A stretch of DNA of 64,000 bases from Cohaesibacter intestini (GTDB lineage: Bacteria > Pseudomonadota > Alphaproteobacteria > Rhizobiales > Cohaesibacteraceae), in NCBI RefSeq assembly GCF_003324485.1, contig NZ_QODK01000002.1, forward strand, positions 992,001 through 1,056,000, given 5' to 3'. This document shows, piece after piece, positions 1 to 64,000 of this stretch (position 1 is the stretch's first letter; every line of letters begins with the position of its first letter). Both the position numbers and the translations under genes were made by a program. A model generated the notes under the pieces. The model was not told where the DNA came from. It did not search any database and saw nothing but the letters and a program-made list of their open reading frames with translations.

Positions 1-1
1 T

Positions 2-418
2 GAGGAAGCGGCGCTGGATCTATCATCCCTGAATGCCAAACAGGCCCTGCGCAAACTGGTCGAATTCACCTTCGATCATCATCGCAAGAATGAGCCTTTC
101 ATCCGACTGGTGATGATTGAGAATATCAACAACGGCCGTCATCTGGAAACGTCGACCCTGATTGCCAAGGTCAATGAAAGCGCTGTAGATCGGATCAATG
201 AGATCTGCGCTCTTGGCAAAGAGGACGGAACCATCCGCGCCGACCTGTCACCGCTGGAGTTGCACTGGATGATCAGCGCGATGTCCTTTTTCAATGTCTC
301 CAACCAGCCCAGCTTCGCCCGCGTCTTTGGCGGCACCCTGTTTTTGCCCGACGGTCAGGAACGGTTGCGTGACATGGTCGTTGAGGCTGTGCTTGCAATT
401 GCCGAGCCTAAGCTTTGA
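2..418 (+). CDS. TetR-family regulator, C-terminal part (start lies outside the window)
   Basis: An open frame enters from the left edge and ends at TGA 416-418, giving 138 visible residues. No DNA-binding helix-turn-helix is visible because the N-terminus is missing. The segment with FDHHRKNEPF followed by RLVMIENINNGRHL, and the helical remainder, resembles the ligand-binding C-terminal domain of RutR-like TetR regulators. The assignment is by that resemblance only. It would act as a cytoplasmic ligand-responsive repressor; the ligand and targets cannot be read here. About 1.1 kb without a recognisable gene follows. Confidence 0.6.
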   Translation, partial: EEAALDLSSLNAKQALRKLVEFTFDHHRKNEPFIRLVMIENINNGRHLETSTLIAKVNESAVDRINEICALGKEDGTIRADLSPLELHWMISAMSFFNVSNQPSFARVFGGTLFLPDGQERLRDMVVEAVLAIAEPKL

Positions 419-1359
419 GGAAAATTCTTCATACGGGTCAGGGTCTTTTGTGCGACAGTTTGGCAGATATGAATCAATGTGGTTTTCTAGATCGTGCCCC
501 TTTTGCTGCATCGCCAGTGAAAAGCATGATGTCGATTGTGATGCAGATATAGAGTGCATTGCGGGGTCGGCAAAAACCGCTGCGTTCCCGCCAAAGCGTA
601 CCGCGAACAGGATGTCACTGGAGTGGCCCAAGCCGAAAGAGGCTCTTTCCTGCGCTCCGACTTGATGATCGAACAGGCTGGACGCCAGCATGGTATGGCT
701 GCATCAGGATTCCTGTGGTCGGTCATCTTCGCGGTGTTTTCACCCACCTTGGTGAGTTTTTCGGCAATAGTTCTTTGTACTTGACTGTGAGGAAATGCCG
801 CTCACCCACACGGCGCTTCAAAATCACTGCGGCAAATTGCGTGGCTGTTTGAAGTTGATCGGTCAGGGCAGTCTTGAACTTGAAACGAAGCTTGTGGATA
901 GAATCGATCCGTTGCATCTATCAGGCTAGGTTCTCGCGGGCGTTGAGACTCCGGGATTTATGATCGTCAAGCGCACAGGTCATGGCTATTTTGGAATGGC
1001 TTCCACCGGTGTCAAACATAGCTGCGACAAATGCGATTGACTGGTAGATTTCAGATTTTCAAATATTTGTGATCTTCGAGATTTGATCCAATATTGGCGC
1101 TAAATCTATCATCCGTTTGAATGCAAAATCAATTTTGGCGACACCCGTGACAATTGAAATCCCTTGAATTTCTATGCTTTTAGATGACATTTGCCGCATG
1201 CCCAACGTTACATTTGTATTTGCTTGCACAATAGCTAAAGCTGCTGGCATGTCGCTTTCTGAAGATGGCAGCCTTTGGAGCGATGGTGAAATTGTTCACC
1301 GGGTTGTTCAACCAGTGGACGGGCGTCTCACCTCCCCCCCCCTCACCACTGACGTAAGA
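419..1359. other. Gene-poor region, no recognised feature
   Basis: This stretch of about 940 bases has only short frames on both strands with no domain I recognise and no convincing ribosome binding sites. It ends in a run of nine C (1334-1342) just before the partial tRNA-Val copy. It could be decayed sequence left by a lost gene or element, but no terminal repeats or transposase pieces are visible. Confidence 0.5.
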
Positions 1360-1389
1360 CCAACGGGATGGGCGTATAGCTCAGCGGGA
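1360..1389 (+). repeat. Inverted partial copy of the tRNA-Val 5' end and its upstream flank
   Basis: Bases 1360-1389 match the reverse complement of 1593-1622 at 29 of 30 positions. The match covers ten bases upstream of tRNA-Val and its first 20 nucleotides (acceptor 5' strand, D stem and part of the D loop). After 1389 the sequence diverges, so there is no anticodon arm and no working tRNA. The full tRNA lies 150 bases away on the opposite strand. This looks like a duplication or recombination relic. Confidence 0.8.
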
Positions 1390-1537
1390 ACGCAGAGCAA
1401 GAGCCGAAGGCAATTGCGAAAACTTCGTTGTCCACTCACATTGACTGGTGTGAATAAAATCAGAGACTGAAAGGCTGGGCCTCAAGCTCATTCTATGAAC
1501 GAAGCCATTGTTTTTCTTGACGAATGAGGAGAAAGGA

Positions 1538-1612
1538 TGGTGGGCGTAACTGGGATTGAACCAGTGACCCCTTCGATGTCAACGAAGTGCTCTCCCGCTG
1601 AGCTATACGCCC
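1538..1612 (-). tRNA. tRNA-Val (anticodon GAC)
   Basis: The minus strand folds as a complete 75-nt cloverleaf. The acceptor GGGCGTA pairs with TACGCCC, the D arm contains GCTC...GAGC, the anticodon stem CTTCG/CGAAG encloses loop TTGACAT (anticodon GAC), and the T loop is GTTCAAT. The 3' CCA is encoded (1538-1540). The first 20 nucleotides and the upstream flank are repeated in inverted orientation at 1360-1389. Confidence 0.95.
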
Positions 1613-1779
1613 ATCCTGTTGGCGATCTATGGTTTTCGCCTTGCGGTGAGAAGGCTTCTACCGCCCTCAAGAAGTGATTGCAAGCCCCTTTTGCAAACTT
1701 GTCACATAGGGCTGTGGATCTGTGAAAAAACATGCACCACCAACACCATGGCGCATGGAAAGAAGATCACAGGGCCCGA

Positions 1780-2139
1780 TCAGGCGGCAAGCATTTTGCC
1801 GACTTCATTCACCAGATCACGCAGATGGAAGGGCTTGGAAAGCACCTTGGCGTCCTTTGGAGCCTGGCTGTCAGGATTAAGGGCCACCGCCGCAAAGCCT
1901 GTGATGAACATCACTTTGAGATCCGGATCAAGTTCTGTCGCCCGGCGCGCCAGTTCGATGCCGTCCATCTCAGGCATGACGATATCGGTCAACAGCAAGG
2001 TGAAAGGCTCTTCACGCAGGCGATCATAAGCGCTTTTACCATTATCGAAGGAGACGACCTCATATCCGGCATTCTGCAATGCCCGCGACAAGAAGCGGCG
2101 CATATCGTTATCATCTTCAGCAAGCAAAATCTGTGACAT
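1780..2139 (-). CDS. cpdR: Cell-cycle response regulator CpdR
   Basis: This is a stand-alone receiver domain of 119 aa. The acidic pair is at residues 9-10, the phosphoacceptor D52 lies in LLLTDIVMPEMDG, and the conserved lysine is in VLSKPFHL. In Caulobacter and rhizobia CpdR controls ClpXP localisation and proteolysis of cell-cycle regulators and is switched by the CckA-ChpT phosphorelay. The protein ends in LAA, like other CpdR proteins. An in-frame extension to 2316 exists, but the start at MSQILLAEDD matches the family length. It is divergent from the N-formylglutamate amidohydrolase gene, a neighbourhood I recall from rhizobia. Confidence is high because CpdR sequences are strongly conserved. 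Confidence 0.93.
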   Translation of the reverse strand: MSQILLAEDDNDMRRFLSRALQNAGYEVVSFDNGKSAYDRLREEPFTLLLTDIVMPEMDGIELARRATELDPDLKVMFITGFAAVALNPDSQAPKDAKVLSKPFHLRDLVNEVGKMLAA

Positions 2140-2573
2140 GTCTCTTTGGTCTCCAGCCGCTTCGTCGGGCTTTTCGTTCAATGATGGAGCCCGGCTTCGC
2201 CCGGGGATTGTCCTGATCCTACATTTCTTGTCCTCACGGGTAAAGATCCCGTGAATTCTGACGGACATTTTACAAGCTTTCCTCAAGCACATCATCAATT
2301 GTGATGATTTAACCAAATATTAAGGAAAGAAACCTCCCGCCTTATCGCAATCTGCGATAGTCTTCCAGTATGAACCACCACGACCGGGATGGAGCCACGG
2401 CAAGCCGATGATGGCAATCCGCGCAAATCAGCTTCTAGCTAGCAACCAATTGCTTGCAAGAGGGGGATTGCACGAATCCGCCAGTTGGGAATATCATGGA
2501 CCACAATCCGATGGCTTGACCGCGACATGGCGGGGCGAGCTGCGGCAATAAAACAAGAAGCCGAGAGACCGCG

Positions 2574-3476
2574 TTGACATCATCGAAATTCGCAGCATTT
2601 GACACCCTTGAAAACGCGTTTCTTCTCCATGAGCCAGAGGAGCAGCTGGCCCCGTTTCTATTCAACTCCCCTCATTCAGGCCGCTGCTACACCCAAGCCT
2701 TCAAGGACTCCAGCCGATTGGGAGAAATGGAGTTACGCCGGTCGGAAGATGCTTTCGTTGATCTGTTGTTTAAAAAGGTGCCCGATGTTGGCTTGCCTTT
2801 GCTGAAGGCCCATTTTCCGCGTGCTTTCCTCGATCTCAACCGGGAGCCCTATGAACTCGATCCAAGCATGTTCGACGCTCCGCTGCCTTCCTACGTCAAA
2901 AGCGCTGGTGCTCGGGTGGGCGGTGGCCTCGGGACGATCGCCAGAATCGTTGCAGAGCGCCGCGAGATCTACAAACACCGCCTGACGGTAGAAGAAGGGC
3001 TGGAGCGCATCGAAACATTCTACAAACCCTATCATCAGACGCTGAGACGACAAATGGCCCTCACCCATGTCGATTTCGGCTATGCCTGTCTGATCGATTG
3101 CCATTCGATGCCCTCCCGCGTGCTGCAAAATACCAATCCGGCAAACCGCCCAGACATCATTCTGGGTGATCGCTATGGCACCAGCTGTCATGCCTCCCTG
3201 ACCGATGCGGTAAAAGGAATCCTGACACATCTTGGTTTCAAGGTAGAAATGAACCGCCCTTATGCCGGCGGCTTCATAACCCAGCATTATGGTCGCCCCC
3301 TGAAGGGGCTTCATGCCCTCCAGATCGAAATTGATCGCAGCCTTTATATGGATGAGGATACCTTCACGCCGGTTGCCCATTTCGATGAACTGACGGATCT
3401 GTTTGCCCGCTTTGCCGAGCTGCTGATGCAGTGCGCCAATGACGCCTTCCTGCCGGAAGCAGCTGCCGCGGAATAG
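2574..3476 (+). CDS. N-formylglutamate amidohydrolase family protein
   Basis: The 300-aa product has the family signature FNSPHSGR near residue 30, RAFLDLNREPYELDP around residues 83-97, and LIDCHSMPS near residue 180, where the histidines and acidic residues are expected to bind zinc. The family hydrolyses N-formyl-L-glutamate to formate and glutamate in histidine breakdown. No other hut genes are nearby, so the true substrate may be another N-formyl amino acid. The start is TTG at 2574; no in-frame ATG nearby gives the conserved N-terminus. The gene is divergent from cpdR across a region of about 430 bases. Confidence 0.88.
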   Translation: MTSSKFAAFDTLENAFLLHEPEEQLAPFLFNSPHSGRCYTQAFKDSSRLGEMELRRSEDAFVDLLFKKVPDVGLPLLKAHFPRAFLDLNREPYELDPSMFDAPLPSYVKSAGARVGGGLGTIARIVAERREIYKHRLTVEEGLERIETFYKPYHQTLRRQMALTHVDFGYACLIDCHSMPSRVLQNTNPANRPDIILGDRYGTSCHASLTDAVKGILTHLGFKVEMNRPYAGGFITQHYGRPLKGLHALQIEIDRSLYMDEDTFTPVAHFDELTDLFARFAELLMQCANDAFLPEAAAAE

Positions 3477-3610
3477 TATCCTCGCGCTCCTCTGCTATTC
3501 CCCTGCCCCTCCCCCTATCCCCGCCTTGATTATGCAAAGCGCACACACATCCGCATTGGCTTGCGGACCAACAGGGGTACGGGAAGGCATAGAAAAGGGG
3601 ACTGGGCAAA

Positions 3611-3700
3611 GAAAAAGGGCCGCAAAAAGATGCGGCCCGCGAAGTCTAAGGAGGAAACGCCCAGCAAGGGCGGCGGGAATAAATTCCGCACTGCAACAAT
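3611..3700 (-). ncRNA. mmgR: Candidate MmgR/suhB-type (alpha-r8) small RNA
   Basis: The minus strand reads as a compact structured RNA. It has a first hairpin (gcgg..ccgc arms, 3673-3689), a GCCC/GGGC hairpin (3659-3671), the single-stranded stretch GTTTCCTCC complementary to ribosome binding sites, and a terminator hairpin (3617-3624 with 3631-3638) ending in five U. The layout and the TTGCTGGGCGTTTCCTCC core match my memory of rhizobial MmgR, which limits phasin and polyhydroxybutyrate accumulation. The 5' end is estimated from the structure. No gene on the minus strand could use this terminator otherwise. The family name is from memory and should be tested with a covariance model. Confidence 0.55.
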
Positions 3701-4159
3701 GGCACCGAAAGCCCAGAAATTCAAGACAATCCTGCCTCAAGGCGCGGAGACTGGCTCGGATCGGAGTTTTTCACGAACTTCCAAAAATCCTCCAAATCAT
3801 TGAATAATAATATATTTCCTCCCTTGTCCGGGCTTTATTTCAGCCTTCAAATTTACTGTGCATAATTTTTAGGCCAATTTCCGAAAATACTATAATTGCA
3901 CAAAAAATAGACATATGCCTCCTGTTCTGATGCGAATTCCATCACCACAGAAGTCGAGTTTTCCAGCACAGCCAATGGCCTGACCGGAGGCTCACGCTTT
4001 GGTGATATTGCGTGTGATCAGCGTCACAGCCAATTCATTTCCCATTGATCAGCTTTCCCGACAGGATGCAATTGTCCGCTGAGCACAACCGATCAGACGG
4101 ACCAAGTTTCAAAACGCAAACAACATTTTTGCTCACATCACTTACTCCGGGAGACTACC

Positions 4160-4459
4160 ATGTCTAACAATGCAAAAACCTTCTCCGCAGCCCTCGTCGC
4201 TGGCGCTGTCGCCACTTTCGTTTCCGCCGGTGCCATGACCGCCCTGACCACCGACGGCGTACAGGCTGCCGAAATGGAGAAATGCTACGGTGTTGCGCTC
4301 AAAGGCCAGAATGATTGCAAGGCTGGTCCAGGCACCACCTGCTCGGGTTCCTCCACCATGGACTATCAGGGCAACGCCTGGAAGCTGGTCCCTAAAGGCA
4401 CCTGCACCACCATGAAAACCCCACATGGCATGGGCAGCCTGACCCCGAAAAAAATGTAA
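4160..4459 (+). CDS. bufA1: Bufferin precursor peptide (DUF2282, BufA1 type)
   Basis: The 99-aa protein has an N-terminal signal segment (about residues 6-36, likely cut near VQA/AE) and a short core with four cysteines at 42, 53, 61 and 82 in the DUF2282 pattern [13 protein letters not shown]...C...VPKGTC. Bufferins are ribosomal peptides whose cysteines are oxidatively modified by a DUF692 enzyme and which bind copper in the periplasm; this follows the Caulobacter system. A ribosome site GGGAG stands before the ATG. It is first in the cluster bufA-bufB-bufC-doxX. A small hairpin and a U-run just downstream might raise precursor mRNA over the enzyme genes. Family assignment is firm; the metal is inferred. 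Confidence 0.93.
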
Positions 4460-4514
4460 GACCGGCCGCACCTGCGGACGATTTTTGAGAGGTACAGGCA
4501 AGAGGTAAAGTCCC

Positions 4515-5408
4515 ATGACATTGTCCAACACCCTGTCTGCCTCGTCTTCCAAACCGATCCCGGCGCGTGCCGGGGTCGGTCTGAAGGCGGAGCATTATCA
4601 GACGATCCTTGAAACAAATCCCGACATTGGTTGGTTTGAAGTGCACCCTGAAAATTACATGGGGGCAGGCGGTCCGCCGCATAAATACCTGACCGAGATC
4701 GCCAGTCGCTATCCGCTGTCCCTGCACGGGGTCGCCGCCTCCATTGGCGCTGACCAGCCGCTGGATCAGGGCCATCTCGACCGCCTCAAGGCGCTCAATG
4801 AGCGTTACATGCCCGGACTTTTCTCCGAGCATCTGGCATGGTCGAGCCATGACGAGCTTTTTTTCAACGATCTTCTTCCCGTCCCCTATCGCGAAGACAG
4901 CCTTGAGCGGGTCGTCGCCCATGTGGATCAGGTTCAGACCCTGCTGGGTCGCAAAATCCTGATTGAAAATCCGTCGGTCTATGTGGCATTCGAAAGCTCC
5001 ACCATGTCCGAGATCGCCTTTCTGGAAAAACTGGTGGCCCGCACCGGTTGTGGCCTGCTGCTTGACTGCAACAATGTTTATGTCTCAGCGACCAACCAGA
5101 ATTATGACCCTGTCGCCTATCTCGACGCCTTCCCCGTGGAGCATGTTGGTGAGGTGCATCTGGCCGGATTTGCGCGCGATGAAGATGATGAAGGCGAAAT
5201 TCTGCTGATTGATTCCCATGATCGCGAGGTCGCCGATGTGGTCTGGCAGCTCTATGACCACGCGCTCAAACGCTCCGGTACCGTGCCGACCCTGATCGAA
5301 TGGGACGGCAACATTCCCACTTGGGACGTGCTGTTTGCGGAAGCTGAGCGAGCAGAAGCCATCCTTGATCAGCATCGCAAGGCGGGAGACCTCCGTCATG
5401 CTGGCTAA
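4515..5408 (+). CDS. bufB: DUF692 multinuclear iron oxidative enzyme (BufB)
   Basis: The 297-aa TIM-barrel protein carries the DUF692 metal-ligand motifs in order: HPENYM (44-49), LHG (70-72), SEHLAW (104-109), ENPS (151-154), DCNN (184-187), HLAG (215-218), DSHD (233-236) and EWD (262-264). DUF692 (MNIO) enzymes use two or three iron ions and oxygen to modify cysteines of precursor peptides. The neighbouring BufA1 is the obvious substrate. It overlaps bufC by 11 bases, which suggests coupled translation. All expected ligands are present, so the enzyme is probably active. Confidence 0.93.
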   Translation: MTLSNTLSASSSKPIPARAGVGLKAEHYQTILETNPDIGWFEVHPENYMGAGGPPHKYLTEIASRYPLSLHGVAASIGADQPLDQGHLDRLKALNERYMPGLFSEHLAWSSHDELFFNDLLPVPYREDSLERVVAHVDQVQTLLGRKILIENPSVYVAFESSTMSEIAFLEKLVARTGCGLLLDCNNVYVSATNQNYDPVAYLDAFPVEHVGEVHLAGFARDEDDEGEILLIDSHDREVADVVWQLYDHALKRSGTVPTLIEWDGNIPTWDVLFAEAERAEAILDQHRKAGDLRHAG

Positions 5409-6186
5409 TGATCGGGTCAAAAATCTGGGCACGGTCCAGACCGGCTTTGCATCGGCCCTCCTCAATCTCGAGGATCCGGTGCCCGCCGACATAATTGGTC
5501 CCAAGCCCGGCAAAAAGGCCGTCAAACGCTTTGGCGTCTATCGCAACAATGTGCTCAGCAGTCTCATCGAAGCCATGGCGGGGGTCTATCCGGTGGTGCG
5601 CGATCTGGTCGGCGAGGAATTTTTCAACGCCACCTGCTCGATCTACATTCGCCAGCATCCGCCACGTTCCAAGATGTTGATCACCTATGGCGATGCATTT
5701 GCCGAGTTTCTGGCAAATTTCCCGCCAGTTGCCGAACTGCCCTATCTGGCAGACGTCGCAAGACTGGAGCGAGCTTGGCTCGATGCCTATCACGCGGCCG
5801 ACGCCGCACCATTCGACCCATCCATGTTGCAATCAATCCCGCCGCAACGTTTGGGCGCGCTGACCTTTGCCTTTCATCCCGGTGCACACTTGCTTCGGTC
5901 CGACCATCCGGTCTTTTCCATCTGGTCGGCTCATTCTGAACATGGCGACACTGTCGACCTTGGCACCGTAGAACAGGCAGCACAGTCCGTTCTCGTCACC
6001 CGCCCGCACTGGCAGGTGTCGGTGACCATGCTGCCCGATGGCGCAGACCTCTTCTTTGCCGCCCTCATGGAAGGGGCGACCCTCGCTGACGCCGCAGAGC
6101 GAGCTGCCAGCGCTTACGACAATTTTGATTTTGGCCAGCATTTCACTGGCCTCTTGCAAACCGGCGCCTTGTTGAGCGCCCATTAA
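5398..6186 (+). CDS. bufC: DUF2063 partner protein (BufC)
   Basis: This 262-aa protein shows the DUF2063 N-terminal hallmark RFGVYRNNV and the following YPVVRDLVGEEFF, with a separate C-terminal region after about residue 140. In bufferin and other MNIO pathways this partner recruits the precursor to the DUF692 enzyme. The ATG at 5398 lies inside the end of bufB; a longer frame from 5335 would overlap bufB by 74 bases and lacks conserved sequence. It ends 67 bases before the DoxX gene. Confidence 0.92.
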   Translation: MLANDRVKNLGTVQTGFASALLNLEDPVPADIIGPKPGKKAVKRFGVYRNNVLSSLIEAMAGVYPVVRDLVGEEFFNATCSIYIRQHPPRSKMLITYGDAFAEFLANFPPVAELPYLADVARLERAWLDAYHAADAAPFDPSMLQSIPPQRLGALTFAFHPGAHLLRSDHPVFSIWSAHSEHGDTVDLGTVEQAAQSVLVTRPHWQVSVTMLPDGADLFFAALMEGATLADAAERAASAYDNFDFGQHFTGLLQTGALLSAH

Positions 6187-6253
6187 CCCGAACAAACTGA
6201 AGCTGCCCTCCCCCGCAACGCAGCCTTCAGACAGCCTAACAACGGATACGAAC

Positions 6254-6841
6254 ATGTCTCTACTCGACCGGCTTATAGCCTTACACAACCGCACTTTCTC
6301 AGCACTGGATGCTGCACTGTCCGACTGGTTCCTCGGTCTTGCTGCCCGGTTGATTTTCTCCAGCGCCCTGTTTTTCTATTATTTCAACTCCGGCATCAGC
6401 AAACTGGGCGAGGGTTTCTTCGGAATATTCAATCCCTCCGCCGGTGCCTATGGCCAGATTCTGCCAACCATCGCCGAAGCCGTGCTGTATGACACCAGCC
6501 AGATCGCCTTCTTCCCTTGGACGATCATCGTCATTCTGGGCACCGTCACCGAAATCATCCTGCCATTTCTGATCCTATTTGGTCTGGTCACACGTCTCGC
6601 CAGCCTTGCCTTCATTGGCTTTATTGCCGTTCAGACCTATGTCGACATCGCCTTCCACGGCCTTGAAAGCGAAACCATTGGAGCGGTGTTCGATCAGGTA
6701 CACAATTCAGAAATTCTCGACTACCGCCTCTTGTCCATCCTGCCGCTGCTCCTGTTGATCCTCAAAGGCCCCGGCAAGGCATCCCTTGACTATCTGCTGA
6801 CAAAAACGATCCAGCCAAGCGGCAAATTGGCAGCAGCCTGA
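6254..6841 (+). CDS. DoxX-family membrane protein of the bufferin cluster
   Basis: The 195-aa protein has four predicted membrane helices, with the DoxX-like first helix ARLIFSSALFFYYFNSGISK followed by GEGFFGIF. DoxX proteins often accompany DUF2282/DUF692/DUF2063 genes, and their exact role there is unsettled; redox support or peptide handling at the membrane are possibilities. The spacing after bufC (67 bases, no terminator seen) fits one operon. No regulator or ECF sigma gene is adjacent. Confidence 0.85.
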   Translation: MSLLDRLIALHNRTFSALDAALSDWFLGLAARLIFSSALFFYYFNSGISKLGEGFFGIFNPSAGAYGQILPTIAEAVLYDTSQIAFFPWTIIVILGTVTEIILPFLILFGLVTRLASLAFIGFIAVQTYVDIAFHGLESETIGAVFDQVHNSEILDYRLLSILPLLLLILKGPGKASLDYLLTKTIQPSGKLAAA

Positions 6842-6973
6842 ATACAAGATCAGAATTGGTCTTGACCCGGGCAAGCGAGCTTGGTCCTATGGGACACCAG
6901 CCAGACACCTTTTCAGGCACCTCTTTGGGCCACTGCCTGAAGAGGTTTTTGTCTCTTGCCTCAAGGATCAAAC

Positions 6974-8053
6974 ATGCAATTTGCCAGCGACAACTGGGCC
7001 GGGGCCTCTGCCAAGGTCATGGACGCCCTGTCCCGCCACAATGATGGTGCCGCCCCCGCCTATGGCGGTGATGACCTCACCCAACAGATCGAAACCCGTT
7101 TTCAGGACATTTTCGAAACCGATTGTTCCGTCTTCATGGTCGCAACGGGCACCGCCGCCAATGCGCTGTCGCTCTCAACGCTGACCGGTCCGGGCGGTAC
7201 TGTCTTCTGCCATATGGACGCCCACATACGGGTTGATGAATGCGGCGCACCGGAATTTCTGACTTCGGGTGCCCGCATGTGGGGTCTGGAAGGTCGCCAT
7301 GGCAAACTGACACCAGACGCCATCCGGCATGGTCTGGAGCAAGTCCCCCATGGGATTGTCCATCATGGCCAACCCAATGCCATTTCCCTCTCTCAGGCCA
7401 CCGAATACGGCACCGCCTACTCACTGAGGGAACTGGAAGCATTGGCAACCATTGCCAAGGACCAGAAACTCGCCCTGCATATGGATGGCGCCCGCTTTGC
7501 CAATGCCATGCTGGCTATCGGAGCAACACCGGCTGAAATGACATGGAAATCCGGTGTCGACGTCCTGTCGTTCGGCGCGACGAAAAATGGGGCTTGGTGC
7601 GCTGAAGCCGTGGTCTTTTTCAACAAGGATTATGCGAGCGACTTCATCTATCGCCGCAAACGGGCTGGCCATCTCTTCTCCAAAATGCGCTTTGCCGCCG
7701 CCCAGTTTGATGGCTACTTTGCCGACGACCACTGGCTGGACAATGCAACGCACGCCAACAAGATGGCCAACCGTCTGATTGATGGCCTTAAGGCATCCAA
7801 CAGCAGCCGCATCGCCTGGCCGAGCCAGTCCAACGAGGTCTTTGCCATCCTGCCCAAGACAGCAGCCGAACAAGCCCGCGAGGCGGGCGGCAATTTCCAT
7901 GAATGGCCGTCAGCAGGCCTGCCGGATGAAGACTGCCCCGGCGAAGGGGAGTGCCTGGTTCGTCTGGTCTGTTCCTTCCGCACCCAACCAGATGAAGTCG
8001 ACGCCTTCCTCGCGGCCATCAACAAAAGCGAAGCACCCCACAAAATCGGATAG
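6974..8053 (+). CDS. ltaE: Low-specificity L-threonine aldolase-like PLP enzyme
   Basis: The 359-aa protein follows the fold type I aldolase/beta-eliminating lyase pattern. It starts MQFASDNWAG, has a TGTAAN segment near residue 59, HMDAH at 80-84, DGAR at 171-174 (PLP-binding aspartate) and the Schiff-base lysine K204 in SFGATKNG. These enzymes cleave L-threonine or L-allo-threonine to glycine and acetaldehyde in the cytoplasm. AAGGA sits just upstream of ATG 6974, so I prefer it to the in-frame TTG at 6956. A strong hairpin follows the stop codon. Confidence 0.88.
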   Translation: MQFASDNWAGASAKVMDALSRHNDGAAPAYGGDDLTQQIETRFQDIFETDCSVFMVATGTAANALSLSTLTGPGGTVFCHMDAHIRVDECGAPEFLTSGARMWGLEGRHGKLTPDAIRHGLEQVPHGIVHHGQPNAISLSQATEYGTAYSLRELEALATIAKDQKLALHMDGARFANAMLAIGATPAEMTWKSGVDVLSFGATKNGAWCAEAVVFFNKDYASDFIYRRKRAGHLFSKMRFAAAQFDGYFADDHWLDNATHANKMANRLIDGLKASNSSRIAWPSQSNEVFAILPKTAAEQAREAGGNFHEWPSAGLPDEDCPGEGECLVRLVCSFRTQPDEVDAFLAAINKSEAPHKIG

Positions 8054-8056
8054 CAA

Positions 8057-8090
8057 AACGGCTCCAGCGACATGTATCGCTGGAGCCGTT
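8057..8090 (+). terminator. Hairpin after the threonine aldolase gene
   Basis: A perfect 14-bp stem (8057-8070 with 8077-8090) encloses a six-base loop directly after the stop codon. Few U residues follow, so it may act as a terminator or mRNA 3' stabiliser. Confidence 0.6.
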
Positions 8091-8194
8091 CTGTGAGAGG
8101 ACCGATTGCCCTCAGGCACGGTGTGTGGGAGGAAGACCCTCAGGCAATCGGAGCGACCTTTTGGAAAAGGTCAGGGAGGAATGTGGGGGAGTGT

Positions 8195-8217
8195 GTGGAG
8201 CGTGGATCACGCTCCAC
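8195..8217 (-). terminator. Hairpin downstream of hsp20
   Basis: A perfect 10-bp stem (8195-8204 with 8208-8217) with a three-base loop lies 28 bases beyond the hsp20 stop codon. It has no clear U-run, so it is a probable but unproven transcript end. Confidence 0.45.
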
Positions 8218-8244
8218 CTTGATCTTGTCGGATCGAAGAAATGA

Positions 8245-8709
8245 TTAGTGGGTGTTACCTTCGATCATCGTCTGATCGGATGCGCTTTTGATGGCGATCT
8301 GGCGTGGTTTTTTCGCCTCAGGCAATTCTCGGGACAGATCGATATGCAACAGGCCATGCTCCATGCTTGCGCCTTCCACCTGCATATAGTCAGCAAGCTG
8401 GAACTGGCGCTCAAACGCACGGGACGCGATGCCGCGATGCAGATAATCCCGGTCCTTGTCCGCCTCATCAGCGACCTTTTCACCAACCACGGTCAGCGTG
8501 TTTTCCTTCACTTCGATAGAAATGTCTTTCTCGGTGAAGCCCGCGACAGCCATGGAGATGCGATAGCCATTCTCGGAAAGGCGCTCGATATTGTAAGGGG
8601 GATAGGAAGATGCTCCGCTATCCGGGCTTGAAACAGTGTCCAGCATGGAGAAAAGCTTGTCAAAGCCAACGGTGGAGCGATAGAGCGGGGTAAAATCGTA
8701 GTGACGCAT
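8245..8709 (-). CDS. Small heat-shock protein, Hsp20/IbpA type
   Basis: The 154-aa protein starts MRHYDFTPLYRSTVGFD, typical of class A rhizobial small heat-shock proteins. An alpha-crystallin domain follows at about residues 38-130 (YPPYNIE 37-42, HRGIASRAFER 91-101). It holds unfolding cytoplasmic proteins for refolding by DnaK/ClpB. Ribosome site AAAGGAGG precedes the ATG at 8709; an upstream in-frame extension to 8901 crosses the promoter and leader and is rejected. A sigma-32-like promoter and a ROSE-like leader are visible upstream, so both transcription and translation are probably heat-controlled. Confidence 0.95.
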   Translation of the reverse strand: MRHYDFTPLYRSTVGFDKLFSMLDTVSSPDSGASSYPPYNIERLSENGYRISMAVAGFTEKDISIEVKENTLTVVGEKVADEADKDRDYLHRGIASRAFERQFQLADYMQVEGASMEHGLLHIDLSRELPEAKKPRQIAIKSASDQTMIEGNTH

Positions 8710-8814
8710 GGAAATGCCCTCCTTTGAGCAGCAGGTTTGCGTATTTTTCAAAATGGTCATTCTCCCGTTCAGTGGCGAGAATGAGACGGCACCGGAGCCG
8801 TTTTGGCCTCCGAT
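8710..8814 (-). promoter_or_regulatory. ROSE-like RNA thermometer in the hsp20 leader
   Basis: Just before the start codon the leader can fold its ribosome site into a short imperfect hairpin at 8715-8733. There UGCU pairs with GGCA, a single G bulges, and CUC pairs with GAG of the Shine-Dalgarno sequence, with loop AAAG. A U(C/U)GCU strand opposite the ribosome site with a bulged G is the hallmark of ROSE elements, which melt on heating. Upstream hairpins are also possible. The leader length of about 105 nt is estimated from the promoter. Confidence 0.65.
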
Positions 8815-8820
8815 ATACGA

Positions 8821-8850
8821 GATATGGAAATGGTCAAATTCCTTTTCAAG
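8821..8850 (-). promoter_or_regulatory. Candidate RpoH (sigma-32) promoter of hsp20
   Basis: The minus strand has CTTGAAA (8844-8850), a 16-base spacer and CCATATC (8821-8827). This resembles the alphaproteobacterial heat-shock promoter pattern CTTGAAA...CCATNT. It is in the right place for a leader of about 105 nt. Confidence 0.6.
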
Positions 8851-9056
8851 ACTTTTTCTTCGAAAAAATGCACCAACCCCGCGAGCGGCCAATTCGTGCA
8901 AAAAGTGGCAGGATTTGGGCCTGCCACAGCATCGCCACGATGATAAATCCCAGATGAACAGGACCTTCCAATTGCGTTCAGCTAGCCCCTGCTAGGGTGA
9001 AATCACAACAACAAAATGGGCAGCAGGCACACCAACGCAAAAGGAAAGGCAAGATC

Positions 9057-9515
9057 ATGAAAGCAATAGCAGTCGCACTTCCCCTTCTCGTCGCAACCCT
9101 CATCGGTGGACCAGCCTCGGCCCGTCCGATCGACCTCACGGCAATGAATGGTCAGCTCGTTATCTCCATCGGCAAGGCCGAACAGGTGAGACATTACGGC
9201 TGGGATCAGCGCAAGGCCGTCAAACATCATGGCAAGCAGCGCCGCTTCGAGCCACTGCCGCCACGCAAGATCGCTCGCATTCTGAACAACCGCGGTTTTA
9301 CCGGTCTTAGAAACATGCGCACCGATGGCCGCGTCTATACCGTCAAGGCACGTGGCAAGCGTGGCAATCTGGTCCGTCTGACCGTCAATGCCCGCAACGG
9401 CAAGATCATCGACCGTCAGCTGCTGCGACGCCTCAACCGTGTCGACCGGCGCGCCAATGACCATAGCGCCCGCTGGGACTATCGCAACGACCGCCGCCCC
9501 TTCTGGATTCGCTAA
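9057..9515 (+). CDS. Small secreted basic protein, PepSY-like
   Basis: The 152-aa protein has a clear signal peptide (MKAIAVALPLLVATLIGG, cut near ASA/RP). The mature part is very basic, with many Arg and Lys. The middle (about 78-125) reads RKIARILNNRGFTGLRNM...GNLVRLTVNARNGKIID, similar to PepSY-like or antifreeze-annotated periplasmic proteins of rhizobia. Function is unknown. AAGGAAAGGCAAGATC precedes ATG 9057; an upstream in-frame ATG at 8997 would bury the signal peptide. A hairpin terminator follows. Confidence 0.75.
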   Translation: MKAIAVALPLLVATLIGGPASARPIDLTAMNGQLVISIGKAEQVRHYGWDQRKAVKHHGKQRRFEPLPPRKIARILNNRGFTGLRNMRTDGRVYTVKARGKRGNLVRLTVNARNGKIIDRQLLRRLNRVDRRANDHSARWDYRNDRRPFWIR

Positions 9516-9555
9516 GCCCTGATCCAAATGACATCAGAGCAATTCCCCGCAGAAG

Positions 9556-9593
9556 CAAAACCCCGTATCCTTCCAGCAAGGTTCGGGGTTTTG
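9556..9593 (+). terminator. Terminator after the secreted basic protein gene
   Basis: CAAAACCCCG (9556-9565) pairs with CGGGGTTTTG (9584-9593) around an 18-base loop. The arms carry A and T runs, so it may work in both directions. Confidence 0.65.
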
Positions 9594-9747
9594 TGCGGTC
9601 CTTCATCCTTACGCCGATGCCGTGGTGCACTATTCTAGGGTCCAGCCGCCCCATTGAGCGGGAAAAAGACAAAATGGGCAGCATTTCCTCTCCCAATCCC
9701 CCAGCATTTGGGTAAACTGGGGCAAGCGTCGCCAACTGGGAAAGAGA

Positions 9748-10755
9748 ATGTCGGACAAGCGCAAAGATTTGAAAAAACTGGACAATTATCCAGATCTGAT
9801 GGACGCCCGCTGCCAGACGATGAAAACCTATGATGGCTTTTCCTTGCGCACAGCACTTTGGCCTGCCACCGTCCCCGCACCCAAGGGCACCATCTGCCTG
9901 TTGCAGGGACGATCCGAATTCATCGAAAAATATTATGAAGTGATCCAGGAGCTACGCCAAAAGGGCTTTGCCGTGGCAACCTTTGACTGGCGTGGACAAG
10001 GAGGGTCAGACAGATTGCTGGACGATCCGCTGAAGGGGCATGTCAGGCGCTTTGCCGATTATGGCCGCGATCTTGATCAGTTCATGAAACAGATCGCCCT
10101 TCCCGACACGCCGCGACCGCATTTTGCGCTGGCCCATTCCATGGGTGGCCTGATCCTGCTCTCGAACTTGCCCCACATGCGCACTCTGTTCGAACGCACC
10201 CTGATCACCACACCTTTATTGGAACTGGCATCGCAACAGCGCCGCTTCATGGGTCTTCGCTTCCAGCAACAGACCATCCGCAAGCTTGCCGGTTTCCTGC
10301 GTTTCCTTGGACGGGGCAAAGCCTATATGCTGGGTGCCGACCGCAAACCAATCGACCCGCTGGGCTTTGAAGGCAATCCACTCACCTCGGACGGTCCGCG
10401 CTATGACCGCAATCGGCGCTATCTCGTCGATTTTCCCGAACTGGCCATAGCCGGACCGACGGCCAGTTGGCTACATGAAAGCTGCAAGGCGATGGATCAT
10501 CTGCAATCAAGCGACGTTCAGGCCACGATCCACACGCCGACCCTCATTATCACAGCCTCACAAGACACCATTGTCAGCACCAACATGGCCGAGCAGTTTG
10601 CGTCATCGACCCGCGCAGCCTATGCCATCAGCATCGCTGGCAGCCGCCATGAAGTGATGATGGAGCGCAACATCCTGCGCCAACAATTCTGGGCCGCCTT
10701 TGACAGCTTCATCCCCGGCAGCAATCCCGTGGAATTGACCGACGTGGCAAGTTGA
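9748..10755 (+). CDS. Alpha/beta hydrolase, lysophospholipase-like (PldB family)
   Basis: The 335-aa protein is a serine alpha/beta hydrolase. It has FDWRGQGGSDR near residue 90, the nucleophile elbow AHSMGG near residue 130, and a C-terminal SRHEVMMER segment supplying the catalytic histidine. It resembles lysophospholipase L2/monoacylglycerol lipases of rhizobia. No signal peptide is visible, so it is likely cytoplasmic or peripheral. It is monocistronic, converging with hisN. Confidence 0.85.
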   Translation: MSDKRKDLKKLDNYPDLMDARCQTMKTYDGFSLRTALWPATVPAPKGTICLLQGRSEFIEKYYEVIQELRQKGFAVATFDWRGQGGSDRLLDDPLKGHVRRFADYGRDLDQFMKQIALPDTPRPHFALAHSMGGLILLSNLPHMRTLFERTLITTPLLELASQQRRFMGLRFQQQTIRKLAGFLRFLGRGKAYMLGADRKPIDPLGFEGNPLTSDGPRYDRNRRYLVDFPELAIAGPTASWLHESCKAMDHLQSSDVQATIHTPTLIITASQDTIVSTNMAEQFASSTRAAYAISIAGSRHEVMMERNILRQQFWAAFDSFIPGSNPVELTDVAS

Positions 10756-10772
10756 CCGCCAGTCTGTGGCAA

Positions 10773-11579
10773 TCAGGCTTTGCCCGCCAGCAGCGCAATG
10801 GCTTGCTCGAGTAGAGCCTCATTGGCCGCGGCAATCACCTGCCCACCGTCAAAGGCCGAGCCACCAGTCCAGTTGGTGACAATGCCGCCAGCCCCTTCAA
10901 TGATCGGAATCAGCGGCGCAATATCAACTGGCTTCAGGGACGATTCAACAACCAGATCCCCATAGCCCAACGCTACCATGCAGTAGGCATAACAATCCGT
11001 GCCATAGCGCGTTAGACGAGCCTGTGCCTCAACCCGACGATAAGCGATCAGTTCATCCCCGACAAACAGATCAGGCGTGGTGGTGAAAAGCGTGGCTTCG
11101 CTTATGTCATGGCAAGCCCGTGTCTTGATTGAACGTTTGCCGTCCGGCCCCTGATAAAAGCTTTCTAGCCCGTTGCCGAAATAGCGTTCACCGGTAAAGG
11201 GCTGGCTCATCATGCCAAGCGAGGCGCCATCCTTATGGCGGTAACCAATCAGGGTGCCCCATGTTGGCAAACCGGAGATGAAGGCGCGCGTCCCGTCGAT
11301 CGGATCAAGAATCCACAGCCCATCCGCATCAAGATTTTCGTCTTCGAACTCTTCACCCAGAATGCCATGATCAGCAAATTGCGCCAAAATCGCCCGACGC
11401 ATCTCCAGCTCGGCCTGTTTATCGGCCTCGGTCACTGGATCAAACCCTGCTTCTTCCTTGTTCTCGACAGCAATCGGCGCCCGGAACAACGGCATCACCG
11501 CATCCCGCGCCAGATCGGCGAGATGGTTGAGAAAAGCATAGTCCGGGTGGCGTGAAGTCTCGGTCATAGTCGCGTCCAT
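10773..11579 (-). CDS. hisN: Histidinol-phosphatase, inositol monophosphatase family
   Basis: The 268-aa protein carries the Mg-binding motifs of the IMPase fold: GEE at 75-77, the core DPIDGT at 92-97, and VDIAPLIPIIEGAGG near residue 225. Its length and sequence match HisN, which removes phosphate from L-histidinol phosphate in rhizobial histidine synthesis. The distinction from CysQ/SuhB relatives rests on overall likeness. Two starts are possible, 11579 and 11567; AAGGA abuts the first and is 12 bases before the second. Confidence 0.85.
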   Translation of the reverse strand: MDATMTETSRHPDYAFLNHLADLARDAVMPLFRAPIAVENKEEAGFDPVTEADKQAELEMRRAILAQFADHGILGEEFEDENLDADGLWILDPIDGTRAFISGLPTWGTLIGYRHKDGASLGMMSQPFTGERYFGNGLESFYQGPDGKRSIKTRACHDISEATLFTTTPDLFVGDELIAYRRVEAQARLTRYGTDCYAYCMVALGYGDLVVESSLKPVDIAPLIPIIEGAGGIVTNWTGGSAFDGGQVIAAANEALLEQAIALLAGKA

Positions 11580-11736
11580 TCCTTAAGAGCGCCAGAGGCT
11601 GTTGGGGCGTGCCGGAGCGATCGGCTAAAGAGGATGCAAGCCTTTTACTCAAACGACCACATCCCTGCAATCGCCATAGCACGAAAAATGCCAAAGCGGA
11701 CAGTTTGTAGCGCTCGCACTGAATGAACAGGCGCGG

Positions 11737-12942
11737 TCAGCGGCTGTCGGACCAGGAGAAATTATCCACCCGCATTTGCGGCACGGACAGGGAAGACGGC
11801 GTGACCGGCGCTCCCTTGTTTGCCGCATCCGATGGCTGCGCCAGAGAGACAGGTTTGACCAGCTTGTCGGAATCAAGCGGCGGTTTGCGCAAGACAAAGA
11901 TATCCCGGCTTGCACCACGCCCTTCCCTCAGCGCCGCCTCATCGGCCGAGGCCAGATTGTCCGGCAGCACATCTTCGGCCACCGATTGAGACAAGGCGCG
12001 TACGACAAGTTTTTCGACAAAGAAGGCAAGCTTGCGCCGCCCGGCTTTGTTGAACCGAATGGCGTTGCCCTGACGCAGACGGCGATCCTGCCCGGTCAGA
12101 TCCGGGCCGCGATAGGAGAAGTTCCCCTCTTCATCAGCAAAGGCATCCCAGACATCAATGAACCGCTCGCCACGCTCCGTCAGACGACTGGCGACAAGAT
12201 CGTTCAGATAACGCAGATCGGTGGACAATTTCTTGCTGCCAACCGGCGGCAAACCCACCCAGAAAACCGGCCTGTCCTGCAGTGCAAAAGCCAACCGAAG
12301 CCGATCAATCTCGCGCCCATAGGACCGGACCCAGCCATCGGTCTTGAAGTCATAGGCAGGATAGATCTGAGCGCCTTCTTCATCCTTTTTCGCCGGCATC
12401 TTGATGCGATCATTCAATCCCACCATCACGACTGCGAAACTGAAGGGCTTGGAATCGAACAAAGCCTCGGGATCCTTCAAGACATTGCGACTTGAATTAT
12501 AGAGAATGCCGCTGCTCGGCTTGGCATGAATTTCCACCTTCACGTCAGGGACTTGCGAGAAGGCATCTTTCAGCCCCCAGGCAATATCCTGACCGAATTC
12601 ATCGCCAAACACGGCAATCACCGCAGCATCAGGATCCTTGCTGACCGTGGAGATGACCGGCTTGACCGGCCCAGCCCGCCGCACCGGCTTTTTCGTACGC
12701 TTGGTCTTTTCTTCTTCTTTTTTGCGACTGCGGCGTTTGAACAGCCGCTCAAAGAAACCAAGCGCAACGTCATACCGCCCGTCATCAACCGCCACTGCAG
12801 GCGCTTCGTGTCGCAACAGGGGCGCTGCGGACAATGGAGAGACCAGAGCCGCCTCCAACAGCAGACAGGCGCCAATCATCAGCGACAGGCAAAGCCTGAT
12901 GCCCTTTGGTCCCCTTTTGCAATGTTGCGTCTGTCCACTCAT
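11737..12942 (-). CDS. DUF459 periplasmic protein (SGNH-hydrolase-like)
   Basis: The 401-aa protein has an N-terminal hydrophobic signal (about 16-40), a Lys/Arg-rich linker (about 65-90) and a DUF459 domain. The domain contains AVFGDEFGQD in place of the usual GDSL block, a GLND block (VVMVGLNDR) and a late FNKAGRRKLAFFVEK segment. DUF459 proteins resemble SGNH esterases; a role in envelope polysaccharide modification is inferred. It lies 38 bases after the lytic transglycosylase on the same strand, suggesting co-transcription. Confidence 0.82.
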   Translation of the reverse strand: MSGQTQHCKRGPKGIRLCLSLMIGACLLLEAALVSPLSAAPLLRHEAPAVAVDDGRYDVALGFFERLFKRRSRKKEEEKTKRTKKPVRRAGPVKPVISTVSKDPDAAVIAVFGDEFGQDIAWGLKDAFSQVPDVKVEIHAKPSSGILYNSSRNVLKDPEALFDSKPFSFAVVMVGLNDRIKMPAKKDEEGAQIYPAYDFKTDGWVRSYGREIDRLRLAFALQDRPVFWVGLPPVGSKKLSTDLRYLNDLVASRLTERGERFIDVWDAFADEEGNFSYRGPDLTGQDRRLRQGNAIRFNKAGRRKLAFFVEKLVVRALSQSVAEDVLPDNLASADEAALREGRGASRDIFVLRKPPLDSDKLVKPVSLAQPSDAANKGAPVTPSSLSVPQMRVDNFSWSDSR

Positions 12943-12980
12943 GGTCTCAATCGATGCTCATCTGTCTCGTTGCTATAGAT

Positions 12981-14249
12981 TTACCCGCCTTTGCGCAGAG
13001 CCTCAAGCAAATATCCACTTGGAAAGCCATCCGGAATGCGACCGGAGCGTTTCTGCCAATGACGGATTGCAGCCTTCGATTTGGATCCCAACCGGCCGTC
13101 GACACCTCCGGTGTCATAGCCTCGCCGATTGAGCAGCGTCTGCAGTTCTTTCCGCTCGGTTCGGGTCAACATCCTGTCGCCGCGCGGCCATGTTCCGGTA
13201 AAGCCACCACCGCCGCGAATCCGGTCGGCCAAATGCCCCACCCCGAGCGCATAGGCATCCGCATTGTTGTAGCGCTTGATGACCGAGAAATTCTTCAGCA
13301 TCAAGAAGGCCGGACCACGATAGCCAGCCGGAATGATCAACCGGGCCTGATCGTCTGGCCGCGGGAATGGCTGCCCCTTTGCCCGTTTGATGCCCAGTTT
13401 TGACCACTCAGCCAAACTCTTGGTCACCCGCCCGTCCGCCAGTTCAAAAGCGAATGTCTTTGGCAGTGCAACCTCATAGCCCCATGTCTTTTCGCTCTCC
13501 CAGCCTGCGGTCGACAACAGGTTGGCTGTGGAGGCCAGAGCATCAGGCACCGAAGACCAGATATCACGCCGTCCGTCGCCGTCAAAATCAACCGCCTTGG
13601 ACAGATAGGTGGTGGGAATGAACTGGGTGTGCCCCATGGCGCCTGCCCATGATCCGACCATGCTGGACGGAGCGACGTCCCCATTTTGCAGGATCTTCAG
13701 CGCTGCAAGCAATTGTGTGCGGCCAAATTTCGAGCGTCTTTTATCCGCATAGCCAAGCGTTGCCAGCGACTGGATCGTCGGTTTGATCAGCTTGGAGTTT
13801 TTGAAAATCGCACCATAGGCGCTTTCCATCCCCCAGATCGCCAGAAGGACATGCCGATCAACACCAAAGCGTTGTTCAAGCTGACTCAAAAGTGTCGCAT
13901 ATTGCGCTTTCATCTTGCGGCCATTCTTGATGCGGGTCTCGCTCACCGCACCATCAAGATAAGACCAGATCGGTTTGACAAATTCTGGCTGATTGCTGGC
14001 TCGTTTGATGATCGAGCTGTCATAGCGCGCACCGGCAAAAGCGGCATTGTATGTCTGGCTCGAAATGCCCGCGGATCGGGCCGTTGGCCAGAAGTCGCGG
14101 ATCCACTTTTGGAACCCCGCTTCACTCGCTGCCCACCCTTCACCAGTCGACAGGGCGAGAATCAGCATGCCAGCCGACACCACTGAACGGGGATAAGAGC
14201 CACATTCCCCGGAGAGCCGGAACAATGCAAACCAAGACATTCTGCGCAT
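12981..14249 (-). CDS. Lytic murein transglycosylase with peptidoglycan-binding domain
   Basis: The 422-aa protein has a signal segment (about 22-41), an MltB-type Slt domain with catalytic glutamate E142 in AIWGMESAYG and GAMGHTQFIPTTY, and a C-terminal peptidoglycan-binding domain (QTLLNRRGYDTGGVDGRLG). It cleaves glycan strands in the periplasm to 1,6-anhydro products. ATG 14249 has no clear ribosome site; starts at 14240 or 14168 would also leave a signal peptide. Neighbours are DUF459 downstream and divergent galU. Confidence 0.9.
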   Translation of the reverse strand: MRRMSWFALFRLSGECGSYPRSVVSAGMLILALSTGEGWAASEAGFQKWIRDFWPTARSAGISSQTYNAAFAGARYDSSIIKRASNQPEFVKPIWSYLDGAVSETRIKNGRKMKAQYATLLSQLEQRFGVDRHVLLAIWGMESAYGAIFKNSKLIKPTIQSLATLGYADKRRSKFGRTQLLAALKILQNGDVAPSSMVGSWAGAMGHTQFIPTTYLSKAVDFDGDGRRDIWSSVPDALASTANLLSTAGWESEKTWGYEVALPKTFAFELADGRVTKSLAEWSKLGIKRAKGQPFPRPDDQARLIIPAGYRGPAFLMLKNFSVIKRYNNADAYALGVGHLADRIRGGGGFTGTWPRGDRMLTRTERKELQTLLNRRGYDTGGVDGRLGSKSKAAIRHWQKRSGRIPDGFPSGYLLEALRKGG

Positions 14250-14440
14250 CTAACAATCCTATATCTGCAAATCAGAAACACCCGGCCAGAATCATCGCAA
14301 TCAAATGTGGCCAAGTTGTATTTTGTTTACCATCCTACGAACTTTTCCTTAACCAAGTTTCAAGCTGCCTGTGCCATCATCGAAGCGATATATTTCTTCT
14401 ATATTGGGTACGACGTCGAAAAGCTTGGAGTCTTTGAAGA

Positions 14441-15334
14441 ATGGCAAGACCGATCCGCAAAGCCGTATTTCCCGTCGCAGGTCTGGGAACGCGCTTTCTA
14501 CCTGCAACCAAAGCAATGCCAAAAGAAATGCTGACGATCGTTGATCGCCCGGTGATTCAATATGTGGTGGACGAAGCCAAGGCAGCGGGGGTTGAGCACT
14601 TTATTTTTGTCACTGGCCGCAACAAGTCGGTCATCGAAGATCATTTTGACGTTCAGGTTGAGCTGGAACACACCCTCGAGCAGCGCGGCAAACTGGATAT
14701 TCTGCGCACCTTGCGCAAGGAGCTGCCCAAAGCAGGTCACACCAGCTTCACCCGCCAGCAGCAGCCTCTTGGTCTCGGTCACGCTGTTCTTTGCGCCCGC
14801 GAACTGGTCGGCAACGAACCCTTTGCCTTGCTGTTGCCCGACATGATCATGAACTCCGAACGCGGCTGTCTCGCTGAAATGATGGACATTTACGAAAAGC
14901 AGGACTGCAATGTCGTTGCGCTCGAAAAAGTCCCCATGAGCGAAACCCACAAATATGGTGTCGTACAGACCGGTACACAGAGCGAGGATGCCCACGAAAT
15001 TCTCGGCATGATCGAGAAACCCTCACCGGGCACGGCACCCTCGGACCTGATCCTGTCGGGTCGCTATATCCTGAAGCCGGAAATCTTTGATTATCTCGCC
15101 CAGCAGCCTCCCGGCAGCGGCAACGAGATCCAGCTGACTGATGCGATGATCCGGTTGAACAATGACCAGAAATTCTTTGGTGTCGAGTTCAAGGGAGACA
15201 CCTATGATTGCGGCTCGAAATCCGGTTTCCTGATGGCCAATGTTGCCTTTGGCATGCAGCGCGATGACATTGCACCCAATGTGGTCGAAACCCTGCGCAG
15301 CATTCTTGCCGATTATGACGCTGGCTCGGTCTGA
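14441..15334 (+). CDS. galU: UTP-glucose-1-phosphate uridylyltransferase
   Basis: The 297-aa protein matches bacterial GalU: the nucleotide-binding start KAVFPVAGLGTRFLPATKAM, EMLTIVDRPVIQYVVDEA, and GLGHAVLCA. It makes UDP-glucose from glucose-1-phosphate and UTP in the cytoplasm for exopolysaccharide, glucans and lipopolysaccharide. A strong terminator follows. Confidence 0.96.
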   Translation: MARPIRKAVFPVAGLGTRFLPATKAMPKEMLTIVDRPVIQYVVDEAKAAGVEHFIFVTGRNKSVIEDHFDVQVELEHTLEQRGKLDILRTLRKELPKAGHTSFTRQQQPLGLGHAVLCARELVGNEPFALLLPDMIMNSERGCLAEMMDIYEKQDCNVVALEKVPMSETHKYGVVQTGTQSEDAHEILGMIEKPSPGTAPSDLILSGRYILKPEIFDYLAQQPPGSGNEIQLTDAMIRLNNDQKFFGVEFKGDTYDCGSKSGFLMANVAFGMQRDDIAPNVVETLRSILADYDAGSV

Positions 15335-15364
15335 GCCGCAATTAAACTGACAAACAGAGCCAAC

Positions 15365-15393
15365 AAAAAAGCGGGCCAAGCCCGCTTTTTTTT
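15365..15393 (+). terminator. Intrinsic terminator of galU
   Basis: A GC stem (gcgggc / gcccgc) is flanked by six A on the left and eight T on the right. It can work in both directions and also suits the convergent VOC gene. Confidence 0.9.
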
Positions 15394-15439
15394 CACTCTG
15401 CGCGATGTTCGATGGAACCAATCGGCACCAAACGCGCCA

Positions 15440-15790
15440 CTATTCCACAAGACTGACAATATTGCCCGACGGATCGATCAGATGGGCCAGCGATCCCCCC
15501 CAGAATTGCCGTTCTGGCGGCGCGACAAATGGCACACCCCGCGCCTTCAGCGCTTTGTAAAGGTCGGGAAGATTGTCGACAGCCAGCGACAGGCCGGTAA
15601 ACCGCCCGATCAACGAGGACTGAGGTCCTTGGCTGTCTTCCTGCTCGATAATCACCAGCATGCCCGGCTCAAACCCGACAGCGCCCTGCTCCGAGCGATC
15701 CCAAACCATCGGCCATTCCAGCGCATTGGCATAGAATTCACGCGCGGCTGCCAGATCTCTGACAAATATTCGAAAGGCGGTTACATGCAT
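15440..15790 (-). CDS. VOC (glyoxalase-like) family protein
   Basis: The 116-aa single-domain protein has the betaalphabetabetabeta pattern: TAFRIFVRDLAAAREFYANAL at the start and HLIDPSGNIVSLVE at the end. These motifs are typical of glyoxalase/bleomycin-resistance dioxygenase folds; the substrate is unknown. The start at MHVTAF (15790) follows a GGGGGA site; the frame extends upstream to 15844 without conserved residues. Confidence 0.82.
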   Translation of the reverse strand: MHVTAFRIFVRDLAAAREFYANALEWPMVWDRSEQGAVGFEPGMLVIIEQEDSQGPQSSLIGRFTGLSLAVDNLPDLYKALKARGVPFVAPPERQFWGGSLAHLIDPSGNIVSLVE

Positions 15791-16002
15791 TGGCCGTCCC
15801 CCATAATAGCCCGGACATTTGTCCGACATTCGCATGCGGGCCATTCAACCGACATCCACCCGCACCAGCGTCATTTTGATTTGGCCATCGGGAAAACAAA
15901 CTGCACCTGCATCAAAGGGCCGCCCCCGACAGGGAGCAGCCTTTGGCTTGAGGATGCGGAAATTTCCTTCCAGCATCAACAGTTTGGCAATGGTTTGACG
16001 TG

Positions 16003-17082
16003 TCAGTCAAGGAGTAATCCATCCTGAGGCCACAAAAGTGCCCGGCTTCTTGCCTGTTCAACCGTCAACAGCCGATATTGTTTGACAATCATCATCGACT
16101 GGTTCGGCGACAGACACAAAAGCCATGGACCGCACGACAACAGGCTTTCGACCAACTGATCAGAGAAACCCATCAACTTGAACAGACACAGGGTCTGCTC
16201 CCAATGCAGGGTCGCCATCATCCGGGCAACAATCTGATGTGGAAAGCCACTCATGCGAGCGATGCCGCAGACAACATCAGCAAACTGATCATTGGATGCA
16301 TATTGCCGCAGGATCCCTTTGTCGAGCACGCCCTGCCGTTCCAGTTTGTCGATCTTGTTCAGGGACGATTCGAAACGATAGCGTGCCAGATAGGAATGCA
16401 TCGACAGATCATATAACGGCCCGGGCACTTGTGCCTCGATGTCCTTCCACAAGCTGGCAACACTGAGATCATTGGTGCGTTTCAACGGCGCAGCAGCTTT
16501 GACATCCTCGACCCCATTGGCTTTGTCGCGACGGGACAATTCCTTGGCCAATGCCTGATCATTGGCCGCCGCATTCTTCAGAACACGCATGCCGATCGGC
16601 GAAATCTCTGCATCGGCGTTGGCTGCCAGCTTGATCAGCACCGAACCATGTTCTGATTCAATCAGCACATCGGTCACGACACAGGACAGTTGCTTGCGGA
16701 AGCAAATGGCAACCATATGGTCCTTGCCTTTGACATCGCTGACCTCAATCAGGTCCTGATCGGTCAAAACCGGAGAATGCTTGAGCACCGGATTCGCCAC
16801 AGCAATGGCATCAAAAGCAAAGCGGCGAACGATCTGATGCGGCGCATTGCCAAGCGTGCTGAGCTTCTTGGCGGCAAAGGAACGCGTTTCCTCGCACACC
16901 AGATCAGCCAACCGTTGCATGACCGTATCATAAGTGGCGAGTTGCTCGTCCGTACAATGCTCAGCCGTCAGCGAAAACAATGTAGCGACATGGCGCATGA
17001 GCTCATCGCTCTTGTTTCTGTCGCCTTGACCGCTAAGGACTTTCCAGTCAACCAGTTCGGTTTTTAAGGTGGCAGTTTTCAT
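16003..17082 (-). CDS. DUF2336 domain protein
   Basis: The 359-aa protein is helical throughout with repeat-like segments, such as LADLVCEETRSFAAKKLSTL and a NAPHQIVRRFAFD block. These match the DUF2336 family found in alphaproteobacteria, whose function is unknown. HEAT-like repeats suggest a scaffold role. It is monocistronic and divergent from trmO, with an AT-rich promoter region between them. Confidence 0.78.
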   Translation of the reverse strand: MKTATLKTELVDWKVLSGQGDRNKSDELMRHVATLFSLTAEHCTDEQLATYDTVMQRLADLVCEETRSFAAKKLSTLGNAPHQIVRRFAFDAIAVANPVLKHSPVLTDQDLIEVSDVKGKDHMVAICFRKQLSCVVTDVLIESEHGSVLIKLAANADAEISPIGMRVLKNAAANDQALAKELSRRDKANGVEDVKAAAPLKRTNDLSVASLWKDIEAQVPGPLYDLSMHSYLARYRFESSLNKIDKLERQGVLDKGILRQYASNDQFADVVCGIARMSGFPHQIVARMMATLHWEQTLCLFKLMGFSDQLVESLLSCGPWLLCLSPNQSMMIVKQYRLLTVEQARSRALLWPQDGLLLD

Positions 17083-17273
17083 TGTCTTTTCCCATTTCTG
17101 ACCGCCCGTCTCGGCGGGAAACTGACTTATTTGAATTCCAAACTACCAGAACCGAATATACAAACGGCTAAACAGGGCATTGAGATTTTAGGATAAAGCA
17201 TTGAAAACTAGAGCCAAATTTGCTTAAAATTTGACACAAATGAGACCCGCAGCATGAAGGATTGAGTTGACAT

Positions 17274-17774
17274 ATGCCCAAGCGCCCCGGAGAGAAAGAA
17301 CTCGACACCGCCTGTCTGGCCAACGATGCCTGGCTCACCTTCATCGGCCATATCGAGACACAATACCAGACGCCCAAAGACTGTCCACGCAGTGGCGCAA
17401 ACAGCGAAACCGAAGCCTTTTTGCGTCTCAAACCGGATTTTCTACCCGGCCTGAAGTCAGTGGAAACATGCAGCCATCTCATAGTCTTATACTGGATGGA
17501 TCAGGCCATGCGGAGTCTGATCGAGCAGGCCCCCAAATTTGACAATCGGAGCCACGGCACCTTTGCCCTGCGCTCGCCCCATCGCCCCAATCCGATTGCC
17601 ATCTCGACAGTCGAATTGCTTGCAGTCCTGCCAGATGGGTTGAAAATTCGCCATATCGATTGCGTCAATGGCACCCCTCTGCTGGACATCAAACCTTACT
17701 TCGCTCATTCCGATTGTGTACCTGACGCAACCGTCGGCTGGTTCTCGCAACGCGATGAGCGCACGCGATCTTAA
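17274..17774 (+). CDS. trmO: tRNA t6A37 N6-methyltransferase TrmO
   Basis: The 166-aa protein has the TrmO/YaeB/VirR beta-barrel signature: RSPHRPNPIAIS around residue 100, and CVNGTPLLDIKPY around residue 142. The family methylates threonylcarbamoyladenosine-37 in tRNA-Thr using SAM. The N-terminus has the usual FIGHIETQ-like strand. The length suits the short form without the C-terminal domain. Confidence 0.88.
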   Translation: MPKRPGEKELDTACLANDAWLTFIGHIETQYQTPKDCPRSGANSETEAFLRLKPDFLPGLKSVETCSHLIVLYWMDQAMRSLIEQAPKFDNRSHGTFALRSPHRPNPIAISTVELLAVLPDGLKIRHIDCVNGTPLLDIKPYFAHSDCVPDATVGWFSQRDERTRS

Positions 17775-17796
17775 TTCTTCGGAAACCATGCACAAA

Positions 17797-17824
17797 AAAG
17801 CCCCGCTCAAATGAACGGGGCTTT
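17797..17824 (-). terminator. Bidirectional terminator between trmO and ettA
   Basis: AAAGCCCCG pairs with CGGGGCTTT; on the minus strand the stem is followed by six U, favouring ettA termination. Confidence 0.85.
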
Positions 17825-17843
17825 CCGTTTCCAATGCGAAGCC

Positions 17844-19496
17844 TTAGCGGGAGAAAGGCTTGTATTGCACGCGTTTTGGATTGACCGCATCTGGTCCGAG
17901 ACGGCGAATCTTGTCCTTCTCGTAATCCTCGAAGTTACCTTCAAACCATTCCACATGGCTGTCGCCTTCAAAGGCCATCATGTGCGTTGCAAGACGGTCA
18001 AGGAACATACGATCGTGGCTGATGACCACGGCGCAACCGGCAAAATCCTCCAGCGCATCCTCGAGCGCGGCAAGGGTTTCGGTGTCCAGATCGTTGGTCG
18101 GCTCATCGAGCAGTAGCACATTGGCGCCCGATTTCAACACTTTGGCAAGATGCACCCGGTTCCGCTGACCGCCAGACAGGGAGCCAACTTTCTGCTGCTG
18201 ATCGCCACCCTTGAAATTGAAGGCGGAGCAATAGGCGCGGCTGTTCATCTCGCGCTTGCCAAGCTTGATGATATCATCTCCACCGGAAATCTCTTCCCAG
18301 ACGGTCTTGTCGGCATCCAGCGCATCGCGGGACTGGTCAACATAGCCCAGATGAACCGTCTCGCCCAGACGCAAGGCGCCTTCGTCAGGCTGTTCCTGAC
18401 CGGTCAACATCTTGAACAGGGTGGTTTTGCCCACGCCGTTCGGACCGATCACGCCAACAATGCCGCCCGGTGGCAGTTTGAAATCAAGCCCATCGATCAG
18501 CAGACGATCTGCGAAGCCTTTTTTGAGGCCTTCGGCTTCAATCACCACATCTCCCAAACGCTCTCCGGGTGGAATGATAATCTGGGCCGTGCCCGGCGCA
18601 CGCTCTTCGTTGCGCTTGAGCAATTCATCATAGGCCTTGATACGCGCCTTGGACTTGGCCTGACGGGCTTTCGGGCTTGCGGCAATCCATTCCTGCTCGC
18701 GAGACAGGGCACGCTGGCGGGCGGCCTCTTCGCGGCCTTCCTGTGCCAGACGCTTGGCTTTCGATTGCAGATAGGCGGAATAATTGCCTTCGTAAGGGAT
18801 GCCCGACCCACGGTCGAGTTCGAGGATCCAGCCGGTAACATTGTCAAGGAAGTAGCGATCGTGGGTAATGATCAGCACGGCGCCCTTGAAGTCCCGCAGA
18901 TGCTTTTCAAGCCAATGCACGGTTTCCGCATCCAGATGGTTGGTCGGCTCATCGAGCAGCAGCAAGTCAGGCTCGGCCAGGAGCAGCTTGCACAAGGCCA
19001 CGCGGCGCTTCTCACCACCCGACAGGACGGAAACATCGGCATCCGAGGGAGGACAGCGCAACGCATCCATTGCCATCTCGACCTGACTTTCCAGATCCCA
19101 GAGATTCTGACTATCGATAATGTCCTGAAGCTGAGCGCCCTCATCCGCGGTTTCGTCGGAATAATTCATCATCAGCTCATTGTAACGATCCAGAATGGCC
19201 TGTTTCTCGGCCACACCTTCCATCACATTGCCCAGCACATCCTTGCTTTCGTCCAGCATCGGTTCCTGTGGCAGATAGCCGATCTTGGCACCGTCTGCGG
19301 CCCAGGCCTCACCGGTAAATTCCTTGTCGAGACCGGCCATGATCCGCAGGATGGTGGATTTACCGGCCCCGTTCGGGCCGAGGATGCCGATTTTGGCGTC
19401 CGGGTAGAAGGAGAGATGGATATTGTCCAACACCTTCTTGCCGCCGCTATAGGTCTTGGAAAGACCATGCATGTGATAGATAAACTGTCGAGCCAT
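17844..19496 (-). CDS. ettA: Energy-dependent translational throttle protein EttA (ABC-F)
   Basis: The 550-aa protein has two ABC ATPase domains without membrane segments. Walker A motifs GPNGAGKST and GPNGVGKTT, signatures [15 protein letters not shown] and [15 protein letters not shown], and an arm domain in the first half define an ABC-F protein close to EttA. EttA binds the ribosomal E site and couples first peptide-bond formation to the ATP/ADP ratio. A run of 12 G lies 20 bases upstream of its start. Confidence 0.95.
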
Positions 19497-19516
19497 TCAA
19501 ACGCCACCATTTCAAA

Positions 19517-19528
19517 GGGGGGGGGGGG
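19517..19528. repeat. Twelve-G homopolymer tract upstream of ettA
   Basis: Twelve consecutive G on the plus strand (C in the ettA leader) end 20 bases before the ettA ATG. Such tracts slip easily in replication or sequencing. Confidence 0.85.
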
Positions 19529-19708
19529 AAATCAGAGTTGCCCCGTTTTAATGGGCCAAGAGGCGGGTTTCAATCCCCTTTCCCCCTTTCATGAAGGAAC
19601 GATGCTCGACTATCGGCCATTCGCCCATGCCAGATCAAGCATAGGCCGGCCCGCAAAGCAGGCGCAGCCAGAAAGAATCGGCAGGATTGGTCGAGGGAGT
19701 GCCGTCTT

Positions 19709-20626
19709 TTACGACGCCTCCCGGAGTTCTTCCTCATGATGGAAGCAATTGCGACCGGACTTTTTACTCATGTAAAGCTGGGCATCGGCGCGGGCCATCA
19801 CATCACAGGCATGATCACCGAACCGAGACATAGCCCCCCCCACCGAAGCGGTGAAGGAAACGGTCTCCCCGTCAAGCTCGATCCATGATTCCCTGAGCAG
19901 CAGAACCAGCCTTTTTCCAACAGCAACCAGCCCTCCCTCCGAGATATTGGGCAGAAAGACGACAAATTCATCACCGCCCCAGCGACAAGCGACATCGGTC
20001 GGCCTGAGCGTCGCGATCAAGGTGCTTGATACAGCCTTGATCACCCGGTCTCCAACATCGTGCCCCCAACGATCATTGACGCTTTTGAAATTGTCGATAT
20101 CAACATAGAGCACCCCGAACGGCACCTTGTTCTGCCGCCATGCATTGCCGAAGCCGTTCAGAGAAATGTCTGCCTGACGCCGATTGCCAATGCCGGTCAG
20201 CGGATCGGTCACAGTGGCCTGACGCAGTGCCTCGACCTCGGAGCTGATTGCCATTGTATGACTGCGATCTGAAAAAATCTCGACAGAGCCGACAATCTTG
20301 CCCTCTTCATCACGCATTGGCAGCGAACGGATACTCACCGGCACCCGATGCCCGTCCTTGTGATGCATGAAGACATTGACGTTGCGCGATTCTCCATCGC
20401 GCATGCATCCAGCCAAAGGGCACCCTCTTCGGCACAAATTGCGACCATTCTCATCCACATGGTTGAGTGTATTGTCCGCACAGCGCTTGCCGAGCATTTC
20501 CTCGGCTGTATATCCACTCAATTGCTCAGCGGCCTTGTTCCAGTAAAGCACCTCGCGACGACGGTTGACGAAATAGATGCCGTCATTGAGTGAATCCAAG
20601 ATATCCTTGTAAAATGACTCATTCAT
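19709..20626 (-). CDS. PAS-GGDEF diguanylate cyclase
   Basis: The 305-aa protein has a PAS sensor (about 1-120, LNDGIYFVNRRREVLYWN), a PAC-like cysteine-rich stretch (NLCRRGCPLAGC), and a GGDEF domain with an intact active site RWGGDEF. An inhibitory RxxD site (RPTD) sits five residues before it. It should make cyclic di-GMP with product inhibition. The start at MNESFYKDIL is preferred to the upstream frame to 20659. The Cys cluster in PAS might bind metal or sense redox. Confidence 0.9.
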   Translation of the reverse strand: MNESFYKDILDSLNDGIYFVNRRREVLYWNKAAEQLSGYTAEEMLGKRCADNTLNHVDENGRNLCRRGCPLAGCMRDGESRNVNVFMHHKDGHRVPVSIRSLPMRDEEGKIVGSVEIFSDRSHTMAISSEVEALRQATVTDPLTGIGNRRQADISLNGFGNAWRQNKVPFGVLYVDIDNFKSVNDRWGHDVGDRVIKAVSSTLIATLRPTDVACRWGGDEFVVFLPNISEGGLVAVGKRLVLLLRESWIELDGETVSFTASVGGAMSRFGDHACDVMARADAQLYMSKKSGRNCFHHEEELREAS

Positions 20627-20955
20627 AACATGTCTATGCTGCCATCGGTCGACTGCCACAATTGAACAGATCTGGGCCGAACGGCATTACCCCCACAATG
20701 CAGAATAAATGGCGTTTCTAATTAATCCTTTAATCGCGTGCAACGCAAAAGCATGAAACCAATTGTTGAGTTAATAAAAACTTGCGACAAATTGTCCCTA
20801 ATAGACCAGATGGTTAAAGAAAACTATTACCCCAAATCCACCGATGCCAAGCGCGCCTGCGCCCTCTGGTTAAAGCCAGAAGCCTTACAAGATGTAAATT
20901 TTTGAAGCGGTAGTTTTTAAGCTTTACACCAAAGACAAGCACCACACCGCAAGGC

Positions 20956-21669
20956 CTAACCCAGCGCCAGCCAATCAATTTCGCTTCGACCATGGTCGCT
21001 CAAAAAGCCGTTGGCGCGGGAGAAGCAGCGCGATCCAAGAAAGGCATCAAAGTCCAAACCGGCCTTACGTGCCCCCAAAGGACTCGGGTGAGAGGTCCGA
21101 ACAACGCAGTGCCTGTTTTCATCGATGGCCGCAGCAAGTTTGTGGCTATGCTTGCCCCAGGCAAGAAACACCACCGGATCAGTTTTCTCATTGACCACGT
21201 CCAGCACAGCGGCGGTAAAGTCTTCCCATCCCTTCTTGGCATGAGAAGCGGCCTCTCCTTGGCGAAGCGTCAGGCAACTATTCAGCATCAGCACCCCTTG
21301 CGCTGCCCAACCGCGCAAATCTCCATGCAGCGGCACATCAAGACCGCAATCTTGAGACAATTCCTTATAGATATTGTTGAGCGAACGGGGCGGCTTGATC
21401 CCAGGCGAGACGGAAAAGGATAGTCCCATTGCATGCGGCACGTCCCCTTCCAAGCCCGGATAAGGGTCTTGTCCCGTGATCACCACCCGCACAGAGGCCA
21501 GTGACGTTTGCTTCAGGGCATTCAGCCGCAATCCCCGATGTGGCAAAATCCGATAGCCCCTTTCTTCCTCACAAAGCCAGGCTTCAAGTGCTTCAAGACG
21601 CCCATGCTGGTCGCGCAACGCCTCGTACCAATCACCACAGGCACGCAGTTCATCCAGCAAAGTTTCCAT
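20956..21669 (-). CDS. ung: Uracil-DNA glycosylase, family 1
   Basis: The 237-aa protein has the catalytic water-activating motif GQDPYPG, LLMLNSCLT-like strand (VLMLNSCLT), and the minor-groove loop HPSPLGARKAG. It removes uracil from DNA in base-excision repair. The usual HPSPLS serine is replaced by glycine, which may change kinetics but is seen in some bacteria. Confidence 0.93.
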   Translation of the reverse strand: METLLDELRACGDWYEALRDQHGRLEALEAWLCEEERGYRILPHRGLRLNALKQTSLASVRVVITGQDPYPGLEGDVPHAMGLSFSVSPGIKPPRSLNNIYKELSQDCGLDVPLHGDLRGWAAQGVLMLNSCLTLRQGEAASHAKKGWEDFTAAVLDVVNEKTDPVVFLAWGKHSHKLAAAIDENRHCVVRTSHPSPLGARKAGLDFDAFLGSRCFSRANGFLSDHGRSEIDWLALG

Positions 21670-21767
21670 CTGTCTCTCCCAAACTTGTCTCTGACCCTTC
21701 GCCTCTCAATAAACAACCCACACTCTCCCCGCAATCGCCTGGCCGTCAAACCACAGCCCATAAATTC

Positions 21768-21783
21768 AATCAATCGATTGATT
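21768..21783. promoter_or_regulatory. Palindromic operator upstream of the CecR-like repressor gene
   Basis: AATCAATCGATTGATT is a perfect 16-bp palindrome lying 57 bases before the repressor start codon, in AT-rich promoter DNA. TetR proteins bind such dyads, so this is the likely autoregulatory operator of the downstream operon. Confidence 0.65.
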
Positions 21784-21840
21784 AATTTTTCAATTAGGTC
21801 TATTCTGGATCCCGAAACCCACATTCAATGAGCATCCAAC

Positions 21841-22494
21841 ATGGCGCAGGAACGATCGATCCAAACCAGACAGGCCCTGATCAAGGCAGCTTTCCAGCTG
21901 TTCGGAGAAAAAGGATTTGCCGCAACGTCCACCCGCGAACTTGCCGCGGCGGCAGGCACGAATGTCGCCTCGATCCCCTATCACTTCGGCAGCAAGGCTG
22001 GTTTGAAAATGGCCTGTGCCGACATCATCATCGAGCATATGACCCGGTTGCGTCAGGAACCGAGCGTCCAAGCCCTGCCAGACATCATTCAAACAGCCGA
22101 GACCACCTTCGAAAAACTGTTTCTGCGTCAGGCCTATATCCTGCTCAGCCTGCAAGAGGCTGAGCCGATGATCCGTTTTCTGTTCAGAGAAGCCCATGAA
22201 CAGAGCGATGTCTTCGATCACATCTACAACACGCTGTTCCGCCCCCTGTTGGAATTCTTATTGAGCCACTGGGTCGAAGCCATCGGCGCGGAGCCGCACG
22301 TCGCCGAAGAGGAATCCACCCGCATCACCCTCTTCTCGATCATCTCACAAATTGCCTATTTCCGGATCGCCCAGCCGATTGTTGCCCGCCACTTGAACTG
22401 GCACGGCTATAACCGCGAGGAAGCACTCGCTGTCCTGTCTGTCCTGCAAACCAACATTCGCGCCATCATTGCCGCCCACAGGAGCGCATCATGA
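21841..22494 (+). CDS. TetR-family repressor, CecR/YbiH type
   Basis: The 217-aa protein has an N-terminal HTH (about 10-55, ALIKAAFQLFGEKGFAATSTRELA, IPYHFGSKAGL) and a C-terminal domain with MIRFLFREAHEQSDVFDHIYNTLFRPLL, typical of the CecR/DUF1956 group. In E. coli CecR controls the ybhGFSR exporter and affects resistance to cefoperazone and chloramphenicol. Here it begins an operon of similar type, overlapping hlyD by four bases. The ligand is unknown. Confidence 0.87.
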   Translation: MAQERSIQTRQALIKAAFQLFGEKGFAATSTRELAAAAGTNVASIPYHFGSKAGLKMACADIIIEHMTRLRQEPSVQALPDIIQTAETTFEKLFLRQAYILLSLQEAEPMIRFLFREAHEQSDVFDHIYNTLFRPLLEFLLSHWVEAIGAEPHVAEEESTRITLFSIISQIAYFRIAQPIVARHLNWHGYNREEALAVLSVLQTNIRAIIAAHRSAS

Positions 22495-23450
22495 CCTTTC
22501 TTTGCTCCATCCCGTTTCTGAGCCTGCTCTTCAATGCCTGCCTGCCGCCTGCACCTTTGGCCACCGGCTATGTCGAGGGCGATTATGTGCTGATCGCCCC
22601 GATTGAAACGGCTCAGATCGCCGCCATTCCGGTCAAGCGCGGCGAAAGAGTGGCCTTTGACCAGCCCTTGGCTATGCTCGAACGCCGTGACGCGGAAATT
22701 GCAGTCGCCGAAGCCGAAGCCACCATCGCACAGGCCCGCAGCAAGCTGGCAAACCTGAACAGAGGGGCGCGGCCCGAAAAGATCGCCACCCTGCAAGCCT
22801 CCATCGCGGCGGCCCAGTTCAGCGCCGAAGAAGCCAAACGCGACATGGACCGCCAGCAAAAACTGATGGAAAAGGGCACGGTGTCGAAAAGCAAGTTCGA
22901 TTCTGCCCACACTTCCTATGATGTCGCAAAAGCCAAGGTCGAAGAGCTGAAAGCCAACCTCGCCTATACCAAGCTACCCGCCCGCGAGGACGAAATCGCC
23001 GCCGCCAAAGCCAGCGTCAAACAGGCCGAAGCCGCGCTTGAAAAAGCCGAATGGCGCCTGCGCAAACGCACGCTCAAAGCCAGCCAGACTGGCATCATCG
23101 TCGATATCATCCGCGATCTGAGTGAAGTCGCAGGCCCGCAAGCCCCGATCCTGTCACTGCTGCCCGACAATGGCACCAAATTGCGCCTCTATCTACCTGA
23201 AAAAGACCTTGCCTCGATCAAGGTCGGCAGCCAACTTGATGTTGAATGCGATGGTTGCAAAAACCCCGGCAAGGCGATCGTCAATTACATTTCGGACGGC
23301 CCGGAATTCACGCCTCCGGTCATCTATTCCCTCGAAAATCGCCAAAAGCTGGTCTATCAGATCGAGGCACGCCCGGCTCCTGGTTCAGACCTCAAGCCCG
23401 GCCAAATCGTCTCGGTGCGGCTTGCGCCATCCCCAGCATCAGCGAAGTGA
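22491..23450 (+). CDS. HlyD-family membrane fusion protein, YbhG-like
   Basis: The 319-aa protein has an N-terminal membrane anchor or possible lipoprotein signal (LLFNAC near residue 17), a lipoyl-like domain, a long coiled-coil hairpin (about 65-190, rich in A/E/K/Q) and a beta-barrel. It would bridge the inner membrane ABC complex to the outer membrane. ATGA overlap with the repressor gene and 10-base spacing to the ATPase show one operon. Confidence 0.87.
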   Translation: MTFLCSIPFLSLLFNACLPPAPLATGYVEGDYVLIAPIETAQIAAIPVKRGERVAFDQPLAMLERRDAEIAVAEAEATIAQARSKLANLNRGARPEKIATLQASIAAAQFSAEEAKRDMDRQQKLMEKGTVSKSKFDSAHTSYDVAKAKVEELKANLAYTKLPAREDEIAAAKASVKQAEAALEKAEWRLRKRTLKASQTGIIVDIIRDLSEVAGPQAPILSLLPDNGTKLRLYLPEKDLASIKVGSQLDVECDGCKNPGKAIVNYISDGPEFTPPVIYSLENRQKLVYQIEARPAPGSDLKPGQIVSVRLAPSPASAK

Positions 23451-23460
23451 GGAGAGCGGC

Positions 23461-24402
23461 ATGAAAGCCATTGATGTTCGCAATCTCGTCAAACGCTTTG
23501 GTGACAAGACCGTCGTCAACAATGTCTCCTTGTCCGTCGATCAGGGAGAGATTTCCGGTTTTCTCGGACCCAATGGCTCGGGCAAGACAACCACCATTCG
23601 CGTGATGTGCGGCCTGCTCACCCCCGATGAGGGCGAAGGCACTGTGCTTGGCTTCGACTTGCACGACGATCAGCTGAAAATCAAACGGCAGGTTGGATAT
23701 ATGACGCAGAAATTCTCCTTCTATACCGACCTGACAATTGAGGAAAATCTCTACTTTGTCGCCCGGCTTTATGGCCTCAGCCCGGCCCGTGACCATGTCC
23801 GCGATACGCTGGAAAATCTCGGCCTCACATCACGCAAGCATCAATTGGCGGGGCTTTTGTCCGGCGGCTGGAAACAGCGCCTGGCGCTCGCTGCCTGCAT
23901 CATGCACAAACCAAAACTGTTGCTGCTTGATGAGCCGACCGCAGGCGTTGACCCCAAGGCACGACGAGAATTTTGGGATGAAATCCACACGCTGGCCGCC
24001 GATGGCATGACCGTGATGGTCTCCACCCATTATATGGACGAGGCCGAACGGTGCCACCGGATCAATTACATCGCCTATGGCACCCTGCTCACCTCAGGCA
24101 CCGTGCAGGAAGTGGTGGCCGAAGCAGGTCTGCATACCTTCATCCTGTCGGGTAAAAATGCCCTGATGGCTGCCAAGGCCCTGCAACAGATCGACGGCGT
24201 CGATCAGGTCGCCCCCTTTGGCAATGATCTGCATGTGGTTGGCAAAGACAAAGTCAAACTCGAGCAGATCGTCCGCCAGACCGCCAGCCGGTTCGACATC
24301 AGCGCCGCCGCCGGAGAAACGACCTTGGAGGATGTTTTCATCCAATATATGAGCCAGTCGACCGACAATATGGCCGACAACAAACAAGGAGAGCGGTCAT
24401 GA
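23461..24402 (+). CDS. ABC transporter ATPase (YbhF-like, single domain)
   Basis: The 313-aa protein has Walker A GPNGSGKTT, signature LSGGWKQRLALAA, Walker [14 protein letters not shown], and a C-terminal extension of about 80 residues as in drug/ABC-2 exporters. GAGGAGAG precedes the ATG. The gene overlaps the permease by four bases (ATGA). E. coli YbhF has two ATPase domains; here one is visible. Confidence 0.9.
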   Translation: MKAIDVRNLVKRFGDKTVVNNVSLSVDQGEISGFLGPNGSGKTTTIRVMCGLLTPDEGEGTVLGFDLHDDQLKIKRQVGYMTQKFSFYTDLTIEENLYFVARLYGLSPARDHVRDTLENLGLTSRKHQLAGLLSGGWKQRLALAACIMHKPKLLLLDEPTAGVDPKARREFWDEIHTLAADGMTVMVSTHYMDEAERCHRINYIAYGTLLTSGTVQEVVAEAGLHTFILSGKNALMAAKALQQIDGVDQVAPFGNDLHVVGKDKVKLEQIVRQTASRFDISAAAGETTLEDVFIQYMSQSTDNMADNKQGERS

Positions 24403-25523
24403 ACCACTATTTCTCCTTTTCCCGTCTCTATGCCCTGCTGGCCAAGGAAGTCACCCAGATGATGCGCGACCGCATCACCTTTGCCATGATGATTGGCATC
24501 CCGCTCATCCAGCTCGCTCTGTTTGGCTTTGCCATCAACACCGACCCCAAACAATTGCCCGCAGCGCTCGTCACCACCTCGCAGGATCAATTCACCCGCG
24601 CCATGGTTTCGGCACTCGAAGTCACCGATTATTACCGCTTTGACCATGTGGTCAGCTCCCATCTTGAGGCCAGCCGCCTGATGGAAGAGGGGCGTGTTTC
24701 CTTCATCGTCACCATTCCGTCCGATTTCTCCAGACGGGTGCTGAAAGGCGATCACCCACAAATCCTGATCGAGGCTGACGCCACCGACCCGGCGGCCTCC
24801 TCCGGCGCGGTCTCCACATTGACGACGGTCGCCAAACAGGCTTTTCAGCGTGAACTGGGCAGGGTTGAATCGGACGCGTCCAACATCGATATCGTCGTCC
24901 ATCGCCGCTACAATCCCGAAGGCATCACCCAATATAACATCGTGCCGGGGTTGCTCGGTGTCATTCTCCAGCTGATCATGGTGATGATGACCTCGATGGC
25001 GCTGACCCGCGAGGTCGAACGCGGCACGATGGAAAATCTCCTCGCCATGCCCGCCACGCCATTTGAAATCATGCTCGGCAAGATTATGCCCTATCTGGCG
25101 GTCGGCGCGGTGCAGGTGACAGTGGTGCTGGTCGCCGCCAAAACCCTGTTCAGCGTGCCCTTTGTCGGCTCCCTCTGGCTGTTGTTGCTCGGAGTCTTCA
25201 TTTTCATCTGTTCGCTGGTGCTGATTGGTTATGCCATCTCGACAGTCGCCGGCAGCCAGATGCAGGCGATGCAAATGAGCTTCTTCTTCTTTCTGCCCTC
25301 TTTGCTTTTGTCCGGCTTCATGTTCCCCTTCAAGGGCATGCCGGGCTGGGCGCAAGTGATTGGCGAGATTTTCCCCCTGACCCATTTCCTGCGGCTGGTG
25401 CGCGGTATCATGCTCAAAGGGGCCGATATCCATGCCATGCGCGCCCCCTTGATCGCGCTTCTCATCTTCACGATAGCGCTTTCGGCCATTGCCTTATTGC
25501 GCTTCCGCAAGACGCTGGATTGA
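24399..25523 (+). CDS. ABC-2 type permease (YbhS/YbhR-like)
   Basis: The 374-aa protein has an N-terminal membrane helix (about 28-50), a large periplasmic domain, and five C-terminal helices with the ABC-2 motif [25 protein letters not shown]. It would form a homodimer with the ATPase and HlyD protein. In E. coli two permeases are used; only one is seen. Confidence 0.9.
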
Positions 25524-25606
25524 TCCTTACCACTGGAAGTCGCAGCCAGACGGTCTTATATTCAAGCCACTGCAATATCCTTTCCCTCGTGCGAAAGAGC
25601 CAAGAC

Positions 25607-26329
25607 ATGTCGATGAGCCAACCCGTCTCTTGGGCCTTCAAGACAACGGGCCTGACCAAAGTCTATGGGGAAGGCAACGCCGCCGTTCATGCCTTGCGCG
25701 GGGTCGATCTCGAAATCCCCAATGGCGAAATGGTCGTTCTGCTGGGTGCATCCGGCAGCGGCAAATCCACCTTGCTGAATATTGTCGGCGGTCTGGATCG
25801 CGCCACCGATGGCACGGTTTTGTTTCAAGACCTCGACTTGACCGCCCTGTCCGATGACCGCCTCACCCTCTATCGCCGCGATCATGTGGGCTTTGTCTTC
25901 CAGTTTTATAATTTGATGCCCAGTCTGACTGCGTATGAGAATGTCCAGCTGGTCACCGAAATCGCCGAAGACCCGATGGAGCCGGATGAAGCCTTGGCCC
26001 TTGTTGGCCTCGCCGACCGGGCTCATCATTTCCCGGCCCAATTGTCCGGCGGTGAGCAGCAACGGGTCGCCATTGCCCGGGCCATCGCCAAAAAGCCCAA
26101 TGTGCTCTTTTGCGACGAACCCACTGGGGCGCTCGACAGCACCACGGGCCGGGTGGTGCTGGAAGTGCTGCGCGACGTCAATGAACGGCTCGGCGCAACG
26201 CTTCTGATCGTCACCCATGCCGCCAACACCGCCGCCATGGCCGACCGGGTGGTGCATTTTGCCGACGGGCAAATCCGCGAAGTGGTGGTCAATCAGACCA
26301 AACTCACCCCCGACCAGATCGAATGGTAG
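25607..26329 (+). CDS. ABC transporter ATPase, LolD/MacB type
   Basis: The 240-aa protein has Walker [10 protein letters not shown], the MacB-family [16 protein letters not shown], signature [15 protein letters not shown] and Walker [13 protein letters not shown]. It starts a second export module 83 bases after the first, with no terminator seen between. The start is ATG 25607 (AAAGAG upstream). Confidence 0.9.
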
Positions 26330-26345
26330 GGCGAAAGAGGTGAGG

Positions 26346-28709
26346 ATGTCTCCACTCAACCAAAAGCTGGCACGGGATCTCTGGCGCATGAAGGGGCAGG
26401 CCATTGCCATTGCAGCCGTCATCGCCACCGGCGTCATGCTGCTGGTCATGATGTCGGGCGTTGTCACCTCCCTGTCCGAGACCAAACGCGCCTATTATGA
26501 GCGCAACCGGCTGGCCGACATTTTCGCCCCCGTCAAGCGCGCGCCGCTCCATGTCATCCGCGATCTGGCTGCCCTGCCCGGCATTTCGGTTGCCGAAGGT
26601 CGGGTGACGGGGTCAGCCCTGATCAGCCTTCCGGGCTTGGCGCTTCCCTTGCGTGCCAGCGCCGTTTCCCTGCCCGATGATGGCAAGCCGCGTTTGAATG
26701 AAATTCACCTGACCGATGGCCGCCGCATCAGCCGCGACAATGCCAATGAGATCCTGCTGCTCGAAAGCTTTGCCAAGGCCCATGGCCTCACCCCCGGCGA
26801 TCATCTCTCCGCCACGATGAATGGGGCCCGCCGGTCTTTCCTGATTGTCGGCCTCGCCCAGTCACCGGAATTTCTCTATAGCGTCGCGCCGGGGGAAATG
26901 ATCTCCGACGACAGCCGTTATGGTGTCATCTGGATGAGCCAGACCGCCCTGTCGGCGGCCTATGACATGCAAGGAGCCTTTAACGAAGCCATCCTGTCTC
27001 TGGGCCGCAGCAACAATCTCGCCGACATCCTCGACCGGATCGACCGCATTCTCGACCCCTATGGTGGGCTTGGGGCCTATGGCCTCAAGGACCAGACTTC
27101 GAACCGCTTCATCGCCGAAGAAATCAAGGGCATGGAATCCTCGTCAAAGGTCGTGCCTCCCATTTTTCTCGCGGTCGCAGCTTTCCTGCTCAACATCGTC
27201 ATTTCGCGCATGGTGCAGGCCGAGCGCGAACAGATCGGCCTGATCAAAGCCTTTGGCTACACAAACTGGGAGGTCGGCGGCCATTATTTCAAATTCGTGC
27301 TGGTGATCGCCATCGGCGGCGCTCTGATCGGCTGTTTGGGTGGCATCGCGCTGGGACGTGGCATGCTGACCATGTATCAAGCCTATTATAAATTCCCCAT
27401 TCTGGTCTTCCAGCTCGAACCCGCCGCCTTTGTCACCGCCTTTGCCACCTCCATTCTGGCGGCTTCCGCCGGGGGCCTGTTGGTGTTGCGCACGGTCTTT
27501 GCCTTGACGCCTGCGGTCGCCATGCGCCCGCCAGCGCCAGCGGATTATTCCCGCACCGGACGTTTGGGGGCCAGCCTCAACCGCCTGCTTGATCAGCCAA
27601 GCCGGATGATCCTGCGCCGCCTCACCCGCCAGCCGGGCCGCATGCTTGGCTCGCTCGCGGGCATTTCGGCGGGCATGGCCCTGTCGGTCTCGATGATTTC
27701 CCTGCTGGCAGGGTTCGACAAAACCATGGACCTGACCTTCAATGTCATGGATCGGTCGGAGGTCACCGTCACCTTCACCCATCCGCTCGCCAGCCGCACC
27801 ATTCATGAGCTGCAAAGCATGCCCGGCATCCTGCAGGTCGAGCCGGAGCGCTCGGTCGCCGCCACCCTGCGCCATGGCTTGAACAGCTATCGCGGCGGCA
27901 TCACCGGCCTGATCGAGGACCCAAGGCTCAAACGCGCCGTCGCCCGCGATCTCTCCCCCATCCCCTTGGGGCCGCAAGGCATCGTGCTGTCCAAAGCCCT
28001 CGCCAAAACGCTCGACATTGTGCCGGGGCAAAGCCTGACGGTTGAGATCCTCGAAGGCCGCCGCCCGACACTGACCATCCCCGTCGCCAACATCGCTGAA
28101 AGCCTCATCGGTTCCCCCGCCTATATGCAGCTCGACGCGCTCAATCGCGAGCTGAAAGAACCTTTGCGCATCTCAACGGCTTATTTGCGCATCGACATGA
28201 AACAAAAAGACCGCATCTTCAAGCAACTCAAAGACCGCCCCTATGTCGCCGGAGTCAGCCTCAAATCCGACGCCCGTGCCGCCTTGCAGAAAATGATGGA
28301 TACGGGCGCAGGCTCCACCCGCTATGTCATGCTGGCCATCGCCGCCATCATTACCTTTGGCATCGTCTATAATGCCGCCCGCATCGCTTATGCCGAACGC
28401 CTGCGCGATCTTGCCAGCCTGCGCGTCATGGGCTTCACCCGCGCCGAGGCCGCCTTTGTGCTGCTTGGTGAACTGGGCGTGATCACACTCACCGCCCTGC
28501 CCCTTGGCTCGCTTCTGGGCTATTATCTGGTCTATGCCATGGCAGAAGGCTTCAGCACCGACCTCTATCAGGTCCCCATCATCTTTTCGCCGGCCAGCTA
28601 CGGCACAGCTGCGCTTGCCGTCCTCATGGCTGCGGCTTTTTCCGGCTGGCTGGTAAAACGCGACATCGACCGGGCCGACCTTGTGTCCGCCCTCAAAATC
28701 AGGGAATGA
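26346..28709 (+). CDS. FtsX-like ABC permease with two repeats
   Basis: The 787-aa protein has the layout of duplicated FtsX permeases. An N-terminal helix (about 20-45) is followed by a periplasmic MacB-PCD-like domain, three helices around 260-400, a second N-terminal helix near 440, another periplasmic domain and three C-terminal helices. Together with the adjacent ATPase it should be a mechanotransmission-type exporter. The frame opens upstream to 26217, but GAGGATG marks ATG 26346. Confidence 0.88.
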   Translation: MSPLNQKLARDLWRMKGQAIAIAAVIATGVMLLVMMSGVVTSLSETKRAYYERNRLADIFAPVKRAPLHVIRDLAALPGISVAEGRVTGSALISLPGLALPLRASAVSLPDDGKPRLNEIHLTDGRRISRDNANEILLLESFAKAHGLTPGDHLSATMNGARRSFLIVGLAQSPEFLYSVAPGEMISDDSRYGVIWMSQTALSAAYDMQGAFNEAILSLGRSNNLADILDRIDRILDPYGGLGAYGLKDQTSNRFIAEEIKGMESSSKVVPPIFLAVAAFLLNIVISRMVQAEREQIGLIKAFGYTNWEVGGHYFKFVLVIAIGGALIGCLGGIALGRGMLTMYQAYYKFPILVFQLEPAAFVTAFATSILAASAGGLLVLRTVFALTPAVAMRPPAPADYSRTGRLGASLNRLLDQPSRMILRRLTRQPGRMLGSLAGISAGMALSVSMISLLAGFDKTMDLTFNVMDRSEVTVTFTHPLASRTIHELQSMPGILQVEPERSVAATLRHGLNSYRGGITGLIEDPRLKRAVARDLSPIPLGPQGIVLSKALAKTLDIVPGQSLTVEILEGRRPTLTIPVANIAESLIGSPAYMQLDALNRELKEPLRISTAYLRIDMKQKDRIFKQLKDRPYVAGVSLKSDARAALQKMMDTGAGSTRYVMLAIAAIITFGIVYNAARIAYAERLRDLASLRVMGFTRAEAAFVLLGELGVITLTALPLGSLLGYYLVYAMAEGFSTDLYQVPIIFSPASYGTAALAVLMAAAFSGWLVKRDIDRADLVSALKIRE

Positions 28710-28734
28710 TCCAGTTCACGCTGGGAGTTATCTC

Positions 28735-29958
28735 ATGGCCAAAAGAAAATCTCGTTCTTTTCTCACCATCGCCGCCTTGCTGGTCACCGCCGCCGCGCTG
28801 GCCTATGCCTTTTGGCCGCGCCCCTTGATGGTCGATATGGATGTCGCCAAACGCGGCGCCATGATCCAGACCATCAATGAAGAAGGCCGCACAAGGGTGC
28901 ATGATGCCTATGTGGTCTCCACCCCGGTGGCCGGACGCCTGATGCGGGTCGAAGCCAAACCCGGTGACGCGGTGATCCGCAATGAAACCGTCGTCGCCCA
29001 AATGCGGCCGCTCAATCCCGCCGCCCTTGACATCCGCACCCGCGAGCAGGCCCGCGCTGCGGTCACCGCTGCTGAAGCCGGCCTGCGGGTCGCCCGCGCC
29101 GACCTCAACAAGGCCATCGCCGATCTGGAATTTGCCGACAGCGAATGGCAGCGTTCCAAGCAACTCGCCGCCAAAGGCAGCGAAAGCCAAGCCTCGCTGG
29201 ACCGCAAGCAAAGCACGGTGCGCAGCGCCAGCGCCATCCGCGACACCGCAGAAGCCGCCATTGCCATGCGCGAAGCCGAGCTGGCCAATACCCGTGCCCG
29301 TCTGATCAGCTTTGATGACCCACAGCCAACCAGTGCTCAGGCCGACGATCATGCCATCCCGCTCAAAGCCCCAACCACCGGGCATATCCTACGCGTCATC
29401 CAGCAAAGCGAAACGACGCTGACCGCAGGCACCCCGATCATGGAAATCGGCAACATCGAGAATGACCTCGAAGTGGTGGTCGAACTGCTCTCCACCGACG
29501 CGGTGCAGGTCAGCCCCGGCGATCGGGTGATCATTGAAGATTGGGGTGGGGAAGCCACCCTCTCCGGCGAGGTCGAGCGGGTCGACCCTTGGGGCTTCAA
29601 GAAGTTCTCCTCCCTTGGCGTTGAAGAACAGCGCGTCAATGCGGTCATCCAATTTACCGGTCCCAGAGACACGCGCCTGCGCCTTGGCCATGGTTATCGG
29701 GTCGAGGTCCGCATCGTTATTTGGGAAAGCAAAGATGCTCTGATCATCCCCTCCAACGCCCTCTTCCGCGATGGCGAAGACTGGGCTGTCTTCAAAGTGA
29801 TCGACGGCAAGGCCCAGCAAGCCCGCGTCAATATCGGCCGCAACAATGGCATCAAGGCCCAGATCCTCGACGGCCTGAAAGAAGGCGACCCAATCATCCT
29901 CTACCCTTCCGCCGGCATCACCAACGGCGTAAAGGTTGCCCAGCGGACGATGGAATAG
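28735..29958 (+). CDS. HlyD/MacA-like membrane fusion protein
   Basis: The 407-aa protein has one N-terminal helix (about 8-28), lipoyl halves at about 65-95 and 205-230, a coiled coil (about 100-190) and a beta-barrel ending. Codon usage is rich in GCC. It completes the second module and lies 25 bases after the FtsX gene. The substrate is unknown; glycolipid, peptide or drug export are possible. Confidence 0.87.
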   Translation: MAKRKSRSFLTIAALLVTAAALAYAFWPRPLMVDMDVAKRGAMIQTINEEGRTRVHDAYVVSTPVAGRLMRVEAKPGDAVIRNETVVAQMRPLNPAALDIRTREQARAAVTAAEAGLRVARADLNKAIADLEFADSEWQRSKQLAAKGSESQASLDRKQSTVRSASAIRDTAEAAIAMREAELANTRARLISFDDPQPTSAQADDHAIPLKAPTTGHILRVIQQSETTLTAGTPIMEIGNIENDLEVVVELLSTDAVQVSPGDRVIIEDWGGEATLSGEVERVDPWGFKKFSSLGVEEQRVNAVIQFTGPRDTRLRLGHGYRVEVRIVIWESKDALIIPSNALFRDGEDWAVFKVIDGKAQQARVNIGRNNGIKAQILDGLKEGDPIILYPSAGITNGVKVAQRTME

Positions 29959-30029
29959 CAAAGGAAGACGCAATCGGGGCACAACCGCGCAAACAAACCG
30001 TAAAATCATAGCTAAGTTATTGAAAAGGT

Positions 30030-30106
30030 TGGTAGGACAGGAGGGACTTGAACCCCCAACCAGACCGTTATGAGCGGTCGGCTCTAACCAATTGAGCTAC
30101 TGTCCC
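30030..30106 (-). tRNA. tRNA with CAT anticodon (tRNA-Met elongator or tRNA-Ile2)
   Basis: The minus strand folds as a 77-nt cloverleaf with acceptor GGGACAG/CTGTCCT, D arm GCTC/GAGC, anticodon stem GACCG/CGGTC with loop CTCATAA, T loop GTTCAAG and encoded CCA. The CAT anticodon does not say whether it is elongator Met or lysidine-modified Ile2; it lacks the GGG/CCC anticodon stem of an initiator. Confidence 0.93.
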
Positions 30107-30413
30107 GAACCGGCTTGCTCGTCCTGACAGCGGACTGCAACAGCAGGGTGCATCTGACCTATACTGAAATGCGCCGACAGGCAAGCCCCGCAACGCCAAC
30201 CAGTGGATAGCAGAATAGGCCTTCCAAGCCATGCATCCGGGTTATCCCCGACGATAAGTCCTCACTCCCTAATCCAGCCACAAAGTCGCACAACACTCAC
30301 CCCACAATCGGGCTTGGTTTCAAAACCATGGTCCTTGCTGCGACTGGTCCCTTTTCAATGACCATTGCCCCGCGCTTTCAAGCCAAGGCATTTGATATTC
30401 GGAGACATAACTC

Positions 30414-31133
30414 ATGAAAAAGCAGTTTCTGGCCCTTGCCACCGTCCTGCCCCTGTTGGCGCTACCAGCCCATGCTGATGAGGCCAAGGGCGGCACGATC
30501 TCGGTCACCGGAACCGGCATCATAGACATGGCCCCGGACATGGCCCTCGTCAGTGCAGGCGTCCAGTCCCGCGCCAAACAAGCCCAGCAGGCCTTAGCCG
30601 AAAACAACACCAAGATGCAGGCCCTGTTTGCCGAGCTGGAAAAAGCAGGCATCGACAAGAAAGACATCCAGACAGACAATTTCAACATCCATCCTGAAAT
30701 CGTCTATCCGCAAAACAACAATTCCAACATCCAGCGCGCGCCTGAAATTGTTGGCTATGTGGTCAACAATCAGGTTGGCGTGAAAATTCGCAAACTGGAA
30801 AATGTCGGTTCGGTTCTCACCGCTCTGGTCAATGCCGGGGCCAACAACATGTCGGGCCTGCGCTTTGATGTCTCTGATAAAGCGAATCTGATGGACGAAG
30901 CCCGCAAGGCGGCCATTGCCAATGCCCGCGCGAAGGCCGAGCTTTATGCCACTGAGCTGGGCACCAGCATCAAACGCCTCACCTCACTAAGCGAGAATGG
31001 CGGCAATCGTCCCCCGGTCCCGATGATGATGCGCGCCGGCAAAGCAGAGATGATGGTCGCCGACGTCCCCGTCGCCGAAGGCACCCTGTCCATGTCCATC
31101 ACCATCAACACCAATTGGGAGTTGGCCCAATAA
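30414..31133 (+). CDS. SIMPL-domain periplasmic protein (DUF541)
   Basis: The 239-aa protein has a signal peptide (cut near AHA/DE) and a SIMPL domain: ISVTGTGIIDMAPDMALVSAGV and an A-rich AANARAKAELYATELG segment. Members (YggE, BP26/Omp28 of Brucella) are periplasmic and linked to oxidative stress; function is not settled. It converges with rpoD on a shared terminator. Confidence 0.9.
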   Translation: MKKQFLALATVLPLLALPAHADEAKGGTISVTGTGIIDMAPDMALVSAGVQSRAKQAQQALAENNTKMQALFAELEKAGIDKKDIQTDNFNIHPEIVYPQNNNSNIQRAPEIVGYVVNNQVGVKIRKLENVGSVLTALVNAGANNMSGLRFDVSDKANLMDEARKAAIANARAKAELYATELGTSIKRLTSLSENGGNRPPVPMMMRAGKAEMMVADVPVAEGTLSMSITINTNWELAQ

Positions 31134-31158
31134 GCCATTGCCAACATGGTCCAGAACG

Positions 31159-31188
31159 AAAAAGGCCGGACATTTGTCCGGCCTTTTT
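31159..31188. terminator. Bidirectional terminator between the SIMPL gene and rpoD
   Basis: AAAAAGGCCGGACA pairs with TGTCCGGCCTTTTT around a tiny loop, giving U-runs in both directions. Confidence 0.9.
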
Positions 31189-31209
31189 GTTTCCAAATCC
31201 AAGCTGCCC

Positions 31210-33261
31210 TTAGCTGTCCAAGAAGCTGCGCAGTTTGCGGGAGCGGCTTGGATGCTTGAGTTTTCTCAGCGCCTTGGCTTCGATCTGGCGAATACGCTCA
31301 CGGGTCACCGAGAATTGCTGACCAACCTCTTCCAGCGTGTGGTCGGTATTCATGCCGATGCCGAAGCGCATGCGCAGCACGCGTTCTTCACGCGGGGTGA
31401 GCGAGGCCAGCACGCGGGTCGTGGTCTCGCGCAAGTTGGCCTGAATGGCCGCATCGATCGGCAGGATCGCATTCTTGTCCTCAATGAAATCACCCAGATG
31501 GCTGTCTTCCTCGTCGCCGATTGGCGTTTCAAGGGAGATTGGCTCCTTGGCGATTTTCAGCACCTTACGGACCTTCTCAAGCGGCATCTGCAGCTTCTCA
31601 GACAGCTCTTCCGGCGTTGGCTCACGACCAATTTCATGCAGCATCTGGCGGCTGGTGCGGACAATCTTGTTGATTGTCTCTATCATATGCACCGGAATAC
31701 GGATGGTCCGGGCCTGATCGGCAATCGAGCGGGTGATCGCCTGCCTGATCCACCATGTGGCATAGGTCGAGAATTTGTACCCACGGCGATATTCGAATTT
31801 ATCGACCGCCTTCATCAGGCCGATATTGCCTTCCTGAATGAGGTCGAGGAATTGCAGACCGCGGTTGGTGTATTTCTTGGCGATCGAAATCACCAGACGC
31901 AGGTTGGCTTCGACCATTTCCTTCTTGGCTTGACGGGCTTCCCGCTCGCCTTTCTGCACGGAGGAAACGATGCGGCGGAACTCGCCGATTTCAAGGCCCG
32001 TCTCGGTTGCCAGCATCTGGATGTCTTCACGCAGTTCAGCGATCCGGTCCATCTCGTGATGGATGAAGTCTTTCCAGCCACGGCTGGTCAAAGTCGCAAC
32101 ACGCTCGGACCATGCCTGATCCAGCTCGTGACCCTGATATTGCTTGAGGAACTCACCACGGTTGACACCGTAGGCTTCGGCCAGACGCAACAGACGCCCT
32201 TCACGACCGACAAGCTGCTTGTTGATGTCATAGAGCTGGGAGACCAGAGCATCGATACGATTCTGGTTCAAAGAAAGGCTCTTGACCTCGACAATGATGT
32301 CTTCCTTCAGCTTGTCATATTTCTTTTCCTGCTGAGGAGACAAAGCCTTGTTGGCCATGCGGACTTCAACGATTTGATCCTGCAGGCGGCGCAGCTTCTT
32401 GTAGTCGTCGGCAATCTGGTCGAAAATCGTCAGAACCTTCGGCTTCAGCTCGGCTTCCATCGCCGCGAGAGACATGTTGTTCTCGAGATCGTCATCGTCA
32501 TCGTCGTCGCCTTCTCCTTCGCTCTCGGGTTCTTCCCCCTCCTCGCCGGATTTCGGCTGAGCGGCACCAGCAGGCTTTGGCGTATCAGACGAAGCAGCGG
32601 GCGCACCGGATGCTTCGGTGGCAACGCCCTCCGCAGTCTCATCGCCCTCTTCCTCGTCGTCATCCACGTCATTGTCCGGGCCAGCATAGGTGGCCTCAAG
32701 GTCAATGATGTCTCTGAGCAGAATATTGCCTTCGACCAGTTCGTCACGCCAGATAATAATGGCCTGGAAAGTCAGCGGGCTTTCGCACAATCCGGCAATC
32801 ATCGCCTCGCGACCGGCTTCGATCCGCTTGGCAATGGCAATCTCGCCTTCTCGCGACAAAAGCTCAACCGACCCCATCTCGCGCAGATACATCCGCACAG
32901 GATCGTCGGTCCGGTCCGTCGGCTCCTTGCTGGTCGTGGTTTTCGCTACAGCCGTGGACCCTTTGGCTTCCACCAACTCGGTCGAATTGCTCTCGCTTTC
33001 GTTTTCTTCGGCTTCTTCCGCCTCGATCACATTGATGCCCATGTCAGACAACATCGACATGGTATCCTCGATCTGCTCGGAGGAAACTTCTTCAGAAGGC
33101 AGAACCTCGTTCAACTCGTCATAGGTGACATATCCGCGCTTCTTGGCAGTCTTGATCATCTGCTTGACGGCAGACGCGGTCATGTCCAGCAGCGGTGCGT
33201 CGGAACTTGCACCTTCTGAGCCGGACTTTTCTTCAGTATTCTGTGTTGCCTTTGTTGCCAT
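31210..33261 (-). CDS. rpoD: RNA polymerase primary sigma factor RpoD
   Basis: The 683-aa protein has region 1.1 at the N-terminus, the non-conserved acidic insert (with DDDDDDD), region 2 ([39 protein letters not shown]), region 3 and region 4 with [23 protein letters not shown]. It is the housekeeping sigma. ATG 33261 follows GGAGACAGGA; an in-frame TTG lies at 33273. It follows dnaG with 492 bases between. Confidence 0.97.
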
Positions 33262-33481
33262 TCCTGTCTCCAAGGATGCTCCATTCAGACCCTGTGCTGA
33301 ACGTCATCCATTCGCACGGACGCTATTTCATATCCATCAGGCACTCGCCTTGCCAGTGGCATGATTTTTCAGGATTATCGGACCTTCATACCGTGTTGAC
33401 GTTAAACGCCCCTTAACCGAAACCTGTTGCATGCAGCTGTCTTAACCCCTCAAGACCCTATCCACACCCAATCAGGCCGGT

Positions 33482-33497
33482 CAGACCAATTGGTCTG
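33482..33497. promoter_or_regulatory. Perfect palindrome in the rpoD upstream region
   Basis: CAGACCAATTGGTCTG is a 16-bp perfect palindrome 221 bases upstream of the rpoD start. A 10-base direct repeat ATTTAGCGCA also occurs at 33583-33592 and 33656-33665. Either could be a regulator site; the 490-base region has no gene. Confidence 0.45.
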
Positions 33498-33753
33498 CGG
33501 CTCAGGTTTCCTTTGAATAACGCAGCTAACAATCATTCCCTCGCCAACTTGACTTTGGCGCATAGCGCTGCCGAACCATGATATTTAGCGCAGTGATTCG
33601 ATTCGGCAACCCCCACAGACGTCAAAAACCGCCAGAAAACCGACTTTTTTGAATCATTTAGCGCAATTTACCCTGCAATCAAGTCCTCCCCTACGGCCAA
33701 GTAAGCAAAGCAACTGATTCGTTTTGACCAGAATGAAGCTGATTCGGTACAGG

Positions 33754-35760
33754 TCAGCCCATGCCCGGCTTGGCCAATTGCGCCAGGGTATCTTCCAGAG
33801 TGTCCGAAATCCCGCTTTCCTTCATCTGATTGTAGAGTTCGGACAATTCCTGCTCTTCACGCAGATTTTCCTCGCGCCGCCGATGCAGCTCGTTATTGAG
33901 GGTGCGGATTCGATCGAACAGGGCCTCATCCACCGAGCCGGACAATTGCCCCATTTCCCGCTCGAGGTCCTTCTCGATCTCACGCACTTCCAGCACATTC
34001 AGATAGGACTGGAACAGACGCTGCAAGAAGAGCCGCGAAGGCCCATAGACCAGTTGATGCACCCGTCGACGCCCGGCAAGACGCCAGCCCCATGGATGAA
34101 CAAGGCTGCCATCCTCCTTGCGTTCCTCAAACCCATGAAGGTCGTCAAGCAGCCCCTTCAAGTCATCGCCGCAATGAAAATAGACATCTTCATAGGATTG
34201 GGCTTTGTGATCGAAGATGATTTGCGCCAGCACATGCTTGAAGGCCTCAAGGCTTGCCTTTTGGAACGGCAGTTCGAGAATCTGTTCGGCAAATTCCTCA
34301 AACAGGAAAGGCATGTGGATCGCCAGACCAATGAGGCAATATTCATATTCGGTCGACTGCCCCTCTTCCGGCACCCGCGAGATATTGCCCGATGCTTGCA
34401 AGGCATTCGATGGCCCTGCCCCCTTACCAGCCCGCGCCCCACCGCCGGTGAATCCGCGATTGCGGCTTTCATCCCGCTTCTGCCGCTCCTGTTGCCAGAA
34501 CAGGGTCGAGAGCGCCGATTTAAACGACAATTGATATTGTCGCCGAACCCGCTCATCCTGAATGGTATTGAGCAGATCCTCGATTCGTTTCTCAAACGCC
34601 GCCTTGCGCTCTGGTGTATCGACCGGCTGAGCGTCCAACTCCCGCTCCCAGATAACCTCGGACAACGGCTTGGCCGAACCAAGCACCGGCCGGAAGGCCT
34701 CGGCCCCGCCACTGCGCACCAGATCGTCCGGGTCCTTGCCGTCTGGCAGAAAGACGAACTGGAAGGAATAACCAGCCTTCAAACTGGGCAAAATGCGCTC
34801 AATCGAGCGGTGGGCCGCCTGTCGCCCTGCCCGGTCGCCATCAAAACAGATGTAAGGCTCATTGGAGAAGCGCCACATGCGGGCAATCTGCTGCTCGGTA
34901 AAGGCGGTTCCAAGGGAGGCCACCACATTGCGTATGCCCGCCTGATGCAGGGCAATCGCATCCATATAGCCCTCGACCACAATGGCCGACCCTGCCTCGT
35001 AGGCAGCTTGTCGCGCCCGATGGGCGTTGAACAGCATCGTGCCCTTGAAGAACAGCTTGGTTTCGGGCGAGTTGAGATATTTCGGCTTGCCGTCCGGATC
35101 AAGGATACGGCCACCAAAAGCCACCACGCGACCCTTTTCATCCTCAATCGGGATCATCAGACGATTGCGGAATCGATCATAGGTCGCCCGACCATCATCA
35201 GGCTTGATCACCAGCCCGGTCGCCAGCATATCATCTTCGCTGACACCGCGCTCCAGCAAATAACTTTTCAGATGATCGCGACTATTGGCAGAATAGCCGA
35301 AGCGGAAGGTCTTGAGCGTTTCCCCCGTCAGGCCACGCGCCTGCGCATACCGCCTTGCCTCACGCCCGAGGTCCGAGCTGAACTGCAGCTGGAAATAGCG
35401 CGCAGCCATTTCCATCACATCATAAAGGCTGGCCCGTTCCCGTTCCCGCCGTTCAACCTGAGGGTCCGGTGAAGGCAGGACAACGCCCGCCTGTTGCGCC
35501 AGCGCCTCGACGGCCTCGGGAAAGCTCAGTCCTTCGGTCTCCATCAGAAACTTGAAAATGTCCCCATGTTTGCCAGAGGAGAAGCAATGATAGAACTGCT
35601 TTTGATCATTGACGAAGAAAGACGGTGTTTTTTCCTTGTTGAAGGGCGACAAACCGGCATATTCCCGCCCCTGGCGGCGCAGCTTGACCTTGCGACCCAC
35701 CACATCCGATACCGGAATCCGTTCACGGATTTCCTCCAGCAGACTTTGCGGAAACTTCAT
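33754..35760 (-). CDS. dnaG: DNA primase, with degenerate zinc-ribbon motif
   Basis: The 668-aa protein has an N-terminal zinc-binding-like domain, the RNA polymerase core and Toprim fold (VVEGYMDAIAL and DGDRAGRQA), and a helical C-terminal DnaB-binding part. The usual CPFH...CFGC zinc ligands read SPFN (38-41) and CFSS (59-62), leaving one cysteine. I recall the same form in other Hyphomicrobiales, so the protein is likely functional without zinc here. It makes RNA primers at the replication fork. It sits between yqeY and rpoD, in the order of the macromolecular synthesis operon. Confidence 0.95.
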   Translation of the reverse strand: MKFPQSLLEEIRERIPVSDVVGRKVKLRRQGREYAGLSPFNKEKTPSFFVNDQKQFYHCFSSGKHGDIFKFLMETEGLSFPEAVEALAQQAGVVLPSPDPQVERRERERASLYDVMEMAARYFQLQFSSDLGREARRYAQARGLTGETLKTFRFGYSANSRDHLKSYLLERGVSEDDMLATGLVIKPDDGRATYDRFRNRLMIPIEDEKGRVVAFGGRILDPDGKPKYLNSPETKLFFKGTMLFNAHRARQAAYEAGSAIVVEGYMDAIALHQAGIRNVVASLGTAFTEQQIARMWRFSNEPYICFDGDRAGRQAAHRSIERILPSLKAGYSFQFVFLPDGKDPDDLVRSGGAEAFRPVLGSAKPLSEVIWERELDAQPVDTPERKAAFEKRIEDLLNTIQDERVRRQYQLSFKSALSTLFWQQERQKRDESRNRGFTGGGARAGKGAGPSNALQASGNISRVPEEGQSTEYEYCLIGLAIHMPFLFEEFAEQILELPFQKASLEAFKHVLAQIIFDHKAQSYEDVYFHCGDDLKGLLDDLHGFEERKEDGSLVHPWGWRLAGRRRVHQLVYGPSRLFLQRLFQSYLNVLEVREIEKDLEREMGQLSGSVDEALFDRIRTLNNELHRRREENLREEQELSELYNQMKESGISDTLEDTLAQLAKPGMG

Positions 35761-35973
35761 GGATGCGACCAGACTTTCATTCTTTTATCAGCCATCGATC
35801 AGGCATCAGCCTTTGATCCGGGCTCGCGAGCCGAATGGCTCCCAATTGCCACCCCCTTCATGCTACAGAAAGTGGGGCAAAATGCCAGTCTCGTAAAGAG
35901 ACGGCAGGTCAAACGCACAATGGCCCCCGACCAAGGGAGCCATTGCGAAACTCTGTTAAAACAGACGGTCAGA

Positions 35974-36423
35974 TCAAAGCAACATGCCCTTGACGATGCA
36001 GCTTGCCTTACCAAAATCCATTTGGCCCGGATAATGCGCCTTCAAATGCGCCATCACCTTGCCCATATCGCGCAGGCCACCGGCATCCAGTTCCTCGACC
36101 GCCCGCGAGCAGGTAGCCGCAACCTCGTCTTCACTCATTTGCTGAGGCAGGAACTCCTTGATGATCACCGCTTCTTCCCGCTCCTGTTCAGCAAGTTCCA
36201 GCCGACCGGCCTCTTCATAAATTGCAATCGACTCATCGCGCTGTTTGACCATCTTGGCCAGAATTTGCAGCAATTCGTCGTCAGAAACCCGTTCCTTGCC
36301 TTGTCCACGTGCTTCGACATCCCGATCCTTGATCGCAGCGCTGATCAGTCGCAAGGTCGCAATCCGACGCTTGTCCTGAGCCTTGATCGCTTCTTTCAGG
36401 TGTTCCGAAATTTGCTCACGCAT
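35974..36423 (-). CDS. GatB/YqeY domain protein
   Basis: The 149-aa protein (start MREQISEHLKEAIKA) matches YqeY: KAQDKRRIATLRLISAAIKDRD, EKFLPQQMSEDEV-like segment, and GKVMAHLKAHYPGQMD. It shares the GatB tail domain that contacts tRNA; its own function is unclear. The ORF runs upstream to 36516, but conservation begins at 36423. It precedes dnaG. Confidence 0.9.
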   Translation of the reverse strand: MREQISEHLKEAIKAQDKRRIATLRLISAAIKDRDVEARGQGKERVSDDELLQILAKMVKQRDESIAIYEEAGRLELAEQEREEAVIIKEFLPQQMSEDEVAATCSRAVEELDAGGLRDMGKVMAHLKAHYPGQMDFGKASCIVKGMLL

Positions 36424-36844
36424 ATTTGCCTCACATCTCATGACTGGCCGGGCACCCATGGTACCGCTGCCAGATCTCGACGGTAGAAGTTTCATCTGGA
36501 CATAGTCTGTCGACACAAATGTCTATCAAAGCCAGACCACATCTTTCTTCAAAGACTTACCGCATCGCTCGTGCGTCAAGATTCACGGACAATGCACCGT
36601 TACATGGCGGCAACCAGTGCTTTTGGACGCCATTTGGCTATCACAAAAACCTAACCTGAATACAGCCACAGCGGCCAAAGAGCAAGTCGACATTCCACTT
36701 ATAGCCCTTCGTCGCTACGAAGGATCTGAGCATGTACAACAAAAAGATCTCGGTCGCCAGAGGAGATTTACGCAGCATCGCAACACAAAATGCCGAATAA
36801 GTCAGAAAATCAGAACTATTATCTGATTAATTTTCAACATCACA

Positions 36845-36873
36845 TTGACGATGGCCATCTTTTGCCCTAGATC
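36845..36873 (+). promoter_or_regulatory. Candidate sigma-70 promoter of carA
   Basis: TTGACG (36845-36850), a 17-base spacer and TAGATC (36868-36873). Transcription would start near 36880, leaving a leader of about 155 nt before carA. Confidence 0.6.
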
Positions 36874-37035
36874 ATGTCTTCTGAGAACAGGTGTTTCCAA
36901 ATCCGCCAAACCGCCCATGTTCTGCAAGCGCCTGACGGGCGCTGGCGGGCTGCAAACTGGCACGAACCCAGCACGAACCTGACACGGTCACTGGCTTGGA
37001 CGAGGGAAACGAAACACTTTCAGGACGCATTCGGC

Positions 37036-38250
37036 ATGGCTCACCCCGCTACCAACTCGGCCCCAGCACCTTGGGAAGATACCAAACCAACCGCCTTGCT
37101 TGTCTTGGCGGACGGCACTGTCATTGAAGGACAAGGCATCGGCAGCACTGGCTCTGCGGTTGCCGAGGTTTGCTTCAACACCGCCATCACCGGCTATCAG
37201 GAAATCCTGACGGATCCCTCCTATGCTGGCCAGATCGTCACCTTCACCTTCCCGCATGTGGGCAATATCGGCACCAATGAGGAAGACGTCGAGACGATCG
37301 ACATGGAAAGCGAGACGGGCGTCCGCGGCACGGTCATCAAGACCGATATCACGGAACCATCCAACTATCGTGCCTCCCGCCATTTCGACGCCTGGCTGAA
37401 AAGCCGTGGCATCATCGGCATTGCCGGTGTGGACACCCGCGCCCTGACAGCTCTCATCCGCGAAAAGGGTCTGGCCAATGCGGTCATCGCCCACGCTCCG
37501 GATGGTGACTTCGATGTCGACGCCCTCAAACGTCAGGCAGCGGGCTGGAATGGTCTTGTCGGGGCTGACCTCGCCAAGGATGTCACCACGGCGGCCAGCT
37601 TCGAATGGAACGAAACCCCTTGGCAATGGGACAAGGGCTATGGCGAACGCGCCGAAGATGCCTTCCATGTGGTGGCCATCGACTTTGGCGTCAAGCGCAA
37701 CATCCTGCGTCTGCTGGCAGCACAGGGCTGCAAGCTGACCGTCCTGCCTGCCATAGCAACCGGCGAAGAGATCCTTGCCCTTAATCCCGACGGGGTCTTC
37801 CTGTCGAACGGCCCCGGCGACCCGGCAGCAACCGGCACCTATGCCGTCGACGCCATCAAGGCGGTGATCGAGGCGGGCATTCCTTTGTTCGGTATTTGCC
37901 TTGGCCATCAGATGCTGGCGTTGGCTCTTGGTGCCAAGACCGAGAAAATGCATCAGGGCCATCACGGCGCCAACCATCCGGTTCAGGACAAGACCACCGG
38001 CAAGGTCGAGATCACCTCGATGAATCATGGCTTCGCCGTTGATGGTGAGACCCTGCCTGCTGGCGTCTCCGAGACCCATGTGTCGCTGTTTGACGGCTCG
38101 AACTGCGGCCTGGCGGTAGACGGCAAACCGATCTTCTCGGTGCAGTATCACCCCGAAGCCTCTCCTGGCCCGCAGGACAGTCATTATCTCTTCACCCGCT
38201 TCACCAATCTGATCCGGGTGAAAAAAGGCATGGAGCAGCGCCCGGAATAA
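37036..38250 (+). CDS. carA: Carbamoyl-phosphate synthase small subunit
   Basis: The 404-aa protein has the CarA N-terminal domain ([31 protein letters not shown]) and a class I glutamine amidotransferase domain with catalytic Cys in GICLGHQM and the His/Glu in [10 protein letters not shown]. It supplies ammonia to CarB for arginine and pyrimidine synthesis. The start at MAHPATNS follows AGGA; an upstream frame from 36874 would place the promoter inside the gene. A terminator follows. Confidence 0.95.
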
Positions 38251-38279
38251 CAGCCGCAACCGCTGATATTCAAATACAG

Positions 38280-38313
38280 AAAACCCGCCCAAGGCTCCTG
38301 CCCGGCGGGTTTT
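38280..38313 (+). terminator. Intrinsic terminator of carA
   Basis: AAAACCCGCC (38280-38289) pairs with GGCGGGTTTT (38304-38313), followed by TCTTTTG. Confidence 0.85.
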
Positions 38314-38336
38314 CTTTTGTCCTTAAAGGGCGTGTC

Positions 38337-39257
38337 TCAGGGATTGGCGACAGAAAAGGTATCACACGCCGCCACCTTGCCGCCCTCATAGCCACGGGTA
38401 AACCATGCCTTGCGCTGAGCGGACGTGCCGTGGTTGAAGCTGTCAGGCACTACATAACCTTGCGTGCGCTTCTGCAAGGCATCATCACCGATCTGGGTAG
38501 CCGCATTCAGGGCTTCTCCCAGATCCCCCTGCTCCAACAGGCCTTTCTGGTTGGTACGATGGGCCCAGACGCCAGCATAACAATCCGCCTGCAATTCGAC
38601 CCGGATCGACATTTGGTTTTCTTCCAGCTTGCTCATGGAGCGCCGCATCTGATTGAATTTAGGCAGCACCCCGGTGATATTCTGGATATGGTGCCCCACT
38701 TCATGGGCAATCACATAGGCTTGGGCAAAGTCCCCCGGCGCCTCAAAACGGGTCTTCAACTCGCGGTAAAAGCCAAGATCGATATAGACCTTCTGATCTC
38801 CCGGACAATAGAAGGGCCCGGTCGCCGAAGAGGCTGACCCGCAGGCTGATCGGACCTGATTGGAAAAGAGAACCAGCTTCGGCTCGGGATAGCGCTCTCC
38901 CGCCTGCTGGAAGATCTTCCCCCAGACATCTTCCGTCTCGGCTAACACGACTTTCACAAAGGCCGCCATCTCGTCATTGGCAGCAGATTGCCCCGGTTGG
39001 GCCTGCTGGCTCTGCGGTGATGTCTGTTGCGGGAGATAGACATCCCCCCCACCCATCAGCATTGAAAGGATTGTGGTCGGGCTGACTCCCATCATCCAAA
39101 GAACGCCCCCCACAACCAGAAGCACAATCAGGCTTGGGCTGCCACGACGCCCCCCTCGCCCCAAAGGCAGGCGGATGCTGCCCCTTGGCATGGAAGCGGG
39201 ACGCATCCCTCTTTGATCTTCCACATTGCTGCTTTGTCTTCGTCCTCGCCAACGCAT
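38337..39257 (-). CDS. Neutral zinc metallopeptidase, YpfJ family
   Basis: The 306-aa protein has a basic N-terminus, a membrane helix (about 41-58), a Gln-rich linker, and a zincin-like domain with HEVGHH (zinc ligands and catalytic Glu) followed by VELQADCYAGVWAH. YpfJ-type proteins are putative membrane-tethered peptidases of unknown substrate. It lies between carA and carB on the opposite strand. Confidence 0.9.
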   Translation of the reverse strand: MRWRGRRQSSNVEDQRGMRPASMPRGSIRLPLGRGGRRGSPSLIVLLVVGGVLWMMGVSPTTILSMLMGGGDVYLPQQTSPQSQQAQPGQSAANDEMAAFVKVVLAETEDVWGKIFQQAGERYPEPKLVLFSNQVRSACGSASSATGPFYCPGDQKVYIDLGFYRELKTRFEAPGDFAQAYVIAHEVGHHIQNITGVLPKFNQMRRSMSKLEENQMSIRVELQADCYAGVWAHRTNQKGLLEQGDLGEALNAATQIGDDALQKRTQGYVVPDSFNHGTSAQRKAWFTRGYEGGKVAACDTFSVANP

Positions 39258-39418
39258 GTCTTAAGTCCCTGAATCTCGCACCCGGTCCATAGTCACAAAG
39301 AGCTTGCACGAAGCCTCAAGCGAATTGCAATCAGAAATCTGACCAATGGCAACAAAATATAGGCGGGATAGAGGAGGCAGGCTCGGCGGAAATCGGGCTG
39401 CACCAAAGGCCAGATAAC

Positions 39419-39452
39419 AAGAAAGGCCCGCGTAGGGTGCGGGCCTTCTTCT
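39419..39452. terminator. Orphan terminator-like hairpin
   Basis: AAGGCCCGC (39423-39431) pairs with GCGGGCCTT (39439-39447), with TTCTTCTT after it and AAGAA before it. No known gene on either strand ends here, so it may end an unrecognised small transcript. Confidence 0.55.
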
Positions 39453-39731
39453 TGTCTATAAATGCCCGGATTTTTACCGGGACATTATTGGGCGTTTTAG
39501 TCTACAATAGAGCGCCAGATCCGTGCAAACGAGCAACGGAAACTAGCAACCTTATGTACATCACACCGACGACTGACGCCCAACGTCGCACGGCTAGCTA
39601 CAAGATCAGCCAACATTGGGTTTCTCCAAAAGTTGTTGGGACGATGACATCCCGATGATTGTCGCACCAAACGGCAATTATCAGATTGACCATAAGGAAG
39701 CTTAGGCTTTAAATGGACCTGAAACTGCACT

Positions 39732-39796
39732 TAGTGCGCTTACACGACTATATATGTGCACATTGTGCGCCAATGTCAACAGACAAAAGCGCACAA
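39732..39796. promoter_or_regulatory. Cluster of GTGC/GCAC repeats before the XRE gene
   Basis: An inverted repeat TTGTGCGC (39763-39770) / GCGCACAA (39789-39796) lies next to GTGCAC (39756-39761) and AGTGCGC. A TATATA box at 39750-39755 overlaps. This looks like an operator for the small XRE repressor that follows. Confidence 0.5.
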
Positions 39797-39841
39797 ATTG
39801 CACCAAGCCACCCGAACGAAGTTAAATTTAGTCTAAGGTTG

Positions 39842-40135
39842 ATGCTTCTCGTGCCCAGTCAGAAAAAAGAAACCACGCTTGATCCAATGCCTCCGGAACA
39901 GTTCCGCATCTGGCGGAAGAATATGGGGCTGAAACAAAAGGATGCCGCTGATTTGCTTGGCTTGAAAAAGCGGATGATCCAATATTACGAGAAAGGGCGA
40001 CGAGACGGAAAAACCGTTACAATTCCGAAGTCTGTGCGTCTGGCCTGCTATGCGCTCTCCATCGGCGTGGGGGATTATGATGGCAACAAACCGTATAATC
40101 TGGACCTGAGCCAGTTTCAGCAGGACGAGAGCTGA
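39842..40135 (+). CDS. Small XRE-family DNA-binding protein
   Basis: The 97-aa protein has one HTH: FRIWRKNMGLKQKDAADLLG followed by MIQYYEKGRR. It would be a small repressor or activator. The frame opens upstream to 39713, but that part covers repeats and a TATA-like box; starts at 39842 (TAAGG nearby) or 39887 are more likely. No partner toxin or kinase is adjacent. Confidence 0.75.
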   Translation: MLLVPSQKKETTLDPMPPEQFRIWRKNMGLKQKDAADLLGLKKRMIQYYEKGRRDGKTVTIPKSVRLACYALSIGVGDYDGNKPYNLDLSQFQQDES

Positions 40136-40564
40136 AACACCGCTCCCAAAAGCCTCGGCATGCCGATAGCCAGCCAGCCCGAAAACACCCTTTTTCGATT
40201 CAATTCATCAGGAAAACCACAGATATCAACAAACCGTGTTTTTTCTCGGAAAATCGTGCGTTCAAGGGTCAATCCCCCTTCAGTTGGGCAAGGCCTGTCA
40301 AATCAATCGCAGTCATCAACAACAAGGCTTCGATATCCACCAAACGAACGCAGGCCGGGAACATTATCAACCAAACGAGATCAACAAACCGAACAATCGA
40401 CCGGATAAGTGCTGATTTCTATCAAAAAAGTGCCCCGCCCTATGGCCTTGACGACCATATTTCGCTATAGCGACACAAATCTCATCTGAAAAACCCCGAC
40501 CTGCAACGGCCTGGGCTCCCATCATGCGCGGGAGCGCGGTGCCTTGACATGAGCGCGAAACAAG
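40136..40564. other. Intergenic region before carB
   Basis: This 429-base stretch has no recognisable gene. It contains two copies of ATCAACAAACCG (40225-40236 and 40380-40391) and other CAAAC-rich near-repeats. The carB promoter and leader should lie here, but I cannot assign the boxes. Confidence 0.45.
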
Positions 40565-43500
40565 ATGCCAAAGCGGAACGACATTCAATCCATCCTGATC
40601 ATCGGCGCCGGCCCAATCATCATTGGGCAGGCCTGCGAATTCGATTATTCCGGAACTCAGGCCTGTAAGGCTCTGAAAGAGGAAGGATATCGGGTCATCC
40701 TCGTCAACTCCAACCCAGCCACGATCATGACTGATCCTGACATGGCGGACGCGACCTATATTGAGCCGATCACACCAGAAATCGTCGCCAAGATCATTGA
40801 GAAGGAACGACCAGACGCTCTGCTGCCGACCATGGGTGGCCAGACGGCGCTGAACTGCGCCCTGTCCCTGCGCAAAATGGGCGTGCTGGAAAAATATAAT
40901 GTCGAAATGATCGGTGCGACCGCCGAAGCGATCGACAAGGCCGAGGATCGCGAGCTGTTCCGCGAAGCGATGGACAAGATTGGCCTTGATACGCCGGTAT
41001 CGCGCTTGGCGCACAATATCCCCGAAGCGCTTGAGGCACTTGATGTGGTCGGCCTGCCAGCCATTATCCGTCCGTCCTTCACCATGGGCGGCACCGGTGG
41101 CGGCGTAGCCTATAACCGCGAAGAGTATCTCGAAATCATCGAGCGCGGCCTCGACGCCTCCCCAACCACAGAAGTGCTGGTTGAGGAAAGCATCATCGGC
41201 TGGAAAGAATATGAGATGGAGGTCGTTCGCGATAAGAATGACAACTGCATCATCATCTGTTCAATCGAAAACCTCGACCCGATGGGCGTTCATACCGGCG
41301 ACTCGATCACCATCGCCCCGGCCCTGACCCTGACCGATAAAGAATATCAGGTCATGCGCGACGCCTCTCTGGCCGTTCTGCGCGAGATCGGTGTTGAGAC
41401 CGGTGGCTCCAACGTCCAATTCTCGGTCAATCCGGAAAATGGCCGTCTGATCGTCATCGAAATGAATCCTCGCGTGTCGCGCTCCTCGGCGCTCGCTTCC
41501 AAGGCAACCGGCTTCCCGATTGCCAAGGTCGCCGCCAAGCTGGCCGTCGGCTACACTTTGGATGAATTGGCCAACGACATTACCGGCGGCGCAACGCCTG
41601 CCTCGTTTGAGCCATCCATCGACTATGTGGTCACCAAGATCCCTCGTTTTGCCTTCGAGAAGTTCCCCGGCGCCGAGCCAGTCCTCTCCACCGCCATGAA
41701 GTCGGTTGGGGAAGTGATGGCCATTGGCCGTACCTTCCAGGAATCCCTGCAGAAAGCCTTACGTGGTCTTGAAACCGGCCTGACCGGTGTCAACGAAGTG
41801 GAAATTGAAGGTCTCGGCCAAGGCGATGACAAGAACGCCATCCGCGCGGCCCTTGCCAAAGCCACTCCGGACCGGATCCTCAAGGCAGCCCAGGCCATGC
41901 GTCTTGGCGTGCCGCACGACCAGATCCATGAAATCTCCAAGTTCGATCCATGGTTCCTTGAACAGGTTCAAGGCATCATCGATATGGAAGAGCGTGTCCG
42001 CGCCCATGGTCTGCCGCAGGATGCGAAAAATCTACGCAAGCTGAAAAGCATGGGCTTTTCTGACGCCCGTCTGGCCGAGCTGGCTGATACCAGCGCCAAG
42101 AAAGTGTTTGAGCTGCGTCATGCCCTTGACGTGCGCCCGGTCTATAAGCGCATCGACACCTGTGCGGCCGAATTCGCCTCCCCGACCGCTTACATGTATT
42201 CCAGCTACGAGCTGCCATTCGATGGCGCGACCGTCTGCGAAGCCATGCCGTCGGATCGCAAGAAAGTCGCCATTTTGGGTGGTGGCCCGAACCGCATCGG
42301 TCAGGGCATCGAGTTTGATTATTGCTGCTGTCATGCCTGCTACGCCATGAGCGAAGTTGGCTATGAAACCATCATGATCAACTGCAACCCGGAAACTGTC
42401 TCCACCGACTATGACACCTCCGACCGCCTCTATTTCGAGCCACTGACCGAAGAAGACGTGATCGAAATCCTGCGCAAAGAGCAGGAAAATGGTGAACTGG
42501 TTGGCGTGATCGTGCAGTTTGGTGGCCAGACCCCGCTGAAACTGGCCAATGCCCTTGAGGATGCAGACATTCCGATCCTCGGTACTTCGCCAGATGCCAT
42601 TGATTTGGCCGAAGACCGCGACCGCTTCCAGAAGCTGCTGCACAAGCTGGATCTGATGCAGCCACGCAACGGCATTGCCTATTCCATCGAGCAGGCCCGC
42701 ATCGTTGCCGATCAGATCGGCTTCCCGATCGTGGTCCGTCCATCCTATGTGCTGGGTGGCCGCGCCATGGAAATTGTCCGCACCGCCGACGCTTTCGAGA
42801 AATATATCCAGATGACGCTGGCCGAGCTGGTACCACCGGATATCCGTCTCAAATATCCAAACGACAAGACCGGCCAGATCAACGCTGTACTGGCGCAAAA
42901 CGCCCTGCTGTTTGACAGCTATCTGTCCGGCGCGATTGAGGTGGATGTGGACTGCCTGTGCGACGGCGAAGACGTGGTCGTCTGCGGCATCATGGAGCAT
43001 ATCGAAGAAGCGGGCATCCATTCGGGCGACTCCGCCTGCTCCTTGCCGCCCCACTCGCTGTCAGAAGAAATTCAGCAAGAATTGATCCGTCAAACCAAAG
43101 AGATGGCATTGGCGCTGAATGTTGGCGGCCTGATGAATGTGCAATATGCGGTCAAAGACGGCGACATCTATGTCATCGAAGTCAATCCGCGCGCATCCCG
43201 GACCGTGCCATTCGTTGCCAAGACCGTCGGCAAGCCGATTGCCAAGATCGCTTCCCGCGTCATGACCGGCGAAAAACTTTCCACCTTCGACGTGAAGCTC
43301 GAAAAGATCGATCATGTCGCCGTAAAGGAAGCCGTCTTCCCATTTGCCCGTTTCCAGGGCGTCGACACGTTGCTCGGCCCGGAAATGCGCTCGACCGGTG
43401 AGGTTATGGGTCTCGACAAAGACTTCCCAATCGCCTTTGCCAAGTCCCAGCTGGGCGGCGGCACCAAGGTGCCGGTGGAAGGCACCGCCTTCATCTCGGT

Positions 43501-43873
43501 CAAGAAAGATGACAAGCCACGGGTCCTGTCAGCGGTCCAGCGCCTCAAAGACGCAGGCTTCCGCATCATTGCGACAGGCGGCACCCAACGCTATTTGGCA
43601 GAGAATGGCATTGAATGCGAGAAAATCAACAAGATGCTGGAAGGCCGTCCGCACATTGTTGACGCCATCAAAAACGGCGAAGTGCATCTGGTCTTCAACA
43701 CCACTGAAGGTGCAAAAGCACTTTCCGACAGTCGGGATTTGCGCCGCGCTGCACTTTTGCATAAAGTACCCTACTACACGACGGTGGCGGGAGCCCTTGC
43801 TGCAGCACAGGGAATTGAAGCCTACAAAACAGGAAACATTGAAGTTCGGCCACTGCAGGACTATTTTTCCTAA
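40565..43873 (+). CDS. carB: Carbamoyl-phosphate synthase large subunit
   Basis: The 1102-aa protein has two ATP-grasp halves (first [17 protein letters not shown], second [16 protein letters not shown]), an oligomerisation domain between, and a C-terminal methylglyoxal-synthase-like allosteric domain ([17 protein letters not shown]). It makes carbamoyl phosphate from bicarbonate, ammonia and two ATP. The split from carA by about 2.3 kb is common in this order. A terminator follows. Confidence 0.97.
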
Positions 43874-43919
43874 CAAACAACGGCCAAGATTGGCCTGTTG
43901 AATAGAGACAGATTCATGC

Positions 43920-43960
43920 GCGTTCCGAAGGCTTTTGCCCTCGGAGCGCTAAACTTTTTT
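43920..43960 (+). terminator. Terminator after carB
   Basis: GCGTTCCGAAGG pairs (with G-U pairs) with CCCTCGGAGCGC, followed by TAAACTTTTTT. A weaker hairpin also precedes it at 43878-43900. Confidence 0.7.
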
Positions 43961-44006
43961 ATAGGGGCCACTGCCCCGGAACGGATCAGGAGGCTTTCCG
44001 AAGGCT

Positions 44007-44480
44007 ATGGAAAAAATCCCAATGACGCCTGCAGGATATCAGGCTCTGGAAGAAGAACTAAAAAAACGCAGCAGCGAAGAGCGCCCGCGTATCATTGCCG
44101 CCATTTCAGAAGCGCGCGCGCACGGTGACCTTTCGGAAAATGCCGAATATCACGCTGCCAAAGAACAGCAGAGTCTCAATGAAGGGCGCATTGCCGAACT
44201 GGAAGACAAACTGTCCCGCGCCGAAGTGATCGACGTGTCCAAGATGAGTGGCGACACGATCAAGTTCGGTGCAACCGTCACCATTGTCGACGAAGACACC
44301 GACGAGGAAAAGACCTACCAGATCGTAGGCGACATGGAAGCAGACCTGAACAAGGGTCGCATTTCCCTGTCCTCCCCGATCGCCCGTGCCCTGATCGGCA
44401 AACAGGTCGAGGATTCGGTCGAGGTCTCTGCGCCCGGTGGCTCGAAATCCTACGAGATTCTGAAAGTGAAATACGTCTAG
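44007..44480 (+). CDS. greA: Transcription elongation factor GreA
   Basis: The 157-aa protein has the N-terminal coiled coil with [26 protein letters not shown] (tip acidic DLSEN) and the C-terminal FKBP-like domain. It rescues backtracked RNA polymerase by stimulating transcript cleavage. AGGAGG sits upstream. A GC hairpin (44490-44511) follows the stop. Confidence 0.96.
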
Positions 44481-44489
44481 GGGCCTCAA

Positions 44490-44511
44490 GCGCCGGTCTC
44501 CAAACCGGCGC
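44490..44511 (+). terminator. Hairpin after greA
   Basis: GCGCCGGT (44490-44497) pairs with ACCGGCGC (44504-44511); there is no U-run, so termination is uncertain. Confidence 0.45.
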
Positions 44512-44611
44512 AGCTCCCTTGCAGATTTTGGCTCTGCTCTCGGGCTGACAAACTGCCTCGCCCGTCCCCGAACCGGACACAAACTGCCCGATCCCTCTTC
44601 ATAAAGCCCGA

Positions 44612-45088
44612 TCAATCACCCAGATCGATCGGAACATTCGGATAGTTTTTGCTCTGTCGAATGGTAAGCGACGTGCGCACGCTATCTACATTGGGTGCCG
44701 AGGTCAGTTCGTTGATCACGAATGACTGGAAAGCCTGAAGATCGGGGGCCACACAGCGCAGGACAAAGTCGATATCGCCCGACAGCATGTAGCATTCGCG
44801 CACCTGTGGCCATGAGCGCACGAGGCTTTCGAACGCAACCAGATCGGCTTCAGCCTGACTGTGCAGACCGACCATGGCAATCGCGGTCACATCGAACCCG
44901 ATTTGCTTCTCGTCGACAATGGCACGATAACCTTTGATGATGCCGGCTTCTTCGAGCGCACGGACACGACGCAGGCAAGGAGGGGCGGAAATACCGACGC
45001 GGCGCGCGAGCTCCACATTGGTGATACGACCGTCATCCTGTAGTTCTTTCAGGATCTTCCAGTCGATGGGATCTAGTCTTGCTTTCAA
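44612..45088 (-). CDS. Lrp/AsnC-family regulator
   Basis: The 158-aa protein has an N-terminal HTH (LDPIDWKILKELQDDGRITNVELARRVGISAPPCLRRVRALEEAG) and a RAM ligand domain (SGDIDFVLRC). It is a global amino-acid-responsive regulator. TTG at 45088 gives the usual start of the family (KARLDPID); another TTG at 45148 would add 20 residues. Confidence 0.88.
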   Translation of the reverse strand: MKARLDPIDWKILKELQDDGRITNVELARRVGISAPPCLRRVRALEEAGIIKGYRAIVDEKQIGFDVTAIAMVGLHSQAEADLVAFESLVRSWPQVRECYMLSGDIDFVLRCVAPDLQAFQSFVINELTSAPNVDSVRTSLTIRQSKNYPNVPIDLGD

Positions 45089-45288
45089 TGCAACAGGTCT
45101 CTTATTTTTGTTGAGTAAGGGGAGAGATATCGCCCGAACCAATGCCAACCGGTATAACGCTCAAGCCTTCCATATCATAGTCACAAAAACACCGATTTGG
45201 AAAGTTTTGACATTTTTTTGTGCGCATTTCCGACACAGAGTGACTGTTCTGTGAATGATTCGGAAATTTTAGGAATAGGAGCGCTTGC

Positions 45289-46248
45289 GTGACTTCCACC
45301 CCTGATAGAGTGATTTGGGTTCTGACGGACGGCAAGGCAGGTGACCTGAACCAGTGTCTGGGCGTCGCCGAGCGGCTCAATGGCCGCATTGAAACGCGCA
45401 CGGTCGCTCCCGCCGCGCCATGGGTCTGGCTGATGCCCTGGGGACCCGTTCCTCCCGCCGACAATCCGGCAAACCCCGCCTCACCACTCCATGGCACACC
45501 GCCGGACATTGCCATCGCATCCGGCCGCCGCGCAGCCGCCTATCTGCGCAAACTCAAGCAGATCAGCCCGCACACCGTGACCGTCTTCTTAAAGGACCCG
45601 CGCACTGACAATGTGCAGGCCGACCTGATCTGGGTGCCGTTCCATGACAAACGACGCGGCAAGAATGTGCTGGTCACCCTGACCGGCCCGCATCGCATCA
45701 CGCATGAGGCCCTCAAGCAGGCCGCAAGCAAAGGTCCCGCAGCGCTGCACCACCTGCCAGCACCCCGCATCGCGCTCATTCTGGGTGGAGACACCGCCAA
45801 GGAAAAGTTCGGCAAGGCCGCAGCCCAACGCCTCGCTCACTATATTGCCCACGAGTTGCCGCCCCATATGGGGGTGATGGTCACCCCGTCCCGACGCACG
45901 CCGGACCACCTGCTCAAGACTATCCAGCAAGCCTTGCGCGCGCGCCCTCACTGGATCTGGGATGGCGAAGGTGACAATCCCTACTTCACAATGCTGACGC
46001 TGGCCGACGCGATCATCGTCACGGCTGATTCTCATTCCATGCTATCAGAAGTGCTTGCCGCCCCTGTTCCTGTCTATATTTTCGAGCCCGATGCCTATCC
46101 AAAGAAGCTCAAAAGCACCATCGACCAGCTCATTCAACAGCCTTCTGTTCAACTTCTTGTGGGACCACTTGAAACAGGAACCCGCCCGACCATAGATTCA
46201 ACGGAACTGATAGCGGACGAGATTCTCGACCTGCTGAACCAATCCTGA
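45289..46248 (+). CDS. ELM1/GtrOC1-family protein
   Basis: The 319-aa protein resembles the mitochondrial fission ELM1 family conserved in alphaproteobacteria: WVLTDGKAGDLNQCLGVAERL, RIALILGGDTAKEKF, DAIIVTADSHSMLSEVLA and PVYIFEPDAYPKK. The fold suggests a GT-B nucleotide-sugar-binding enzyme, but no activity is known. GTG start at 45289 follows AGGAATAGGAG. The gene lies 55 bases before trxB. Confidence 0.85.
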   Translation: MTSTPDRVIWVLTDGKAGDLNQCLGVAERLNGRIETRTVAPAAPWVWLMPWGPVPPADNPANPASPLHGTPPDIAIASGRRAAAYLRKLKQISPHTVTVFLKDPRTDNVQADLIWVPFHDKRRGKNVLVTLTGPHRITHEALKQAASKGPAALHHLPAPRIALILGGDTAKEKFGKAAAQRLAHYIAHELPPHMGVMVTPSRRTPDHLLKTIQQALRARPHWIWDGEGDNPYFTMLTLADAIIVTADSHSMLSEVLAAPVPVYIFEPDAYPKKLKSTIDQLIQQPSVQLLVGPLETGTRPTIDSTELIADEILDLLNQS

Positions 46249-46303
46249 TAGCGTGCCGACTGCCACCCAGCAGATGGCAGTCCCTTTGAAGAAAGAAACT
46301 CTG

Positions 46304-47248
46304 ATGCATAGCAAAGTCTTGATCATTGGCTCTGGCCCGGCCGGATATACCGCTGCCATTTATGCCGCCCGCGCCATGCTTGAGCCAACCCTTGTTGCCG
46401 GCATGCAAGAAGGTGGTCAGCTGACCATCACCACCGAAATCGAAAACTATCCTGGCTTTGCCGAAGAAATTCAGGGCCCGTGGTTGATGGAACAGATGAA
46501 GGCGCAGGCAGCCAATGTCGGCACCAAACTGGTCTCTGACATCATCACCGAAGTTGACCTGTCGTCCCGCCCCTTCAAGGCCAAGGGCGATTCCGGCACC
46601 GAATATACCGCCGATAGCCTGATCATCGCCACCGGCGCACAGGCCCGCTGGCTCGGCATGGAAACCGAAGAGAAGTTCAAGGGCTTCGGCATCTCCGCTT
46701 GTGCCACCTGTGACGGTTTCTTCTATCGCGGCAAGGAAGTGCTGGTGATTGGCGGCGGCAACACCGCTGTTGAAGAGGCGCTGTATCTGACCCACCATGC
46801 GGACAAGGTTACCGTCATCCATCGCCGCGATGAGTTCCGCGCCGAGAAGATCCTTCAGAACCGCCTGTTCAAGCATCCCAAGATCGAAGTGATCTGGGAC
46901 AGCGTGATCGAAGAATTCACCGGCAAGGAAGGCTTCCCACCAAGCGTCACCGGTGCCAAGCTGCGCAATGTCAAAACAGGCGAGACCACTGACATCACCG
47001 CCGACGGCATCTTTGTCGCTATTGGCCATGCCCCGGCTGTCGAGCTGTTCAAAGACCAGATCAAGATGACCGATCACGGCTACATCTGGTCGGCACCTGA
47101 TTCGACAGTCACCTCCATTCCCGGCGTTTTTGCTGCTGGCGACGTGACCGATGACAAGTATCGTCAGGCCGTCACAGCCGCCGGACAGGGCTGTATGGCA
47201 GCTTTGGAGGCAGAACGCTTCCTAGCTGAGCAGGAAGACGCTGAATAA
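46304..47248 (+). CDS. trxB: Thioredoxin-disulfide reductase
   Basis: The 314-aa FAD/NADPH enzyme has GSGPAGYTAA at the N-terminus, the redox pair C133-A-T-C136, GGGNTAVEEA for NADPH, and GVFAAGDVTDDKYRQ at the end. It reduces thioredoxin in the cytoplasm. The start MHSKVLIIG is preferred to the frame opening at 46253. It is followed by the LysR regulator gene on the same strand. Confidence 0.96.
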   Translation: MHSKVLIIGSGPAGYTAAIYAARAMLEPTLVAGMQEGGQLTITTEIENYPGFAEEIQGPWLMEQMKAQAANVGTKLVSDIITEVDLSSRPFKAKGDSGTEYTADSLIIATGAQARWLGMETEEKFKGFGISACATCDGFFYRGKEVLVIGGGNTAVEEALYLTHHADKVTVIHRRDEFRAEKILQNRLFKHPKIEVIWDSVIEEFTGKEGFPPSVTGAKLRNVKTGETTDITADGIFVAIGHAPAVELFKDQIKMTDHGYIWSAPDSTVTSIPGVFAAGDVTDDKYRQAVTAAGQGCMAALEAERFLAEQEDAE

Positions 47249-47438
47249 TAACGGGTTTTGCCCAAGAAATCCTCCCAGACCGCAGACAGACACTTTGTTT
47301 TGCGCTGCAAAGTTATTAGACTATCGGTTACCTTGGTTTTTGCATGCCAGACGTAACCAATACGCATAGCAAAACAAAGGTCTGGATTTTCAGTATAGAA
47401 CCGAGAGGGGCCATCAGCTGCTCTTGGTGGAGGACAAT

Positions 47439-48329
47439 ATGGATTGGGACAAACTTCGCATCTTTCATGCGGCTGCAGATGCCGGGAGCTTCACCCATGC
47501 CGGTGACAAGCTCCACATGAGCCAATCCGCCATCTCCCGTCAGGTCAGCGCCCTTGAGGCCGACCTCGGCGTCACGCTTTTTCATCGCCATGCCCGTGGC
47601 CTCATCCTGACAGAACAGGGTGAGTTGCTCTATCGCACCGCTCATGATGTGCTGATGAAGCTGGAAACGGTCCGCACTCACCTGACGGACTCCAAGGAAA
47701 AACCAACCGGAGAGTTGCGACTGACCACCACCGTTGGTCTTGGCTCTGCATGGCTGACCCAGCATCTACCGGAATTTCTGGAACTCTATCCCGGCATCGC
47801 GATCAATCTGCTGCTGGAGAATGAGGATCTCGATCTGGGGATGCGTGAGGCCGACGTCGCCATTCGCCTGCATCAACCGACCCAGCCGGATCTCATTCAG
47901 CGCAAGCTCTTCACCGTCCATTTCCACATGTATGCCGCACCGGACTATTTGAAGAAATACAGCCAGCCACAATCGATGGATGATCTGGACCATCATCGCC
48001 TGATTTGCTTTGGCAACAATCACCCGGCCTATCTCAAGGACATCAACTGGCTTGAAACCGCCCAGATGCCCCCGGGGCGCAAGCGCCAGATGGCGCTGAA
48101 GGTCAACAACATCCTTGGCCTGCGTAGCGCTGTGATGCGCGGTGCAGGCATTGCGATTCTACCCGATTACGTTGTCCATCCGCGCGACAACCTCATACAG
48201 TTGTTGCCAAGTGTGGAAATGCCAAGCTTCGAGACATATTTTGTTTATGCCGCAGAATTGCGCAATTCCATGCGCATCAACGCCATCAGGGATTTTCTGC
48301 TGTCAAAAGCGGCAAGCTGGCATTATTAA
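47439..48329 (+). CDS. LysR-family regulator, LsrB/VtlR-like
   Basis: The 296-aa protein has an N-terminal HTH (MDWDKLRIFHAAADAGSFTH, MSQSAISRQVSALEADLG) and a LysR substrate-binding domain. Its position after trxB and before an AbcR-like RNA is that of rhizobial lsrB/vtlR, regulators of redox and envelope genes and of AbcR RNAs. Only one cysteine (in LICFGNNHP) is visible, although the redox sensor of S. meliloti uses several. GGTGGAGGACAAT precedes ATG 47439. Confidence 0.75.
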   Translation: MDWDKLRIFHAAADAGSFTHAGDKLHMSQSAISRQVSALEADLGVTLFHRHARGLILTEQGELLYRTAHDVLMKLETVRTHLTDSKEKPTGELRLTTTVGLGSAWLTQHLPEFLELYPGIAINLLLENEDLDLGMREADVAIRLHQPTQPDLIQRKLFTVHFHMYAAPDYLKKYSQPQSMDDLDHHRLICFGNNHPAYLKDINWLETAQMPPGRKRQMALKVNNILGLRSAVMRGAGIAILPDYVVHPRDNLIQLLPSVEMPSFETYFVYAAELRNSMRINAIRDFLLSKAASWHY

Positions 48330-48446
48330 TTGCGTCAGAGCCACGTTTCACGACCAAAGCTTGCTCACTGGACATCGCATAACACCTACAGTGCAACGGA
48401 ACAACTGCCATGCCCTTTCCGCATAGCAGCAATGCGTCTGTATGGA

Positions 48447-48475
48447 TTGTAAGTAGGCTAATTAATAGGCATATA
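48447..48475 (+). promoter_or_regulatory. Candidate promoter of the AbcR-like RNA
   Basis: TTGTAA (48447-48452), a 17-base spacer and CATATA (48470-48475). It is an acceptable housekeeping promoter and would place the transcript start near 48482. Confidence 0.45.
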
Positions 48476-48481
48476 CAGCCT

Positions 48482-48617
48482 TAGCTGAAGGCAATAATCG
48501 TCACACACTCCTCCCCGTGGCGATGTTTGTAGCCAGCTGTTCCCCTCTGGAAGGTGATTGCTCCGCATATTTATGCGGATTTTACTTCAAAGCCGGACCT
48601 TGGTCCGGCTTTTTTTT
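48482..48617 (+). ncRNA. abcR: AbcR-type (alpha-r15) small RNA
   Basis: The segment has two anti-ribosome-site motifs, CTCCTCCCC (48508-48516) and TTCCCCTCTGG (48540-48550). A small hairpin follows at 48563-48578, then a strong terminator, AGCCGGACCT/TGGTCCGGCT with seven T (48591-48617). This is the layout of AbcR RNAs, which repress ABC-transporter mRNAs by masking ribosome sites with Hfq. The position right after the LysR gene matches rhizobial abcR loci. The 5' end is estimated. Confidence 0.7.
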
Positions 48618-48826
48618 CGCCTAAGCCAGTTGCTGCGCACACAGGCCATCAGTGCCTATTTTTTAATCAAAAATAAGTTTGCACAATAATCTATCAAAAT
48701 CAGTTGGTTCAATAATGCATAGGACGAGGGTGAGACACCCGTTTATGCTGCGCCGCACGCATAGAGCAGCAGTTCGATTGTCCATATTTGCATAACTGCA
48801 ATCCAGCGTGAAACATCCCGCTAAAA

Positions 48827-49837
48827 TCAGCGGTATAAAATTTCGCGCTTACCCAATTCCTTGTAGAGATGAGCGACCTGCTCACCATAGCCATTGAAGA
48901 ATTGTGTCGGGATGCGCTCATTGGTGCCGAGCACCTGTTCGGTCGCCTGACTCCAGCGCGGATGCCGCACCTCCGGGTTCACATTGGCCCAGAAACCATA
49001 TTCCCCCGGGGCGAGTTGCTCCCAGAAGCTGACCGGTCGCTTGTCCGTGAAAGTGAAGCGGGTGATCGACTTGATTGACTTGAACCCATATTTCCACGGC
49101 AATGCCAATCGCAGCGGCGCACCAAACTGCTTGGCCGCCGGTTTGCCATACGCACCCGTAACCAGAAACGCCAACTCGTTCATCGCCTCTTCGATCGACA
49201 CCCCTTCAACATAGGGCCACGGATACCAGCTTTGTTTCTGACCGCTGGCAACGCTTGGATCATGGAAGGTTTCCATCCGGATATATTTGGCCTTCGAGAG
49301 TGGCTTGGCCTTCTTGACCAGATCAGCAAAGGCAAAACCGGTCCAGGGGATAGTCATTGACCATGCCTCGACACAGCGATGGCGATAGAGGCGCTCTTCC
49401 AGCACCATCGAGCGGATCAGCGTGTCGATGTCCAGTTCCATCTCCTCCTCGACCAGGCCGTCAATCTTGACAGTCCAGGGGCGCGTCTTGAGGCTTTGAG
49501 CGGCCTTGGCAATCTGCTTGTGCGAGCCGAACTCATAGAAATTGTTGTAAGCCGCATTGACTTCCTCAGGCGTGATATCCCGCTTGATAATGTAGGTCGG
49601 GTTGCGCTTGGCTGGGTAGAGATCAAGGGTCGGATCCTTGAAGTCGGAGGTCGAGGCGCTTTGCGTGATCGCGCTATCGGATGCGGCACTGTCCATATTG
49701 CATCCTGCAAGGCTGAGACTTGCCCCGCCAATCAGCAAGGATGAGCCACGCAGAAAGCTGCGCCGATTGAGATAGACCTGCTCGTCCGTTGCCTGATGCT
49801 CCTTCAGGGACCAACTGCGATTGCGTTTGATAAACAT
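48827..49837 (-). CDS. msrP: Methionine-sulfoxide reductase catalytic subunit MsrP
   Basis: The 336-aa protein has a Tat signal (RR at residues 25-26, NRRSFLRGSS) and a molybdopterin-binding fold with the metal-ligand C155 in RHRCVEAWSM. It reduces oxidised methionine in periplasmic proteins. GAGGGTGAGGACGC precedes ATG 49837. The membrane partner MsrQ, usually adjacent, is not seen here. Confidence 0.93.
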   Translation of the reverse strand: MFIKRNRSWSLKEHQATDEQVYLNRRSFLRGSSLLIGGASLSLAGCNMDSAASDSAITQSASTSDFKDPTLDLYPAKRNPTYIIKRDITPEEVNAAYNNFYEFGSHKQIAKAAQSLKTRPWTVKIDGLVEEEMELDIDTLIRSMVLEERLYRHRCVEAWSMTIPWTGFAFADLVKKAKPLSKAKYIRMETFHDPSVASGQKQSWYPWPYVEGVSIEEAMNELAFLVTGAYGKPAAKQFGAPLRLALPWKYGFKSIKSITRFTFTDKRPVSFWEQLAPGEYGFWANVNPEVRHPRWSQATEQVLGTNERIPTQFFNGYGEQVAHLYKELGKREILYR

Positions 49838-50045
49838 TGCGTCCTCACCCTCGATTATCAATTGGCATTGTTGCCCCCTCTGCCCAGGGGTCCGATCTCA
49901 AAGCCTACGGTCTCTGCCCGATTGGAACAAATCACCAATCCGTGTGGTGCAAAGTGAGACATCATAACACGCGCCTAAGGATCCATACTTATCCAAATAT
50001 TCATTCTCTATGGTTAGAAATGGAAGGAAACAGAGAGGTCCCGTG

Positions 50046-51431
50046 ATGTTCCAGCTATACAATCATGACCTGGCCCAAGCCGCAATGAAGACCGTCCGCT
50101 TGTCGGAGCTACTCGGCTCCCTCAGTTACGCGCTTGACCTGACAGAGGGGCAGCCGGTGGGTCATTGCGTCCGTTGCTGCTGGATCGGCACCAACATCGG
50201 CATGCATCTGGGACTGGACGACACAGCCCTTGAAGATCTCTATTATACCCTGCTGCTCAAGGATCTGGGCTGCTCCAGCAATGCGGCGCGCATTTGTGCG
50301 CTCTATCTGGCCGACGACATCAGCTTCAAGCGCGACTTCAAAACCATCGACGGCAGTCTCGCCGCCGCCCTGCGGTTCGTGCTGTCCAAGACCGGCCTTG
50401 AAAGCGGCTTCAGCGAGCGGATTCGCGCCGTGGTTCATATCCTGCAAAATGGCGGCACCATCGCACGAGAATTAATCGAAACGCGCTGTCAGCGCGGTGC
50501 TGACATTGCCGCCAAAATGCGTTTCTCCAAGGCCGTGCAAGACGGCATCCATAGCCTTGATGAACATTGGAATGGTTCAGGCAAACCCAACGGGATCAAG
50601 GCCCAAGATATCCCACTCAATGCCAACATCGCCCTTCTGGCACAAGTGGTGGACGTCTTCACCCAATCACACTCGCAACAAGCAGCGATTGAAGAAATCA
50701 AACACCGCAGCGGCAGCTGGTTTGATCCGGCGCTCGTCGAGACCTTCCTCGCCGTCCAGGCAAGGCCGGGCTTTTGGGAAACACTGGCTTCCAGCAACAT
50801 TGATCAAACGCTGTTTGCCATGGACGCTGCCAGCCACCATCAGCAGATTGATGAAGACCATCTTGATGAAATCGCCGCAGCCTTCGCCGATGTGGTTGAT
50901 GCCAAAAGCCCCTTCACCGCCGAGCATAGCAGCCGCGTCGCGATTTACACCGACATCATTGCCGCCGAGCTGGGGCTCGACACCGCTCATCGCCGCTGGT
51001 TGCGCCGCGCCGCCCTGCTCCATGACATCGGCAAACTGGCCATCAGCAACCAGATCCTCGACAAAAATGGCAAACTGGATCCACAGGAATGGCAAGCCAT
51101 TCAGAGCCACCCTGTCCATGGCGAAGCCATTCTTACGCGGATCGAAGCTTTCCGGGACATTGCCCCTCTTGCTGGCAGCCACCATGAAAAGTTGGATGGC
51201 AAAGGCTATCCCAGAGGCTTGAAAGGCGAGGAAATTTGTTTGGAGAGCCGCATTCTCAGCGTTGCCGACGTCTTTGACGCTCTGACTGCCGACCGCCCCT
51301 ATCGCGCCGCCATGCCGATCGAAAAGGCGCTTTCCATCCTCGACAAGGATACAGGCACCGCCTTTGACGGCAGGTGCGTCGCCGCTCTCAAAATGGCACT
51401 TGCGAAAATGAAAAAGCCCGAAGCGGCCTGA
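50046..51431 (+). CDS. HD-GYP-domain protein with degenerate N-terminal HD half
   Basis: The 461-aa protein has an N-terminal HD-like region (residues about 20-260; LLLKDLGCSSN where LLHDIGCS is usual, HWNGSGKPNG in place of HxxxDGxGYP). A proper HD-GYP domain follows, with AEHSSRVAIYTDIIA, LHDIGKLAI, HHEKLDGKGYPRGL and DVFDALTADRPYR. The second half should bind two metals and hydrolyse cyclic di-GMP; the first is likely regulatory. Start ATG 50046 follows GAGAGG. Confidence 0.88.
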   Translation: MFQLYNHDLAQAAMKTVRLSELLGSLSYALDLTEGQPVGHCVRCCWIGTNIGMHLGLDDTALEDLYYTLLLKDLGCSSNAARICALYLADDISFKRDFKTIDGSLAAALRFVLSKTGLESGFSERIRAVVHILQNGGTIARELIETRCQRGADIAAKMRFSKAVQDGIHSLDEHWNGSGKPNGIKAQDIPLNANIALLAQVVDVFTQSHSQQAAIEEIKHRSGSWFDPALVETFLAVQARPGFWETLASSNIDQTLFAMDAASHHQQIDEDHLDEIAAAFADVVDAKSPFTAEHSSRVAIYTDIIAAELGLDTAHRRWLRRAALLHDIGKLAISNQILDKNGKLDPQEWQAIQSHPVHGEAILTRIEAFRDIAPLAGSHHEKLDGKGYPRGLKGEEICLESRILSVADVFDALTADRPYRAAMPIEKALSILDKDTGTAFDGRCVAALKMALAKMKKPEAA

Positions 51432-51462
51432 CTGGCAGCCAACCACCATGACCGCAACAGAA

Positions 51463-51483
51463 AACGGGGCTTTACGCCCCGTT
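51463..51483 (-). terminator. Terminator between the HD-GYP gene and the EF-G paralogue
   Basis: AACGGGGC (51463-51470) pairs with GCCCCGTT (51476-51483); on the minus strand four U follow. Confidence 0.7.
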
Positions 51484-51512
51484 CCCTTCTCTCGGCCCCA
51501 CGGTAATCAGGC

Positions 51513-53570
51513 TTATTCCGCTGCCTGAGCGGCTTGCAGAACCAAATCCGCATTGCGACCGGTCAGCTCCTGCATGTGATCAAAGCTGGCCTCAAACGAC
51601 GCCACTCCGGCGGAGATCGAGCGCAACTCGATGATCAGGTCTCCGATTTCCGACTGCGGCATCAGGGATTCAACCACATCCCAGCCATCCCAGCCCGGAC
51701 GGGCATCATAACCCATCAACTGCCCACGGCGACCCGCAACGATGGTGTTGACCTTGGCGGTCACATCATTCGGCACGGCGATCTTCACATTCATGATCGG
51801 CTCCAACAGCACCGGACTGCAATCCGGCAAGCCTTCGCGCATAGCCAAAGTGCCTGCAGACCGGAAAGCCTGATCGGAGCTGTCCACCGTATGGTAGGAG
51901 CCATCGGACAGATTGACCGTCAGATCCACCACCTCGAAGCCCAACGGCCCCTTGACCAGTGCATCCTTCACCCCATTCTCGACCGAGCCAAAATACTGCT
52001 TTGGCACGACACCACCAGTGATGCTTTCGCTGAAGACAAATCCTTCACCACGGCCCATTGGCTTGATATCAATGACCACATCACCAAACTGCCCATGACC
52101 GCCAGACTGCTTCTTGTGGCGACCGCGCACAGTGACGCCTTTGCGGATGGTTTCCTTGTAAGGAACCACAGGTGTGTAATGCTCGATATTGATGCCATAT
52201 TTGCCCTGCAGCCGTTCAACAGCCACCCGCAAATGCATCTCGCCCTGACCGCGCAGGATGGTTTCACCACTATCCTGGTTTTGCTCCACCACCAGAGACG
52301 GATCTTCCTCCGTCAGCTTCTGCAAGGTTGCATGCAGCTTGACTTCATCGCGATGCTCGGTTGGCTTCACAGCCATGCCGAAGACCGGGGCCGGAATGGC
52401 CAACAAATCAAGAGGATCAACCCCGGCCTTGGCTGTCGTCAGGGTCGTACCGGTATGGGCGACATCAAGCTTGCCAAGAGCGATGACCTGTCCTTCGGTC
52501 GCCCGATTGTCCTTGACCGTTTTTTGTCCCTGCACATGGAACAGACCAGAAGAACGACCAATTTCGTCGCCGTCCGCCCCATAGAAGACATCCCCATCCT
52601 TCACGGCACCCTTGAGCACACGGGAAATGGACAGTTTGCCGCCATGGGAAGTATGGATCGACTTCATCACTTGTAAAATGGCATCGCCTTCCGCAGGATC
52701 CGGACAACCAAGGCGCTTGGCTGTGGTTTCAATGCCCGGGCCTTCATGACGCAGCACCTTCAGCAAGCGCAAAATGCCATTCTCTTGTTCGGCCGCCCCG
52801 ATCAGCACCGGCATCACCTGCCCTTGGCGCATTTCCTCGACCAAGTCCCCAAACACCCGCTCGGCATCCGGTTCCATTTCTTCAAGCAGCTGCTCCATCA
52901 GCACTTCGTCATGGTCGGACAGGGTTTCGAGCATCGAATAACGGGCTTCCCACTCGCGCTCCTGATCCGTCTCGCTCATGCCAACCAGCTCGCTCGGGGC
53001 ATGCTCGTGATAAAGGAACGCACGTTCAAGAGCGAGATCGATATAGCCAATGGCCGTTTCACTCTTCCAGATAGGAATCTGACGCAACAGCAAAGGTGTG
53101 GCGCTGGCTTTTTGCAGCTCCTCGACAACCGCGCGCACATGGGCGGTGCATTTGTCCATTTTGTTCAGGAAAAGAATCCGGGGAATGTTGCGCTCTTCAA
53201 GGCTTTTCAGGATCACTTGCAGCGCGGGGATCTTCTTCTCGTCTGGTTCGCAAACCACGACCGCGAGATCAACAGCGGAGAGAGCAGGCTGACTTTCAAA
53301 CTGGAATTCGACAGATCCGGGACAATCAATGAAGGTGTAAGTGTCACCCATAAATTCGGTTTCGGCGATATTGGCTTCCACTGACATATGGTGGGATCTG
53401 GCTTCCTCCGATCCATCCCCGACCGAGCTTCCGCTATCTACCGATGAAAATTTGTTAATGGCTCCGGTTCGCGCCAAAATGGCTTCAAGGAGAGTTGTTT
53501 TACCGCCTCCAAAGGGTCCTACGATGGCTACGCAACGTGGACCCTCGACTCTTCTGCCAACTTGTCCCAT
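51513..53570 (-). CDS. EF-G-like translational GTPase (paralogue)
   Basis: The 685-aa protein has GTPase P-loop GPFGGGKT (18-25), DCPG, LNKMD, then EF-G domains II-V with GRHKKQSGGHGQFGDV and LMGYDARPG. It is shorter and divergent from canonical FusA, like the EF-G2 paralogues of rhizobia. It may work in ribosome recycling or act as a back-up factor; its exact role is not known. AAAGGAGG precedes ATG 53570. Confidence 0.88.
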   Translation of the reverse strand: MGQVGRRVEGPRCVAIVGPFGGGKTTLLEAILARTGAINKFSSVDSGSSVGDGSEEARSHHMSVEANIAETEFMGDTYTFIDCPGSVEFQFESQPALSAVDLAVVVCEPDEKKIPALQVILKSLEERNIPRILFLNKMDKCTAHVRAVVEELQKASATPLLLRQIPIWKSETAIGYIDLALERAFLYHEHAPSELVGMSETDQEREWEARYSMLETLSDHDEVLMEQLLEEMEPDAERVFGDLVEEMRQGQVMPVLIGAAEQENGILRLLKVLRHEGPGIETTAKRLGCPDPAEGDAILQVMKSIHTSHGGKLSISRVLKGAVKDGDVFYGADGDEIGRSSGLFHVQGQKTVKDNRATEGQVIALGKLDVAHTGTTLTTAKAGVDPLDLLAIPAPVFGMAVKPTEHRDEVKLHATLQKLTEEDPSLVVEQNQDSGETILRGQGEMHLRVAVERLQGKYGINIEHYTPVVPYKETIRKGVTVRGRHKKQSGGHGQFGDVVIDIKPMGRGEGFVFSESITGGVVPKQYFGSVENGVKDALVKGPLGFEVVDLTVNLSDGSYHTVDSSDQAFRSAGTLAMREGLPDCSPVLLEPIMNVKIAVPNDVTAKVNTIVAGRRGQLMGYDARPGWDGWDVVESLMPQSEIGDLIIELRSISAGVASFEASFDHMQELTGRNADLVLQAAQAAE

Positions 53571-53892
53571 GGCAGATCCTCCTTTCATTTTTGAGCATGA
53601 CGTCCGGCATAAGATCCAAAGATCGCTCAGATGAACAATCATCAGCTCTTGCTTGGAAATTTCCGTCTGTTGAACAAACCTCCCGTTCAGACCATCCATA
53701 AACTGCCAAATGTCGGACAGAACATCTCAAAGCTTAACTGAGATCCGCCCGCTGCAATTGATCAAACGCAAACCACACCGTCGATTGCAGCGAAGAGTCA
53801 CCGCTATTTGACATTTCCATGACAGCCCCTTCCCATGATACCACATCGCCTAAAACCTTAGTATTAGAAGGCATTTTCATACAGCCGAAACC
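53571..53892. other. Intergenic region between the EF-G paralogue and the aminotransferase terminator
   Basis: About 320 bases hold the promoter for the EF-G-like gene but no gene or repeat that I recognise. Confidence 0.4.
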
Positions 53893-53923
53893 AAAAAAGG
53901 CCCGCCCCGGTGAGGGCGGACCT
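53893..53923 (-). terminator. Terminator of the aminotransferase gene
   Basis: AGGCCCGCCC pairs with GGGCGGACCT (one G-U); on the minus strand the stem is followed by six U. Confidence 0.85.
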
Positions 53924-53948
53924 TTGACTATCTATTGTTGGCAAAAGC

Positions 53949-55663
<1,715 letters not shown>

Positions 55664-57385
55664 ATGACGGACAGTTCAAGACGACGTGGTTTGCGGCGGG
55701 TATGTTGTACCCTGACCTCAAGCCTGATGGTCGCCATTTTTGTAACGTTTTCCGGATCGTTTATCGCCGATATGGAGGTGAAGGCCTCCCCGGCACAGGC
55801 CACTGAAGCAAATGCATCGACACCAAGTGATGCCAGCCGACAGGTAACCGGCAAGGAACCCGGAGAGACCGCCGACCACACCAAATTCGAAATCCTGCAA
55901 CAGGACTTCAAAAGCGGACCAGAGGTCACCAAGGCTTGCCTCTCCTGCCACACCGAAGCCGCCCATCAGGTGCAGGACAGCATTCATTACCAATGGGTCT
56001 TCGCCAACAAGACCACCGGCCAGACCCTTGGCAAGCGCAATGTGATCAACAATTTCTGTGGCAATGTCGCCTCGAACGAAGCCCGCTGCACATCTTGTCA
56101 CGCAGGGTATGGCTGGAAAGACATGCGCCAACCGCCGCCCAAGGAGGAAAGTGCGGTCGATTGCCTCGTCTGCCATGCACCCAAGAAATATTATCGCAAG
56201 TTCCCGACCATGGCGGGTCTGCCAATCACCGAACCGAAAAAGTTCAATGGCAAGGACTTCCCCGTCTCCGACCTGACCAAGGCCGCCCAGTCGGTCAATC
56301 TCGCCCAACGTGAAAATTGCGGCGCTTGCCACTTCTTTGGCGGCGGTGGCGACGCGGTCAAGCATGGCGACATCGACAGTTCGCTGACCAATCCGCCACG
56401 CGATCTCGACGTCCATATGGCCACCGATGGCGGCAACATGGCCTGCTCCGCCTGTCACTCGGGCTCCGGGCACAAATGGCCGGGCTCCCGCTTTGAGATG
56501 GATGCCAAGCCGGTGACCCGCGACGCGGACGGAAAATCCATTCCGTCCTATCAGATCCGTCGTTCCAACAAGACAGCATCATGCGAGAGCTGCCATTCCG
56601 ACGCACCGCATCAAGGCGCAACGCTGGAAGCGGTCAAGCTCAACAACCATACCGACACCGTCGCTTGCCAGACGTGCCATATCCCGGAATTTGCCAGAGG
56701 CGGCATCGCCACCAAAATGCTCTGGGACTGGTCAACGGCCGGCAAGAAGAAAGACGGCAAACCATATGTCGAAAAAGACGATAACGGCAACCCGACCTAC
56801 AATTCCAAGAAAGGGACCTTCGTCTACAAAGAGAATGTCACGCCAGTCTATGCCTGGTTCAACGGCACGATCACCTACAAGACCGATGATGACCCGCTCG
56901 ACACGGCCTCGCCAGTGGTCCTCAATCAGTTGCATGGGGATGCCAGCGACAAGACCGCACGCATCTGGCCTTTCAAGCTGATGAACACCGTTCAGCCGAT
57001 CGATGCCGAAAGCAAGAAGCTCGCTTATATGCATCTGTTCGGCAAGGACGACAATGCCTATTGGAAGACCTATGACTGGGGCAAGGCTCTTCAGGCCGGC
57101 ATGGACTATATGAGCAAGCCTTATTCCGGCAAATATGACTGGGCGAAAACCCAGATGTTCTGGCCGATCACGCATATGGTCGCACCGACCGAGCAGGCCG
57201 TTCAATGTGGCGAATGCCATACCAAGAATGGCCGCCTCGAAGGCATCACCGGGGTCTACATTCCGGGACGCGACAGCTTCGGCATTCTGGATTGGCTTGG
57301 CTATGGCCTCATCATCCTGACCATCATCGGCGTTGGCATCCACACCGCTTTCCGGATTGTCACCCGCAGCAAACGCCAATCTTGA
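55664..57385 (+). CDS. Octaheme cytochrome c, tetrathionate reductase (OTR) family
   Basis: The 573-aa protein has an N-terminal signal or anchor (about 19-36), eight CxxCH haem motifs at 92, 142, 167, 219, 261, 307, 335 and 515, and one C-terminal helix (about 542-564). The count and spacing match the octaheme tetrathionate reductase family, periplasmic multihaem enzymes that reduce tetrathionate, nitrite or hydroxylamine in vitro. It overlaps no gene and is followed 12 bases later by a membrane cytochrome b, probably its electron donor. The natural substrate is unknown. Confidence 0.9.
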   Translation: MTDSSRRRGLRRVCCTLTSSLMVAIFVTFSGSFIADMEVKASPAQATEANASTPSDASRQVTGKEPGETADHTKFEILQQDFKSGPEVTKACLSCHTEAAHQVQDSIHYQWVFANKTTGQTLGKRNVINNFCGNVASNEARCTSCHAGYGWKDMRQPPPKEESAVDCLVCHAPKKYYRKFPTMAGLPITEPKKFNGKDFPVSDLTKAAQSVNLAQRENCGACHFFGGGGDAVKHGDIDSSLTNPPRDLDVHMATDGGNMACSACHSGSGHKWPGSRFEMDAKPVTRDADGKSIPSYQIRRSNKTASCESCHSDAPHQGATLEAVKLNNHTDTVACQTCHIPEFARGGIATKMLWDWSTAGKKKDGKPYVEKDDNGNPTYNSKKGTFVYKENVTPVYAWFNGTITYKTDDDPLDTASPVVLNQLHGDASDKTARIWPFKLMNTVQPIDAESKKLAYMHLFGKDDNAYWKTYDWGKALQAGMDYMSKPYSGKYDWAKTQMFWPITHMVAPTEQAVQCGECHTKNGRLEGITGVYIPGRDSFGILDWLGYGLIILTIIGVGIHTAFRIVTRSKRQS

Positions 57386-57397
57386 GGAGTGCGTATC

Positions 57398-58138
57398 ATG
57401 ACAGACATTGCATCAACTCCCCTTGGCCCCAAAACTGGCCCTGAAACTGGCCCTGAAACTGGCACCAAAGACAGCAAACCGCCCCTTCAGCATCGCAAGG
57501 TGAAGAATTACTCTCGCTATGAGCGCTTCTGGCACTGGTCTCAGGCGTTGCTGATTTTCCTGCTGGCCTTCTCCGGCTTCACTGTCCATGGCACGATCCG
57601 CTTCATCCCGTTCGAAAAGGCGGTGATGATGCATGATATCGCCGCCTTTGCCCTGATCTTCCTGTGGCTGTTTACAGCCTTCTGGACGATCACCACCGGT
57701 CAATGGCGACATTTCGTGCCGACCAATGCGGGCCTTTGGGCCGTCATCCGCCATTATCTGATCGGCATGATGGTGGGCCAGCCCCATCCCTACAAGCGCA
57801 CCCTGAGCCGGAAACAGAATCCACTCCAGTCCGCCGCCTATTTCGCGATCATGACCTTGGTCGGGCCGCTGCTCTGGCTCTCCGGGCTGGCCTATATGTT
57901 CTACAGTTTCTGGGCGGGCAACTCGGGCAATCACGACATCTTCAACCTCGTTGTTCTGCTCCACCTCATTGGCGCTTTCCTGATGGTCGCCTTTGTCATC
58001 GGACACATCTATATGGTCACGACAGGCAAGACGATCTTTCACTATACCCGCGCCATGATCTCGGGCTACGAGGATATGGAGCTAACCGACGCCGAAGTGA
58101 CCTATCTGGAGACCCACGAACCAGATCGCATCAAATAA
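57398..58138 (+). CDS. Membrane cytochrome b (quinol-linked, b561/FdnI-like)
   Basis: The 246-aa protein has four or more helices, with probable haem-ligand histidines in RFWHWSQALL, VHGTIRF, MMHDIAAF, LLHLIGAF and VIGHIYMV. It would carry electrons from quinol to the octaheme protein. The N-terminus has a short GPETGPETG repeat. The start at 57398 (MTDIAS) is preferred; an upstream GTG at 57389 is also in frame. Confidence 0.87.
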   Translation: MTDIASTPLGPKTGPETGPETGTKDSKPPLQHRKVKNYSRYERFWHWSQALLIFLLAFSGFTVHGTIRFIPFEKAVMMHDIAAFALIFLWLFTAFWTITTGQWRHFVPTNAGLWAVIRHYLIGMMVGQPHPYKRTLSRKQNPLQSAAYFAIMTLVGPLLWLSGLAYMFYSFWAGNSGNHDIFNLVVLLHLIGAFLMVAFVIGHIYMVTTGKTIFHYTRAMISGYEDMELTDAEVTYLETHEPDRIK

Positions 58139-58155
58139 AGCTCGCAACACACACC

Positions 58156-58189
58156 AAAAAGGCCGCAGCATCCGCTGCGGCCTTTTTTG
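58156..58189. terminator. Bidirectional terminator after the cytochrome b gene
   Basis: GGCCGCAGC (58161-58169) pairs with GCTGCGGCC (58174-58182), with A-run before and T-run after. It also suits the convergent DUF2892 gene. Confidence 0.9.
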
Positions 58190-58223
58190 TTGGACCAGTC
58201 AGAGAGGAAAAAGTCTCAGAGAC

Positions 58224-58427
58224 TTATTTGAAAGCACTGCCGGGCTTTACGCCCAGCATCTTGAAGATCATTGCTGCCGGACAAAAGCCGGTGAAGGCAG
58301 ATTGCAGCAGGTTGGCGCCGATAAACACGGTCAACCACATGAAGAGCGGGCTGACAAACTGGGTCAGGGCGACGGAGATCAGGATCATGACGCCAGCGAA
58401 GGCGAAGATGGTACGGTCAAGGCACAT
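58224..58427 (-). CDS. DUF2892 small membrane protein (YgaP-like)
   Basis: The 67-aa protein has two membrane helices and the family pattern MCLDRTIFAFAG, LLQSAFTGFCPAAMIFK. These proteins lie with rhodanese or sulfur-stress genes, but no rhodanese domain is visible here. AAGGATAGCTCC precedes the ATG. An ArsR-type dyad lies upstream. Confidence 0.87.
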   Translation of the reverse strand: MCLDRTIFAFAGVMILISVALTQFVSPLFMWLTVFIGANLLQSAFTGFCPAAMIFKMLGVKPGSAFK

Positions 58428-58454
58428 GGAGCTATCCTTTGCATGCTCAATTAA

Positions 58455-58476
58455 ATTAGTATTTGCGAATATTCAT
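58455..58476. promoter_or_regulatory. Imperfect dyad upstream of the DUF2892 gene
   Basis: ATTAGTATTTGCGAATATTC and the next two bases form a dyad with arms matching at seven of nine positions. It lies 28 bases upstream of the DUF2892 start, in the place where a sulfur-responsive BigR/YgaV-type repressor would bind. This is inference. Confidence 0.4.
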
Positions 58477-58729
58477 ATCAAATAAATCTTTCATCGTAAA
58501 TACGCCTTTATATGCGACATGCGACCGCAGGTGAAAAACCGAGTCACTCGGGGATCGCCTTCACCGGCACGTGATTGCCCTTTCCGGCTTTTAACTGGCC
58601 AGCCGCAAAATGGTCACAATATTTGTCCGCTTCTGCCCTTTTTCCCTCAAAACCGGGCCGCATTCGGGTGTGATCCTAGGATCAAGACATGCCTTCATGG
58701 TCATACATCCGATTGAGAGACGATCACCA

Positions 58730-61198
58730 ATGCCCCTTTCATCACCTGATAGTCAGCGCAAAAAGCGCCGCCGCCATTCCATTGACCTCGACCTGAAACG
58801 AGGATCAGAAAAATCCATTTCCAAGGCCTTCAAAATCTGGATCGGCGCCTACGCGCTGGCCATTGGCATCGGCTTCACGGTTGCTGCACATCCTGCCCGT
58901 TCGGCTCCGGTGACCACGCCTGAGATCACCGCCGCGGAACAGGCCCCACAGGCCAGAGCGTCCAGCGACCTGCGCCTGGTCGGCCCCAATGACATGCAAT
59001 CCGGCGGTCTGCTGTTCAAAGCCAAAGAGCCGGGCAAATATGTCGAAGCACCCAAAGTCGCCACCGACATCAAGCTCGACGTCACCGGCCCGGTTGCCCG
59101 CGCCACCGTCACGCAAACATTTCTCAATCCCAGCGACGTCTGGGTCGAGGGCATCTATGTCTTTCCTCTGCCGGACAATGCCGCCGTCGACCAGTTGAAA
59201 ATGAAGGTTGGCGATCGCCTGATCGAAGGCAAGATCAAGCCAAAGCAGGAAGCCCGTGAAATCTACGAGGCCGCCAAACGCGAAGGCAAGAAAGCCAGCC
59301 TGCTCGAACAGCAGCGTCCCAACCTCTTCACCAATGCAGTCGCCAATATCGGCCCGGGCGAGAGCATCACCGTCCAGATCGAATATCAGGAAACCATCCC
59401 GCGCAAAGGCGAAGACTTCTCCCTGCGCGTGCCTCTGGTGGTCGCCCCACGCTACAATCCGCTCAACAAACCGTTGCAGCCCGTCATTGACATGGAAGCC
59501 AAACAGACCGCTGGCACCAGCGGCTGGGGCTCCACCGATCCGGTGCCGGACCGTGACACCATCACCGCCCCGGTGATCGATCCGAACAAAGAGGACAAGA
59601 GCAATCCGGTCACCCTTTCGGTTACCCTCAATTCCGGCTTCCCGCTCGACAAGGTCGTCAGCCACTATCATGACGTCGACATCAAGCCCGCAGGCGACGA
59701 CAAGGTCACGCTGACCCTCAAAGAAGGGGCTGTGCCAGCGGATAAGGATTTCCTCCTCACCTGGACCGGCAAGAAGGGCAAGACTCCCAATCTCGGCCTC
59801 TTCACCCAGAAACTGACCGGCAAGAATGAAACGACGCAAGATTATCTGCTGGCCTATATCACGCCGCCCTACAAGCTGACCGAGAGCCTGAAAGTGCCAC
59901 CGCGTGAAGTGATCTTCGTCATCGATCAGTCCGGCTCCATGGCAGGCCCTTCGATCCGTCAGGCGCGCGCCAGCCTGATCGAAGCCCTTGATCAACTCAA
60001 GCCTGAAGACAGCTTCCAGATCATCCGCTTCAACAATGAAATGAACCAGCTGTTCGGTGCGCCGCAAAAGGCCGATAGCGAGACGGTCGCCAAGGCCAAG
60101 CGCTGGGTCAATCGCATCAAGGCCGAAGGCGGCACAGAAATGCTGCCAGCCATGCTGGAAGCCTTGGCCGACAGCGCCCCCAATGCCCCGACCCTGCGTC
60201 AGGTCATCTTCCTCACCGATGGAGCCATCGGCAATGAAAAGCAATTGTTTGAGGCGGTCAAATCCCAGAAAGGTCGCTCGCGCATCTTCACTGTTGGCAT
60301 CGGCTCCGCCCCCAACAGCTTCTTCATGTCCCGTGCGGCAGAAGTGGGACGCGGCACCTTCACCCATATCGGTGATATCACCGAAGTACAGAGCCAGATG
60401 GAGACCTTGTTCAAGCAGTTGAGCAGTCCGGTCGCCACCGACCTCACCGTCACCCTTGCGGGCAGCGAAGGGATCGAAGCGTCCCCCGATGCCCTGCCCG
60501 ATCTTTATCTTGGCGAACCGGTGATCCTTGCCCTCAAGGCAAACAAACTTGGCGACACGCTGACCCTGAAAGGCCGCTTTGACAATCAGCCATGGACCTT
60601 GTCCGTCGATCTGACCAAAGCCGCCCCGTCAACGGCTGTCAACAAGATCTGGGCCCGTGGCAAGATCCGTCAGCTCGAAAGTGACCGCCTTCTGTCCAAT
60701 GACTCAAAGGCAATTGACAAGCGGATCGAGACGCTCGGCCTTGACCATCATCTGGTCACCCGCCTGACCAGCCTCGTCGCCGTCGATGTCACACCGTCCC
60801 GTCCAAGCGAAGAGGGACTTGAAAGCAAGAAAGTGCCATTGAACCTGCCCGATGGCTGGGAAATGGACAAGGTCTTTGGTGAGCAGGCCGAAATGGCTCA
60901 GCCAGTGATGGCAGCCCCAGCCAAGGCCATGACCGGCACGAGCAAGAAACGCATGTCGATGCAAATGCGTGACAGCAGTATGCGGACCTCTGCCCTGATT
61001 GCCCCTCAGGCTGCCCCGATGGTGGGGGCCAGCGGGCAACCGATGAAATTGGCTGCGGTGCAAACCAATCAGGGTCAGATCATGCTGCCGAAAACCGCAA
61101 CCAAGGCAGACCTGATTCTGCTGACTGGTACCTTATTACTGTTGCTCTCAGGCGGATTGCTTGCCTGGCTGCAATGGCGCCGCGTGGCCAAGAAATGA
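58730..61198 (+). CDS. VIT/VWA protein, class GN sortase target
   Basis: The 822-aa protein has a basic start, a membrane segment (about 30-50), a VIT domain (about 70-210, GIYVFPLPDNAAVD), a VWA domain with an intact MIDAS (FVIDQSGSMAGPS, LTDGA) and a C-terminal sorting signal: LPKTA at about 786, a hydrophobic segment, then RRVAKK. This matches the marine proteobacterial sortase-target family. It is expected to be exported and cut at the signal. It overlaps the sortase gene by four bases (ATGA). The start at MPLSSP is preferred to an upstream frame to 58610. Confidence 0.92.
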   Translation: MPLSSPDSQRKKRRRHSIDLDLKRGSEKSISKAFKIWIGAYALAIGIGFTVAAHPARSAPVTTPEITAAEQAPQARASSDLRLVGPNDMQSGGLLFKAKEPGKYVEAPKVATDIKLDVTGPVARATVTQTFLNPSDVWVEGIYVFPLPDNAAVDQLKMKVGDRLIEGKIKPKQEAREIYEAAKREGKKASLLEQQRPNLFTNAVANIGPGESITVQIEYQETIPRKGEDFSLRVPLVVAPRYNPLNKPLQPVIDMEAKQTAGTSGWGSTDPVPDRDTITAPVIDPNKEDKSNPVTLSVTLNSGFPLDKVVSHYHDVDIKPAGDDKVTLTLKEGAVPADKDFLLTWTGKKGKTPNLGLFTQKLTGKNETTQDYLLAYITPPYKLTESLKVPPREVIFVIDQSGSMAGPSIRQARASLIEALDQLKPEDSFQIIRFNNEMNQLFGAPQKADSETVAKAKRWVNRIKAEGGTEMLPAMLEALADSAPNAPTLRQVIFLTDGAIGNEKQLFEAVKSQKGRSRIFTVGIGSAPNSFFMSRAAEVGRGTFTHIGDITEVQSQMETLFKQLSSPVATDLTVTLAGSEGIEASPDALPDLYLGEPVILALKANKLGDTLTLKGRFDNQPWTLSVDLTKAAPSTAVNKIWARGKIRQLESDRLLSNDSKAIDKRIETLGLDHHLVTRLTSLVAVDVTPSRPSEEGLESKKVPLNLPDGWEMDKVFGEQAEMAQPVMAAPAKAMTGTSKKRMSMQMRDSSMRTSALIAPQAAPMVGASGQPMKLAAVQTNQGQIMLPKTATKADLILLTGTLLLLLSGGLLAWLQWRRVAKK

Positions 61199-61806
61199 CC
61201 CCGGCGCGACAACGACACTGGCTTAAACTCCCCGCCATGCTGATCGGCATGGCGGGTTTTGCCTTGATCCTCTGGGCAGGTTGGATTCCTGCCAAGGCCA
61301 AGCTGGCACAATTTCTCCTCCAGCGCGCCTGGATGGAAAGCCAGACCACAGGCACCCCGGTCAAGGCATGGGGCTGGGCCGACACATGGCCCGTCGCCAA
61401 ATTGTCCATTCCGGCCATTGCCTTTGAAGCGATTATCCTGCGCGAGGCGGGTGGCGAGGGTCTTGCCTTCGGGCCTGTTCTGCTCAACCAGTCAGCATCC
61501 TTGGGCGAGGATGGCCTGTCGGTGATTTCCGCCCACCGCGACACCCATTTCAAACCACTGGCCCAACTGAAGCCGGGCATGAAAATCCACATTGAGCCTC
61601 TCAAGGGTCTGACACTCACCTATCAGGTCGAACAAATGCGCATTGCCCCTTGGGACCGCTCCGGCCTCAGCAAGGACAGCTTTGAGCCAACCCTTGCACT
61701 CACCTCCTGTTGGCCCTTTGAAGATGTCACTCCCGGCCCGTTGCGTTTCATTGCCGAGGCTCGTCTGCTCCAGTCCCTCCCCTCAACGCAGGCAGCCCCA
61801 TTGTGA
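61195..61806 (+). CDS. Class GN sortase
   Basis: The 203-aa protein has one N-terminal helix (about 12-32) and a sortase domain with His114 in SAHRDTHF, Cys172 in LTSCWPF and Arg184. Class GN enzymes are Gram-negative sortases that typically serve one neighbouring LPxTA-type substrate. The upstream gene encodes just that. It probably works in the periplasm; whether it joins the target to another molecule or only cleaves it is unknown. Confidence 0.93.
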   Translation: MTPARQRHWLKLPAMLIGMAGFALILWAGWIPAKAKLAQFLLQRAWMESQTTGTPVKAWGWADTWPVAKLSIPAIAFEAIILREAGGEGLAFGPVLLNQSASLGEDGLSVISAHRDTHFKPLAQLKPGMKIHIEPLKGLTLTYQVEQMRIAPWDRSGLSKDSFEPTLALTSCWPFEDVTPGPLRFIAEARLLQSLPSTQAAPL

Positions 61807-61873
61807 TCAACCCTACGCATCCCTACGTAGAAGAAAGCAAGACGCCTTTCTTCTGACCGGACGGAGATGCTTC

Positions 61874-63109
61874 ATGACTGCACATACACCCCCTGATATC
61901 GCAGCCCGCAAGATGCCCTCATTCAAGGCGGTTGATATGCGAGATCCTCGCTCAAATATCGCAGGAACAAATCTGATGTGGGCCATGCTGGCCCTTGCCA
62001 CGGCCTTCTTCCTGGCCACCAGTCTGTCGAAGGCAAATGCCCAACAGACTCCCAGTCTTGAAACCCAGACCGGCCCGATCGAAATCGAACAAATAGCCAC
62101 ATTCGATCGTCCCTGGGGCATGGCCTTTTTGTCAAGAACACAGTTGCTGGTGACCGAACGAACCGGTGGTCTATGGCTGTTTGACACTGCATCAGGAGAA
62201 AAGACGGCGGTTAAAAACCCGCCCTCAGCCCATGTCGCCGGTCAGGGCGGGCTGCTGGATGTCGCCCTCCACCCGGATTTCAGCCAGACCAACTGGGCCT
62301 ATTTCACCCTCGCACGCCAGTCCGAAGGGGGCACGGGAACCACTCTGGTGCGGGCCAAATTGTCAGGTCTCGGAACGGGTTCACCAACCCTGTCGGATCA
62401 GCAAACCCTGTATGAAGTCCTGCCCAGCGCCGGAACCTACCATTATGGCTCCCGCATCGCTTTTGCCGCGGATGGCAACCTCTATGTCACCTTCGGCGAC
62501 CATGGGGTACGCCCAAGAGCGCAGGATGTCACCAACGCCTCTGGCTCGGTTATCCGCCTGACAGACGACGGATCGATCCCCGCTGACAATCCGTCCTTCG
62601 GTGCCAATGCCAAAGAGGGACTATGGTCGATTGGCCATCGCAATCCGCAAGGTGCCGCCATCCATCCCGAAACCGGTCAACTCTGGACCGTTGAACATGG
62701 CGCCCGGGGCGGTGATGAAATCAATCGTCCGGAAGCAGGCAAAAATTATGGCTGGCCAACCATTTCCTATGGCCGTCACTATTCCGGAGGCCGCATCGGC
62801 GAAGGCACTCAGAAGGCCGGCATGGAGCAGCCGATCCACTATTGGGACCCATCCATAGCACCGTCCGGTTTGGCCTTTTATGATGGCGATCTGTTCCCCG
62901 ACTGGAAAGGCAACCTGTTTGTTGGTGCCTTGAAGGACCAGAAACTGGTCCGCCTGACCCTTGAGGGAAACCGGGTCACCCATGAGGAAATTCTGCTTGA
63001 GCGGCTTTATGGTCGCATCCGCGATGTGCGCTCCGGCCCCGACGGTGCCCTTTGGTTGTTGACCGACTCCTCGCGTGGTGCCTTGCTACGGATCACCCCC
63101 GCCCGATGA
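61874..63109 (+). CDS. PQQ-dependent sugar dehydrogenase (YliI/GSDH family)
   Basis: The 411-aa protein has an N-terminal signal (cut near ANA/QQ, about residue 56) and a six-blade beta-propeller with DRPWGMAFL, HVAGQGGLLDVALHPDF, GHRNPQGAAIHPETG and WTVEHGARGGDEIN. It would oxidise aldose sugars in the periplasm using PQQ. ACGGAGATGCTTC precedes ATG 61874. Linkage to the sortase pair may be coincidental. Confidence 0.9.
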   Translation: MTAHTPPDIAARKMPSFKAVDMRDPRSNIAGTNLMWAMLALATAFFLATSLSKANAQQTPSLETQTGPIEIEQIATFDRPWGMAFLSRTQLLVTERTGGLWLFDTASGEKTAVKNPPSAHVAGQGGLLDVALHPDFSQTNWAYFTLARQSEGGTGTTLVRAKLSGLGTGSPTLSDQQTLYEVLPSAGTYHYGSRIAFAADGNLYVTFGDHGVRPRAQDVTNASGSVIRLTDDGSIPADNPSFGANAKEGLWSIGHRNPQGAAIHPETGQLWTVEHGARGGDEINRPEAGKNYGWPTISYGRHYSGGRIGEGTQKAGMEQPIHYWDPSIAPSGLAFYDGDLFPDWKGNLFVGALKDQKLVRLTLEGNRVTHEEILLERLYGRIRDVRSGPDGALWLLTDSSRGALLRITPAR

Positions 63110-63186
63110 TCCATCAATTTCCCTGCGCAATCCATCGAAACTATTCAATTGATTGATCGCAGAAAATGGCGTAATTCCGTTTGACC

Positions 63187-63213
63187 GGGCCGACAAGCCT
63201 CCCTTGTCGGCCC
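63187..63213 (+). terminator. Hairpin after the PQQ dehydrogenase
   Basis: GGGCCGACAAG pairs with CTTGTCGGCCC (11 bp, loop of five); there is little U after it. Confidence 0.55.
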
Positions 63214-63265
63214 TTGATGACTTTATGACAGACCCGCCTCAAAAAATGTGTCCGGAAGTGATGCC

Positions 63266-64000
63266 ATGTCCCGTTTGACTGCCAATAGCCTGTTGTTGAT
63301 CGCCGCCATGGTCTGGGGCGCTGCCTTCGTGGCCCAATCCACCGCCATGGACTCCATCGGTCCGCTCAGCTTCACAGGCGTCCGCTTCCTTCTGGCCGCC
63401 ATCTCGGTCGCCCCCTTTGCCTATTTCGAGTGGCGCAAAAGCGAAAAACGCATTCCCCTCAGGGGCATGTTGCAAAGTGCCTTTGTCGGCGCAATCTTCT
63501 TCATTGCCATCACCTTGCAGCAATATGGCTTTTTCACCACCTCTGTCACCAATGCCGGTTTCCTGACTGCGCTCTATGTGGTCTTCACCCCGATCATGGG
63601 GATCGTGATCCTGCGCACCTGGCCCAATGCCTATATCTGGCCCATCGTGGCGATTGCCTTGATCGGAGCCTATCTGTTGGCCGGTAGACTGGAAAGCATG
63701 GCCGTCGGTGATCTGCTGAATGTCTTGAGCGGCCTGTTCTGGGCCTTGCAAATCATTCTGATCGGTCGGCTTGTCCTCCAATATGGCAATCCGATCACCA
63801 TTGCCTGCCTCCAGTTCCTCACAGCCGGTCTATTGGGCATGCTGTTCGGCCTGCCGATTGAAGGTCTGGCGCTGCACAATCTGACCGGTGCCTGGTTTGA
63901 AATCATCTATACTGGCGTCTTTTCAGGTGGCCTGTCCTTCACCTTGCAAGCCATCGGCCAGCGCTACACGCCACCAGCCGATGCTGCCATTCTGCTGTCG
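63266..64000 (+). CDS. EamA-family drug/metabolite transporter, partial
   Basis: The frame from ATG 63266 runs to the window edge with 245 codons and no stop. It has eight or more membrane helices in the DMT pattern, with MVWGAAFVAQSTAMDSIGP and FFTTSVTNAGFLTALYVVFTP in the first EamA repeat. It likely exports small metabolites. The C-terminus lies outside the window. Confidence 0.88.
   Translation, partial: MSRLTANSLLLIAAMVWGAAFVAQSTAMDSIGPLSFTGVRFLLAAISVAPFAYFEWRKSEKRIPLRGMLQSAFVGAIFFIAITLQQYGFFTTSVTNAGFLTALYVVFTPIMGIVILRTWPNAYIWPIVAIALIGAYLLAGRLESMAVGDLLNVLSGLFWALQIILIGRLVLQYGNPITIACLQFLTAGLLGMLFGLPIEGLALHNLTGAWFEIIYTGVFSGGLSFTLQAIGQRYTPPADAAILLS

Follow-up and report, generated by a model that had tools for sequence, protein, structure and literature searches.

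Gene content and organization of the locus

Four open reading frames lie on one strand within positions 4160-6841 (+) of the window, the whole 64,000-nucleotide stretch analysed (C2:992001-1056000 of the 4.79 Mb genome of a marine bacterium). They are bufA (4160..4459), encoding a 99-amino acid Buf1 (DUF2282) precursor; bufB (4515..5408), encoding a 297-amino acid MNIO (DUF692) iron enzyme; bufC (5398..6186), encoding a 262-amino acid DUF2063 partner with an RRE-like second domain (PME type 1); and doxX (6254..6841), encoding a 195-amino acid DoxX-like membrane protein. The start of bufC, an ATG at 5398, overlaps the end of bufB. Among named organisms, those nearest by BufB are Cohaesibacter, and family searches found one copy each of the bufA, bufB, and bufC families in the genome. 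In a set of 102 fetched loci, in which this locus is counted three times and some near-duplicates are included, bufA precedes bufB on the same strand in every case, so the arrangement is not due to chance. A bufC gene is present in 99 of these loci (it is absent from L014, L024, and L047), while doxX was matched in 30, many of the loci ending before the position of doxX; in Buf1 bufferin clusters DoxX is frequent and not obligatory. Families, gene order, relatives, and the fold of BufC all agree with the compact operon including DoxX that had been proposed for this DNA.

A terminator-like stem of 12 pairs with a T tail (6919..6946, +), recognized by consensus match only, lies between doxX and the next gene and may be the end of the transcription unit; the region has seven such sites against a shuffle mean of 4.2. 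The operon itself is dispensable in the genus, since DUF2282 was matched in 12 of the 17 other Cohaesibacter genomes and not in the remaining five; in the wider sample of kin the family occurs in 40 of 61 genomes, this one included.

A constant neighborhood is shared by five named Cohaesibacter loci (L002-L005, L081), in which a receiver protein, which we take to be CpdR-like, and an N-formylglutamate amidohydrolase precede the operon and an aldolase-like gene follows it. In the window the latter is a threonine-aldolase-like gene (Beta_elim_lyase, 6974-8053). It was considered as a fifth gene of the operon and rejected because of the intervening stem and because only 10 of the 80 named loci have it downstream, five of them Cohaesibacter; in nine of the ten it comes after doxX, and L009 has no doxX match. 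Further downstream is an Hsp20 gene (8245-8721, -). Hsp20 is found downstream in 12 of the 80 named loci (L002, L004, L009, L030, L034, L036, L039, L042-L044, L075, and L081), including three of the five named Cohaesibacter loci within the stretch available. It is also present where the aldolase-like gene is missing, and its linkage is probably an old gene order.

Precursor, enzyme, and partner proteins

The product of bufA matches PF10048 (5e-26) and has four cysteines (Cys42, Cys53, Cys61, and Cys82), as expected of the BufA1 precursor named in the original prediction. All four are kept without exception in the 45 precursors aligned, which were chosen from the 102 loci with L059 outside the alignment, and the four-cysteine pattern is kept in 101 of the 102. 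The exception, the Buf1 precursor at L059:4726-4986 from the metagenome-assembled genome of a clam-symbiont gammaproteobacterium, has tyrosine for the first cysteine (EKYYG); if this is not a sequence error, the peptide is without its usual disulfide partner. By eye, the N-terminus of BufA has a Sec-type look, with lysine near the start, a hydrophobic stretch, and a VQA-A site. NCBIfam gave no BufA1 model for this peptide, its sole match being BufA2 at 26.4 against a cut-off of 60, and the structure model was poor (pLDDT 68.4) and was left unused. Sequence comparison of BufA and of BufC with solved structures, at E up to 1, returned weak, unrelated-looking matches only.

BufB is clearly assigned, both by Pfam (MbnB_TglH_ChrH, 2.5e-107) and by the NCBIfam model MNIO_BufB (NF050167, "MNIO family bufferin maturase"; 387.5 bits, cut-off 310), and can be aligned to 3BWW, an iron enzyme of solved structure (1.7e-42). 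In a subset of the loci, all 32 BufB proteins aligned have the same residue at 21 His, Glu, Asp, or Asn positions. That residue occurs in 3BWW too at 18 of the 21, while His27, His44, and Glu213 differ; the original prediction had given the DUF692 oxidase all of its ligand motifs. By sequence identity, the conserved positions are candidate iron ligands. Alteration of the predicted third iron site of HvfB eliminates its activity (PMC13419390).

The DUF2063 partner was also correctly foreseen: BufC matches PF09836 (3.9e-25) and its model (pLDDT 93.4) has a fold like those of TglI and NGO1945. In a Foldseek search the best match was TglI (8hci_A, 1.4e-5) and the next NGO1945 (3dee, 1.3e-3), while single RRE proteins were matched weakly (5v1v_A, E 1.3). 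TglI is the partner of the MNIO TglH, and both TglI and NGO1945 serve as reference partner proteins (PMC12452194). The NCBIfam models for BufC (HvfC) and DoxX (HvfX) were both matched below cut-off. DoxX, placed in an alignment of 22 sequences, is just over the Pfam DoxX cut-off (26.4 bits against 23.6).

A conserved element upstream of bufA

In an alignment of the window with 12 relatives (11 Cohaesibacter and one of another family), a block upstream of bufA is, by eye, better kept than its surroundings; this element was absent from the earlier description of the locus. Its core is an operator-like A box, TCAC-N6-GTGA (3992..4005, +), which is followed by GTG (4012-4014) and TCAC (4024-4027). 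A B box, ATTTCC-CA-TTGA (4037..4048, +), comes next, recognized from upstream counts and a pattern search and perhaps representing a -35 region or a second site.

The two boxes were counted in 96 buf upstream regions of 250 bases, from which this locus (L001, L082, L102) and the near-duplicates L005, L091, and L098 had been dropped and in which the near-duplicate pairs L002/L093, L029/L100, and L070/L071 were left. The A box occurs in 31 (all 11 Cohaesibacter regions and 20 of the 85 from elsewhere), compared to a mean of 0.36 and a maximum of 2 in 300 dinucleotide shuffles; half-site spacings from 0 to 15 other than N6 gave zero or one match each. The B box (ATTTCC-N1-3-TTGA) occurs in 17, with a shuffle mean of 0.13 and a maximum of 2. 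Measured from the first base of the A box, ATTTCC is 45 bases away in 16 loci, of which 11 are Cohaesibacter and five are Rhodobiaceae or unclassified Alphaproteobacteria, and 46 bases away in L053 and L054; deviant distances are 23 in L015, 77 in L044, and 109 in L092. The exact A box is absent from 65 of the 96 regions, and many distant bufferin loci are without the element. A 36-bp form of the A region has a single occurrence in this genome at zero mismatches.

As a pattern, TCAC-N6-GTGA-N31/32-ATTTCC has 30 matches across 397 genomes of the order, this one included, against one for the reversed control. Directly before a bufA-bufB pair on the same strand are 21 of the 30: 13 in Cohaesibacter and eight in genomes of seven other families. 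The 13 are all of the sampled Cohaesibacter genomes with the operon, namely this one and the 12 congeners bearing DUF2282. The other nine matches have neither bufA nor bufB within about 1.5 kb, and four of these (L175, L177-L179) resemble a single site that is repeated. The Cohaesibacter matches give no independent support, because those loci helped define the pattern; the eight outside the genus are at least partly independent, the spacing having been learned in part from relatives and overlap with the earlier loci being possible. With 21 of 30 matches at bufferin operons, the spacing of the element locates such operons from DNA alone. Literature searches returned no report of it, which is weak evidence of absence since they covered open-licence papers and were not made by the motif itself; a term search of PMC12452194 found no occurrence of promoter, operator, or regulator. 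As a computational result, the element goes beyond the descriptions found.

Alternatively, the element could be a conserved promoter recognized by a sigma factor, ordinary or alternative, with no operator and no dedicated regulator. The B box is at a plausible place for a -35 region, and the nearly fixed spacing of 45 or 46 bases would suit such a promoter. The A box, however, is a 14-bp inverted repeat at a distance that is long for a promoter hexamer, and several buf upstream regions, including L031, L070, and L080, have it without a B box. On balance this explanation is unlikely.

Sigma-F, NrsF, and candidate regulators

In Caulobacter the corresponding operon is switched by sigma-F and NrsF. 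NrsF has no match in the present genome, which is 99.37% complete, while the Caulobacter control was positive, and no sigma-F promoter (GTAACC-N16-CGAA) was found within two mismatches from 3407 to 13422, around bufA. The Cohaesibacter lineage therefore most likely switches its bufferin by means other than sigma-F/NrsF, and the upstream element may stand in place of the Caulobacter switch. NrsF is over the cut-off in six of 66 tested genomes with a buf operon. The A box occurs in none of these six and in 26 of the 60 others, an association with NrsF absence that is not significant (Fisher p 0.07, uncorrected for kinship). Three of the six NrsF genomes (L022, L040, L096) have a sigma-F-like site with one mismatch 75-76 bases before bufA; the other three have such sites with two or three mismatches, these counts being without a shuffle control.

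A search for the regulator gave no candidate gene. The heavy-metal response-regulator model TIGR01387 had 51 matches in this genome, none over the cut-off. The eight loci fetched for this model have no exact A box, and the three one-mismatch A-box matches in them are not directly before the regulator genes. When the open reading frames of the 102 buf loci were searched with an OmpR-type profile built from those eight, all that matched were receiver-containing proteins, either single-domain or larger, and by this profile no OmpR-type regulator lies beside them. CusR/HprR-like and UzcR-like boxes are repeats of similar size to the A box, and for this reason control of the buf operon by a regulator of either kind was considered; it is a guess. 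The UzcR motif is not spelled out in the available part of PMC12864828.

A possible wider regulon

With the following GTG included, the A box has 33 matches in 18 Cohaesibacter genomes, compared to 11 for the reversed control. Twelve of the 33 are bufA (one by coordinates only). Among the 30 of 33 that were inspected, the genes include an FG-GAP protein in three genomes, DUF547 in two, MsrA in two, an L,D-transpeptidase in two, and patatin in one; many of the remaining matches fall inside long open frames. Ten of these loci were read by eye, and none has ATTTCC at +45.

In two sister Cohaesibacter genomes (L115:1501-1523 and L142), an A-box match lies about 50-80 bases before an MsrA gene with a signal-like start. 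A-box-like sites are also found 85-139 bases before genes for FG-GAP (L117, L120, L121) and DUF547 (L130, L140) proteins, which come from four Cohaesibacter genomes, look exported, and are of uncharacterized function.

A regulon shared by the bufferin operon and a periplasmic MsrA is only suggestive on these sequences; it would parallel MsrPQ in the sigma-F regulon of Caulobacter. More broadly, it is conceivable, at somewhat less than an even chance, that in many Hyphomicrobiales bufferin operons an unnamed, unlinked regulator acting on the A-B element replaces sigma-F/NrsF and possibly governs a broader set of periplasmic repair genes (MsrA, DUF547, FG-GAP), as a counterpart of the Caulobacter regulon of bufferin and MsrPQ.

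Proposed function and comparison with known systems

The locus is very probably a Buf1-type bufferin operon with an A-B promoter element under a regulator other than sigma-F/NrsF. By homology to characterized systems, the operon most likely makes a thiooxazole peptide that buffers excess periplasmic copper. BufA would be made with a Sec signal and bound through the RRE-like domain of BufC, which would present it to BufB. As a multinuclear iron oxidase, BufB is predicted to convert Cys53 and Cys61 to 5-thiooxazoles, while Cys42 and Cys82 would form a disulfide; the mature exported peptide would then hold copper in the periplasm. DoxX would assist at the membrane, perhaps against thiol or redox stress. 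Transcription would depend on the conserved A-B element, which lies roughly 170 to 110 bases ahead of bufA and is where the unlinked regulator would act; the transcript would probably end at the stem after doxX.

Copper binding could also be secondary, the same biosynthesis serving mainly against another stress: gold, cadmium, chromate, hypochlorite, or general oxidation of the periplasm. In Caulobacter, the operon CC3254-CC3257 (DUF2282, DUF692, DUF2063, and DoxX) is under sigma-F control in a regulon that responds to chromate and cadmium (PMC3511200); MerC fusions of bufferins are known (PMC12452194); and A-box matches precede the signal-bearing MsrA genes. However, the Caulobacter operon is also induced by copper, and the sigF mutant is impaired by copper while its sensitivity to chromate and cadmium is similar to that of the parent (PMC8224329); the MsrA link is confined to two genomes and, by eye, is without a B box at +45. 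Another primary target is improbable, and copper buffering is preferred. That this strain carries only a non-functional remnant of the operon, as the lack of a DUF2282 match in five of 17 congeners might hint, is scarcely credible with four open frames, the conserved enzyme positions kept, and the A-B element in 13 of 13 sampled Cohaesibacter genomes with the operon.

The gene cluster is ordinary and well explained, belonging to a widespread and already described family of copper-binding modified peptides. The statement in the original prediction that such bufferins were described in few organisms is outdated, Buf1 clusters being known by the thousands: PMC12452194 reports Buf1 and Buf2 bufferins with this gene core in such numbers, and PMC12668002 counts over 24,000 MNIO-PME1 loci. 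Buf1 peptides carry their modification on the central cysteines and pair the outer ones in a disulfide (PMC12452194), and characterized MNIO-PME1 pairs install 5-thiooxazole and generally bind copper (PMC12668002). With this operon a further genus joins a known system of copper protection. The element gives a concrete handle on bufferin switching where NrsF is missing and specifies which bases to test.

Among the known systems, the captophorins of the EGKCG kind (fontiphorin, gonophorin, and oxazolin) have in common with Cohaesibacter an MNIO, a DUF2063-RRE partner, and a cysteine-containing precursor. EGKCG repeats are found in the precursors of fontiphorin and oxazolin (PMC12668002), whereas that of Cohaesibacter is of the four-cysteine DUF2282 type, and the HvfC and HvfX models are matched here only below cut-off. 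The gold-induced (gig) operon of Cupriavidus metallidurans, upregulated by gold, silver, and copper, has been named as the same cluster (PMC8224329). The bufferin 1 operon of Caulobacter, CC3254-CC3257, is identical in its four families and their order, although its DoxX has 150 amino acids compared to 195 in Cohaesibacter. The two also differ in control: Caulobacter has sigma-F/NrsF and GTAACC-N16-CGAA, while Cohaesibacter, with no NrsF match, has a different conserved element upstream of bufA.
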